Of a stretch of DNA of 50,099 bases, positions 1 to 50,099 are shown one piece after another. The first letter of the stretch is position 1. Each line of letters begins with the position of its first letter. The position numbers and the translations under genes were made by a program. The stretch comes from Candidatus Yanofskyibacteriota bacterium (GTDB taxonomy: Bacteria; Patescibacteriota; Minisyncoccia; 2-02-FULL-40-12; IGHO2-01-FULL-4-A): positions 1 through 50,099 of the forward strand of contig CAIUCV010000008.1 of NCBI GenBank assembly GCA_903897805.1. The letters run 5' to 3'. The notes under the pieces were generated by a model. It ran no database searches, was not told the DNA's origin, and saw only the letters and a program-made list of their open reading frames with translations.

Positions 1-202
1 GTGGAAATATTATTCCGAAAAATACGGCATCAATTATATTTTCTTTGCCCACACTGATATTACGCCTTGGGCAAGGCAATTCCTTTTCAATGTCTCACAG
101 GACCCAAACTGGCCGCTGGTTTATAAGGACGGGAGCGTGGCGATATTCCTGAAACGAACCCCAGAAAATTCTGCGTTAATTAAAAAATTTGAGATAAAAT
201 AA
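1..202 (+). pseudogene. C-terminal fragment of a membrane glycosyltransferase-like protein (truncated by window edge or a relic)
   Basis: Frame reads ...WKYYSEKYGINYIFFAHTDITPWARQFLFNVSQDPNWPLVYKDGSVAIFLKRTPENSALIKKFEIK*, near-identical to ORF 988-1290. Confidence 0.5.
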
Positions 203-233
203 GGAGAGAAAAACCGCGGCCGTAAATGCCTTG

Positions 234-982
234 CTAGAGATCTTTTTTGCAAAGGGGTTGAAGATTGTTGAGTATTTCGCTGAATTCTCCCTCTCTTGCA
301 AGAACCACACAGCCACGCCTATGCCCGGTTTCTTCGCCAGACGGTAATGCAGGGAAAAACGGATTTAGCCCAAACTTTGACGCGACATCTGAAATTGCGT
401 CTAAGGATAATGTTTTCCCCTTGCTATAATTGTCATGTCCATATCCGTTGTCATCAGGAACCAAAAATCGTCAATCATAATCACGAAATTTTTCCATCCG
501 CTGCATATTATCTCTAATTCTTCCCGTAGAGGGTACTTTTTATACTGATGCGCGTCCAGGTAGAAGAAGGTTCTGTTGTTTACTATATCTGTGCCTGACA
601 TGTGTTTTAAGAAAGGCCGAGAATCGCTTAACGCGAAAGTGATATTTGGAATACCCCGCAATCTCATCTTTGCAAGAGAAAAGAAACGCGTATTTAGCTC
701 ACAGGTATATACTGGCAAGCCAGAAATTTTAGCCATATATCCAGTGGTATCTCCAATATATGTCCCAGTTTCTACAATTGCATCAAAATTAAAAGCTTTT
801 AGCAAACTTAGGAATATTATCTTTCTGTGCCTTTGACCATTAAACCCCACCTCTTCAGATTCAACCCACTTGGGGCTGTTGATCAAACAGTCAACAGCAG
901 TTTCCAGGGCCGATACCCGAGATAATAAGTCGTGATATTTTCTAAAGAAAGGGTGGAATAGGAATTTGATAACGTTGTTCAT
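234..982 (-). pseudogene. Class I SAM-dependent methyltransferase-like, split by a single-nucleotide frameshift
   Basis: ORF 401-982 (FDAIVETGTYIGDTTGYMAK...IMIDDF) continues in another frame as ORF 234-464 (VPDDNGYGHDNYSKGKTLSLDAI...); one extra T in the T5 run (A5 on + strand, 463-467) restores DFLVPDDNGYGHD. Confidence 0.7.
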
Positions 983-987
983 TATTT

Positions 988-1290
988 ATGAAATTTTTGA
1001 AATCTTATAACACAAATATAGTCCGCGACGCAATGATTGTCAATAAATTATTTAACTTGCTTCCGATGCAGGAAGACCCGAAAATGTGGAAATATTATTC
1101 CGAAAAATACGACATAAATTATGTTTTCTTTGTCACTTACGACATTACGCCTTGGGCGAGGGCATTTCTTTTTTACATCTCCCAAAACCCGGATTGGCCA
1201 CTGGTTTATAAAGATGGCAGCGTGGCAATATTTTTAAAAAGAATTCCGGAAAATTCCGCATTGATAAGAAAATTTGAGATAAAACAGTGA
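988..1290 (+). pseudogene. Orphan C-terminal fragment of a glycosyltransferase-like protein, second copy
   Basis: Only the C-terminal ~100 aa; paralogous to 1-202. Confidence 0.5.
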
Positions 1291-1378
1291 GATAACAAAT
1301 GTGGCAACAATGGCCTCAATCGCTTGACATTAGTCATCACCAGAATTATAAATGAAACATTAAGAATGGGAGGGACAG

Positions 1379-2107
1379 ATGACGCGAAGGATCGTTCTTT
1401 TACTCGGACTTCTGGTTGCTTTCACGTTGCCGATGCCGGCACAGGAAATGACGCCGGCACAAGCAAAACTTAGAGCCAAGACCATACAATTGTTCCCTAA
1501 GGACGGGCTTTTGGTGGTTGTTTCCGAAGCAGGGGAAAAATATACAACGTATCTGCATATTCTGCTGCCGACTATGAAGAAAGGAAGCGATGAGGATGGC
1601 CATCAAGTGCTGCCTTTTGACAATGCTTATGAGGCAGTACTCTTGCGAAGGGTTATCGTCCTGTTCTCTAACAAACTTGCTTTCAGCACCGACAGATACG
1701 ACGGCCAGAACCAAGAAGAAAAAAAGGAGGCCGGGCCAAAACGCCTGGAAACATTCATGTGGGATGTCTCCGGAAACAATCTTTCCGTAGAATTTACCCC
1801 CGGCATTTTTAAAGATGGCACAATCGTCGCCCTTGATGAGCAATTAAAATATTTATTTGACCTGAAAAAAGACACGATTTCCCTTGAAGGTTCTTCTTCC
1901 CGCCAATTGGACACGGACGACGCAGAAATAATCAGGATGTTTCTGGACTTTTTCGCGGTTTATGCCCGCGAGAGTAATGAATGGTATGAAGTTGAAACCA
2001 ATCAGAAACAAAAGGCCCCTCTGCCACCGGAAAAAGCAGCAGTTCTTATCCCACCCCGAATTTTAGGGGTGTTTTTGTATCAATTTCCTTCAGAACTCTT
2101 TTTGTAA
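1379..2107 (+). CDS. Hypothetical exported protein (signal peptide)
   Basis: N-terminus MTRRIVLLLGLLVAFTLPMPAQ; SD-like GGGAGGGAC upstream; C-terminus uncertain because the ORF runs through a terminator-like hairpin. Confidence 0.55.
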   Translation: MTRRIVLLLGLLVAFTLPMPAQEMTPAQAKLRAKTIQLFPKDGLLVVVSEAGEKYTTYLHILLPTMKKGSDEDGHQVLPFDNAYEAVLLRRVIVLFSNKLAFSTDRYDGQNQEEKKEAGPKRLETFMWDVSGNNLSVEFTPGIFKDGTIVALDEQLKYLFDLKKDTISLEGSSSRQLDTDDAEIIRMFLDFFAVYARESNEWYEVETNQKQKAPLPPEKAAVLIPPRILGVFLYQFPSELFL

Positions 2108-3883
2108 TAATTTCTCCAAAACCTTTCTAACCTCGGCGTTGGTCTGCGGATCGTTTGAAGAAAGTTTCAGCGCTGAATTGAGGTTCTCCAGCCCTAAATC
2201 TCTTTTATTCTGGACGACATAGATCAGCCCCAGATTATAGTAAACCCTAGCATCGTACGGTTTTAATTTCTTTACTTTCTCCAACATTTTGGCAGCATTA
2301 TTTAAATCCCCCCGATTGGCATAGATAACGGCCAAATTCTGGTAGGCAAATGGGAAATTAGGGTCAACTTCTATCGCATTCTTATACTCTTCTATCGCTT
2401 TGTCGGTATTGCCCATATCACGATAAATATTACCAAGATTGTAATATGGCTGGGCGAAATTATTGCCGTCAGGGCTTGAGATAGCTCTTTGGTAGACATC
2501 CGCGGCATTTTTTAAATCCCCTTGCGCGGAATAAGTATTGCCTAAATTATTCAAAATCCTTATGCTGGTCGGGTTGTATTTCAAAATATCATTGTAAAAT
2601 TCAACCGGTTTGCCCCAAAGGATATTGCGCTTAATGGAAGTAACCGCAAAGAAAGCAAAATAGGCCACAAGAATTATTACCAACAAGTAAAATAAAAATA
2701 GTTTTTTTGATTTCGCGAAAGAGAGAAGTTTGTCCAAATAAAATCCCGCGAATGCGAAAAGCCCGATAAGCGGTAAATAAAGCCAGTGTTCATACATAAT
2801 CGCGTTTATCGGCACAATTCCCGAAACCGGCAGCATCGCTACGAAGAACCAACCGACGCCGAAGAACCAGATTTGAAAAGGTGCTAGGTTATAGGTTCTA
2901 GGTTCTAGGTTGCGCGACCTTAAACTTCTTCTATATAGGAAAATCAGCCACCACACCAACCCCAAAACTGCCAAGCCGACGAGCCAAACCGGCCATTGAA
3001 AAAATGAAGTATCTACCGACAGGTTGCGTTCCATATGCAAATTTACCGGGGCGAAAATCAATTTGAAATATTCAAAAAGAGCATGGCCGAAAGTATAGAG
3101 ACGATAGCTTAAGTGCTGAGTATATACATTGGTCTGCGAATAAAAATTGAGGGTGTTGTTAAAATTGAGTACGGTCAGACGCAAAATCCCGTAGATCGCC
3201 GATATCGCCCAATAAGGCAGAGTTTTCGATAATGCTCCGCCAATGGATTTCAAAAATCTTTCATTACTTAAAAATGCAATATAAAAGACCATCAAAAGCG
3301 CCGGCAAGAGGACTGCCGTTTCGCGGCTTAAAATAGCCAGAATAAAAGAAGACAGAGAAACCGCTAGCCATAACCACTTGCGCTTTCCGCTCTCCGCCTT
3401 GATAAATAACCAGAGGGCCAGGAGCATAAAGAAAACTGACATTGGGTCGCCCCGGCCGGATATGTATGTTACGGTTTCGGTTTGGAGGGGATGGATTAAA
3501 AACAGAAGGGCGGCCAAAAATGCCGGCAATTTTCTTTTGAAAGCGGAAAGCAAAAGCAGAAACACAAGTATGCCATTGGCGACGTGGAAACCGTTGCTTA
3601 AAAGGTGATAGCCAAACGGCTTAATGCCGTGAATTGTATAATTAACGGCGAAGCTTATTAAAAGCAGAGGACGATAGTAATTGCTGTTCAGGCCAAAGCC
3701 GGAAAGGATGTTTTGGGTAAAAATTTCTTTGAGATGCGAGAAATCGTGGACATAAGCATTATTCACTATCCAATCGTCGTCATCCCAAAAGAGCTTATTA
3801 TGCAGGTTAACTGCGTACAAAGAAAAACCGATGATTATCAAAAAGATAATCAGTGTTGAATTTTTGCTCCAAAAATTACGCAC
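2090..3883 (-). CDS. Multi-pass membrane glycosyltransferase-like protein with C-terminal TPR repeats (TMTC-like)
   Basis: Many TM segments followed by TPR units (AQPYYNLGNIYRDMGNTDKAIEEYKNAIEVDPNFPFAYQNLAVIY). Confidence 0.8.
   Translation of the reverse strand: MRNFWSKNSTLIIFLIIIGFSLYAVNLHNKLFWDDDDWIVNNAYVHDFSHLKEIFTQNILSGFGLNSNYYRPLLLISFAVNYTIHGIKPFGYHLLSNGFHVANGILVFLLLLSAFKRKLPAFLAALLFLIHPLQTETVTYISGRGDPMSVFFMLLALWLFIKAESGKRKWLWLAVSLSSFILAILSRETAVLLPALLMVFYIAFLSNERFLKSIGGALSKTLPYWAISAIYGILRLTVLNFNNTLNFYSQTNVYTQHLSYRLYTFGHALFEYFKLIFAPVNLHMERNLSVDTSFFQWPVWLVGLAVLGLVWWLIFLYRRSLRSRNLEPRTYNLAPFQIWFFGVGWFFVAMLPVSGIVPINAIMYEHWLYLPLIGLFAFAGFYLDKLLSFAKSKKLFLFYLLVIILVAYFAFFAVTSIKRNILWGKPVEFYNDILKYNPTSIRILNNLGNTYSAQGDLKNAADVYQRAISSPDGNNFAQPYYNLGNIYRDMGNTDKAIEEYKNAIEVDPNFPFAYQNLAVIYANRGDLNNAAKMLEKVKKLKPYDARVYYNLGLIYVVQNKRDLGLENLNSALKLSSNDPQTNAEVRKVLEKLLQKEF
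2884..2911. repeat. Heptanucleotide tandem repeat (CTAGGTT/ATAGGTT) x4 inside CDS
   Basis: ctaggtt ataggtt ctaggtt ctaggtt. Confidence 0.9.
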
Positions 3884-3893
3884 TAAAGATTAT

Positions 3894-4889
3894 TTAATTG
3901 GCAACTTCCTTGTAAACAGTTGAGGAAATTTCTGAAATTACGGAAAAAAGCTCTGCCGGATCGTTGCCTTTAGTCATCACGCAGAGAAAATACGGATTTT
4001 TGGAATAAACGATACCGCAGTCATGAATCTCGGTCCCAATTGGAGGGCTGGCATGCGAACCATACTTATGGGCGACGGTAACCGATTTGGGCAAACCGGC
4101 GGTAAGCCCGGCATCGAATTTCGCCCGACTTAAAAATTCAAGGGCTTGTTCGGACATCTCTTTGTTGAGCATCGTAGCGTTATACAAAGACCTAAATAAC
4201 AACGAATATTTTCTGGCTGAGATACTATATGACTCGTTCTCCTGCACCAATCCCGGGTTGTCAATCCCAAGATCAGAAAAAATCTCGGTTAGAACATTCG
4301 CGTCAACCGAGCTTAGCAAAATATCTTTGGCAACATTATCCGAATCAACGATCATATACTCTATGAGGGTGCGAAAAGTATATGATTGGCTGGGCTTAAT
4401 CTTTGAAGGAATCCCAAATTCATTGTCTTGAAAATCTGCGGCTGGCGCGATATAAACCGTTTCGTTCAGAAAACCGCTGTCCGACTCGGCTTTTTTAAAG
4501 TAAGCCATCATTACCGGCACTTTGAGCAAGCTGGCCGGGAAAAATTTATCGTCCTCGTTAATGCCGGTCCAGTGGCCGTTTTCCAAATCACGGTAATACA
4601 CCGAAATTTTTTCAACGCTTCCTTTTTTGATTTCGTCATCCACAATTGAAGATATCTTCGCGCCCAGCGGTTTAAGTTCGCCGAAAAGCTCTTTGCCCGG
4701 GCTTACGCAAGCAAGAAGCGGGCTGATTAAGGCGTAGTTTTTGTCTTTTTCCCTGATTTGAGTGCCGGTAAAAATATTTTGCTCGGCTTTGTAACTAAAA
4801 ACCAGCCAACCGGATACGGCGCCGATCACAAAAAAAATAAAAGCGGCAGTCCAACTGATCTTTCTTACGAAATTAAAAACATTCACCAT
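3894..4889 (-). CDS. Class A beta-lactamase-like serine hydrolase, membrane-anchored
   Basis: SLLK (SxxK) in FFPASLLKVPVMMAY, SDN in VDSDNVAKD, KYG (KTG-like) in VAHKYGSHA; N-terminal TM. Confidence 0.75.
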   Translation of the reverse strand: MVNVFNFVRKISWTAAFIFFVIGAVSGWLVFSYKAEQNIFTGTQIREKDKNYALISPLLACVSPGKELFGELKPLGAKISSIVDDEIKKGSVEKISVYYRDLENGHWTGINEDDKFFPASLLKVPVMMAYFKKAESDSGFLNETVYIAPAADFQDNEFGIPSKIKPSQSYTFRTLIEYMIVDSDNVAKDILLSSVDANVLTEIFSDLGIDNPGLVQENESYSISARKYSLLFRSLYNATMLNKEMSEQALEFLSRAKFDAGLTAGLPKSVTVAHKYGSHASPPIGTEIHDCGIVYSKNPYFLCVMTKGNDPAELFSVISEISSTVYKEVAN

Positions 4890-4929
4890 TGATTAAAAAT
4901 TCTATACCTAATCTATTGTTTTTTCAAAC

Positions 4930-4956
4930 CAAAACTCCCCTTTCGGGGAGTTTTAG
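4930..4956. terminator. Hairpin terminator downstream of 4990-6318
   Basis: AAAACTCCCC TTTC GGGGAGTTTT. Confidence 0.85.
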
Positions 4957-4989
4957 ATAAGTTCAAGAGCCGACAGTATCCGTATAAAT

Positions 4990-6318
4990 TTAGCGGGAAT
5001 ATGAGGGTACTTGATTGACTGAAGTATAGTCAGAACCTTTGGAGTACCAGTTGAACTCGTTGTTGTTGATGCAGAATACCTTCTGGAAGAAATTCGGGTC
5101 TTGGGCCACGGCCTGGTCACCGGTAACATTTACCCAGTGCAACACACCGGTATCTTCTCCGGTTGTCTCAACGCCATAAACTGCCTGGGCATTTGTTTCG
5201 CAATTCCTGAAAAGGCCGGAGGTTACAAGCTCATCTCTTGTTGACGATACGATATTTTTAACATCGGCAAATCCGCCCAGCTGGCCGTAGAAACTGAAGA
5301 TAACCGGATTTAGGAACAATCTCTTATACCCCCAATCGTTGGCGATATAGATATCTGGGTCAGATGAACCGGCGGCGCTAATAGTATCGCCCTCTTTCAA
5401 ACTCAGAGCGGCTAAACTGGTAAAGCCAAGTGAGGCTGGGGTAGGGATGTTTGCGGGTGATGGCGTTGGAGTTGTCACAATCAAAGTAGGAGTGGGTGTC
5501 GGAGAAGGGGTGGGGGTGGGAGTCGCTGCTGTTGTTCCCGGGTGTACCGCCTTAGTTGTCGTCTCGGTAGCACTTATAGTGCAGGTGCTTCGGGCACTGC
5601 TAGCTGTTGCTCTGGCGGCATAATCACAGCTCTCGGTTGGGCCGAGAAAAACTCCCGTAATCCCTGTAACTGAAGGCATAACGGCTGTAGCGGTTAGGTA
5701 AGTAGTACTAGCTATGGGAACGGGACAATAATATTTACCGGTGAGGCTGTCTCCTGTACCGGTGGAACCGGCGGTGCAAGAAATACCGCCATTTTTCGCT
5801 GTTACCGTGGCACCCTCTATATTGTGTGACGTCGAGGCAAGGCGAGATACTGCATCCACCTCAACCCTTACGGCAAACACCATAGCAGTTGTGCCGCCAT
5901 AAGTATTTGCGCTCGTGCTTGAATAGTTGGAAATAATAGACCCAATCTGCCGATAGCCATCGAGGGAAAGTGAAGCAATGGTAAGCGCTTTGTTGGCGAC
6001 CGTGCCGTCACAACCGGCCAGGGTTTTAAAATAAGCAGATTGAGAAGATCTTACTGAAATAACACCATTTGACAAGCCATCACTATCGGAGGCGGTACCA
6101 TCAGTAACTGCCGCGACGACACTGCCATTCGTACATTTAAAACTGAACGTTGCTCCAGATAAACTAGTACCCAGCTCATTATAAACGGTTATAGTAAATA
6201 TACCGTTGTTACCGGCTAGAGCATTGGGACCGTAGCTCAATAAGCCCAATAAAACTGCAACAAAAACAACCGACATCGACCAGATGCTTTTTGAACTAAA
6301 AACATTAGGTATTTTCAT
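4990..6318 (-). CDS. Exported surface protein with Pro/Thr linker and a C-terminal domain shared with 6449-9964
   Basis: Signal/TM N-terminus; TPTPTPSPTPTPT linker; C-terminal DPDIYIANDWGYKRLFLNPVIFSFYGQ...VPSYSR. Confidence 0.75.
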   Translation of the reverse strand: MKIPNVFSSKSIWSMSVVFVAVLLGLLSYGPNALAGNNGIFTITVYNELGTSLSGATFSFKCTNGSVVAAVTDGTASDSDGLSNGVISVRSSQSAYFKTLAGCDGTVANKALTIASLSLDGYRQIGSIISNYSSTSANTYGGTTAMVFAVRVEVDAVSRLASTSHNIEGATVTAKNGGISCTAGSTGTGDSLTGKYYCPVPIASTTYLTATAVMPSVTGITGVFLGPTESCDYAARATASSARSTCTISATETTTKAVHPGTTAATPTPTPSPTPTPTLIVTTPTPSPANIPTPASLGFTSLAALSLKEGDTISAAGSSDPDIYIANDWGYKRLFLNPVIFSFYGQLGGFADVKNIVSSTRDELVTSGLFRNCETNAQAVYGVETTGEDTGVLHWVNVTGDQAVAQDPNFFQKVFCINNNEFNWYSKGSDYTSVNQVPSYSR

Positions 6319-6399
6319 ATGCTTTAATTATAATCCCCGCTTTTCATATAGCAAAATAAGTTATCAACACCTTTACTAAGTAAGACCGTTTTTTCAAAC

Positions 6400-6426
6400 T
6401 AAAACTCCCCTTTCGGGGAGTTTTAG
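6400..6426. terminator. Hairpin terminator downstream of 6449-9964
   Basis: AAAACTCCCC TTTC GGGGAGTTTT, same as at 4930-4956. Confidence 0.85.
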
Positions 6427-6448
6427 CCGTTCTACAGTAATCCGGAAA

Positions 6449-9400
6449 TTACTGGTAAAGCGCCTGCGAAGTTGCGAGACCTTGGACCATAGCGTCAGTA
6501 AACCAGTCATCCGTAGTACTGGAGTGAGTGGGAGATGACGAATCGGACCATAGGAAAGTCGTGTTAGCAGGAGTGGTAGTGAGACGCCACCCGGCCGTAA
6601 GAGAACCGCCGAGTGTCAAAACATTACTCGAATTCACGAATGTTGAACCGTTCGTGTTGGCAATCTGCGTGACGATTGAGTGTCCGGCCGCCACAGTACC
6701 GCCAACTTCTCCCTTCAGTTCAAGCGTCACACTGCCATTCGCAGGAATGGCGCGATCAGCGTTGAACATGAAGATTAATTGGCCGCTAGTTCCGGCTGCA
6801 GTATTGAAGTCTTTACTCACCGAAGCGTAGTACCGGTTGAAGTTGACTGTCTTCGATGCCAGGGTATCAATTTCGGAACCATTCTCGAACAGCTTGAAGT
6901 TGGTAATGGTCGCACCGCCCGCAGTTGTTCCGATCGTGAACACCACTTTGCGCCATACGACAGCGCCGCCGGTTGCGCTAACCTGTGTCTTGAACAGGGT
7001 TTGTTCTCCTGCGACAAGTACCGTTGAAGGCAAGGCAACATTAGTAAATGTCGGGTACGCCTTCACTAAGCGCATCTCGTTGCCGGTGTATGAAGTCGGG
7101 GTAACAGAATACGTTGTGATGGTGCCGTTGCTATCACGATACTTTAAGTGCGACAACCGAACCGTTACATTACCGCCGGTATCGTTCGCACCCACACCCA
7201 CATTAGACAGTGCAACCTGAACCGAAAGGGTCTTGGTGCCGCCACCTTGCGGGAGGAAGTAGTTCATACCGGAAAAGTCCATAGATCCAGAGGTAGTGCT
7301 CGTAATCGGCGAACTGCCAAGAAGAACAGAACCACTGGTAGTATCGTACAGGTAGGCCATAGCCACCGCGCCGCTAGAAGATGCCGTAGTCGGCGTAATA
7401 AGATTAAATGATGCTTCATCAAGATAGAAGTCGTCGTATTGTGGCTGGAGCGTGAAGACATATGTTGTCTTGGTCTGGCCACCTTGGACTAATGCTTTCG
7501 CCGGGTTGGCACTATTTGCCAAGGCCAGCGAACCATCCGTACTGGTGATTGTCTGCCCGGCCGCATCAGCCGCGGTAACAGTAGTGCTGGAACCGGTTGT
7601 CATACCACTTGCGCCAAGGTTAAATGTCGCCGCATCGCTAGTCATAGGAGTACCTAAGTTTGCATAAGCCTCAACCTGCCAGGTTTTGGTCTTCGGAATC
7701 GTGAAGTTCACCGAGAAGCTATTGCTGGCGCCGGTAACAGTAGGGAGGCTTCCCTTCCCATCGTTAATAGTTGATTTTGGCGTACTCGTGTAAACAAGCG
7801 TGCTGGCATCGTTGTACACTTTCAAGAACACATTAGTAGTTAGTGCCGCGGTGAAATCAGCGGATGCAAGCATGTCAAGATTGATAGCGGTCACATTGAT
7901 ATCCTCCGAAGAAGCGGCAGTCAGTGTCCAATGACCGATCTTAAACTGCGTCTTCGGCACTACCACCAATTGGTTCGCATAGCCGGTGTACTTTGCGGCT
8001 GCGAATGTTCCGGTCTTAATGGTCAGTGTATTGCCGGTTGCCGGCGTGTCGATGCTGGCGTAGCCCAACGATACCATGCGCTGAACATTGCTCGTGTTAG
8101 CAATGATCGCAGCCGTGATGGTTTCGCCGTCTGCCGCATTGTTCGTACCAACATTGTCATAGATATCGGCACGGACCTCAACTGTGCGGGGCGTGCCCGG
8201 TGTTACGATAAGCGACGAGCCAAGATTGTATAGGGTGTTCCCATTATGACCAGTTACCCAAGCGCTGCAGGATGCTACCGCAGCAACGGTGTTTTCGCAC
8301 AAGCTCTGGACGGAGCCAACTTGCGCACCATCCACATAGATGGCGGCGTTGCGAAGTGAAGAAAGTGGATCAATGCTTGCTGCAAAATTAGCGCGCAGGG
8401 ATTCAACCTTCATTGCCTCACCCCACGCCTCAAACTTGTAGCTTACAAGAGATACACCGGTCGCGTCTTTGATAATGTTACCGGATGCCGAGTTGGCGTT
8501 CTTAGTGATGGTCAGGGTGCCAGTATTGATTGCCTGCACGAGGGCACTAACCGCCTGTGATGGCGCAGTCGCCGGGTAAGTACCCGTAGAATCCAAGATC
8601 CCCACGCCATACTGCGAATCAACAACCGAAATATCCGTCTTCTGGCGAAGCGAAACGGTAAAGCTTCTGGTAGAACCACTTATTACATCGCCAACCAGCT
8701 TAACCACGCGGCCGCCGGTCTTCAGGGTCATACCGGAACCAAAGTCAAAGACCAGGTAACCGTTAGAATCCGGCTGGGCAATTGCGGAACCGACCTGTAC
8801 GCCATCGACGTACAAACGGAAGTTCTGTAAATCGCCGGGAAGAACCGAACCGATAATGCGAAGTTGCAGTGTTTTAAGCAACACGTCGTGGTTACCGATT
8901 GTAACCGTGCTCTGCCACATTGCGTAGTCCTTCTGTGGATCAAGTGTCGTGGCACCCGACGGGGTCGGCGCACCTACTGCAACAGTCGCTAAGTCAGTCG
9001 GGTTTGTTGCCATACTGAACAAGTTGCCCGAGATTAATACCGCGTTGCCGTTCACGCTTGCCAATTGGACACCGACAGTTTGGCCGGAAGTGGAATCCGC
9101 AATATCGGCTTTCACCGAGATCGTGACGGAACCATTTACCGTGAATAGGCCTGCCGAGTCGCTGAATGTGATCTTACCCGACGAAACGGTCGCGGCATCG
9201 GTAAGACGCTTAGAACCGTTATACAGGTAGACATTGGACAAAGTCGTGTCAGACGACACACCGAGACGGTTCAAGATAACGCTGGTAACCGTGCTATTGC
9301 CCGAGAAGGTAATGTGGAGGAGGTCAGCAGCAGCCTGCGTTTCAATGAGAGTATTGGACGGAGGATTATCAGAAGCTAAGCTTACTGTAACCGGGCCAGT

Positions 9401-9964
9401 TAAAACTGGCTGTCCCGGAACTCTGGAATAGCTCGGAACCTGGCTGACTGAAGTGTAGTTGGTGCCCTTTGCGTACCAATTAAACTCACTGGTATTGATG
9501 CAGAATACCTTCTTGAAGAAGGCCGGGTCATCGGCTACTGCTTGCGCGCCCGAAGTATTTACCCAGTGCAATACACCGGTATCTTCTCCGGTTGTCTCAA
9601 CGCCGTAAACTGCCTGGTCATTTGTTTCGCAATTGCGGAACAAGCCGGAAGTTCCAAAGGCGTCTCGTGTCGCAGGCGTTACGGTCTTCACCGCGGCGAA
9701 TCCGCCGGTGAGTTGGCCGTAAAAGCCGAAAATCACGGGATTCAAGAATAATCTCTTGTATCCCCAGTCATTTACTATATACACATCCGGATCGTTGGAA
9801 CCGGCAGCACTGATCATGTTGCCTTCCTTCAATCCGTAGTCGGACGGGGCTACTGCCGAGGCATATCTGATGCCAATTAATGCGACTAATAGCACGCCGA
9901 CTGTAATTGCGATGATGGCAAGAGTTTTCTTGCTCACACCGCTGTAGACTAAAGTATTACTCAT
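6449..9964 (-). CDS. Large membrane-anchored surface protein (S-layer-like, repetitive Ser/Thr-rich beta domains)
   Basis: 1171 aa; N-terminal TM; N-terminal ~120-aa domain shared with 4990-6318; Ser/Thr/Gly/Val-rich remainder. Confidence 0.75.
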   Translation of the reverse strand: MSNTLVYSGVSKKTLAIIAITVGVLLVALIGIRYASAVAPSDYGLKEGNMISAAGSNDPDVYIVNDWGYKRLFLNPVIFGFYGQLTGGFAAVKTVTPATRDAFGTSGLFRNCETNDQAVYGVETTGEDTGVLHWVNTSGAQAVADDPAFFKKVFCINTSEFNWYAKGTNYTSVSQVPSYSRVPGQPVLTGPVTVSLASDNPPSNTLIETQAAADLLHITFSGNSTVTSVILNRLGVSSDTTLSNVYLYNGSKRLTDAATVSSGKITFSDSAGLFTVNGSVTISVKADIADSTSGQTVGVQLASVNGNAVLISGNLFSMATNPTDLATVAVGAPTPSGATTLDPQKDYAMWQSTVTIGNHDVLLKTLQLRIIGSVLPGDLQNFRLYVDGVQVGSAIAQPDSNGYLVFDFGSGMTLKTGGRVVKLVGDVISGSTRSFTVSLRQKTDISVVDSQYGVGILDSTGTYPATAPSQAVSALVQAINTGTLTITKNANSASGNIIKDATGVSLVSYKFEAWGEAMKVESLRANFAASIDPLSSLRNAAIYVDGAQVGSVQSLCENTVAAVASCSAWVTGHNGNTLYNLGSSLIVTPGTPRTVEVRADIYDNVGTNNAADGETITAAIIANTSNVQRMVSLGYASIDTPATGNTLTIKTGTFAAAKYTGYANQLVVVPKTQFKIGHWTLTAASSEDINVTAINLDMLASADFTAALTTNVFLKVYNDASTLVYTSTPKSTINDGKGSLPTVTGASNSFSVNFTIPKTKTWQVEAYANLGTPMTSDAATFNLGASGMTTGSSTTVTAADAAGQTITSTDGSLALANSANPAKALVQGGQTKTTYVFTLQPQYDDFYLDEASFNLITPTTASSSGAVAMAYLYDTTSGSVLLGSSPITSTTSGSMDFSGMNYFLPQGGGTKTLSVQVALSNVGVGANDTGGNVTVRLSHLKYRDSNGTITTYSVTPTSYTGNEMRLVKAYPTFTNVALPSTVLVAGEQTLFKTQVSATGGAVVWRKVVFTIGTTAGGATITNFKLFENGSEIDTLASKTVNFNRYYASVSKDFNTAAGTSGQLIFMFNADRAIPANGSVTLELKGEVGGTVAAGHSIVTQIANTNGSTFVNSSNVLTLGGSLTAGWRLTTTPANTTFLWSDSSSPTHSSTTDDWFTDAMVQGLATSQALYQ

Positions 9965-10219
9965 AATTGTTTTGTTTTGCTCCTCATCGCTCTCTTGTTC
10001 TACGACCAGAGAGCAACAAAGAAATTAATAATTCATCGGGTGAGAGTCTTGTTTCCTACCGCGCCAATTGTGTTTAGAGTTTGCTTTTCGACCGCAAGCC
10101 CTAAATTTCGGCGCAGATATTCGACCATTAAGACCTCAATCAAAATTCAAATGAAAAAACTGTTTTACTAACTACCTGCAACTTTTATCAAATTTTCAAC
10201 GTTCCATCCTTGTGTAAAC

Positions 10220-10274
10220 CAGTGCTAGGGATCTGTTTTCTTTCTACTAAATTCTTGTGAAATCCCTAACACTG
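10220..10274. repeat. 13-bp inverted repeat in the upstream region of the large surface protein gene
   Basis: CAGTGCTAGGGAT (10220-10232) / ATCCCTAACACTG (10262-10274), one G-U/mismatch position. Confidence 0.7.
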
Positions 10275-10505
10275 ACCTGCAAAAACGACAAAACAACCAA
10301 AATGGCTATACCCAAACGGTTGCGCTAAAATACTTAATAATCACCATATTTTCCTGTTATTTTGCTGAAATCTAACGTCTATTTACTCATTAAACAGGGT
10401 TGCATATAAATCCTAGCAAATGCCGGTATCCAAGTCAAACCCTGCGTGGATATAACTTTACCCCTTAAATATTAACAGAAAACAACACTGGCACAAACAC
10501 CTGTA

Positions 10506-10578
10506 TGTGGATAATTTTCTGCACTTATATTAATTATACTTCCCCCTCATTTCCCCACAAGCCCTATACTGTGGATAA
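10506..10578 (-). promoter_or_regulatory. Two perfect DnaA-box-like 9-mers (TTATCCACA on minus strand)
   Basis: TGTGGATAA at 10506-10514 and 10570-10578 flanking AT-rich sequence. Confidence 0.55.
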
Positions 10579-10598
10579 GATTGAGAAAGCTAAATGGC

Positions 10599-13500
10599 TC
10601 AATAATCGGCGATTTTCAGCAATTTTCCGCCGGCACTACTCCCAACGCCTATAAAAACAGCATTTTCCCCCAAAACTGGATAAAGATCAGTAGCCACGCC
10701 GAGGTCTATAATCCAGCGCTTTTGACCGTTTTTATCCAAGCTGTAAACCTTGCCGTTCTTGGTCGCAAAATACAGGTTTCCGCCGGCGCCTACGGCAATC
10801 TGCCCATTGACCGGCGAATCAACCGGAAAAGTCCATATTTTGGACTTGTCGGTCTTGTTCAAGGCTATGACCGCTTGGCCGGAGGCGGGGTTTTGGAGAG
10901 TAAAATCAATACCCACGACCAAGAGGTCGTTTAAAACCGCCACTTTTGTGGTCGCCGAGCCCCCAAAAGCGAATGATTGGCTGCTTATTGCCCCGTCCAA
11001 GCGGTTGACGGAGATTATATGCCCGGCCGTTGTCGCGGTGTAAAACTTATCGGTTGCTTTGTCGTAGACCAGATCAAAGGCCCAGCCGTCTGACACTTCG
11101 CTATGCCAAACAACTGTGCCATCGTCGCCACTTAGGCGGTAAAACTCGGGCAAACGGGTAGCACCGTCTGCGGCAAGATAAACATCATTGTCCTCGTCGC
11201 CGGCTATGGTAACCGGAGTAGAGCTAAAAGCATAGAGACCTTGAGCTTGCCATTTTCTGGTACCGTCTGGCCCAACTTTGGTAACCATCTCATTTGCCCG
11301 GATATTACCCTCTGAGGTAAAGTACGCGCCACCATCCTCATCAACGCTGACACCATTAACACGAGTGGTATCATACTGCCACCGCAGTGTACCGTCCTCT
11401 GGGTTTAGCGCGTAAACCCCAGGACCAGACAAATGGCCAAAATAAACCACGCCGTCATCCGATACGGCCGGAGTTGACGGCTCGCCCGAGTATTGCTCCT
11501 CAAAAAAGGGCCATTTTTCGGTTCTGTCTGGATTGACGGCGTACAATCGGGATTTATTAGTCAGATTATTCGGTGCGCCAAAATATATCGTGCCATCTTT
11601 GGCGGCAACTGGTTGATTAATATAATACGTATTCGGGGCCTCAAATTGCCAAACTATGTTGCCTGGGGTTGGGGTAGGTGTCGGGGTTGGGGTAGGTGTT
11701 GTGTTTTCAGCCATATATATGCTGTTTTGAGCGCCGGGCGTGCCGTTTATCGGATTACCGCCGGCATCGTGGCCGTTGCGGATAATACCGTTATTTGACG
11801 CCCAATTAGTCGGGTCATTACCTGCTTTGGCCGGGTTAATACGCTCCATCGTAAATCTTGCCCAGCTTTCATCATCCGCCTTATCATTTTTCCCGGCATA
11901 CCAGCCGTCAGTAGATTTTGATACCAAATCGGAGAGATTCCCATTTTTATCCCTTAATTCCAGAACTTCGCCATCGTTATTCAAGGCGCCGGTGTAAATC
12001 TGACCACTGGCAATTTTATCCGATATTATGTCCGATACAGTCGTGTCATCCGTGCGCTCCAACAGGAAAAACCCAAACGGTTCAATGCTTTTTGAGGCGA
12101 ATGTGATGTCGGGACTAGGGTTCTCACCGGTTAAAGAACACAGACGCCAACCGGTTAAATTAACTGATTTTGAGGAAACGTTGTACAATTCCAGCCATTC
12201 GTCATCGCTTGAAATCGCCGTCCCCATCCAGGCAATTTCGTTAATTACTACGGCTGGGGCTCCCGATTGTTCCGATTGGGGTGAAGGAGTCGGCGAGGAA
12301 CTGGGTGAAGGGGTTGGAGTGGGGGTAAGAGTTGAAGTTGTCCCGCCGCCCCCACCGCCACCGCCTCCGCCAGAACTCCCGCCACTAGAAACTATGTCGC
12401 CAGAACCCGAAAATGATTGCACGGGGGAGGAACTTGGATGGGGAGCGGGAGTCACAAACACGGATGGTGTCGGTAAGGGTGTCAATGGTGTCGGCGATGG
12501 TGTCGGTAAGGGTGTCGCAGATGGCGTCAATGATGTCGGGGGATTACTGACGCTCTCTCCCAACACCATTGGCCTGCTCATTGGTTCTTTTAAAATAGAG
12601 TCAATCAGCGCTGGGTCAAACTTTAATTGTAATCCACCTTGGCCCGAAAAGCCCAAAAACCCCAAAAACCTTTCAATTAAGCTAGGTTCATGATAAACCC
12701 ATTCATTTTTCGGGTATTCCCTATTAACTTTTTCCGCCTGGTCCAAAAACAGCTTCAACGCCCCCGCACCATTGGGAACAAAATCTTTTGACAGACGAGA
12801 CCAGTAGTCGTCAAGGACAAGGGGATCGTTAATAGAAAAATACCTCTCGTCAGCTAAATTTCTTACTAGTGACTTGGCTAATTTTTTTACTAAAAAATAA
12901 TTTCCCTGCTTATCTCTCTTGTATCCAAAAGCCACCAATTCGCTTCCATTCTGCTTATACTCCCAATTATACTCCCAAAAATCCACAACTGGTTTTGTAT
13001 ATCTTTCTACAAAAATTGTATCCTCACTAAAAAAGTATCCATTAGAATATTGAGCAATTTTGTCAAAATAACTCCCCAAACTATTTAACGAAACAGATTT
13101 AGTGCCGTTTGCAAAAATTTTACCCGCAATATCCAGATTCGCCGGGTTCCATTTCGCCATTGCTTTTTCATAAGGGCTCTCCATGCCTTCAAATGGTAGG
13201 TGGGTATCACCTCTTGTATGATCGGGCACATTGGCATCCTCCAGCAAATGCATGATGTGGCCCATCGCAATCATCGCTCTTTTCCTGTCACCGACGGTAT
13301 AATCGTAAAGCGCCCGCTGATATGAATAGTCGTCGGGAGAAAGGTTATCGTTGTTGACCATTGCGGCAAAGCCGGCGACTTGAGATTCGACAAATGCTCT
13401 TTGGAGAAGCGAACTATAGGCCCATTCCTTGGACGACGTATAGCCAAGCCAGCCTTGATTGTAAATCGGGTCATAAAAATGGTTGAGAGACCTTATCCCC

Positions 13501-13721
13501 ATATCTTCGTCAACAGCTCCCTGAATTAGCCATTTTTTATCGTTTTCGGTTAGTAGATTGCTTGGAAAATTCAGGTTATAGAAATCAACGGCCTCGTCAG
13601 TCAGCGCCGGGTGAGTAGTTTGCTGGTTATAGCCTTTTGCAAAATTCAAGTAAACAAAAAGGGCACCTCCGATAAGTGCCCCTCCAAGCACTAGTTTATA
13701 AATTGTTTTTCTACGTTTCAT
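10599..13721 (-). CDS. Multidomain exported protein: zinc-dependent phospholipase C-like domain, Pro-rich linkers, lamin-tail domain, PQQ-like beta-propeller
   Basis: TTHPALTDEAVDFYN, LNHFYDP, MGHIMHLLEDANVPDHTRGDTH; INEIAWMGTAISSDDEWLELYNVSSKSVNLTGWRL; repeated DGTxxWQ / VYALN blades. Confidence 0.75.
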   Translation of the reverse strand: MKRRKTIYKLVLGGALIGGALFVYLNFAKGYNQQTTHPALTDEAVDFYNLNFPSNLLTENDKKWLIQGAVDEDMGIRSLNHFYDPIYNQGWLGYTSSKEWAYSSLLQRAFVESQVAGFAAMVNNDNLSPDDYSYQRALYDYTVGDRKRAMIAMGHIMHLLEDANVPDHTRGDTHLPFEGMESPYEKAMAKWNPANLDIAGKIFANGTKSVSLNSLGSYFDKIAQYSNGYFFSEDTIFVERYTKPVVDFWEYNWEYKQNGSELVAFGYKRDKQGNYFLVKKLAKSLVRNLADERYFSINDPLVLDDYWSRLSKDFVPNGAGALKLFLDQAEKVNREYPKNEWVYHEPSLIERFLGFLGFSGQGGLQLKFDPALIDSILKEPMSRPMVLGESVSNPPTSLTPSATPLPTPSPTPLTPLPTPSVFVTPAPHPSSSPVQSFSGSGDIVSSGGSSGGGGGGGGGGTTSTLTPTPTPSPSSSPTPSPQSEQSGAPAVVINEIAWMGTAISSDDEWLELYNVSSKSVNLTGWRLCSLTGENPSPDITFASKSIEPFGFFLLERTDDTTVSDIISDKIASGQIYTGALNNDGEVLELRDKNGNLSDLVSKSTDGWYAGKNDKADDESWARFTMERINPAKAGNDPTNWASNNGIIRNGHDAGGNPINGTPGAQNSIYMAENTTPTPTPTPTPTPGNIVWQFEAPNTYYINQPVAAKDGTIYFGAPNNLTNKSRLYAVNPDRTEKWPFFEEQYSGEPSTPAVSDDGVVYFGHLSGPGVYALNPEDGTLRWQYDTTRVNGVSVDEDGGAYFTSEGNIRANEMVTKVGPDGTRKWQAQGLYAFSSTPVTIAGDEDNDVYLAADGATRLPEFYRLSGDDGTVVWHSEVSDGWAFDLVYDKATDKFYTATTAGHIISVNRLDGAISSQSFAFGGSATTKVAVLNDLLVVGIDFTLQNPASGQAVIALNKTDKSKIWTFPVDSPVNGQIAVGAGGNLYFATKNGKVYSLDKNGQKRWIIDLGVATDLYPVLGENAVFIGVGSSAGGKLLKIADY

Positions 13722-14311
13722 AAGACGCTAATTTTCCAAATATTACTGAACTTATTTTTATTGAAGATGATTTCTGCACTAAATTCTCCTGCCGGGTGGG
13801 TTAATTTTTGAGTTTGTCCGTTGCCTAGTGGAAGTTCCTCTACAAACGGGGTCTTTACTACATAATTATATGTAAAAGCCGCGGTTTCATCGCTAGTGTT
13901 GTTTAATTTCCAATTGTTTTTGTTGTTTTCTAATTCTGCGGTCAAATTGCTCAAAAGAGCCTTGCTTTTATATTCCTCCAGTGTTTTTAACCAACTCTCC
14001 TGTTTTTCTAGCACAAAATACTTGCTTGCCAGCTCAACGTCTCCTTTTTCCAGCGCCGCGATGAACATATCAAAGGTTTCCTCGGGGGTTTTGCCGCCAT
14101 ATTTGTCATTGCGGTAAAGTTCTTGCAATTGGCTTTGTAAGGCCCGCGCTGCCCGCCAGTTCTGCAACTTCTTCAACCAAGGACTAGCATTTAGCATGCC
14201 CCAAATAACAAATGCGGCCACAATCGCCAAAATAAAAACGACAATCCAGTGTTTGCCGAACTGCCGCCAATTGATTTTTTTGATTCCTTCAGAACCGGAA
14301 GGGTTTTCCAT
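13718..14311 (-). CDS. Hypothetical single-TM protein, ATGA-overlapped with 10599-13721
   Basis: 197 aa, N-terminal TM; stop overlaps the next start codon. Confidence 0.7.
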   Translation of the reverse strand: MENPSGSEGIKKINWRQFGKHWIVVFILAIVAAFVIWGMLNASPWLKKLQNWRAARALQSQLQELYRNDKYGGKTPEETFDMFIAALEKGDVELASKYFVLEKQESWLKTLEEYKSKALLSNLTAELENNKNNWKLNNTSDETAAFTYNYVVKTPFVEELPLGNGQTQKLTHPAGEFSAEIIFNKNKFSNIWKISVL

Positions 14312-14422
14312 CTAAGTCTTAGCTATTTTATTTAATTATTGTAACACTTAATTAAAAATTAAAAAGTTGGAAATCCAACCTTATTCCAAACAAAATTCCC
14401 CGTCAACACCCCAATACCCAAC

Positions 14423-14455
14423 TTATCCACCGACTTATCCACAATTTTATCCACA
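14423..14455 (+). promoter_or_regulatory. Three DnaA-box-like 9-mers at exact 12-bp spacing
   Basis: TTATCCACC 14423-14431, TTATCCACA 14435-14443, TTATCCACA 14447-14455. Confidence 0.55.
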
Positions 14456-14468
14456 ACCCCATTTATTC

Positions 14469-14485
14469 ACGTCTTGCGATGACGT
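14469..14485 (+). repeat. REP-like palindrome, copy 1 (upstream of RAYT)
   Basis: ACGTC TTGCGAT GACGT. Confidence 0.85.
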
Positions 14486-14510
14486 TGATAGGAAGCTATT
14501 ATCTTGGCAA

Positions 14511-15200
14511 ATGGAAATATATCACACTTTAAATCGCGGGGTGGATAAACGAGAAATTTTCATGGATAATCAGGACCGCTTTCGTTTTATCCATGATCTA
14601 TACGTATTCAATGATAGTGATTTAATAAATACGGGTTACTGGGATTTTAAAAAAGCGAATGACTCCGGACTCAACGTCATCGCAAGACGTAGCATCGAGA
14701 AAAAACGAAGAAAAATGCTTGTCGATATCCACGCTTTTTGTTTGATGTCTAACCACTATCATCTTTTACTAAGTCCCAAAATTAAAGGTGGAATTCCAAA
14801 GTTTATGAAGAAGTTAAACATGGGCTATGCAAGATACTTTAACGAAAGGTACAAAAGAAAAGGAGCACTATTTGAAGGAAGGTACAAATCTATACCCGTA
14901 ATGAGTGAGGAACATTTTGGATTTATTCCTCAATACATCCACTTTAATCCGCTAGATCTAATAAGTCCGGAATGGCGGAAAAATCAATTAGTTGATTATC
15001 AAAAAGCGATAAATTTCTTGGAATCATACCGTTGGAGCAGCTATTTAGATTATGTTGGAAAGAAAAATTTTCCCTCGGTGACTAACCGTGGGTTTATATT
15101 AGACTGCTTTGGAGGAGTTAAACAATATGAAAACGATACTAAAAAATACCTGGAAGAATTAGACATAAAAAGCTTGGGAAAATTAACTTTAGAATCCTAG
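14511..15200 (+). mobile_element. REP-associated tyrosine transposase (RAYT, Y1_Tnp/IS200-like)
   Basis: HTLNRGVDKREIFMDNQDRFRFIHDL, HAFCLMSNHYHLLL (HxH-like), FEGRYKSIPV, YIHFNPL; probable start is ATG 14511, in frame with the listed ORF 14367-15200. Confidence 0.85.
14674..14690 (-). repeat. REP-like palindrome, copy 2, inverted, inside the RAYT ORF
   Basis: ACGTCATCGCAAGACGT = reverse complement of copies 1 and 3. Confidence 0.85.
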
Positions 15201-15207
15201 CCAATTC

Positions 15208-15224
15208 ACGTCTTGCGATGACGT
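15208..15224 (+). repeat. REP-like palindrome, copy 3 (just after RAYT stop)
   Basis: ACGTCTTGCGATGACGT; flanking ATTC also shared with copy 1. Confidence 0.85.
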
Positions 15225-15228
15225 AAGA

Positions 15229-15861
15229 TTATAAGACGGCGTAGAAGACTTTTTTGCCATCGGCGATCCTTTTTATTATATTCGCTCTTGCCAGATCGCT
15301 AAGCTTCTTTTTTAGGGTCCGGCGGCCGATGTGGCTGAACCGGCTGAATACCTCCAGATTTTGAGTCCGCTCTTTGCTTTTAATGAACTCCGAAACTTCT
15401 TGATGGGTCTGGCCTAATTTAGGCGGATCTAATTTCGGTTGGTTTAATTTTGGCAAGCGGCGCAAATTGGTTTTCCTTATCTTCAGAGGAACCGGCTTCT
15501 CCGTCTCGGTTATGAGCCGCACCGTTGGTTGGCAAGCGTTCAAAACCGACAGCTTCAGCAAAAGCAGGTTTTTTTCCAGGAGTAGGGAAGTGGGCGGTTT
15601 TGCTAAACCGAGATGCCCCATAATATCCAGCAGATTTAAAATATTTTGAACCCGAAGAGTTAATTGTTTCCCAGATTGTGCGACGTAACCCGCATGCCTC
15701 CCCCCTTCACGCCTCAAGAAAAAAATAAACTCCGACAACAAGCTGTCGGATTCTTTGGCACACAACTGAGAAAAAAAACCGTCCTCTATGTTCAGGACAA
15801 TCTTATTTAACAGGCGGGAGCACCTGCCAAAAATTTCCACCGTTCCCCTTCCCGATTTCAT
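15229..15861 (-). CDS. Winged-helix-like hypothetical DNA-binding protein
   Basis: C-terminal FSRFSHIGRRTLKKKLSDLARANIIKRIADGKKVFYAVL. Confidence 0.5.
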   Translation of the reverse strand: MKSGRGTVEIFGRCSRLLNKIVLNIEDGFFSQLCAKESDSLLSEFIFFLRREGGRHAGYVAQSGKQLTLRVQNILNLLDIMGHLGLAKPPTSLLLEKNLLLLKLSVLNACQPTVRLITETEKPVPLKIRKTNLRRLPKLNQPKLDPPKLGQTHQEVSEFIKSKERTQNLEVFSRFSHIGRRTLKKKLSDLARANIIKRIADGKKVFYAVL

Positions 15862-15895
15862 GCCCTATTCTTACTACAACTGTGCCAGTCAGTCA

Positions 15896-15947
15896 ACCCC
15901 ATCAAATAACTCTTTTAGAGTTCCCGCTTTGCGGGATTTGACGGGGT
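15896..15947 (+). repeat. 52-nt two-hairpin palindromic element, copy A (intergenic)
   Basis: ACCCCATCAAAT | AACTC TTTTA GAGTT | CCCGC TTT GCGGG | ATTTGACGGGGT, contiguous. Confidence 0.85.
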
Positions 15948-15956
15948 CAATTTGGC

Positions 15957-17195
15957 CTATAACGGCCGCTCTGCCAAAGTAACCTGAACTGTTTTTTCCT
16001 GGCCTCCGCTTAATACTTTCAGCGTAACCGCATCTCCTACATTATGGGACTGGGTTGCTTGGGCTAAATCGTTATTTTGGTCAATCTTTTTCCCGTCTAT
16101 CTCCAAGATAATATCGCCTTCCTTAATCCCCGCTTTGTCCGCAGGCGAATTTGGGGCAACAGCTACATCGCTTGCACCGCTTCCACGAGTTACGAGCGCG
16201 CCATAATTAACCGACAAATTATTTTTCTGTTTTATGTCGTCGGTGACCAAAACATAACGGATGCCTAAATAGGGGTAACTTATTTTCCCGGTGGTTTCCA
16301 CCTGACTAATGTCTTTTTTCGCCTGATTTATCGGAATGGCAAAGCCGATATTTTGCGCTCCTTGCACAATAGCGGCATTCATGCCAATCACTTGTCCGGC
16401 AAGATTTAAGAGCGGCCCGCCCGAATTGCCCGGATTAATTGCGGCATCGGTTTGAATAACCTCACTTAATGTTTCCGAAGAACCGCCGCCTTCCGAAGCC
16501 GTAATGGATCTTGAAAGACCCGAAATGACCCCTTTGGAAACCGAGTTTGAAAACTGACCGAGAGCATTGCCGATGGCAATGACCGTCTGACCGATTTGCA
16601 AGTTGGCGGAATCGCCCAAAGTTAATGCCGACAAACCGGAGGCGTTGATTTTCACAACGGCCAGATCCTGCACCGGGTCTCTCGCCAACACTTGGGCGGG
16701 GTATTTTTTGCCATCGTTAGTAATGACGGTATAGTTGGCGCCACTGATGTTTACAACGTGCTTATTCGTCAGAATCAATCCGCTGGCATCAATGATGAAA
16801 CCTGAGCCGGCCGCGACTTGCTGAGTTTGGGTTTTGGGCGGTTGAGAGGGTGTGTCGCATTGATTGCCTAAAAATTGCTTGAAAAACGGGTCATCGCAAA
16901 ATTGCTGGAAAGGATTCTGCTGTTCCACAATGGCGACATCTTTGGTCGCGACGATACTGACAACGGCAGGCGAGGCCCGCTTGACCGCGCTTACAACCTT
17001 GGACTCTTCGTCGGTAACCGGCTGATAGGCGTTGCTTTTAGCTCCCGTAAGATGCTGTATCAACGGCGCCGCGCCTTGGTTAAAAAATGTTGCCCCGTAA
17101 TACCCGAAAACCCCGCCGACGACCGCGGAAACCAAAAAGCTTACGATTACTGTCATAATCAGCTTATTTTTAAACATTCGTTTTAAGTTTTTCAT
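15957..17195 (-). CDS. HtrA/DegP-like trypsin-like serine protease with PDZ domain
   Basis: GSGFIIDASGLILTNKHVV, DLAVVKI, NPGNSGGPLLNLAGQVIGMN, C-terminal PDZ (SPADKAGIKEGDIILEIDGKKI). Confidence 0.93.
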   Translation of the reverse strand: MKNLKRMFKNKLIMTVIVSFLVSAVVGGVFGYYGATFFNQGAAPLIQHLTGAKSNAYQPVTDEESKVVSAVKRASPAVVSIVATKDVAIVEQQNPFQQFCDDPFFKQFLGNQCDTPSQPPKTQTQQVAAGSGFIIDASGLILTNKHVVNISGANYTVITNDGKKYPAQVLARDPVQDLAVVKINASGLSALTLGDSANLQIGQTVIAIGNALGQFSNSVSKGVISGLSRSITASEGGGSSETLSEVIQTDAAINPGNSGGPLLNLAGQVIGMNAAIVQGAQNIGFAIPINQAKKDISQVETTGKISYPYLGIRYVLVTDDIKQKNNLSVNYGALVTRGSGASDVAVAPNSPADKAGIKEGDIILEIDGKKIDQNNDLAQATQSHNVGDAVTLKVLSGGQEKTVQVTLAERPL

Positions 17196-17307
17196 AATAG
17201 TTATTTTAGCTTTTTTTTAAAAAAAATCAACCTCTTTACTTGCTTTTATAGATATTATTTTATATAAGTAAGAGATAGGTAAGAGAATCGTTAAATAAGG
17301 AGGGCGC

Positions 17308-17565
17308 ATGTTAAGGGCACTGCCTTCGGGGATTGAGCAGCCAAAAGATCTTTTAAAATATGAAGCGCGTTTATCCGCAGACGACCGAGAAAAAAGCACC
17401 AATAGAATAATCTATGACTTACAAAACGTTGGCTTCAAGGTCTGTTTTACGCGCATTGAAGGAATGGGATTCAGGCCAGAATTAGTGCTAGGGACTGTGA
17501 TATATTCGGGTTTCGAAGAAATTAATGAAGTTATAAGAAGCGTCAGAGAAAATAAGTGGGTCTAA
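17308..17565 (+). CDS. Small hypothetical protein (85 aa)
   Basis: SD AAGGAGG just upstream; hairpin terminator downstream. Confidence 0.65.
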   Translation: MLRALPSGIEQPKDLLKYEARLSADDREKSTNRIIYDLQNVGFKVCFTRIEGMGFRPELVLGTVIYSGFEEINEVIRSVRENKWV

Positions 17566-17585
17566 AAGCCATTTATCCGTTCAAT

Positions 17586-17607
17586 AACCGCCGAGTTGGC
17601 GGTTTTA
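17586..17607 (+). terminator. Terminator of the 85-aa gene
   Basis: AACCGCC GAGTT GGCGGTT TTA. Confidence 0.75.
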
Positions 17608-17632
17608 TGTTTAAAGGGGCGATGAGTCAGGC

Positions 17633-18637
17633 TTAACGGTTAGGAAACAGCTCTGCGGCCCGTTCCCAAAACTCCGGGTGATTTTGTTTAGTTTTCATAT
17701 AATACCACCACTCGGCGCCCCAAAGATAAAAAGTGTCAAAGCCGGTCTTGCTTGAAAAATTGATCATCTCGTTAAATTTGTCCAGCCCCATCCGTTCCAG
17801 CTGGACATTGATCAGCGTATCTACGATCGGCTGCAAAAGCCACGGTTCGGCCGGAAGCTCAATTACTAAAGACGGCTTTTTGCCGAATAGGGTTCCGATA
17901 ATATTTTGTTTAATCCTGTAAAAAGCCGGAATAAGAGGATATCTGATCGGCTGGCTTATGTCACCTTGCTTGAAGTAAACATACAGATACATAGTCGTCC
18001 CAAAAACATCCCCGTTTTTATACGCCTTGTACCAAAGCCCCCATTCGCCGCTGTCGCTTAGTAGAACTGGCCGAGCTGGGTCAAGCTTACGCACCAATGT
18101 AATTTCTTCCTTTAAAAAATTCTCATCAAGAGACCCGCAATCGGAACGACTAAAAGCAGCAAAGTACGGCTCATTTTCCACCTGCCAGTATTTTATATTG
18201 TCAAAACCTTTATAGCGATTAACTACGGCCTCAATGTACTGCAGCAATTTTTGATTGCGCGCTTCGGAGTCTAATTTCTGGGCCCAGTCGGGTATATGGC
18301 ATTCCGGCCAGCCGGGCAGGCGGCGGCCGACGGCCAAAATTACCGAAGCGCCGCGTTTTTGCGCTTCCCGAATCTGAAAATCAAGTTCCGAAAAATTAAA
18401 TTCCCCGTCCACCGGCTCGGTATTCGGCCAATGAGCCGACAATCGGAAATTGCGAACCTTCAAGTCATCAAGTAGGGCCAGATAAACTTTCTTCCAGTCC
18501 AATTTCAGCTCATCGGAATGGAACTTGCTGAAAGAAACGCCGTAAGTGAACTCCGCCGGCACTTTTCTGAACGAGAACAAAAATAAAACCAAAAAAATCA
18601 CTCCGATAACAATGAAAAAATTATATCTTCTTTTCAT
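17633..18637 (-). CDS. Membrane-anchored glycoside hydrolase-like protein (GH5/cellulase-like TIM barrel)
   Basis: FRLSAHWPNTEP, IKYWQVENEPYF (catalytic NE motif), FDTFYLWGAEWWYY. Confidence 0.65.
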   Translation of the reverse strand: MKRRYNFFIVIGVIFLVLFLFSFRKVPAEFTYGVSFSKFHSDELKLDWKKVYLALLDDLKVRNFRLSAHWPNTEPVDGEFNFSELDFQIREAQKRGASVILAVGRRLPGWPECHIPDWAQKLDSEARNQKLLQYIEAVVNRYKGFDNIKYWQVENEPYFAAFSRSDCGSLDENFLKEEITLVRKLDPARPVLLSDSGEWGLWYKAYKNGDVFGTTMYLYVYFKQGDISQPIRYPLIPAFYRIKQNIIGTLFGKKPSLVIELPAEPWLLQPIVDTLINVQLERMGLDKFNEMINFSSKTGFDTFYLWGAEWWYYMKTKQNHPEFWERAAELFPNR

Positions 18638-18644
18638 ATATAAG

Positions 18645-19532
18645 TTATTTTACAAAAAGAAGGACCAACCCCGCTATTATCACTGCCGTAGCCACTGATT
18701 TTTCTAGTATCTCTTTTACCCCCGTTGCTTCGCGGAAATATTCGGGGAATTTTCTACTGAAAATCAGGGCCAGAAAAAGCAAAAAAACAAACTGGGTGCC
18801 ACCGAGTGCATTCACCATTGAAACATTACCCAGCTTTATTGAATAGATAATCAAAAAGTAGGCAAATCCCGCCAGGGTCTTATTCAAAACTACGACCGTT
18901 TTAATCCCGGCTGATGACTGTTTTAAATTTTCACGAATATCTCTCCTGTTGGATGGCACGAACAGAAGAAGCAGGACACCGGTTACACTTCCTAACTCCG
19001 CCCAAAAAAGACCATTCCAAAATGAAGTTTGGCTGAAAATTTCTTTCAAGAAAATTGACGAAAGCGCAGACAAACAACCGGCTAAGCAAACATAAAACAA
19101 AGATTTCCAGGTAAAACGGAAATATGACATGACCAGCGTGCCGATAACCAATAAAGCAAAACCAGCCAAGAAATTTCCAGTTAATCCTCCTAGCAAAAAA
19201 AGGGGGGCCAATCCAAACACTGCGATGGCCGAAATGGCGGCAAATACGGGAGATACATCCGAGGCCTCCGAAATCTTAAGGGCCCGGTAAAGAAAAAGCA
19301 GGGAAAAAGTCAAAGCAACCCCGAAGAAAAGCGAGAACTCGAGCAATTTCGGCGTCGGACTTAAGACAACACCAAAAGGCAGAAGCCCGATTACGATAAG
19401 CAGTAAAATATTGTTATAAAAAGTATAAACAGCTGGTTTGTTTATCGCCGGCGTTGAAACCATAAATCTGTCGATCAGGGTGACAACCGCAAAAATCGCT
19501 TGGGCAAAGATTGTTATAATTATCCAGGACAC
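18645..19532 (-). CDS. EamA/DMT-type membrane transporter
   Basis: ~10 TM segments, DMT-like repeat organisation. Confidence 0.65.
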   Translation of the reverse strand: MSWIIITIFAQAIFAVVTLIDRFMVSTPAINKPAVYTFYNNILLLIVIGLLPFGVVLSPTPKLLEFSLFFGVALTFSLLFLYRALKISEASDVSPVFAAISAIAVFGLAPLFLLGGLTGNFLAGFALLVIGTLVMSYFRFTWKSLFYVCLAGCLSALSSIFLKEIFSQTSFWNGLFWAELGSVTGVLLLLFVPSNRRDIRENLKQSSAGIKTVVVLNKTLAGFAYFLIIYSIKLGNVSMVNALGGTQFVFLLFLALIFSRKFPEYFREATGVKEILEKSVATAVIIAGLVLLFVK

Positions 19533-19546
19533 GGATGTTTAATCGT

Positions 19547-20755
19547 TTAAGAATTGGTTTCGCAGATTTTTTTGTATTCGTACGCTGACGGCCTGATTCT
19601 GCGCTCCATCGTTTTGAAATCAACCTCAACCAAACCGAATCTTGGCCTAAATCCGTCTGGCAATCCAAAATTACTCGAAGGCAAGGAAGACCAGGGCCAT
19701 TCAAAATTATCTAAAAGGGACCAGTGAAAATAGCCCCTCACGTCTATTTTATCATCAATCGCACGTTTTATCCAATAGAGATGGTCTTTTATAAATTTGG
19801 CGCGCTTCATGTCTTTGGCATCGGCAATCCCGTTTTCAGTGATATAGACCGGTTTGTGATACCGCTTCAGTTCCATCAGGACATTATAAATTCCTTTCGG
19901 ATAAATGTCCCAACCTAGATCTGACTTTTCATACTGTTTTTTATCGCCGAATTTCTTGTGAAAATAATAATTCAGTCCGATAAAGTCCTGACGCCCGTAG
20001 ATTTTTCGCAAAAATCTGTGGTTTTGGAACCAAATCAAGAATTTTGCCAGAAGATAATTAAAAGGATTGGCGCTGGATTCAAAACTTATATTGTCCGTAG
20101 TAATACCAATTTGGAAAGCGGGGTTGACGGCCTTAATTTTTACGTATGCTGCATTGTGCGACGTTATCATATTCTTTACAACCCCAAGATAACGAAAAAG
20201 GGATAACGGGTAATACCATTTTTTAAGCGGTAGCCAATTACCGTCCAAGTAGCCCATGTTGGCGAAAACCATCGGTTCATTTATGGTTATCCAAAACTTA
20301 GGTATCCCGCTCCCCTGTCCGAGATTTTTGACGACGTACTCGCAATAGCGGGAAAAATAAAAAGGCGCTTTTTTGCTTTCAAAACCACCCTTCCTTACAA
20401 ACCAAATCGGTAAGGTAAAGTGCCAGAGTGTTACAAATGGCTCAATCCCCCGCTCCCGCAGGGCCCTCAATACCTTCCGGTAATGTTCAATCTCGGCCTC
20501 ATCAAATTTCCCTTCCTCCGGCTCAACCCGCGCCCATTCAATAGAAAAACGGTGGGCGTTTTGGCTCAGCGATTTAATAATGTCAAAATCCTTTTCGTAA
20601 AGGTTGTAGTGGTCGCAGGCACGGCCAGCCGGCGGTACTTTACCCTGCCTTGCCGCTTCGGCCCAGTCGTTGTTTTCGACCTCGCCTTCCACTTGATATG
20701 CGGAGGTAGCACTGCCCCAATAAAAACCTGCTGGAAATTTAAATTCTTGATCCAT
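19547..20755 (-). CDS. Glycoside hydrolase family 1 (beta-glucosidase-like)
   Basis: FYWGSATSAYQVEG, HRFSIEWARVEPEEG, TINEPMVF, YITENGIAD, HWSLLDNFEW; start set at MDQEFKF. Confidence 0.93.
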   Translation of the reverse strand: MDQEFKFPAGFYWGSATSAYQVEGEVENNDWAEAARQGKVPPAGRACDHYNLYEKDFDIIKSLSQNAHRFSIEWARVEPEEGKFDEAEIEHYRKVLRALRERGIEPFVTLWHFTLPIWFVRKGGFESKKAPFYFSRYCEYVVKNLGQGSGIPKFWITINEPMVFANMGYLDGNWLPLKKWYYPLSLFRYLGVVKNMITSHNAAYVKIKAVNPAFQIGITTDNISFESSANPFNYLLAKFLIWFQNHRFLRKIYGRQDFIGLNYYFHKKFGDKKQYEKSDLGWDIYPKGIYNVLMELKRYHKPVYITENGIADAKDMKRAKFIKDHLYWIKRAIDDKIDVRGYFHWSLLDNFEWPWSSLPSSNFGLPDGFRPRFGLVEVDFKTMERRIRPSAYEYKKICETNS

Positions 20756-20806
20756 CAATTTAATTATACCAGCTTTTGCTTGTGCGGCGAAATTAAAGCA
20801 GGGGGC

Positions 20807-20835
20807 TTGCATTTTCTTTTGTTTTGCCCTATAAT
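20807..20835 (+). promoter_or_regulatory. Sigma70-type promoter for the 20857 gene
   Basis: TTGCAT - 17 nt - TATAAT. Confidence 0.7.
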
Positions 20836-20856
20836 TAAATCTTAATGGAGACAATT

Positions 20857-21192
20857 ATGGAAAAAACCACAGAAAACTCGGAGGAAAGAAGGAAAGAGTG
20901 GCTCAAAAGAGGGCCATTGAGCGAAGAAGAAAAGGCGACCTTGAAGAGGTTGCGTCTAGAGCAGATGTCCGCAAGGGCGGAATTGCTAGAGGAGAAAAGG
21001 GATATTTTGCAAGTGTTACAGTTCAGGGAAGAACACTGTAAGGGCCTGACCGCCGAGGAAGATAGGGAATATCAAGAGTTGCTGCCGTTCTCCGGAGAGG
21101 CGACCGCCCGCAAGGCTGGTGAATGGACCCCTGAAGATGCCAAAAAACTGCAAAGGTTTTACCAACTAGCAGAAAAGAAAAGGGGTAAATAG
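20857..21192 (+). CDS. Small charged hypothetical protein
   Basis: GGAG 6-7 nt before ATG 20857; promoter upstream, terminator downstream. Confidence 0.65.
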   Translation: MEKTTENSEERRKEWLKRGPLSEEEKATLKRLRLEQMSARAELLEEKRDILQVLQFREEHCKGLTAEEDREYQELLPFSGEATARKAGEWTPEDAKKLQRFYQLAEKKRGK

Positions 21193-21212
21193 AAAAAATT
21201 CGCCGGAAAGAA

Positions 21213-21242
21213 AAACCACTCGAGGAGGGTGGTTTGTTTTTC
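21213..21242 (+). terminator. Terminator
   Basis: AAACCACTC GAGGA GGGTGGTTT GTTTTT. Confidence 0.8.
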
Positions 21243-21356
21243 TAACCTAACTTTATTAACCGGTATTTTTTGATATCGGCCGGATTGAATGAGGCGCGTT
21301 TATGTTATTGTTGTATAATAGTAAAAAGCGGCGTATTTTAAATTTACGGAGGACAA

Positions 21357-21950
21357 ATGAATATCTCAATCGCCAAAATATTGTCACTTTTGCTTGGCTA
21401 TCGCTACGTCCTACTCTTCCCTATTGTTGTTTTTGAGGGGCCAATAATTACGGTCATCGCCGGATTTTTCATCTCGCTCGGGTACTTCAACGGTCCCATA
21501 GCTTACGCTATTATCGCGGCTGCCGACCTGACCGGCGATGCGCTGCATTATTCTGTCGGCCGTTTGAGCCGATATAAATACGCTGCCAAAATTATCGGTT
21601 TTTTGGGCATCAATCAAGCGCGACTGGAAAGAGTTGAGCGTCATTTTGAGCAACATCCCAAAAAAACGCTGCTTCTTGGAAAAATGACCCACGGTATCGG
21701 AGGAATTCCGCTTGTGGCCGCCGGTATGGCGAGAATGCCCTTCCGCAAGTTCATATGGATTAATTTGCTTGCGACATTGCCCAAGTCGCTAGTACTCCTG
21801 CTAATCGGATATTTCTTCGGCCAATATGTTTATCAGATTAAAAAATACTTTGATATCGGCGCTATTTTGATGCTGATTTTGGCAATTTCGCTAGCGATTT
21901 TCTATTTCGTAGCCGTCAGATTGGCTAATAAATCTTCCCACGACGAATAG
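21357..21950 (+). CDS. DedA/SNARE-associated family membrane protein
   Basis: EGPIITVIAGFFISLGYFN, GDALHYSVGRLSRYK, GKMTHGIGGIPLVAAGMARMPFRKF. Confidence 0.8.
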   Translation: MNISIAKILSLLLGYRYVLLFPIVVFEGPIITVIAGFFISLGYFNGPIAYAIIAAADLTGDALHYSVGRLSRYKYAAKIIGFLGINQARLERVERHFEQHPKKTLLLGKMTHGIGGIPLVAAGMARMPFRKFIWINLLATLPKSLVLLLIGYFFGQYVYQIKKYFDIGAILMLILAISLAIFYFVAVRLANKSSHDE

Positions 21951-21951
21951 T

Positions 21952-22776
21952 ATGATAAATCTTGAAAAAAAGTTTATCACGACTGAGAATGGGAAGATTT
22001 TTTATTTTTCGCGCATTATATCCAAAGATCGGCCGACAGTCCTGCTTCTTCACGGCCTATCTTCAAATCACACGGCATGGTTTGAATTAATGGAAACCTT
22101 AGATAAAAACGGTATCAACAGTTTGGCGCCTGACTTACGCGGCCATGGCTTTTCGGATAAGACCAAGAAAAAAGAATTGTATAAATTCCCCGTATTTAAA
22201 AATGACGTTGAATTGATCGTCAAAAAAGAAGGGCTAGATGGCGTTCATTTGATCGGATACTCGTTCGGCGGCTATATCGGGATGGACTTTGCCGCAGCTA
22301 ATCCCCTGTCGGCTAAAAGTTTGATCTTGATCAGCGCCAATCATGTTAACCCGCTGAAATATACCCCGTTTTCGTTTTTGACCCCGGCTGCCCACGCTCT
22401 TCTTGATACTTTGGCCCTCCTGTTAATTTGGCAAAAAAGAGAACAGTATCACTATTTTGACCAAAGGGATCCTTATGGGTATTGGGAATCAACGCTCAAA
22501 GGACTGACGACAATGCCCCTCTCAATAAATTTTTGGATGCTGTCGGAAGTTTTACGGCTGAATTTAAAAAACTCTGTTGATAAAATAAAATGTCCGACTT
22601 TGATAATGCACGGGAAAAACGATCCGTTCGTCACCGAAGCTGAAGTCAACGACATGGCGGCGAAAATATCCGATTGCCGGGTTGTTCACTTGGAAGATTC
22701 CGGCCATTATTTGGCCTTGCATTACCAAGAAAAGATCGCCGAAGAAACATTAAAGTTCTTGCACCAAGTTTTATGA
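21952..22776 (+). CDS. Alpha/beta hydrolase
   Basis: LLLHGLSSNHTAW, LIGYSFGGYIGMDFA (GxSxGG), HGKNDPFV, DSGHY. Confidence 0.9.
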   Translation: MINLEKKFITTENGKIFYFSRIISKDRPTVLLLHGLSSNHTAWFELMETLDKNGINSLAPDLRGHGFSDKTKKKELYKFPVFKNDVELIVKKEGLDGVHLIGYSFGGYIGMDFAAANPLSAKSLILISANHVNPLKYTPFSFLTPAAHALLDTLALLLIWQKREQYHYFDQRDPYGYWESTLKGLTTMPLSINFWMLSEVLRLNLKNSVDKIKCPTLIMHGKNDPFVTEAEVNDMAAKISDCRVVHLEDSGHYLALHYQEKIAEETLKFLHQVL

Positions 22777-23942
22777 AAATTGCCATTTTTAGCGATACAT
22801 TTTCTCCTCAAATCAATGGCGTCGCCCGCGTGGCTCACCAATCAGCTGAAATCCTGGCCAAATTGGGGCATCAAGTCATGGTTCTGACGGCCGCGGCGAG
22901 AACCAATAAGGAAAAACTAACAAGTAACAACGGATTCAGCGTGGCATTTTGTCCGTCGTTACCCGTCGGAGTTTATCCCGGGGAAAGAGCCGCTCTGCCC
23001 TTTGGTTTTTCAGCATTCTCAAAAATTAAAAAATTCGGCCCGGAAATAATCCATAGCCATACGCCCTTTGCAATTGGCTGGGGATCGGTGTTCGCTTCAA
23101 AAATTTCAGGAATAAAACTTATCGGAACTCATCACACTTTTTACGACCATTATTTAAAGTATATCAAAATGGATTATAGGTGGGCAAAGTGGTTAACCTG
23201 GAAATATACGGTCAGATATTACAATTTTTGCGATTTGGTTATAAGTCCGTCAAAGTCCTTGGCCGATGAATTGGTTAATCGTGGTTTGTATAAACCTATA
23301 AGGATTATCGCCAACGCGATAGACACTAACTTCTTCAAGCCAGCATCCCCCGAAATCAAAAAGCGCCTAAAAAAGAAATTCGGAATCGCTGATTGTTCGC
23401 TCATATACATGGGACGCCTAAGTTACGAAAAGAACATCGACCAAGCATTAAGAGCATTCTCTTTAGCTGCCAAAGAGAACTCCCGAATTAGTTTTATGAT
23501 TGTCGGCGACGGTCCGGAAAAAATAAATCTGGAAAATTTTGCATCTGATCTTGGCATAAGAAATAAGGTCATTTTCACAGGGTTTCTGCGGGATGGCAAA
23601 TTGCTTGAAACGCTCCAGGCCAGCGACATTTTCATAACCGCCAGTAAAAGCGAAAATATGCCCCTCTCCGTTTTGGAAGCAATGGCCACGGGGTTGCCTA
23701 TTGTGGCGGTTGCGGAAAAAGGCATGCCCGAGATTGTAAAAAACGGTATTAACGGGTTTCTGGCTGGTGCGGACGATTGGAGAACAATGTCCGAACACAT
23801 CTTACAAATATGTTCTGATAAAAAATTAAGAGAAAAGTTCAGTTCCGCCTCCCACGTTTTAGCTGCAGACCATTCGCCCGCAAATATAGGCGGCCTGCTT
23901 GAGAAAACCTACCAAGAAGTGTTAAACGGAAAAATAACATGA
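22773..23942 (+). CDS. Glycosyltransferase family 4
   Basis: MKIAIFSDTFSPQINGVARV; YMGRLSYEKNIDQALRAF; SENMPLSVLEAMATGLPIVAV; start overlaps upstream stop (ATGA). Confidence 0.93.
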   Translation: MKIAIFSDTFSPQINGVARVAHQSAEILAKLGHQVMVLTAAARTNKEKLTSNNGFSVAFCPSLPVGVYPGERAALPFGFSAFSKIKKFGPEIIHSHTPFAIGWGSVFASKISGIKLIGTHHTFYDHYLKYIKMDYRWAKWLTWKYTVRYYNFCDLVISPSKSLADELVNRGLYKPIRIIANAIDTNFFKPASPEIKKRLKKKFGIADCSLIYMGRLSYEKNIDQALRAFSLAAKENSRISFMIVGDGPEKINLENFASDLGIRNKVIFTGFLRDGKLLETLQASDIFITASKSENMPLSVLEAMATGLPIVAVAEKGMPEIVKNGINGFLAGADDWRTMSEHILQICSDKKLREKFSSASHVLAADHSPANIGGLLEKTYQEVLNGKIT

Positions 23943-24946
23943 AAATTTGTCTTTATCTGGAATTTTATAATTTTCGGGGGGGAATTTTTTATAAAAAAAT
24001 AGGCACGGGCCTGCTCTCATCATATAGGAATCAAGAAGTTATGCTGAAAAGTTTAGGTATTGATTTTGTTGAAAGGTGGGATGATTCTTGCGATATCTTG
24101 CAAATAAACACGCCCTGGCTTAAATCAATCTGGCTCATAAAAAAGGCAAGAAACAGGGGTAAAAAAATAATCATCTGGGCCCATGTCACAGCCGAAGACA
24201 TAAAGGGAGTTTTTTGGTTTGGGTCTCTCGTCTCCCCTGTCTTAAAAAGATATCTGATTTTCGCCTACGGTTTGGCTGACTTGGTCTTCTGCCCCAGCGC
24301 CTATACCAAATCTTTGCTGATAGCTTACGGCCTTCCCGAAAAAAAATTAGTCGTCCAGTCAAACGGCGTTGACTTAAAAGATTTCTTTTCAGATGCCGAG
24401 GAAAGGGTTCGGGCCAGAGCCGCTTTTAAACTGCGGGGATTGGTCGTCGGCACTATAGGTCTGGCTATTCCCAGAAAAGGAATAGCCACTTTTTTGTCGT
24501 TAGCCCGCGATTTCCCGCAAATCCAGTTCATTTGGTTTGGCAAGATTTACAGTTCTCTGATGGCAAAACCGCTCCCAAAGAACCTGCCGCTCAATGTCGT
24601 ATTTACGGGTTTCGTGGAAAACATCAGAGCGGCTTTCAATTCTTTAGATATTTTTATTTTTCCGTCTCACGAGGAAAATCAAGGCATGGCAATACTGGAA
24701 GCGGCAGCGGCGGGCTTGCCAATACTTGTTCGCGACATTCCGGTTTATCAGGGCTGGCTTGTTCATGGCGAAAATTGCTTAAAAGCAAAAAACAACGAAG
24801 AATTTTCCGGTTATCTGAAAAAGTTATTAGAAGACGGGAATTTACAAAAGCGCTTGGGAGAAAACGCAAAAATTTTGGCTCAAAAAGAAAGTTTACCGGA
24901 AATAGCAAAAAAAACTCTGGCTATTTACCAGAATCTGCTAAAATAA
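23939..24946 (+). CDS. Glycosyltransferase family 4
   Basis: C-terminal FTGFVENIRAAFNSLDIFIFPSHEENQGMAILEAAAAGLPILVRD. Confidence 0.9.
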   Translation: MKICLYLEFYNFRGGIFYKKIGTGLLSSYRNQEVMLKSLGIDFVERWDDSCDILQINTPWLKSIWLIKKARNRGKKIIIWAHVTAEDIKGVFWFGSLVSPVLKRYLIFAYGLADLVFCPSAYTKSLLIAYGLPEKKLVVQSNGVDLKDFFSDAEERVRARAAFKLRGLVVGTIGLAIPRKGIATFLSLARDFPQIQFIWFGKIYSSLMAKPLPKNLPLNVVFTGFVENIRAAFNSLDIFIFPSHEENQGMAILEAAAAGLPILVRDIPVYQGWLVHGENCLKAKNNEEFSGYLKKLLEDGNLQKRLGENAKILAQKESLPEIAKKTLAIYQNLLK

Positions 24947-24976
24947 GCGAAGTGATAAAAAGTTCTTTGATATTAA

Positions 24977-25615
24977 TCAAGGCGCTCTCATCATCAAGTA
25001 ATCGCGATTAAATAACCATTTTGATATTTGGAAGACTCCAAACGTTATAAACACGGCCGAAAATACGTCAATTGAATAATGGAGGTGTCCTAAAAGAACC
25101 GCGGTTCCGCCAATCAGCGCGGAGAAGAGGAAGAAATATTTTAAATATTTTTCATTCCAGAAGATAAGGGTCAGTAGAAACGGCAATCCCGTGTGGGCGG
25201 AGAAAAACAAATCATCACCAGAGCTTATCCTGTGAAAAATATCCTCGCCTTGAATGTATAAAGCATTCGCGGGAGGAGCAACATGGGTCATAACCATAAA
25301 AAACGAACGTGTCAGGAAAAAAATGGATATGCTTTTCAGGGTAAACGGAATCCGGCGCGGTTCAATAAAAAGAATGATTCCTATAATGATTATGAACAAG
25401 AGCGCCCCCTCGGAATATATCAAATCAACGTTAACGATCGGCAGGTTATCAAGCAGAATGTCAGTGACAGAGTTGCTCGCGTGTATCACTGTATAAGAAT
25501 TCGCGTAGTAAGTTGCGAATAAACTGACGAAAAGCAAAACCAAACCCAGAAAGACGTCGAACAAAAACGCCTTCTGGGTCCAAAAAAACTTATGTTTTTT
25601 GATGATGTTTTTCAC
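24977..25615 (-). CDS. PAP2/sphingomyelin-synthase-like membrane phosphatase
   Basis: SGDDLFFSAHTGLPFLLTLIF and GHLHYSIDVFSAVFI motifs, 6 TM segments. Confidence 0.7.
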   Translation of the reverse strand: MKNIIKKHKFFWTQKAFLFDVFLGLVLLFVSLFATYYANSYTVIHASNSVTDILLDNLPIVNVDLIYSEGALLFIIIIGIILFIEPRRIPFTLKSISIFFLTRSFFMVMTHVAPPANALYIQGEDIFHRISSGDDLFFSAHTGLPFLLTLIFWNEKYLKYFFLFSALIGGTAVLLGHLHYSIDVFSAVFITFGVFQISKWLFNRDYLMMRAP

Positions 25616-25679
25616 TTTTTCACGGATATCTTAACTGAACTTCTTGCAATAAATCATCGCCCGTCTCGTAAAATATTAA

Positions 25680-26120
25680 TTATTGATTGCTGGTGCTTGC
25701 CGGGCTTGGACTCGGCATATTGGGCCTGATCTGAACCGATTGCGCCGTAATGCTTCCATCTTGGTTTGCTTGGCCGCTGACGGTAACCGACTCGCCGATC
25801 TGCAAATCACCTGCCGTTCCCTTCGCAAATTTATCAACTTCGGTGGTATTTGAATAAAATACAATTTTTGATCCGCCATCATTTAATTTGACGGTAACAC
25901 TGTTATTGTCTTTGGCGATAATCTCTCCGGTGGTAAAACCTCCGGACCCGTTTCCCCTCAATCCTCCCATATTGGCCGCGCCACTTCGCTGAAGATTTCC
26001 AAAATTCCCCTGCGCCGACCTCTGCGGAGTTTTGCTTTGGGCATATTTCGTCCCCCCGTAAAAACCGGCTCCTCCGAAAACTACCGCTATCGCAACTGCT
26101 ATAATTAATGATTTTTTCAT
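25680..26120 (-). CDS. DUF5666-like exported protein
   Basis: GGFTTGEIIAKDNNSVTVKLNDGGSKIVFYSNTTEVDK... IGESVTVSGQANQDGSITAQSVQIRP. Confidence 0.75.
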   Translation of the reverse strand: MKKSLIIAVAIAVVFGGAGFYGGTKYAQSKTPQRSAQGNFGNLQRSGAANMGGLRGNGSGGFTTGEIIAKDNNSVTVKLNDGGSKIVFYSNTTEVDKFAKGTAGDLQIGESVTVSGQANQDGSITAQSVQIRPNMPSPSPASTSNQ

Positions 26121-26239
26121 AAAGTTTTCAATTTACTAATTTTCAATTTTCAGTGAATGCTCCGATTTTCAATTTTCAAACCTGTTTGAAAATTTAGTCA
26201 TTGAAAATTCAATGAAAATTGAGAATTGAAAATTGTAAA
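26121..26239. repeat. Intergenic inverted array of ATTTTCA / TGAAAAT heptamers with central 10-bp hairpin
   Basis: AATTTTCAAA cctg TTTGAAAATT at 26171-26194 flanked by further ATTTTCA and TGAAAAT copies. Confidence 0.75.
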
Positions 26240-26986
26240 TTATACTTGTATTTTTGAAAATAAATATCCTCCGACAACAAGCAGGATGGCCACAATCACG
26301 CCCAATACAAGAAAGTCCATAGTAAGCCCGAAATGAACACCATTTGCCAAAGTTCCCCGAAGCCCGTCCACGCCGTAGGAAAGCGGATTAACGCTAGCAA
26401 CCGCAATCAACCCCTTCGGCAACCCCTGCAGAGGAAAGAGAGCACCGGAAAGGAAAAAAATCGGCATTACGAGAAAGTTCATGATAAGCTGGAATCCTTG
26501 CATATCCTCAAGCAGAGACGCGATGGTTGTCCCCAGTGCGGTGAAAAGGAGGGCGATAAGAACGGTGAAAAGAAACGCCATCGGCAAAAGCGCCATACTA
26601 ACCGGCCGAAAGCCTACAAGCAGCGAAAGCAATAATACGATAACGCCCTGCAAAGAAGCGACGGTCGCGCCGCCGAGAGTCCGGCCAATCATAATCTGAA
26701 GACGAGAAACGGGAGCAACAAGAGTTTCTTTCAAGAAACCAAATTGTCTGTCCCAGATAATCTCAATGCCGGAAAATAACGCGGTAAAAAGAATGCTCAT
26801 CGCAATAATACCAGGGGTTAGAAACTGAATGTAATTTCCCCCGCCGGCGCGCTGAAATATTGGGCCAAAACCAAATCCTAAAGCCAAAAGGAAAAGAAGA
26901 GGCTGGCCAAGCGAACCGATTATTCTCGTCTTGGACCGGAAATAACGTTTTAATTGTCTTAACCAAAGAATATAGATGGTGCTCAT
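26240..26986 (-). CDS. ABC-2 type transporter permease (DrrB-like)
   Basis: FLTPGIIAMSILFTALFSGIEIIWDRQFGFLKETLVAPVSR, C-terminal PLSYGVDGLRG. Confidence 0.88.
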   Translation of the reverse strand: MSTIYILWLRQLKRYFRSKTRIIGSLGQPLLFLLALGFGFGPIFQRAGGGNYIQFLTPGIIAMSILFTALFSGIEIIWDRQFGFLKETLVAPVSRLQIMIGRTLGGATVASLQGVIVLLLSLLVGFRPVSMALLPMAFLFTVLIALLFTALGTTIASLLEDMQGFQLIMNFLVMPIFFLSGALFPLQGLPKGLIAVASVNPLSYGVDGLRGTLANGVHFGLTMDFLVLGVIVAILLVVGGYLFSKIQV

Positions 26987-26994
26987 GATATTTA

Positions 26995-27780
26995 TTATCT
27001 ATGCCGCATTCTGCGATGCATGCGCAAATGGTCAATTGCGCCGACTTCTTCTTCTCGAATGGCGCGGCCGGTAAGCGCAAGGAACGCATCTTCTAAAGAC
27101 GAGGTGTTGGTCTGATGCTTTAGCTCCTGCGGTGAACCCTGAGCGACGATTTTACCTTTGTCAATAATTGCAACTTGCTTTGCAACGCGATCGGCTTCTT
27201 CCATATAGTGAGTGGTAAAAAAGACCGTCATTCGCTCCTCTTTGTTTAAATTTTTGATATAGCTCCATATATGGTCTCTCGTTTGAGGATCAAGGCCAAG
27301 TGTCGGTTCGTCAAGAAAAAGAATTTTGGGATGGTGCACGAGTCCGCGGGCGATCTCAAGCCGCCGTTTCATGCCGCCCGAAAAATGTTTTACTAAATCA
27401 TCCTTTCGGTCCCAAAGTTCCACGAATCGCAATAACTGCTCAACCCGTCCCCGACGGATATCTTTCGGCACTTTATATAATACGCCGTGAAACTCCATGT
27501 TCTCATAAGCCGTAAGCTCCTCATCCAAACTCGGGTCCTGAAATACGATTCCGAATGAACGACGCGCTTCATTTTGGTCGGTAACCGGGTCATAACCGTT
27601 CAAGCGCATCTCGCCGGAAGTGGGATGCAAAAGCGTGGTGAGCATCCTGATTGTCGTAGTTTTCCCGGCACCGTTAGGGCCAAGAAATGCAAAAATCTCG
27701 CCGTCAGGAACGGAAAGGGAAATATTATCCACCGCCGTAAAATCATTAAACCTTTTTGTAAGATTTTTAACTTGAATCAT
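26995..27780 (-). CDS. ABC transporter ATP-binding protein (DrrA-like)
   Basis: Walker A GPNGAGKTT, signature HFSGGMKRRLEIARGL, LFLDEPTLGLDP. Confidence 0.93.
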   Translation of the reverse strand: MIQVKNLTKRFNDFTAVDNISLSVPDGEIFAFLGPNGAGKTTTIRMLTTLLHPTSGEMRLNGYDPVTDQNEARRSFGIVFQDPSLDEELTAYENMEFHGVLYKVPKDIRRGRVEQLLRFVELWDRKDDLVKHFSGGMKRRLEIARGLVHHPKILFLDEPTLGLDPQTRDHIWSYIKNLNKEERMTVFFTTHYMEEADRVAKQVAIIDKGKIVAQGSPQELKHQTNTSSLEDAFLALTGRAIREEEVGAIDHLRMHRRMRHR

Positions 27781-27781
27781 G

Positions 27782-29005
27782 TTATTCGTATCTTAATGCT
27801 TCTATTGGATTCAAACCAGCGGCACGGCGGGCGGGGTAGTAGCCGAAACTAATCCCAATGGCGGCGGATACGCCGAATGCCAATAAAATTGAAAATAACG
27901 AAATTGAAGTCGTGAGTCCGCCAAAGTGCGAGATAAGCAAGCTCAAAATCCATCCCAGAACAACACCGACGCCTCCTCCGGTAAAAGTTAACATCACTGC
28001 TTCCGCCAAAAATTGAAGATTAATATCCCTGCTTTTCGCACCTATGGCTTTGCGCAGGCCTATTTCCCTCGTTCTTTCGGTTACTGTCGTAAGCATCATA
28101 TTCATTATCCCGATACCACCAACGACAAGAGATATACCAGCTATGGCACCCAGGAATATCGTAAGCGTGTTGGTAATTGAGGAGGCAGTTGCAATAATAT
28201 CTGCCTGATTGAGAGTGCTAAAATCGGCAAGAGTCGGATCTGATATATGGTGCCGATCGAGCAAAAGATTAGTGATTTGCGCCTGCATATCCGTCATTGA
28301 CTGCTGGTCAACCGCTTGGACGTTAATGTCGCTCACGTACTCATGGCCGGTTAAAAAACGCTGGGCAGTGGAAATTGGAATATAAATTACATCATCGGGG
28401 TTGCTAAAGCCACTTCCGCCTTTTGCTTTAGTAACGCCAACAATCTTAAAGATAACTCCCTTTATCCGTATTGTCTGGCCGGTAGGATCTACACTTTCCC
28501 CAAAAAGATCATCGCGGGTAGTTGGCCCGAGCACTGCTACTTTGGCAAGACCTTTCACTTGCTGGTCATCAATAAATGATCCGGTGTCAATCTCAACGTT
28601 TTTTACTGAAGGATAGGCCGCTACTGTTCCTATTACTTGAGTATTGGTATTGGTTCCCCGTGCAGTAATTTGATAACGGCCGTCAACTTCTGGCGCGATG
28701 GCTTGGGTAAGCGAAATCTGCTGCTGAATCGCATCGGCATCAGCTAAAGTAAGAGTTTGGGAGCTGCCACGGCCGGCGTTTACTTCCATTCCCGGCCCGC
28801 GCTGGGCACCAGGCATAACGATTATCAAATTAGACCCAAGCGACTGGATGCTTGACTCAATGGTGCTTTGCACGCCTTGGCCGATTGAAACCATGGCGAT
28901 GACCGAACCGATACCGATTATGATGCCAAGCATGGTCAGGCCCGTCCGCGCTTTATTCACCAAAAGGGCCGCAGATGTCTCTTTAAATAAATCGGAAATA
29001 GTCAT
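27782..29005 (-). CDS. MacB-type ABC transporter permease (FtsX domain)
   Basis: [54 protein letters not shown]. Confidence 0.92.
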
Positions 29006-29016
29006 GTTCGTTGTTG

Positions 29017-29727
29017 TCAGGCAATATTATGCACCTTCCTCTTATTTTTATTTTTTTCATCGCTGACGATAGCACCATCCAAAATATGGATTATTCTGTC
29101 GGTATGTTCCGCCACGTATCGTTCATGGGTAATGAGAATAATGGTACGACGCTGTTTTTCATTTAAAGCTTGGAATGTATCAAGTACAATTTCCCCGGTC
29201 TTGGTATCAAGATTTCCCGTGGGCTCATCGGCGAGAATTAGAGAAGGATTATTAACGAGCGCCCTGGCGATTGCGACGCGCTGCATCTGCCCACCCGAGA
29301 GCTGATTGGAATGGTGATAAAAATGCGACTCATCCAATCCGGCATTCTCAAGGGCCGCTTTCGCCCTTGCTTCCCGTTCCCCGCTTGGCAAGCCGGCGTA
29401 AATTAACGGCAGGACCACATTGCGGAGAACTGTTGTCCGGGGTAATAAATTAAAAGATTGGAACACAAATCCGAGTTTGTTCTTTCTGATATCCGCCAGC
29501 TCATCGTCGGAAAGTTTGGAAACATCCTGGCCATCCAAAAGATACTTGCCGCTAGTTGGCGTATCAAGGGCACCGATTATATGCATTAACGTTGATTTGC
29601 CGGAACCGGAAGGCCCCATAATGGCGATGAATTCCCCGTCATTTATCTCAAAAGAAACCCCTTTGAGGGCAACAGTTTTTACATCTCCGCTATTATAAAT
29701 TTTTGTGATGTTGTCGCATTTAATCAT
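29017..29727 (-). CDS. MacB/LolD-type ABC transporter ATPase
   Basis: [41 protein letters not shown]. Confidence 0.94.
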
Positions 29728-29739
29728 CGGGGTAAAAAG

Positions 29740-31500
29740 TTAGCGAAGCGGGGTTATGTTTCTGGTGGAACCGCCGCTACTACCACCAAAAATACTTCTG
29801 GTGGTCTGGGTAGACTGGGCCTGAGTCGTTGTAGATGACGGGGTTATGGTCCTTGTTATCACCAAATCGCCCGCCTTTAGCCCGCTCGTAACCTCCGATA
29901 CCGTATCGTTGGACAATCCGATTTCAACCGCTTGCTGGAGGGGCGCAGGATTTAAGATAACACCCGTTGTGCTGTTGGCAGCGTTTGCCAGAAGCTGGCT
30001 GGCGGCAGTTGCATCTTGAGGTACTTCAACGTAACTTGTCCCTCCCGCAGACTTGATCGCAGAATTGGGGACCATCAAAACGTTCTGTTTCGCATTAGTA
30101 ATAATGTCGGCGGAGACACTCATGCCGGGTTTAACTCTGGTATCCTGCGTATCAAAATTAATTTTTACGGTGTAAGTCACAACTCCTTGACTAACCGTCC
30201 CCAAGGTATCAATTTCCGACACCTCGCCCGTTATCGTGAGATCCGTGATAGCGTCAAATGTAAGCGTGGCTTTCTGGCCGACTTGAACTTTGGCGGCGTC
30301 AACTTCGTTAAGAGAAATTTCGGCAATGCTCTGGTTCGTAATCATCGTTGCTACGACAGTGCCGCTGGAAACAGAATCTCCCTTTTCAACCGCAACGTTC
30401 GCCACAGTGCCGGCAAAAGGAGCCCGTATGTATAAATGGGCAAGATTATCGTTGGCATCCGAAAGCGCAGCTTCTTTCTGGGAAATCAGATTTTCTTGAT
30501 CCGTAAGATCTAAAGGATCCCCCATCCCAGCGCTTGTTATTGCTTGCTCTTGCGAGCGGATTGAACTTATAGACCCGGAAACCCCGCTCATACAGCTATT
30601 TAGGGTACCGAAAAAACTGGCAAGATTTTTCTGATAAGTCGTTATCTGGGCCGGAATGGCAGAGACGCCCGCACCAGCTTGTTTATTTTGTTCATTAATA
30701 TCCGATATTAATGCGTCAATCATATTTTGTTCGCTCTTTACTGCCTGAACGGCTAAACGCAAAGTAGATAATGTATTGTCCAGCGTCGGTTTTAATGTTT
30801 CCGGCTTTATATCAAGAAGGCGCAGCTCTCTATATTGGCTGAGGGCTGATTCATAAGATGCTTCTGCTGCAGTAAAATCATCTTCGGCAAGATGAGAAAA
30901 CTGATTAAATGCCCTGAGTTCATCAATGTCTGCTATACGATTTCCATATTCGCAAATATTAGGAGAGCAACTGCCTTTCAATGTATCGCCGTACAAAACA
31001 TCGTTTGCTCCGTTCATTATATCTACTAATTCCGAGAAGGCGTTGGAAATTTGGTTAAGACCATCTTCATAAGATTTTTCCAGGCTATCGGTACGATTTT
31101 GCTGGCTTGTTCCTTGGTCAATTTTAAATTTTTCCAAAGATATTCTCGCATTATCCAGGGCTAACTGGGCATCCCGTACGGCTTTTTGGGCATCAGTTAT
31201 ATCAAGTTGTGCCAATAGTGTCCCCGTTTTGACCTGCTGGCCGTTTTTCACACCGACATAAATGACATCGCCCGAAGCTTTCGGTTTTACATCCACCTGA
31301 TTTGAAACGGAAACCTGTCCGCTGCCGGAAACTGAAGTGATGATGGTCCCCTGCTGAACGGCAGCCAATGCATAACGAGTTACCGCGGAACTACTGCCTA
31401 ACTTTTGGTAGCCGAAATATGAACCTAGAATAATTACGAGGACCAAAAATACCGTGGTGATTTTGTGCTGCGATATAAATTGTTTAATTTTTTGAAACAT
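29740..31500 (-). CDS. RND/HlyD-family membrane fusion protein (MacA-like)
   Basis: VSGSGQVSVSNQVDVKPKASGDVIYVGVKNGQQVKTGTLLAQLD; coiled coil; IRAPFAGTVANVAVEKGDSV. Confidence 0.9.
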   Translation of the reverse strand: MFQKIKQFISQHKITTVFLVLVIILGSYFGYQKLGSSSAVTRYALAAVQQGTIITSVSGSGQVSVSNQVDVKPKASGDVIYVGVKNGQQVKTGTLLAQLDITDAQKAVRDAQLALDNARISLEKFKIDQGTSQQNRTDSLEKSYEDGLNQISNAFSELVDIMNGANDVLYGDTLKGSCSPNICEYGNRIADIDELRAFNQFSHLAEDDFTAAEASYESALSQYRELRLLDIKPETLKPTLDNTLSTLRLAVQAVKSEQNMIDALISDINEQNKQAGAGVSAIPAQITTYQKNLASFFGTLNSCMSGVSGSISSIRSQEQAITSAGMGDPLDLTDQENLISQKEAALSDANDNLAHLYIRAPFAGTVANVAVEKGDSVSSGTVVATMITNQSIAEISLNEVDAAKVQVGQKATLTFDAITDLTITGEVSEIDTLGTVSQGVVTYTVKINFDTQDTRVKPGMSVSADIITNAKQNVLMVPNSAIKSAGGTSYVEVPQDATAASQLLANAANSTTGVILNPAPLQQAVEIGLSNDTVSEVTSGLKAGDLVITRTITPSSTTTQAQSTQTTRSIFGGSSGGSTRNITPLR

Positions 31501-31527
31501 AGTTTTTGGTAATTAATATTTCCGCCG

Positions 31528-32076
31528 TTACCGCATCATCGGCATTGGTATGGAAGGCACTGGCATAAACGGCGTAACTCTGATAAATTTGGCTTCTATC
31601 TGGCCTAAATTATTCGGATCTCCGATAACCACGACATTATCATTGATTTTAAGATCGCCGGGTTTTATGGTTTCTCGCAAACGCTGGATTGTTGTGTCAT
31701 TTTTTATTAACACTGATTTCTCAACATTATCCGGGCCCTTGATAACCAGGGTTGCCGCTTGTCCCGAGTCCGCCTGCGGTGAGCCCGTCGAACCCGTCGA
31801 GGGATCAATCTTTATAACTTGCCCGAAAGTCCCGTGAGCATCAATAAGGTCTCCCCCGCTGAAATCTTTGGCAAAATTTCCCATGAATCCCTCTCTGGGA
31901 CCGCCGAAATTGCGGCTATAATTTTCTCCCCACGCATAGGAAAATCTGGCCTTGCGATATCCAACCGCCGCACCTAAGGTGAATGCTCCCACCAACAGCG
32001 CGAGGCCAAAAAGAACAACGATTATAACAACGAAGGTTTTTGATTTTATAAAATTCAGAAAATTATTCGTATCCAT
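31528..32076 (-). CDS. DUF5666-like membrane-anchored protein with in-frame REP-like insertion
   Basis: N-terminal TM; GTFGQVIKIDPSTGSTGSPQADSGQAATLVIKG. Confidence 0.6.
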   Translation of the reverse strand: MDTNNFLNFIKSKTFVVIIVVLFGLALLVGAFTLGAAVGYRKARFSYAWGENYSRNFGGPREGFMGNFAKDFSGGDLIDAHGTFGQVIKIDPSTGSTGSPQADSGQAATLVIKGPDNVEKSVLIKNDTTIQRLRETIKPGDLKINDNVVVIGDPNNLGQIEAKFIRVTPFMPVPSIPMPMMR

Positions 32077-32143
32077 TATGTTTTAAACTTCCGATATAAG
32101 TACGGGTAGCTCGTGTAATAAACCCAAGTTACTTGTGGCGGAA

Positions 32144-32569
32144 TTAGTGTTTTTGCTTGTTAATTAATTTCATAAGCGATAAGAACTTTTCAAAATAAAC
32201 GCCGGCCAACCTTACGAAAAGCAAAAATAGAGCAAGCGGAATAAGGAAAAACAAGAGATAAGCCCCGGGCATTGACTCAAAAACTGAAAGTAGAAAGCTT
32301 TGCCAATATTTCAACACCATTTTGGGATCGGAAAAGATAAGGGACAAAAACGGGCCGAAACTGGATTGGATAAGCACTTGTTTAAGGCCGATAAACGCAA
32401 AGACGGAAAGAAAAACAAAAATTAAAAGGGCGGAAACAAAAAACCCGAGGTGCTTTCTCGCCATGCCGAGCTGTTTTTCCAGCTTCAGGCGCTTTATGAT
32501 GCGCGAGAAGAGGCCCCGAGGAGGTGCCGCCGGGGAGATATATGTAAATATCCGTCTCTCGTCTCGCAT
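32144..32569 (-). CDS. Hypothetical membrane protein following the ECF sigma gene (possible anti-sigma)
   Basis: 141 aa; cytosolic N-terminus then two TM segments; gene order. Confidence 0.5.
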   Translation of the reverse strand: MRDERRIFTYISPAAPPRGLFSRIIKRLKLEKQLGMARKHLGFFVSALLIFVFLSVFAFIGLKQVLIQSSFGPFLSLIFSDPKMVLKYWQSFLLSVFESMPGAYLLFFLIPLALFLLFVRLAGVYFEKFLSLMKLINKQKH

Positions 32570-32605
32570 AGATAGTAATACGAGCTACTTATGCGTTTTG
32601 GTGCA

Positions 32606-33214
32606 TTAGCTCTTCCTGTGAGAGTCGGTAAGGAGAATTTTTTTCAGCAAAGATAAGCTCCTGCGGTAATGGCTTTTTACAGTATTCAGGGGTTTATTTA
32701 GGCGTTCGGCAATTTCACGGAAGTTAAGGTCATCATTAATGCGAAGGTTGACGACGGCATTATAATCACCGGGCAATCGCGCTAGGGCAAATGCTAACTT
32801 TTTGGAGGTTTCTTGAAGCACCAATCGCTCGGTAATTGAGGGAGATTCATCGGCCAGTGAGTTTGCAAAATTATCGTCTCTGGCCTCGTCCTGAATCACG
32901 GAAAATGGCAGGGCGTTTTTCTTCTTTAGCCAGTCAATGGCAGTGCGCTTGGCAATGGTAAAAATCCAAGTCTTAAAACTCCCCTTCTTGGGGTCAAATC
33001 CCTTCGACGGACTTAGGGCAGGCTTTTTGAGATTCCGCCAAACCTTCACGAAAACCTCTTGAGTAATGTCCGAGGCATTGTCCTGATTGCCGGTATAGTT
33101 GCGCGTGAAAGCGTATATAAGCGGCAGATACCGCTTAATTAAATCCTCCAAGGCGTGCTCGTCATTGCTCTTGAGGTATCGCCAAACTAATTGTTCGTCG
33201 TTGGGACGATTCAT
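32606..33214 (-). CDS. RNA polymerase sigma factor, ECF/sigma-70 family
   Basis: DASDITQEVFVKVWRNL...GSFKTWIFTIAKRTAIDWLKKK; region 4 LRINDDLNFREIAERLNKPLNTVKSHYRRSL. Confidence 0.92.
   Translation of the reverse strand: MNRPNDEQLVWRYLKSNDEHALEDLIKRYLPLIYAFTRNYTGNQDNASDITQEVFVKVWRNLKKPALSPSKGFDPKKGSFKTWIFTIAKRTAIDWLKKKNALPFSVIQDEARDDNFANSLADESPSITERLVLQETSKKLAFALARLPGDYNAVVNLRINDDLNFREIAERLNKPLNTVKSHYRRSLSLLKKILLTDSHRKS
32999..33022. repeat. 24-nt REP-like in-frame insertion in sigma factor
   Basis: TCCCTTCGACGGACTTAGGGCAGG, encodes PALSPSKG on minus strand. Confidence 0.65.
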
Positions 33215-33271
33215 GGTTATTTTTAGTATATCACAAAAACGCCTGAAAATAAAGTGACAAATCCCAATTGG

Positions 33272-33493
33272 TTAATAAGGAATCTCAAATACTTTTTGTT
33301 TGGATTTAGCTCCGGCGAGGATTTTAATTTGCGATTTGGGAATATTAAGATGCCGCGCGAGCGCATTGATTGCGGCAGAGTTCGCCTTGCCTTCCCGGGG
33401 AGGAGATTTGGTATGGATCTCAAAATGAGCAGGGTCTATTCTTTTAACGCTATCTGTTTTTGAATTTGGTTTTACCTTAACAAAAATTTTCAC
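33272..33493 (-). CDS. DUF167 (YggU-family) protein
   Basis: MKIFVKVKPNSK...PPREGKANSAAINALARHLNIPKSQIKILAGAKSKQK. Confidence 0.9.
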   Translation of the reverse strand: MKIFVKVKPNSKTDSVKRIDPAHFEIHTKSPPREGKANSAAINALARHLNIPKSQIKILAGAKSKQKVFEIPY

Positions 33494-33564
33494 GGCTTGA
33501 GTTGATAATTAATTTGCCCGATACTACTCTTTCTGATATCATTATGAACTGTAAAGCTTAGTTA

Positions 33565-33690
33565 ACAAACTGGTTTCAAAGTGAAGTCGGTGAAAATCCG
33601 ACACTGTCGCGCAATGGTAAGTTTCTAATTTTAGAAACAAGTCCAATCCTTTGAAATCGATAAATAATCGCCCGCGTCAGGCAAACTTCT
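33565..33690 (+). ncRNA. Cobalamin riboswitch
   Basis: Conserved core AAGTGAAGTCGGTGAAAATCCGACACTGTCGCGCAATGGTAAG...AAGTCC...GTCAGGC. Confidence 0.88.
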
Positions 33691-33695
33691 AAAAT

Positions 33696-33720
33696 AAAAC
33701 ATCGCCTGTCGGTGTTTTTT
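33696..33720 (+). terminator. Intrinsic terminator of the riboswitch (attenuator)
   Basis: AAAACATCG CCTGT CGGTGTTTT TT. Confidence 0.8.
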
Positions 33721-33752
33721 GTTAGTTGTTTATCTCGCCGCGCGTAAGAAGC

Positions 33753-34298
33753 ATGGAAAGAGAAAATTTTCAGGGTTCGGTGAAGTATGTTATCGGCTGG
33801 ATATTGGTTCTGATAATTCGATTTGTCCCATTCAGGCCGCCAAATGTCGAACCGATAATGAGCACCTTGATGCCCTTCTCTAAAAAATACAAATGGTTTG
33901 GGGCATTAATATTTTCCTCAACCTCAATAATTATTTTTGATTTAGTAACTCACACCGTTGGCCTGTGGACATTAATTACCGCGTCAACTTACGGCGCAAT
34001 TGGTATCGCCTCAGCTTTTTATTTTGCCAAAAGAGAATCTAGCGCGATAAATTATCTGAAATTCTCCATCGTAGGAACCTTGGTTTTTGATGCTCTTACT
34101 GGTTTGTCCGTAGGTCCGTTATTTTTCGGCCAGTCATTTTTTAGCACTTTCTATGGCCAGATTCCCTTTACCCTTTATCATCTTGCGGGTAATATTACCC
34201 TTTCGCTTATCGTCAGCCCGTTGCTTTATAAATGGATATTGGTAAACCCCAAATTAGAAACCGCCAGTGTAATAAAAAAACTCGGCCTGGCAACCTAA
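33753..34298 (+). CDS. ECF-transporter S-component-like membrane protein (putative cobalamin-related uptake)
   Basis: 6 TM-like segments, S-component-like VFDALTGLSVGPLFFGQSFFSTFYGQIPFTLYHLAGNITLSLIVSPLLYKWI; downstream of cobalamin riboswitch; alternative start TTG 33726. Confidence 0.65.
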   Translation: MERENFQGSVKYVIGWILVLIIRFVPFRPPNVEPIMSTLMPFSKKYKWFGALIFSSTSIIIFDLVTHTVGLWTLITASTYGAIGIASAFYFAKRESSAINYLKFSIVGTLVFDALTGLSVGPLFFGQSFFSTFYGQIPFTLYHLAGNITLSLIVSPLLYKWILVNPKLETASVIKKLGLAT

Positions 34299-34534
34299 AT
34301 ATTGCGAAACTGGTTTTTATCACAGACCCTTGTGGCTGACATCTCCGGTCTGAAACCAGAGATATACGAGTATTGTAGGGGTTTTTGAGGGTCTTTTCTA
34401 GAGACAAATTTAGGGGTCTCGGTCAGGCCAATTTGTTCTTTATAATATTATCAAACTCTATAATTCTTCGGCCTGGATTATTTTTTCTGTGAATGTTAAA
34501 TGTAAGTAAGCCCAAGCTCAGAATAAAAGATTCC

Positions 34535-35779
34535 TTACTCATAGCGCAGAGCTTCTATCGGGCTCTTTTGTGCGGCTTTGCGTGCAGGATAGATACCAAA
34601 TACGAGACCGATAATAATAGAAACGCCTGCAGCGAGTCCAATTGCCGAAAACGGCAAAGCAAGGGTCCAACTAATCGTCGTGAAGCTAACTAAAATAAGA
34701 TATAGCCCGATTGTGAATAATGCACCTACTAGAATACCGACTAATCCACCGACAAAAGTAAGCAACGCCGCTTCAACTAAAAATTGCTGAATGATGTCCT
34801 TATTTGTGGCGCCAACGGCTTTGCGCAAACCAATCTCTTTGGTCCGTTCAACCACAGAAACCAGCATAATATTCATAATGCCTATGCCGCCAACAACCAA
34901 CGAAATGGAAGCAATGGCAGTTAAAAATAGTTTTAAAACCGTAGTTATACTATCTAACAAAGCCACGACATCCGCCTGGGTCATAACGGTAAAATCATCC
35001 TTGTTGGGATCGGTGATGCCGTGATTTTGGCGAAGAACAGAGATAACCCGCGATTCTACAAAGTTAATATCATAAGCGCTGTTTGCCTGTGCGACGATAT
35101 CGTTATAGTAATCAATTCCCAACATTTGTTTTTGAGCAACCGTAACCGGGAGGATGATCATATTATCCTGATCCAATCCCCCGGCCCCGACTCCCTTATG
35201 ATCAAGCACGCCGATAACTGTAAAGGTAATATTTTTTAAACGTACGGTTTTCCCAATCGGTTCAAAATTACTAAATAATGTTTTGGCGGTTCCGAAACCT
35301 AACACGGCGACATGATTGAATGAGTCGACGTCGTTTTGGGTGAAAGCATACCCCTTGGCAAGCGTGAAATTCCGAATCGCGAAAAAGTCCGGCATAGTAC
35401 CATCATATGTCACGGAGATATCATTGCTATTATAAACAACGCGAGCTTGTCCGCGTACCTCCGGGGCGGCTTTATCTATTGATGCTTCACGTTTTAGTGT
35501 GTCCAGATCATTCTTATTTAATGTCTTGATTATGATACCCAGCCCCGATGACGGCGCTGAAAATTTAGAACTTTTATTTGCGCCGGGTATGATGTAGATC
35601 AGATTAGAGCCGGCTCCTTGTACCTGGTTTAAAATTAAATCCTGGGCCGATTGCCCAACAGACATGAGCAAGATTACAGACGCAATTCCGATTACAATAC
35701 CGAGCATTGTGAGCGCCGTTCGGGTTTTTGAACGAAAAAGACCCTTTACTGCCGTTTTGAATATGTCACGAAGCTTCAT
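34535..35779 (-). CDS. MacB-type ABC transporter permease, second copy
   Basis: RTALTMLGIVIGIASVILLMSVGQS; GGIGIMNIMLVSVVERTKEIGLRKAVGATNKD. Confidence 0.92.
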   Translation of the reverse strand: MKLRDIFKTAVKGLFRSKTRTALTMLGIVIGIASVILLMSVGQSAQDLILNQVQGAGSNLIYIIPGANKSSKFSAPSSGLGIIIKTLNKNDLDTLKREASIDKAAPEVRGQARVVYNSNDISVTYDGTMPDFFAIRNFTLAKGYAFTQNDVDSFNHVAVLGFGTAKTLFSNFEPIGKTVRLKNITFTVIGVLDHKGVGAGGLDQDNMIILPVTVAQKQMLGIDYYNDIVAQANSAYDINFVESRVISVLRQNHGITDPNKDDFTVMTQADVVALLDSITTVLKLFLTAIASISLVVGGIGIMNIMLVSVVERTKEIGLRKAVGATNKDIIQQFLVEAALLTFVGGLVGILVGALFTIGLYLILVSFTTISWTLALPFSAIGLAAGVSIIIGLVFGIYPARKAAQKSPIEALRYE

Positions 35780-35783
35780 ATAT

Positions 35784-36488
35784 TTATTTAAAGAATTTGT
35801 GATGCTGATTTTTTACTATTTCCTTGTCGGATTCAACACCGCCATCTTTAATTGTAATAGTCCGATTGGCAAATTGGGCAGTATAAGTTTCATGGGTTAC
35901 CAGAATAATAGTGTGGCCTGCGGCATGTAAATCCTCTAGAATTTTTATGACTTGGGCTCCGGATTGAGAATCTAGGTTACCCGTCGGTTCATCGGCAAAA
36001 ATGACCTGAGGATCATTAACAAGAGCTCTTGCGATAGCTACGCGCTGTTTTTGACCGCCGGATAATTTGCCAGCTTCAACATTTATTTTATCCGCCAGTC
36101 CGACTGCTTTGACGGCGTCCTCTATGAGTTTTTTTCTATCCTTGATATTTACATCAGAATATAGCAAAGGTATCTCAACATTATCATAAACCGATGCATG
36201 CCCTAATAGATTAAACGATTGGAACACAAAACCCATTTCTTTATTGCGGATATAAGCCAACTCGGCGTCACTTAAGTCATGCATTTTTTTACCGAAAAAA
36301 GTATAGACACCGCTAGTCGGCCGATCCATAAAGCTTAGGATATGAAGCAAAGTAGACTTACCCGAACCGGAAGGACCAATTATGGCTACAAATTCACCCT
36401 GTCTGATTTCAAATGAGATATTATTTAACGCAATTGTCGGCGGGTCACTGTCATAATAAGCTTTTTGGATATTTTTAAGAGAAATCAT
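35784..36488 (-). CDS. MacB-type ABC transporter ATPase, second copy
   Basis: [41 protein letters not shown]. Confidence 0.94.
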   Translation of the reverse strand: MISLKNIQKAYYDSDPPTIALNNISFEIRQGEFVAIIGPSGSGKSTLLHILSFMDRPTSGVYTFFGKKMHDLSDAELAYIRNKEMGFVFQSFNLLGHASVYDNVEIPLLYSDVNIKDRKKLIEDAVKAVGLADKINVEAGKLSGGQKQRVAIARALVNDPQVIFADEPTGNLDSQSGAQVIKILEDLHAAGHTIILVTHETYTAQFANRTITIKDGGVESDKEIVKNQHHKFFK

Positions 36489-36497
36489 AAATTGAGT

Positions 36498-38051
36498 TTA
36501 TTTTTTAACACCAATGTTTTCCACTATATTGCCGTCTTGGACGCCGGAAATAACTTCCACGCTGCCGTCTTTTGCGCGAATACCTATGGTAATCAGGGTC
36601 TGCTTAGGGGCACCATTTATTATCTTATTAACGAACGTACCCTGATCATTTTCCAGAATTGCCACCTGTGGCAGGATTATGACATTAGATTTTTGCTGGG
36701 TTAGGATATCTAAATTAGTAGTCAGACCGTCCTTCAACCGCTGATCCGGTTTATCAAAGACAACCGTAACTTTATAATCAACCACGCCATCAATAATCTG
36801 TTTTCCGGGATCAACTTTGCTTACTTTTCCAGTAAACGTTTCTCCAGAGAACGCATCAATAGTGATTTCCACAGGATTATTAACAGCAATTTTACCGATA
36901 TCGGTTTCCGGAACATTTGAATCAACTTCAAAATGGGAATCGTTTAGGACTGAAGCGGCAATGACTCCGGCGGTAACTGTCTCTCCCTGTTTAAAATTCA
37001 CTGCAGTCACAATACCCGTCACCGGAGAAAAGATCATGTTTTGTGCTATCTGTGCACTAATAACTGCTAAATTTGCTTTTGCCTGGTCAAGTTGTGATTG
37101 AGCAATGGCCAGGTCAAAGGATGTCGGTGGCGCCTTTTTTAAATCAAGTGAAGCTTGGGCATTATTGACGTTATTTTCGGCAGTGATCAACATCTGTTGC
37201 TGAGTTGAAATAGCTGAAATCTGGTTGAGAACGTTCGAATTGGCATTGTTGGCCGAAAGTTTGTCGGCGTCGATAGCGTTAGCAAGACTAATGGCGCTCA
37301 AAAGAGAATCCAAAGTGTTTTTTGTGGCTATCAGGGCGTCTTTGGTTTGGGACAAAGCCGCGTCAGCATCTATGCTTTGCAATCCGGCGTCCAGTTTACC
37401 TTTCAATCCACTATTTAGTTCCAGGAACGCCCAAGAATCAACCAGTCCCATGCCGGGTTTATCGTAGATATCAAAAAGGGCAACTTCTTTTTTATCGGAA
37501 ATGTCAGACGCTTGGAATGCGTAAATCTGACTTCGGTATTTTGTTTGGAGGAGATCGGAGACCGTTGCCAGCGCGTTAATGGCGACGTTCAAAGCAGTTT
37601 TGGCAGTGTCGATGGAGATTTTTGTTTTTGCCGTCTCCAGAGTTGCTTTGGCATTATCTAAACTAGTTTGGAGAACATTGACGTCTTCTGGGCGGGCGCC
37701 GTCCTTAACCTGATCCAGCTTTGCCTGCGCTTCGTCAATCTGGGCCTGTTGTAACTGTCTCTGGCCTTCCAATTCTGCCGTATCAAGGGACATAAGAATC
37801 TGCCCAGAACCGATGCGAGAACCAGTAACCACATTGACTCTGGCCAAACGTCCTGAACGCTGGAACGCCAAATCAACATTTTCTGATGACGTCACATTAC
37901 CGGTCACACTGATCTCTTCTCTGATATCGCCCCGGTGAGCCGTTATTGTGACCAGTTGAGTTGGTTTTTTAGCTACAACTATAATAACAACTATCGCAAT
38001 GGCCACCCCGACTAATAAACTGATTCCTAATTTTGTTTTAAAAAATGTCAT
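36498..38051 (-). CDS. HlyD/MacA-like membrane fusion protein, second copy
   Basis: VTGNVTSSENVDLAFQRSGRLARVNVVTGSRIGSGQILMSLDTAELEGQ; coiled coil; FSPVTGIVTAVNFKQGETV. Confidence 0.9.
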   Translation of the reverse strand: MTFFKTKLGISLLVGVAIAIVVIIVVAKKPTQLVTITAHRGDIREEISVTGNVTSSENVDLAFQRSGRLARVNVVTGSRIGSGQILMSLDTAELEGQRQLQQAQIDEAQAKLDQVKDGARPEDVNVLQTSLDNAKATLETAKTKISIDTAKTALNVAINALATVSDLLQTKYRSQIYAFQASDISDKKEVALFDIYDKPGMGLVDSWAFLELNSGLKGKLDAGLQSIDADAALSQTKDALIATKNTLDSLLSAISLANAIDADKLSANNANSNVLNQISAISTQQQMLITAENNVNNAQASLDLKKAPPTSFDLAIAQSQLDQAKANLAVISAQIAQNMIFSPVTGIVTAVNFKQGETVTAGVIAASVLNDSHFEVDSNVPETDIGKIAVNNPVEITIDAFSGETFTGKVSKVDPGKQIIDGVVDYKVTVVFDKPDQRLKDGLTTNLDILTQQKSNVIILPQVAILENDQGTFVNKIINGAPKQTLITIGIRAKDGSVEVISGVQDGNIVENIGVKK

Positions 38052-38097
38052 ATTTATTTTTTATTATTAATTTTTTTCGTAGGCTTGAATCGTGTGT

Positions 38098-38538
38098 TTA
38101 GCATTTTTTATTTATAATATTATCGGCAATTTTCTTATTGAGGGCAGCATATTGAGTTAGCTCCTTATCAGTAAGCACATTGAAGAGCTCTGTCATTTTC
38201 TGCAATCCTTGCTCTTCGAATTCTTTAAATTGTTTTTTGGCTTTTTCGGATAATGACAAGTCAATGACTCGTCGATCATCGGGGTTACCTCTACGAACCA
38301 AATACCCGTTATCAACCAGACCATCAGTTAATTGTGTTACTGCGCTGCTAGTAATATGGAGCGCTTCGGCAATGGCTTTTATGTTCGCGAGGCTATTTTT
38401 AGCCACAAAACGCAATACAAAGCCTTGAGATGGAGTAATAGCTATCTCCTTTTTAGCGGTATAGCCCACTATCAACTTGTGCCCCATGGCATGTATATTT
38501 TGCAAAAGACCTTCAATTACCTTTTTGCGATTTATCAT
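38098..38538 (-). CDS. MarR-family transcriptional regulator
   Basis: NIKAIAEALHITSSAVTQLTDGLVDNGYLVRRGNPDDRRVIDLSLSEK. Confidence 0.92.
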   Translation of the reverse strand: MINRKKVIEGLLQNIHAMGHKLIVGYTAKKEIAITPSQGFVLRFVAKNSLANIKAIAEALHITSSAVTQLTDGLVDNGYLVRRGNPDDRRVIDLSLSEKAKKQFKEFEEQGLQKMTELFNVLTDKELTQYAALNKKIADNIINKKC

Positions 38539-38758
38539 AGATAATAGTTCAGTTTATTAAGATACTTAACATATTAGCACCTTACATATTCACAGTCAAT
38601 GGCCAGACAAAAAATCACCTATGGGTGGGTTTTTGTTCTTGAATACGGCGCTCAGCCGGTATGCATTAGGCGGAATAGCAAGTCGGGTGAGCATGAAGGG
38701 TCTAGGACTAGAACCGCAAAAAACGGCTATCCGTCTAGGTCCTCGATACTTCCGACCT

Positions 38759-38832
38759 TGGCTGCCGGGCTTGGATTCGGACCAAGATGCCATGGTTCAG
38801 AGCCATGTATCCTACCATTAGATGACCCGGCA
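38759..38832 (-). tRNA. tRNA-Gln (CTG anticodon), CCA encoded
   Basis: TGCCGGG...CTCTGAA...TTGGTCCGAATCCAA..CCCGGCA GCCA cloverleaf. Confidence 0.9.
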
Positions 38833-38902
38833 ATTGTATGAAATTTTACAACAAAAAAGGCGTTTTTACAACGTCTCGTATTTTTCTTCTACTTTCTATT
38901 TT

Positions 38903-39808
38903 CTAAATTCTCAAGTGTTTCCTTATCGCAATAAAACTGGAGATCACGCCCAAGAAAATCCCCAAGACAATAATTAACAAAAATACTTGGGCAATGCCGT
39001 GCACAAAATAGCTGAATAGATTAATCTCCGGCGCGAAAGACGAAATTTTGCCGGAAGCGAAATACGAGATCGGATAGAATACCCCCAGAGCTACCGCCGC
39101 AGCGAATAACCCGTAAAATCCGCCTTCTACAAGATACGGGCCGCGGATGTGCCAATTTGAAGCGCCGACCAAACGCATTATCTCAATCTCCTGCTTCTGA
39201 TTGAAAATCGTCAGACGGACGGTATTAAAAGTTACAAGCACGGCGATGATGGCCAAAACAAAAGTTGCCGCTAAACCCCAATCCCTGATGCCATTGGAGA
39301 TATTCTGAATCCGTCCTATAACGCTCGCGTTCTCGTAAAAATCAATTTTATCAATTACGCTTCTGAATTTGTCGTTCTCCAGAAACTGGGCTATTGAAGC
39401 ATATTGAGAAGGGTCCTTGGCCTTAATATTGAGTGATGCCGCTAACGGATTGGTATCAAGCTGGCTTAATGAGTCCTGAATTAACTGGTCTTGGGCATGA
39501 CTCGCTTTAAAATCCGCCAGCGCCTGGTCGCGGGAAGTATACGTTATATTAGAAATATCTGGCAGAGATTCAAGGTCCGATTTTACCTGAAATATCTGTT
39601 CCTCGGTGGCATCGGCGGTAAAATAAGCGCTAACATCAATTTTGCCCTGAATTGAAGCCACGACCTGGGAGGTCAGAAATTGAAGCGACAAAAGACCGAG
39701 GAATAAAATAAGGGTCAGCGCCATTATGCCCGTTGCCCCAAAACTAAGATAGCCGTTTCTTCGGAAATTGGTCCAAGCGCTCCTGATTATTTTTTTGAAA
39801 TTCGTCAT
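38903..39808 (-). CDS. ftsX: Cell division protein FtsX
   Basis: RRNGYLSFGATGIMALTL; VRLTIFNQKQEIEIMRLVGASNWHIRGPYLVEGGFYG; adjacent to ftsE. Confidence 0.92.
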   Translation of the reverse strand: MTNFKKIIRSAWTNFRRNGYLSFGATGIMALTLILFLGLLSLQFLTSQVVASIQGKIDVSAYFTADATEEQIFQVKSDLESLPDISNITYTSRDQALADFKASHAQDQLIQDSLSQLDTNPLAASLNIKAKDPSQYASIAQFLENDKFRSVIDKIDFYENASVIGRIQNISNGIRDWGLAATFVLAIIAVLVTFNTVRLTIFNQKQEIEIMRLVGASNWHIRGPYLVEGGFYGLFAAAVALGVFYPISYFASGKISSFAPEINLFSYFVHGIAQVFLLIIVLGIFLGVISSFIAIRKHLRI

Positions 39809-39851
39809 TCGCTCAAACTTGTTTAGGATTTAGATATTAGGATTTATGATT

Positions 39852-40535
39852 TTATATTACGTATCTACCGTGGTGGGTTTGGTCCCTGACAATTTTCCCC
39901 TTATCCATACTTATAACCCGCCTACCTATGGTATTTACCAAATTAGAATCGTGAGAAGCCAAAACCACCGTTGTTCCCAGCTCATTTATCTTCAGCAGTA
40001 ATTTTAGCACATCATAACTATTTACCAAATCAAGATTTCCCGTCGGCTCATCGGCAAGTAATATCGTAGGGCGGTGAATCATCGCCCGGGCAATTGCCAA
40101 GCGCTGCTTCTCGCCGCCGGACAGTTGTTCGGGAAAATTGTCCACTTTATCCGCTAATCCCACGACAGCCAGAATTTGAGGGACGTTTTTTTCTATTTCT
40201 TCCGGGTCGGTGTCCGATACCTCCATCGCAAAGGCAACGTTTTCAAAAGCGGTTTTCTTTTCCAAAAGCTTAAAGTCCTGATATACGGTGCCGATCTTTC
40301 GCCTCAAATACGGAACATCCTTATCTTTAATGTCGGCAAGATCAACTCCCTCAACCAACACCTCGCCTGATGTCGGCCGTTCTTCTCTGGTCAATAATTT
40401 TAGCAGGGTGGATTTGCCGGCGCCCGACAGGCCAACGAGCGAGACAAACTCGCCCGGCTTGATCTCCAAGTTTATATTATCCAAAACGACATTGTGCGGT
40501 TCGTATATTTTTTTTACGCTTTGAAATTTTATCAT
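39852..40535 (-). CDS. ftsE: Cell division ATP-binding protein FtsE
   Basis: [46 protein letters not shown]. Confidence 0.93.
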   Translation of the reverse strand: MIKFQSVKKIYEPHNVVLDNINLEIKPGEFVSLVGLSGAGKSTLLKLLTREERPTSGEVLVEGVDLADIKDKDVPYLRRKIGTVYQDFKLLEKKTAFENVAFAMEVSDTDPEEIEKNVPQILAVVGLADKVDNFPEQLSGGEKQRLAIARAMIHRPTILLADEPTGNLDLVNSYDVLKLLLKINELGTTVVLASHDSNLVNTIGRRVISMDKGKIVRDQTHHGRYVI

Positions 40536-40539
40536 TCGC

Positions 40540-41424
40540 CTATTTTTTTATTTCCGAAACTTCCGCTTTTATAAATTCCTCCAATTCGCCGTCTAAAACC
40601 CCATCCGGCTGATTAGATTCCACGCCAGTCCGGTGGTCTTTAACTTGCTTATACGGATTCAGGACATAAGAGCGTATTTGGCTCCCCCATTCTATTGCGG
40701 TTTCTCCCGTGGTTTTCAACTCGGAAATTTCTTTGATTTTGGCTTCTTCCATCATTTTCGCGAGACGCGAGCGTAATACCCGCATTGCTTTTTCTTTGTT
40801 TTGCGCCTGTGAGCGTTCTGATTGTACTGTAGCTACAGTGTTTGTAGGAATGTGCGTAACGCGTACGGCGGTTTCCAGTTTATTGACGTTCTGCCCGCCG
40901 GGCCCGGAAGAACGGAAGGTATCAATCCGCAAATCCTTTGGGTTTATCTCTAATTTAACGTCCTCGATTTCCGGCAAAACGTCCACCAGCGCAAAGGATG
41001 TGTGCCTCAATGCCTTGGCGGAAAAAGGCGAAATTCTGACAAGACGATGAACCCCCGATTCCCCGCGCAGATTGTCAAAAGCATACGAACCGGATATTTC
41101 AGTGACTGCACTCTTTGTGCCGCCCTGCTCGCCGAACGTCTGGTCAAGCAAGCTAAAGCCAAATCCTTTTCTCCCGCAATATTTCTGGTACATCCGCAAA
41201 AGCATTGACGCCCAGTCCTGGGCATCAACTCCGCCGGCACCCGAATAAATATAAAGCAGGGCGTTGCTCTTGGCATATTTGCCGCCAGCTGCGCTCAATG
41301 AGCCGTCTTTTAATTCTTTGATCTTTCTGATAATTTTTTGCGCCCCTTCTTTGTCTCTCCAAAAATCCGGTTTTAAGGTTTCCTGTTCCAAATCTTTTAT
41401 CTTTTTGTCTGTTTCTTCATTCAT
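40540..41424 (-). CDS. prfB: Peptide chain release factor 2, short N-terminal domain
   Basis: SGAGGVDAQDWASMLLRMY, SPF motif in VRISPFSAKALRHTSF, GGQNVNK. Confidence 0.92.
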   Translation of the reverse strand: MNEETDKKIKDLEQETLKPDFWRDKEGAQKIIRKIKELKDGSLSAAGGKYAKSNALLYIYSGAGGVDAQDWASMLLRMYQKYCGRKGFGFSLLDQTFGEQGGTKSAVTEISGSYAFDNLRGESGVHRLVRISPFSAKALRHTSFALVDVLPEIEDVKLEINPKDLRIDTFRSSGPGGQNVNKLETAVRVTHIPTNTVATVQSERSQAQNKEKAMRVLRSRLAKMMEEAKIKEISELKTTGETAIEWGSQIRSYVLNPYKQVKDHRTGVESNQPDGVLDGELEEFIKAEVSEIKK

Positions 41425-41473
41425 AATTTCTCAGATATTTCCGCGAGGTCTTATATAAAAATATCACACTCAG

Positions 41474-41501
41474 ATAAAAAAACAAGGCGGATTTCTCCGC
41501 C
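41474..41501 (-). terminator. Terminator of 41520-42134
   Basis: minus strand GGCGGA GAAA TCCGCC TTGTTTTTTT. Confidence 0.85.
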
Positions 41502-41519
41502 AGAGTTTTGGGGCAAAAA

Positions 41520-42134
41520 TTACTTAAAATTCCAATAGGGACCGACGGATACAAAAATATCATATCCGGTAAGACGGCCCATGCCGAGTTGAGTGAACCT
41601 TACCACCCAAAGCCCCGTTTCGGTTTTAAGGCCAAATTTTCGGTTCTTAGAAACTGGGGTAAATACTTGGCAATTGAAAAGCGTGCCAGCGCCATGATTC
41701 ATTGAAATCTGGTCTCTGAAATTAAATATAACTTCTGGAATGATAATATCCCTATAATTGAACCCGACGCCCAAACTTGGATAAATTGCCGTTTTGCTCC
41801 ACTGGCTAGTTGAGTAATGGGTAAAATATCCCCCAACCTCGGCGAAGAAGGAACTCCTATGGTACACGCGGGCGAGAATCAATTCATGAATCCGGTAGCC
41901 ATCGCCGGTCTGAATTTTCTTGTAGGGAAAAAGGTTGACCCTATTTGAGATAACGAGGTTAATCGGCAGACGAACTACCAGCTCTGTCGCTACCTGCGGA
42001 TAAATGGAGGAAATAGTTCCTGCATTTTGCAATCCGACGATTCCCGAAGAAACTGAAATGTGCGACTCTTGGGCAAAACAATAAAAAGATAGGCACAAAA
42101 ACAAGCCAATCGCCACGATAATCCGCTTATCCAT
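41520..42134 (-). CDS. Exported hypothetical protein with outer-membrane beta-barrel-like character
   Basis: Signal peptide MDKRIIVAIGLFLCLSFYCFAQ; alternating amphipathic strands, C-terminal VSVGPYWNFK; SD AAGGAGG; own terminator. Confidence 0.5.
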   Translation of the reverse strand: MDKRIIVAIGLFLCLSFYCFAQESHISVSSGIVGLQNAGTISSIYPQVATELVVRLPINLVISNRVNLFPYKKIQTGDGYRIHELILARVYHRSSFFAEVGGYFTHYSTSQWSKTAIYPSLGVGFNYRDIIIPEVIFNFRDQISMNHGAGTLFNCQVFTPVSKNRKFGLKTETGLWVVRFTQLGMGRLTGYDIFVSVGPYWNFK

Positions 42135-42193
42135 CGCTAGCCTCCTTGTTAAAGTTCGTTAAGACAGGGCGCTGAAATAATAACCTAAAACCA

Positions 42194-42234
42194 CAAAAAG
42201 GTAAATACCCCTGCGGGGGGGTGTTTACCTTTTA
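42194..42234 (-). terminator. Terminator downstream of tRNA-Thr
   Basis: AAAAGGTAAATACCCC TGCG GGGGGGTGTTTACCTTTT. Confidence 0.88.
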
Positions 42235-42243
42235 CAAATTCGG

Positions 42244-42315
42244 AGCCGGAGGTCGGACTTGAACCGACAACCTATCGCTTACGAAGCGATTGCTCTGCCA
42301 TTGAGCTACTCCGGC
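42244..42315 (-). tRNA. tRNA-Thr (CGT anticodon)
   Basis: GCCGGAG TAGCTCAATGGCAGAGCA ATCGC TTCGTAA GCGAT ... GTCGG TTCAAGT CCGAC CTCCGGC. Confidence 0.9.
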
Positions 42316-42321
42316 AAAATG

Positions 42322-42636
42322 TCATTTCAATAAAACCAATGCCCCAAAGACAGCCATCATAATAATGAAAAGAAATATGGTGGTACAAATCAACAGGACA
42401 ATCCCGTCTCTTTTAAAACCGTTGAAATATAAATGCCCGGGTCGGCCCAAAACCAGTAATCCGATTATCGTGGCTGAAATTACAAACAATAACAAGATGG
42501 CGGCTGATCCCAAAAAATTATTGGCCGAACCGAAAAATTTCTGGGCATTAGTCATCAGTAAAACAACTGCGGCAATATACGCCGAAGCACCCAGCGAATT
42601 TAATAAGGCCAAAAGCAATAATTTTGAATTTTTCAT
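42322..42636 (-). CDS. Hypothetical 3-TM protein
   Basis: ORF with hydrophobic segments. Confidence 0.5.
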   Translation of the reverse strand: MKNSKLLLLALLNSLGASAYIAAVVLLMTNAQKFFGSANNFLGSAAILLLFVISATIIGLLVLGRPGHLYFNGFKRDGIVLLICTTIFLFIIMMAVFGALVLLK

Positions 42637-42708
42637 AGATTGCGTTTATGACCTCTGAAAAAGAATAATCCCCGCCCTCTCGGTCATAGAATGACGCGGG
42701 GATATTTA

Positions 42709-43152
42709 CTAATCCAGTACTTCCATTTCGTCGACTGTAATTAGATAACGTCCGATCCCCATGTGGCCATAAAGCTGGCCGGTCTTACTGTGCATAACGC
42801 CCCTCACCTTAATTCTTGCTCCTTGCGGACGGGCAAAAATTGAGGGGTTTAGGTTCTTAGTGTTTTCCGCTCCCTGCGGACTGAATTCCAGGACTATTTT
42901 ATTGTCCAGTAGAGATTTTTCAAAAGCTGTTTTGTACATTCCCGCATACTCCACCTTCTTGCCGTCATACTTCTCCTGGTCTTTCTCCAGTTCCTCCAAC
43001 GTTACCGCAAGGTATTCGGAAGGGCGGGGGCTGGTTGATTGACTGCTATTTCCCGAAAGATTTTTTTGATGTTGCATAGTTTTAAAATATATTACTAATC
43101 CAATACCCAAAATGATAATTAAAGATAATGCCGCCGTCAAATATTTTTTCAT
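42709..43152 (-). CDS. Exported hypothetical OB-fold-like protein
   Basis: N-terminal TM; KYDGKKVEYAGMYKTAFEKS...RIKVRGVMHSKTGQLYGHMG. Confidence 0.55.
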   Translation of the reverse strand: MKKYLTAALSLIIILGIGLVIYFKTMQHQKNLSGNSSQSTSPRPSEYLAVTLEELEKDQEKYDGKKVEYAGMYKTAFEKSLLDNKIVLEFSPQGAENTKNLNPSIFARPQGARIKVRGVMHSKTGQLYGHMGIGRYLITVDEMEVLD

Positions 43153-43231
43153 AAAAGAAGTTCAGTAGAACATACCCTGCTGCGCAGGACTGCTTGGCCC
43201 CGAAAAAATTTTGCTCAATTATTAAAATTTG

Positions 43232-43302
43232 AGCGGGATACGAGAATCGAACTCGCGTCTCTTGCTTGGGAAGCAAGCGTACTGCCGCTGTACTAATCCC
43301 GC
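43232..43302 (-). tRNA. tRNA-Gly (CCC anticodon)
   Basis: GCGGGAT TAGTACAGCGGCAGTAC GCTTGC TTCCCAA GCAAG ... GCGAG TTCGATT CTCGT ATCCCGC. Confidence 0.9.
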
Positions 43303-43310
43303 AAAATTTT

Positions 43311-43352
43311 CGGGGTAAAGAAGCTGATGTACTACCATTGTACTACGCCCGT
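43311..43352 (-). pseudogene. 5' half of a tRNA-Gly-like gene (relic)
   Basis: minus strand CGGGCGTAGTACAATGGTAGTACATCAGCTTC then TTTACCCCG; D-arm GTAC AATGGTA GTAC, no anticodon 3' stem or T-arm. Confidence 0.55.
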
Positions 43353-43353
43353 G

Positions 43354-43734
43354 CTATTTACTATTTAATAAATAGCTTAACCATTTCTGCCAATTTGGCA
43401 ATATCGTAGGCAATTTTGTTGTATCGTTGGGTTTCGCCGGGCTTTGGGCGTGCTGATTTTTGTAAACAAAGACGACGCTCTCCCCCGGTTTTTTGTAATT
43501 AAGCTTCAGTCGCGCTTCCCGTTCAAGATAAGCAGCGCTTTTAAAATAGTCGCCGAGTTTTTGTAATTCCGAAAGGCCTTGTTCGGCCTCTGCGATTTTC
43601 TGGTTCAGATTATTCACTTCTTGACTAACCGTTTCCAGTGAGGGCTTGAGCTTGATGATTAACAGCAAAAAAAATCCGATTATAACCACGGCTAAAAAAG
43701 TAAACCATCTGGATTGTAAAATACTCCTTAACAT
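43354..43734 (-). CDS. FtsB/DivIC-like septum formation initiator
   Basis: N-terminal TM, coiled coil VNNLNQKIAEAEQGLSEL, YLEREARLKLNYKKPGESVVFVYK. Confidence 0.75.
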   Translation of the reverse strand: MLRSILQSRWFTFLAVVIIGFFLLLIIKLKPSLETVSQEVNNLNQKIAEAEQGLSELQKLGDYFKSAAYLEREARLKLNYKKPGESVVFVYKNQHAQSPAKPNDTTKLPTILPNWQKWLSYLLNSK

Positions 43735-44222
43735 TACAAGGAAACATTGCCGGTTTGCCTGATCCTATTTATTACCTCCACCACCTCGGCCGGGCCCGGT
43801 ATTTTTTCAAACACTAACTCATTCTCGGAGGCGGTCCTAATTTTTATGTCCCCATAATTGTAAAGCGACGCGACCATCCCCTCCTTCGTATAAGAAATCT
43901 CTAAGATGTCTCTATACAAGAGCTCGGTGACGGTCTTGGAGAAGAATCCGCGCTGTTCATTTTCCACGACTCTCTGGTCGGTAATTATCAGAGCGTCCAT
44001 CCGCCAAATGAAAAATCTATACAGGACAATCAGCAAAACCAGCAGAACCGCGAAAGCCAAAACCAGTGGCCAGTACCCGAAGAAATCAAAATGCGCCAGA
44101 TATCTTACCAAAACCAGAGCTATAATTATCAGCGGCCAGGTGAAAAACACCGGTAACAAAAACATTACGTGCTTGCGCACAACCTTTACTAAATTCTCGT
44201 TTTGCCTTAAAATTATCGGCAT
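43734..44222 (-). CDS. PH (bPH2)-domain membrane protein
   Basis: Two TM segments, MDALIITDQRVVENEQRGFFSKTVTELLYRDILEI. Confidence 0.75.
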   Translation of the reverse strand: MPIILRQNENLVKVVRKHVMFLLPVFFTWPLIIIALVLVRYLAHFDFFGYWPLVLAFAVLLVLLIVLYRFFIWRMDALIITDQRVVENEQRGFFSKTVTELLYRDILEISYTKEGMVASLYNYGDIKIRTASENELVFEKIPGPAEVVEVINRIRQTGNVSL

Positions 44223-44442
44223 AAGGTTTTAATCAATAAAAATATGTTTTCTAAACGGGCAATAAAATACATTTCCATAACCGTGGCTCTTCTTACCATT
44301 ATTTCAATGCTTGCTTTCCTCGTCATCCCTCTCCTCCGGCTTTAAGCTTATTATAGCACGTTTTCTTAAACCGTTGACAAGGGAGCGGGAGGGATTTATG
44401 CTTATAATTGCTCGTTAACAAGGGGCAAGGGAGGGATAATTT

Positions 44443-44724
44443 ATGATGCGGGAATTGACAACGGAGCAAGAACTCCGATTGAGAAAAGAAAAGTTTGACC
44501 AACTGAAGCCGGGTACTTTGTTTAACATCTCTACCGCCTCAGTATTAGGGGTAAAACCTAAAATAAGGGTGAGATATTTTGTTGCTATCTCGGTTTATAA
44601 CGATTATTGCAAGGCAATCGAATTACATAAGACGAACAGATCAAAGTTGATAAAACGCCAAGTCTGCAGCAAAGGAACATGTCTGCGTTATTGGGAAATG
44701 AATTGCTTCAATATTTGTTCTTAG
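44443..44724 (+). CDS. Small hypothetical protein (93 aa)
   Basis: SD GGGAGGG; downstream terminator at 44733. Confidence 0.6.
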   Translation: MMRELTTEQELRLRKEKFDQLKPGTLFNISTASVLGVKPKIRVRYFVAISVYNDYCKAIELHKTNRSKLIKRQVCSKGTCLRYWEMNCFNICS

Positions 44725-44732
44725 TTTTCTTT

Positions 44733-44751
44733 AGGGCTTAGGCCCTTTTTT
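44733..44751 (+). terminator. Terminator
   Basis: AGGGC TTA GGCCCT TTTTT. Confidence 0.8.
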
Positions 44752-44764
44752 GTTTTTTCAAGCA

Positions 44765-46555
44765 CTATCTTTTCAACATCTCCAAAAACACCTTTTGTGG
44801 AATATTCACTTTGCCAAGTTCTTTCATTTTCTTCTTCCCCTTTTTTTGCTTTTCAAGCAGTTTTTTCTTTCGGGTCACATCGCCGCCATAAAGATACCCG
44901 GTGACATCCTTCCGCAATGCAGATATGGTCTCGCGGGCAATGATTTTTCCCCCGATTGCCGCCTGCAATGAAACCGCGAACCATTGCCGCGGAATTACTT
45001 TTTTCAATTTTTCCACCATTCTTCTTCCCTCTTGATGCACCGAAGCGCGCGGTATGATCTTGGAAAATGGTTCTACCAGCTCGCCGGCAACAAGGATATC
45101 AAGCCGAACCAAGTCGGCTGGTTCATAACGAGCGGGTTCGTAACTCATAGAGGCATAACCGGAACTGACGCTTTTCAATCGGTCGTAAAAATCGGTGATT
45201 ATTTCGGCGAGCGGTACGCGGTATTTCAAAATTACGAGTTCCTTTGTTATATACTCCGTCGTTAGATACCCGCTCCTGTATTCCGCCATCAATTTCAACA
45301 GTTGCCCCATATAATTTTCGGGGGTCAGGATCTCAAGTTCAACCGTCGGTTCTTCTATTTTTTCTATGATAGACGGGTCGGGCAGGGCCGCCGCCGACCT
45401 GACAGCCAAGACCTCGCCATTTTTTTGAATCACGCGATACTCAACTGACGGAGTAGAGATAATCAGCGAAAGGCCGAACTCCCGTTTCAAACGCTCGCTC
45501 ACAATCTCAACATGGAGCATCCCCAGAAATCCCAAACGGAATCCTCGGCCTAATCCTGCGGAAGTTTCCGGCTCATAAGACAAGGAGGCATCGGTAAGTT
45601 TTAACTTGCCCAATGCGTCTTTCAGCACATTGTAATCATCGCTGCTTTCGGAATAGAAGCTGGCAAACACCACTGGCCTTGGCTCCTCATAACCGGATAG
45701 CGGCTCGGCCAGCTCGCCATCAGAAATTTTAAAAATCGTATCCCCGACGCGGACCTGGCCCGGATTTTTCAAACCGGTAGCGATATAACCGATATCGCCA
45801 GCGGAAAGTTTGGCATATTTTCTTAACTCCGGCATAAAATGACCGACTTCTATTGCCTCACCACCAGCTTTTGAAGCAAAAAGTTTTATTTTTTCGCCGG
45901 CTTTTATTTCGCCATCAAAAACTCTGATATACGCAATCACGCCCTTATAAGCGTCAAACGCCGAATCAAAAATCAAAGCCCGAAATGGCCTATCGGAACT
46001 CCCGCGAGGCGGCGGAATTTTTTCAATGACTTCCCGCAGAACCCGCTCAATGCCCTCTCCGGTTTTGGCCGAAATTTTCAAAATGTCACCGTCCGCACGC
46101 AGTAACTTTTTGATTTCTTCCTCAACTTCGACAACCCGCGCATTTGGCAGGTCAATTTTGTTTATGGCCGGAATAATAATCAGTCCTTGTTTTTGTGCCA
46201 AGTGTAGATTCGCGAGAGTCTGCGCCTGCACGCCCTTGGCGGCGTCAACCAACAGAACCGCTCCATCAACAGCGGCTAAAGACCGGGAAACCTCGTAAGA
46301 AAAATCAACATGGCCGGGGGTATCTATCAAGTTTAGTGTGTAGTGAGTAGCGAGTAGTGAGTAGGACATTCGGACGGGCTGGAGCTTAATTGTTATCCCA
46401 CGTTCCCGCTCAAGCTCCATTTGGTCCAAAAACTGCTCGTGCATTTGCCTTTTTTCAACGGCGCCCGTCAATTCCAAAAACCTGTCAGCTAAAGTTGATT
46501 TTCCGTGATCAATATGTGCGATTATGCAAAAATTACGGATGCTATCCATAGACAT
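44765..46555 (-). CDS. lepA: Elongation factor 4
   Basis: IRNFCIIAHIDHGKSTLADRFLE, DTPGHVDFSYEVSRSLAAVDGAVLLVDA, NKIDLP, C-terminal KVNIPQKVFLEMLKR. Confidence 0.97.
   Translation of the reverse strand: MSMDSIRNFCIIAHIDHGKSTLADRFLELTGAVEKRQMHEQFLDQMELERERGITIKLQPVRMSYSLLATHYTLNLIDTPGHVDFSYEVSRSLAAVDGAVLLVDAAKGVQAQTLANLHLAQKQGLIIIPAINKIDLPNARVVEVEEEIKKLLRADGDILKISAKTGEGIERVLREVIEKIPPPRGSSDRPFRALIFDSAFDAYKGVIAYIRVFDGEIKAGEKIKLFASKAGGEAIEVGHFMPELRKYAKLSAGDIGYIATGLKNPGQVRVGDTIFKISDGELAEPLSGYEEPRPVVFASFYSESSDDYNVLKDALGKLKLTDASLSYEPETSAGLGRGFRLGFLGMLHVEIVSERLKREFGLSLIISTPSVEYRVIQKNGEVLAVRSAAALPDPSIIEKIEEPTVELEILTPENYMGQLLKLMAEYRSGYLTTEYITKELVILKYRVPLAEIITDFYDRLKSVSSGYASMSYEPARYEPADLVRLDILVAGELVEPFSKIIPRASVHQEGRRMVEKLKKVIPRQWFAVSLQAAIGGKIIARETISALRKDVTGYLYGGDVTRKKKLLEKQKKGKKKMKELGKVNIPQKVFLEMLKR
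46340..46364. repeat. Heptanucleotide tandem repeat inside lepA
   Basis: GTAGTGA GTAGCGA GTAGTGA GTAG. Confidence 0.9.
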
Positions 46556-46607
46556 AAATTATCATTAAAAACAAAAGCCGCCAAATAGCAGCTTCGGGTT
46601 ACTTATC

Positions 46608-46835
46608 CTAACAGGGCTCCATCCTATGGTCTTTATGAATATAGGCAATTTTTTTCAACTTAGCCTTCGATTCACTGGAAAAATCGTTCCCCTCTTCAAA
46701 ATGTACGGAAAAAAGACCTGGCTCTAAGAGTTTCCAAACTAATTTTTCTTTTTCCTGAATCGTCAATAAGAATTTGCGTAAAAGTTCATCTGTGGTGTTA
46801 CCTCTTGGTTCAATATAGTACGTATTACTTTCCAT
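46608..46835 (-). CDS. Small hypothetical protein (75 aa), likely paralog of 47000-47239
   Basis: SD AGGAGAGG; LFSVHF motif; downstream GCCGCC-type hairpin. Confidence 0.55.
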   Translation of the reverse strand: MESNTYYIEPRGNTTDELLRKFLLTIQEKEKLVWKLLEPGLFSVHFEEGNDFSSESKAKLKKIAYIHKDHRMEPC

Positions 46836-46909
46836 TGCTTCGCCTCTCCTATTTTTTAAAAAACAGCATCTACATTGTAGCGCGGGGGTAGTCGGGGTGT
46901 CAAGTTTTA

Positions 46910-46960
46910 TTACCTGAACCTTACATTTATTTCCTTATAAACGGACAGGTCAGAATTTAA
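46910..46960 (-). pseudogene. Relic of the 3' end of a DUF4012 gene copy
   Basis: 51 nt aligning without gaps (about 40/51 by eye) to 47310-47360; reads VLNSDLSVYKEINVRFR* versus VLNSDLSVDKEIKIEFK*. Confidence 0.7.
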
Positions 46961-46999
46961 AACAAAGACCGCCAAATGGCGGGTGAAAATATTCACAAT

Positions 47000-47239
47000 T
47001 TATCCGGTCAGGGGATACGTCCGATAGTTGGGCTGCCATCTTTCTATCTTATCCCTAAAAAGAGAAAAGGCCTCTTCTATCCCCTGCGAGTCAAGTTGTC
47101 TCTGGAAGGTCACCGAAAATAAACGCGGGCTAATTTCGTTCACGCTCTTTATGTCTTCACTTCCAGTAAGAAGAGATTTTAAGGCCTCTCCTTCTCCATC
47201 TTTCGCCACTATACAACAAGAATTATATTCTGCTTCCAT
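47000..47239 (-). CDS. Small hypothetical protein (79 aa)
   Basis: SD GGGAG; LFSVTF motif; downstream ACCCGCC ATTT GGCGGT hairpin with T-rich tail. Confidence 0.55.
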   Translation of the reverse strand: MEAEYNSCCIVAKDGEGEALKSLLTGSEDIKSVNEISPRLFSVTFQRQLDSQGIEEAFSLFRDKIERWQPNYRTYPLTG

Positions 47240-47309
47240 CTTGGCTCCCGGGTTTTTATAAAGAACCGGATAGAATATTAACGCTGATTATCAGGGAAGT
47301 CAATGCCTC

Positions 47310-49886
47310 CTACTTGAACTCTATTTTTATCTCTTTATCAACGGAGAGGTCGGAATTTAAGACGAGATTGTCGCCAAGAAGCTGTAAGTCAGGACTTTGA
47401 TTTATAACCGAAGTGCCATCGGGTAATTTGAAACTGAAATTAATGTGGTCGCTGCCGGTCCCGGATTGTTTTTGCCAGTATAGAGCATATCCCCCGCCGG
47501 CTGCTCCAGTGACGGGTGTGTGGTATTTCAAAACAACCGATTTGGTTTGCTTCGGCTTTACGATGAGCCAGAATCCGAAAACGGTTTTGCCCGACTCCTC
47601 GGAAACATCCACGCCGGCAACGGGATGAGAAACGTTCCCCTCGATCCGCTCAAGGTCGGAATCGCGCTTGAATCCATCGTAATTTATTAAAGGCGTGAAA
47701 TCCGTTATTGATTGGCCGACTACGCTTTCCAAAACCGAACCTTCCGGAACGAAAACTTTTACATAGGCGGAGTTGTCCCTGTTGTAGAATCCGTATTGAG
47801 AATCTCCTCCATTATGAATGCGGCTGATTGTAAGGGCATGCTCTGCACCACCATCGTTTCCCAGTGATGTTTCCAAATTGAAAGAGCTGTCGGTTACAAA
47901 GTCTGTCTTGGAGCCCTTCACGTTTGCAAAAACTATTTCCAGAAAATCCCCCGCGGTTTGTTTGATTTCGCCGCCAAGTCCGTTTTCAACCGCCGTTTTT
48001 TCCAAACCGGAATCGTCAAAATAGGCCAACATGTGTTTTTCTTCTGCAGCTTTTGTGATTATCTTGAAAATCTCAATCCAATTATTCTTGTCCTGCTCGC
48101 CCAATTTTTCAAAAAACTTCGGTTGGAGATCCGTGAGAATTTTTTTTGGCTTCGCTCTGTCCGCTTCGTACTCAACCTCGTTCTGGATCTCGGCAAGGAA
48201 ATTATCAGCGCCAAGCTTAAGACCGTATTCGGGCATGTCAATCGGCCCGATTATCTTCAGCATATCAGCGATGACATCCGGGGTTATTGCCAATACGCCA
48301 TCAACTTTGCCGCCGCCGTCTTTTTGATAAAACTCCTCAACCTTTCTGGCCGAGGTGGGGAAATCGGTAAACCAATTGGCATCGCGCATACCCCAAGTCG
48401 GAGTAATGTGCTGCATTTGAAGCGGCGGAATAATATTTTCTTTAAGGTTCGCATCTATCTGATAGATGTCGTCCACAAAAATTTTCTTCAGATAACCGTT
48501 TTCAAAAGTCACCAAAGCATAAGTTCCGGGGAAGCCGCCTGTTGGCCTGAGCTCGCTGTTATTCTGCAGCAAAACAAGGTAGGTCTTCTTGCTATTACCA
48601 CCCAAAAATTTCAAAAGAAAATCCGAATAATTGATGGCATTGCCGATATATTCCTGAAGTTGAGGAATTTTTTCCTTAAAATCCAATAAAAGGGGCTGTT
48701 TGCCCACGGGAATTACTGAAACATCTATGTCGGCAAGCAAACTGCCGGCTTTTTTAATATTTTGGTCAGCGCTTACCAAAACGGCTTTAAAATTTCCAAG
48801 TAATTCTGAAAAGGATTTTGAGCCTGAACTCGCCTGTCCATTCAAGAAAGAAAGGGGGTTAGAATTATATAACGTCCCCAAGGCCGATGCCAAATTTTCG
48901 CCGGCCTTGGATATGCTGCGACCCGCTTCAACCAGATCATTCGCCGCTTTTATTTTACCCAAGCCCGGCAGGTTGCCGAAGACAGAAAGGAAAGAAGCTC
49001 CAAGCTCATTCAGGGTACCAGAGGCCTTATTGAGGTCATCGTAAGCCAAAGCGAAACTATTTGCCGCATCTTGAAACTTGAAATCCTCAAGTTTCTGCTT
49101 CGCGTCTTCCAGATTAGCGACCGCGTTACTCCCGTTCTGGACAATATTATTTCTGGCCCAAATGCCGCTTTGCGTCGCCCACCACACCAATGCGCCGACG
49201 GAAACGAGGCCTACAAAGAAAATTAAAAGTTTTGGAATATATTTTACGACTCTTTTCGCGTTTTTCTGCCTCGCCCCCCGCCATGCGGCATGGGGCTTCG
49301 CCGATATTGAACCGAGATGAGTCAGCCAAAAATCAACTTCTCTGGAAGCGGGGGTAGACCCCGTCAAATCCAGCGAAGCTGGTGCCGCAAGACGGCAATT
49401 TGACTGGGTAGATACCGGGGTCGCCCAAATATTTTTAGATTCAACGGCTCTCTTGATCGGGGCTACCTGTGCAATTCTTGGCAAAGAAACTGTCTCAGTT
49501 TCCTTTTTTTCTATACTCGCTTTCGCCATTCCCGCCGCAACAAGAAAGCGCGGTTTTGATTTTTGCCTTACTAAAGAATGTATTTGAGCGCCGGCTCTGG
49601 CCAGTTCAGCTATGGCATCAACTGGCCCAAGGAGGACATCCTCCAGCTCGCGAAGGATGGAGGTTTTCTGGTCTGGCAACGGCTTGTCGGCTTTTTTTAT
49701 AACGGGAGCTTGCGGTTGAACAACTTGGTGCTCAATCAGGGTTGGTCTGGCAGGTTGCGGAATGGTCGGTTCCTCTCTTAGGTTTATTTTCGTTCTCACC
49801 TGTGATATTTTTTCAAAATCCAAACCACCCGATTCTTTCACCGGTTTAACATCAAACATCGCCAAAAGGATATTATTCCTCGGCAC
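47310..49886 (-). CDS. DUF4012 domain-containing membrane protein
   Basis: YLVLLQNNSELRPTGGFPGTYALVTFENGYLKKIFVDDIY; TM segment LLIFFVGLVSVGALVWW. Confidence 0.88.
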   Translation of the reverse strand: MPRNNILLAMFDVKPVKESGGLDFEKISQVRTKINLREEPTIPQPARPTLIEHQVVQPQAPVIKKADKPLPDQKTSILRELEDVLLGPVDAIAELARAGAQIHSLVRQKSKPRFLVAAGMAKASIEKKETETVSLPRIAQVAPIKRAVESKNIWATPVSTQSNCRLAAPASLDLTGSTPASREVDFWLTHLGSISAKPHAAWRGARQKNAKRVVKYIPKLLIFFVGLVSVGALVWWATQSGIWARNNIVQNGSNAVANLEDAKQKLEDFKFQDAANSFALAYDDLNKASGTLNELGASFLSVFGNLPGLGKIKAANDLVEAGRSISKAGENLASALGTLYNSNPLSFLNGQASSGSKSFSELLGNFKAVLVSADQNIKKAGSLLADIDVSVIPVGKQPLLLDFKEKIPQLQEYIGNAINYSDFLLKFLGGNSKKTYLVLLQNNSELRPTGGFPGTYALVTFENGYLKKIFVDDIYQIDANLKENIIPPLQMQHITPTWGMRDANWFTDFPTSARKVEEFYQKDGGGKVDGVLAITPDVIADMLKIIGPIDMPEYGLKLGADNFLAEIQNEVEYEADRAKPKKILTDLQPKFFEKLGEQDKNNWIEIFKIITKAAEEKHMLAYFDDSGLEKTAVENGLGGEIKQTAGDFLEIVFANVKGSKTDFVTDSSFNLETSLGNDGGAEHALTISRIHNGGDSQYGFYNRDNSAYVKVFVPEGSVLESVVGQSITDFTPLINYDGFKRDSDLERIEGNVSHPVAGVDVSEESGKTVFGFWLIVKPKQTKSVVLKYHTPVTGAAGGGYALYWQKQSGTGSDHINFSFKLPDGTSVINQSPDLQLLGDNLVLNSDLSVDKEIKIEFK
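49358..49409 (-). repeat. 52-nt two-hairpin palindromic element, copy B (inside the DUF4012 CDS)
   Basis: minus strand ACCCAGTCAAAT | TGCCG TCTTG CGGCA | CCAGC TTC GCTGG | ATTTGACGGGGT. Confidence 0.85.
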
Positions 49887-50099
49887 TAGTTTAAATTATA
49901 CAACCGATTGAAGTTTTGCCCCTGTGGAGAAATCGCGACCCCCTATCACGAAATTCGGTTCGGACTTTGACAAAAAGGGGCTCCGGCCATAATGCCTTCT
50001 GGGGACTTCGAAAACCCCAGCGTGGTTTTCTCATCCGTTGCTCTTGCCACCATTTGTCAAGGCGCAAGGGCCTATGACAAAACCATGCTGGCGGCAAAC

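Follow-up and report, generated by a model that had tools for sequence, protein, structure and literature searches.

Discussion of palindromic insertions in frame has centred on Rickettsia, and isolated cases are known elsewhere; the family of Patescibacteria elements described here widens the phenomenon. Mobile double-hairpin elements, with two hairpins and compensatory stem changes, are found in fungal mitochondrial DNA. Rickettsia palindromic elements (RPEs) are about 150 bp long (PMC10969869) or consist of REP-like CGTC units (PMC3733652), and their targets in Rickettsia include truB and dnaE (PMC3733652, PMC10969869). CGTC-tagged REPs form head-to-head dimers, which are mirrored pairs of short hairpins, often with unlike stems (Di Nocera 2013, PMC3733652). 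Each unit has an 8–9 bp stem starting with A-T, a loop of 4–5 nt and a CCA tail; some copies are intragenic (polA, dnaE, truB and tRNA synthetases), no dedicated transposase has been found, and the list in that paper does not include Patescibacteria (PMC3733652).

The window, the whole 50,099-nt stretch of Candidatus Yanofskyibacteriota DNA that was analysed, contains two copies of a two-hairpin element, referred to as A and B. The first-pass annotation had placed them at 15896–15947 and 49358–49409, and both the positions and the letters were verified in the sequence. The features are as follows.

15893–15950, no strand assigned: copy A, whole unit with 4-nt direct repeats TCAA (15893–15896 and 15947–15950)
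15897–15907, plus strand: left arm of copy A, CCCCATCAAAT, pairing with 15936–15946
15908–15922, plus strand: 6-3-6 hairpin of copy A, AACTCT-TTT-AGAGTT
15923–15935, plus strand: 5-3-5 hairpin of copy A, CCCGC-TTT-GCGGG
15936–15946, plus strand: right arm of copy A, ATTTGACGGGG
15957–17195, minus strand: htrA-like trypsin/PDZ protease; copy A starts just beyond its stop codon
49355–49412, no strand assigned: copy B, whole unit with 4-nt direct repeats TAGA (49355–49358 and 49409–49412)
49359–49369, plus strand: arm of copy B, CCCCGTCAAAT
49370–49382, plus strand: 5-3-5 hairpin of copy B, CCAGC-GAA-GCTGG
49383–49397, plus strand: second hairpin of copy B, TGCCG(C)-AAG-(A)CGGCA, 5 bp and a C/A mismatch (T-G wobble on the other strand)
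49398–49408, plus strand: arm of copy B, ATTTGACTGGG
47310–49886, minus strand: 858-aa ORF with a DUF4012 domain, host of copy B

The arms of A and B differ at two positions, and compensatory changes affect four of five pairs in one hairpin and one of five in the other, exactly as counted earlier. The 5-3-5 geometry given for one hairpin also holds; the other, described as 5-5-5, is better read as 6-3-6, the sixth pair being the T-G wobble in copy B. Copy A is intergenic, lying between htrA and a 210-aa ORF. Copy B is not: it is inserted in frame near the N-terminus of the DUF4012 ORF, where it reads STQSNCRLAAPASLDLTGST, a feature that the first-pass annotation missed here and in many other copies located within genes.

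The unit consists of 15-nt arms, TTYACCCNGTYAAAT and ATTTRACNGGGTRAA, around two abutting hairpins without spacers, and is usually 52–66 nt long (roughly 58). Across 96 copies, the first hairpin is 5-3-5 with few exceptions, and the second is usually 6-3-6, its stem ranging from 3 to 9 bp; the arm consensus, TTYACCCNGTYAAAT with its near-complement, reads CCCNGTYAAAT. The inner parts of these copies have a mean two-hairpin score of 10.7, against 0.68 after shuffling, a control that bounds the preference of best-split scoring for pairing. Together with the covariance-model E-values (2e-21 for copy A in cmsearch), the comparison with shuffles shows that copies A and B are not chance structures.

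In 31 gap-free aligned copies of 58 nt, 96.8% of pairs are formed and 14 of 22 pairs have changed on both sides. Covariation reaches a score of 0.479, whereas shuffles score 0.139 and slid versions no more than 0.10. Because the arms were fixed by the first search pattern, only the hairpin pairs are free of bias in this result, and all 11 of them covary. Position 7 of the arm covaries as well (TA 51, CG 33, GC 9), and position 4 frequently lacks a partner, as in about a third of copies and in 12/31 of the aligned set. Among imperfect hairpin pairs, G-T (11) and A-C (10) are about equally frequent; with no strand preference, the fold appears to be kept at the DNA level. A closed three-way fold is thus maintained while the stem letters change, as had been proposed from A and B. 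The accompanying idea that fold rather than sequence is conserved applies to the hairpins, where letters change in matched pairs, and not to the arms, whose sequence is conserved.

The two loci, initially regarded as a conserved pair, belong to a dispersed family. Nine good copies, at unrelated loci, and one degenerate copy are present in the same genome (621,693 bases in 23 contigs). With a covariance model built from 12 copies, the family was detected in 12/45 genomes in the order; the class gave 60/384 and a phylum sample 17/287, all sequence data being metagenome assemblies; E-values per genome go down to 1e-22, the copies used for building the model matching by construction. The further copies have paired stems; the first-pass annotation had named a lack of further copies, or unpaired stems in them, as grounds for refutation, and neither was observed. 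A pattern scan of 84,980 GTDB genomes found 18 loci, all in Patescibacteria or in MAGs titled ‘bacterium’ (the titles being Patescibacteria, Moranbacteria/Moraniibacteriota, Yanofskybacteria, Staskawiczbacteria, Parcubacteria and MAG ‘bacterium’); the scan covered GTCAAAT arms only, GTTAAAT being commoner elsewhere in the class, and therefore gauges specificity and not range. Viral carriers were considered as well, and two IMG/VR matches without hairpins were set aside as chance or unrelated. In one genome (G165; L217, L218, L220, L221, L222 and L225), the element is central in a longer palindrome of roughly 150–230 nt, and the repetition of this palindrome carries several copies of the element with it.

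The element works like an RPE: it is palindromic and dispersed, it occurs in frame in unrelated genes, truB and dnaE among them, and its open frame encodes a recurring peptide. Unlike RPEs, it is 52–66 nt long, with a fixed arm–hairpin–hairpin–arm plan, stem covariation and a sequence of its own. RPEs occur in Rickettsia, whereas all 18 GTDB loci with GTCAAAT arms, the only arms scanned, are from Patescibacteria or MAGs titled ‘bacterium’, and no RPE model was among the NCBIfam matches of the element peptides. The element resembles the head-to-head dimers of CGTC REPs in its short mirrored hairpins, often with unlike stems, and in its intragenic copies, and it shares with them the lack of an associated transposase; its stems, however, are of 5 and mostly 6–9 bp, its loops are mostly of 3 nt, its hairpins abut and a CCA tail is missing. 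The CGTC (or TGTC/CCTC) tag of the REPs is unpaired and stands at one end of each hairpin, whereas the (N)GTC of the element pairs with the far arm, covaries at arm position 7 and becomes GTTAAAT in most other lineages. As in REPINs, there are two hairpins per mobile unit, and these bacteria commonly carry RAYT-like genes; unlike REPINs, the element has no GTAG tag in its CCCNGTYAAAT arms and no flanking or co-occurring RAYT. Miniature inverted-repeat elements (MITEs) have comparable features, namely terminal inverted arms (here of 15 nt), no coding capacity for an enzyme, dispersal and, in some copies, 4-nt direct repeats. The element differs in being shorter than usual and wholly palindromic, with flanks that mostly lack a clean duplication; no longer or autonomous element with the same arms was found in its own genome. 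The fungal double-hairpin elements belong to an organelle and show no demonstrated relation to it. The element therefore belongs to no family tested. No report of Patescibacteria elements of this type was found in the open-licence papers searched, and the family, separate from RPEs, is apparently undescribed.

Copies inside genes are a prominent part of the family: 34 of the 96 are in frame within ORFs of 140 aa or more, flanked on either side by coding sequence, and each contributes about 16–20 residues to the host protein. In 28 of these 34, frame and orientation are common, giving the peptide H/YPVKS...F[D/N]RVK. Host genes, which are often essential, include dnaE, polA, rpoC, ruvA, truB, rsmI, metG, gltX and argS, as well as a class II tRNA synthetase, ksgA, nusA, ssb, priA, murJ, rmlD and glycosyltransferases; hosts were named by Pfam, NCBIfam or sequence motifs, with priA, metG, argS and others named partly by eye. 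Copies nearer to gene ends are found in tsaD and miaA, the latter named by eye. In RuvA, the element coincides exactly with an alignment gap relative to a solved homologue. Lengths that keep the phase are found in 31/34 intragenic copies against 38/62 others, a difference partly built into the ORF test. Deletion of the element restores a spanning ORF in 3/64 other copies, and in one of the three (L099) only fuses neighbouring genes; gene-breaking insertions are therefore nearly absent. Selection for an open frame was considered separately and was not convincing: 28/33 copies of 58 nt are open, compared with 73% of recombined stems.

Orthologous genes without the element are present in related genomes, most clearly for a glycosyltransferase and for priA. 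In the former, GAAC-TTTA-50-TAAA-TTATCC in G013 corresponds to GAAC-TAGA-TTATCC in G010, a gain of 54 nt; in priA, AAAA-TTCA-44-TTAA-AATCACC in G033 corresponds to AAAA-TCAA-AATCACC in G009 and G015, a gain of 48 nt, and priA of G025 likewise lacks the element. Empty sites in dnaE, tsaD, metG, gltX and ssb are in less sharp agreement. The two clearest sites have each gained the core plus 4 nt, and the usual core of 50 nt therefore preserves the reading frame. Genes would tolerate the element because one of its frames is open and its usual net length is divisible by three.

Exact 4-nt direct repeats of the TNNA type flank five of the nine good copies in the genome of the window, but only 11/96 overall. 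Direct repeats are thus in the minority, the flanks seen most often being TTCA/TAAA and TTTA/TGAA (otherwise TTYA/TRAA), so that each element has one TTCA-type and one TTTA-type end (Fisher p 4e-5). This rule excludes a plain 4-bp duplication for all copies. As to which 4-nt end is native, the right side is favoured for dnaE and priA, and the left-native reading seems likelier for an aminotransferase site; the flanks may stem from a duplication or from a cleavage site.

Taken as a whole, the element is probably a non-autonomous mobile palindrome, a MITE-like double hairpin of Patescibacteria. The MITE- or REP-like mobile palindrome suggested among other options in the first-pass annotation is supported by the dispersed copies and the covariation, and its presence in some species and absence from others suggests movement. 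A recombinase acting in trans might recognise the arms together with a three-way junction that forms when the DNA is single-stranded or cruciform, and insert the element into short AT-rich sites of the TNNA type; no mobilising enzyme for the element was found. The only survivors would be insertions between genes or, in the mostly open frame, in a tolerant loop, where the working protein would retain a tag of 16–20 residues. Stem pairing would persist because unpaired copies fail to move, and template switching possibly helps to re-perfect the hairpins.

The paired stem changes might instead come from quasipalindrome correction, in which replication switches template at hairpins, with no selection on the fold. 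This would account for hairpin pairing that is 96–98% Watson–Crick with very few intermediates, and for related copies that differ by whole stems. Correction is evidently not general, however, as arm position 4, which is part of the same palindrome, is unpaired in about a third of copies; the conserved geometry (5-3-5 in the first hairpin) and arm letters also speak against this explanation, and dispersal is left unexplained. It is accordingly rather unlikely, although template switching and selection on the fold can act jointly.

A mobile palindrome might also be moved in the manner of REPINs, by an IS200/RAYT-type Y1 tyrosine transposase working through single-stranded DNA. Y1 enzymes recognise hairpins in single-stranded DNA, the only Y1 gene of the genome (14511–15200) is about 0.7 kb from copy A, and the unequal TTCA-type and TTTA-type ends with a gain of core plus 4 nt would suit a cleavage-site model. 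The distribution of the enzyme nevertheless makes this improbable. In the same 384 genomes, Y1_Tnp is present in 38/60 that carry the element and in 194/324 that do not (p 0.67), and elements are present without Y1_Tnp in G060 and G082, both 100% complete, and in G271, a single contig. Moreover, the local Y1 gene is flanked by an unlike hairpin of its own, TTCACGTCTTGCGATGACGT, and an arm search at 20 Y1 loci found element arms at copy A only. With no co-occurrence, Y1/RAYT was rejected as the general mobiliser. The TTCACGTCTTGCGATGACGT flanks of the local gene are exact direct repeats, and the hairpin is also present, inverted, within the coding sequence as ACGTCTTGCGATGACGT (window positions 14466–14485, 14674–14693 and 15205–15224). 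Most related Y1 genes are flanked by gene-specific hairpins, and an inner copy, exact or with one mismatch, occurs in L047 and L058.

A cis-acting RNA, such as a 3′UTR or terminator structure selected at each locus, is very improbable: copy A is located just beyond the htrA stop and would also fold stably as RNA (about −31 kcal/mol), but no curated Rfam model matches it, the adjoining genes are unrelated and orthologous sites are empty. The structured 3′UTR proposed earlier fails as a general explanation, since at least a third of the copies are within reading frames and the equally common G-T and A-C imperfections favour no RNA strand. Mobile bypass hairpins are known in yeast mitochondria, but a translational bypass element or tiny intron, skipped or removed from the message, is hardly credible here, as 31/34 intragenic copies are in phase with an open frame (in-phase copies being favoured by construction in the ORF test) and, with the main weight, ORFs split out of frame by a copy are almost absent (3/64 restored).

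The mobile palindrome may, as a tentative extension, represent mobile DNA that is inherited as a fold: it would have no dedicated enzyme at present, its arms would be conserved and its stems rewritten in pairs, its length and frame would suit translation, and it would seed short new segments into essential proteins throughout the phylum. The hosts have genomes below about 1.5 Mb, and genes for replication, tRNA functions and repair are affected. The copies provide a large natural set of loop insertions of about 16–20 residues with empty orthologues for comparison, which makes it possible to test selfish DNA as a source of protein segments and to look for an enzyme that reads a three-way DNA junction. 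They also caution annotators and structure modellers against taking such inserts for native sequence.

Two of the copies in the genome of the window, L023 and L026 (G000:C16:15177–15232 and G000:C21:13347–13402), are identical 56-nt units in unlike surroundings; each is followed, after about 10 nt, by an ATG start and may supply leader sequence to it. Further odd in-frame segments, LLTPFRGGGNETSAKAGRN, ASVGNRHACSKSGKNSHGCSL, DPSTSSGQ and SYAKASADAKALADKQ, occur in the host proteins of L095 (rsmI), L098 (miaA), L088 (polA) and L067 (gltX) and look like other palindromic families. At about the site of a relative's element, metG of G013 (L130), truB of G010 (L131) and ssb of G005 (L145) contain longer multi-hairpin palindromes, the one in ssb having related arms, CCCGTTAGAAAT; these three sites look like insertion hot spots.
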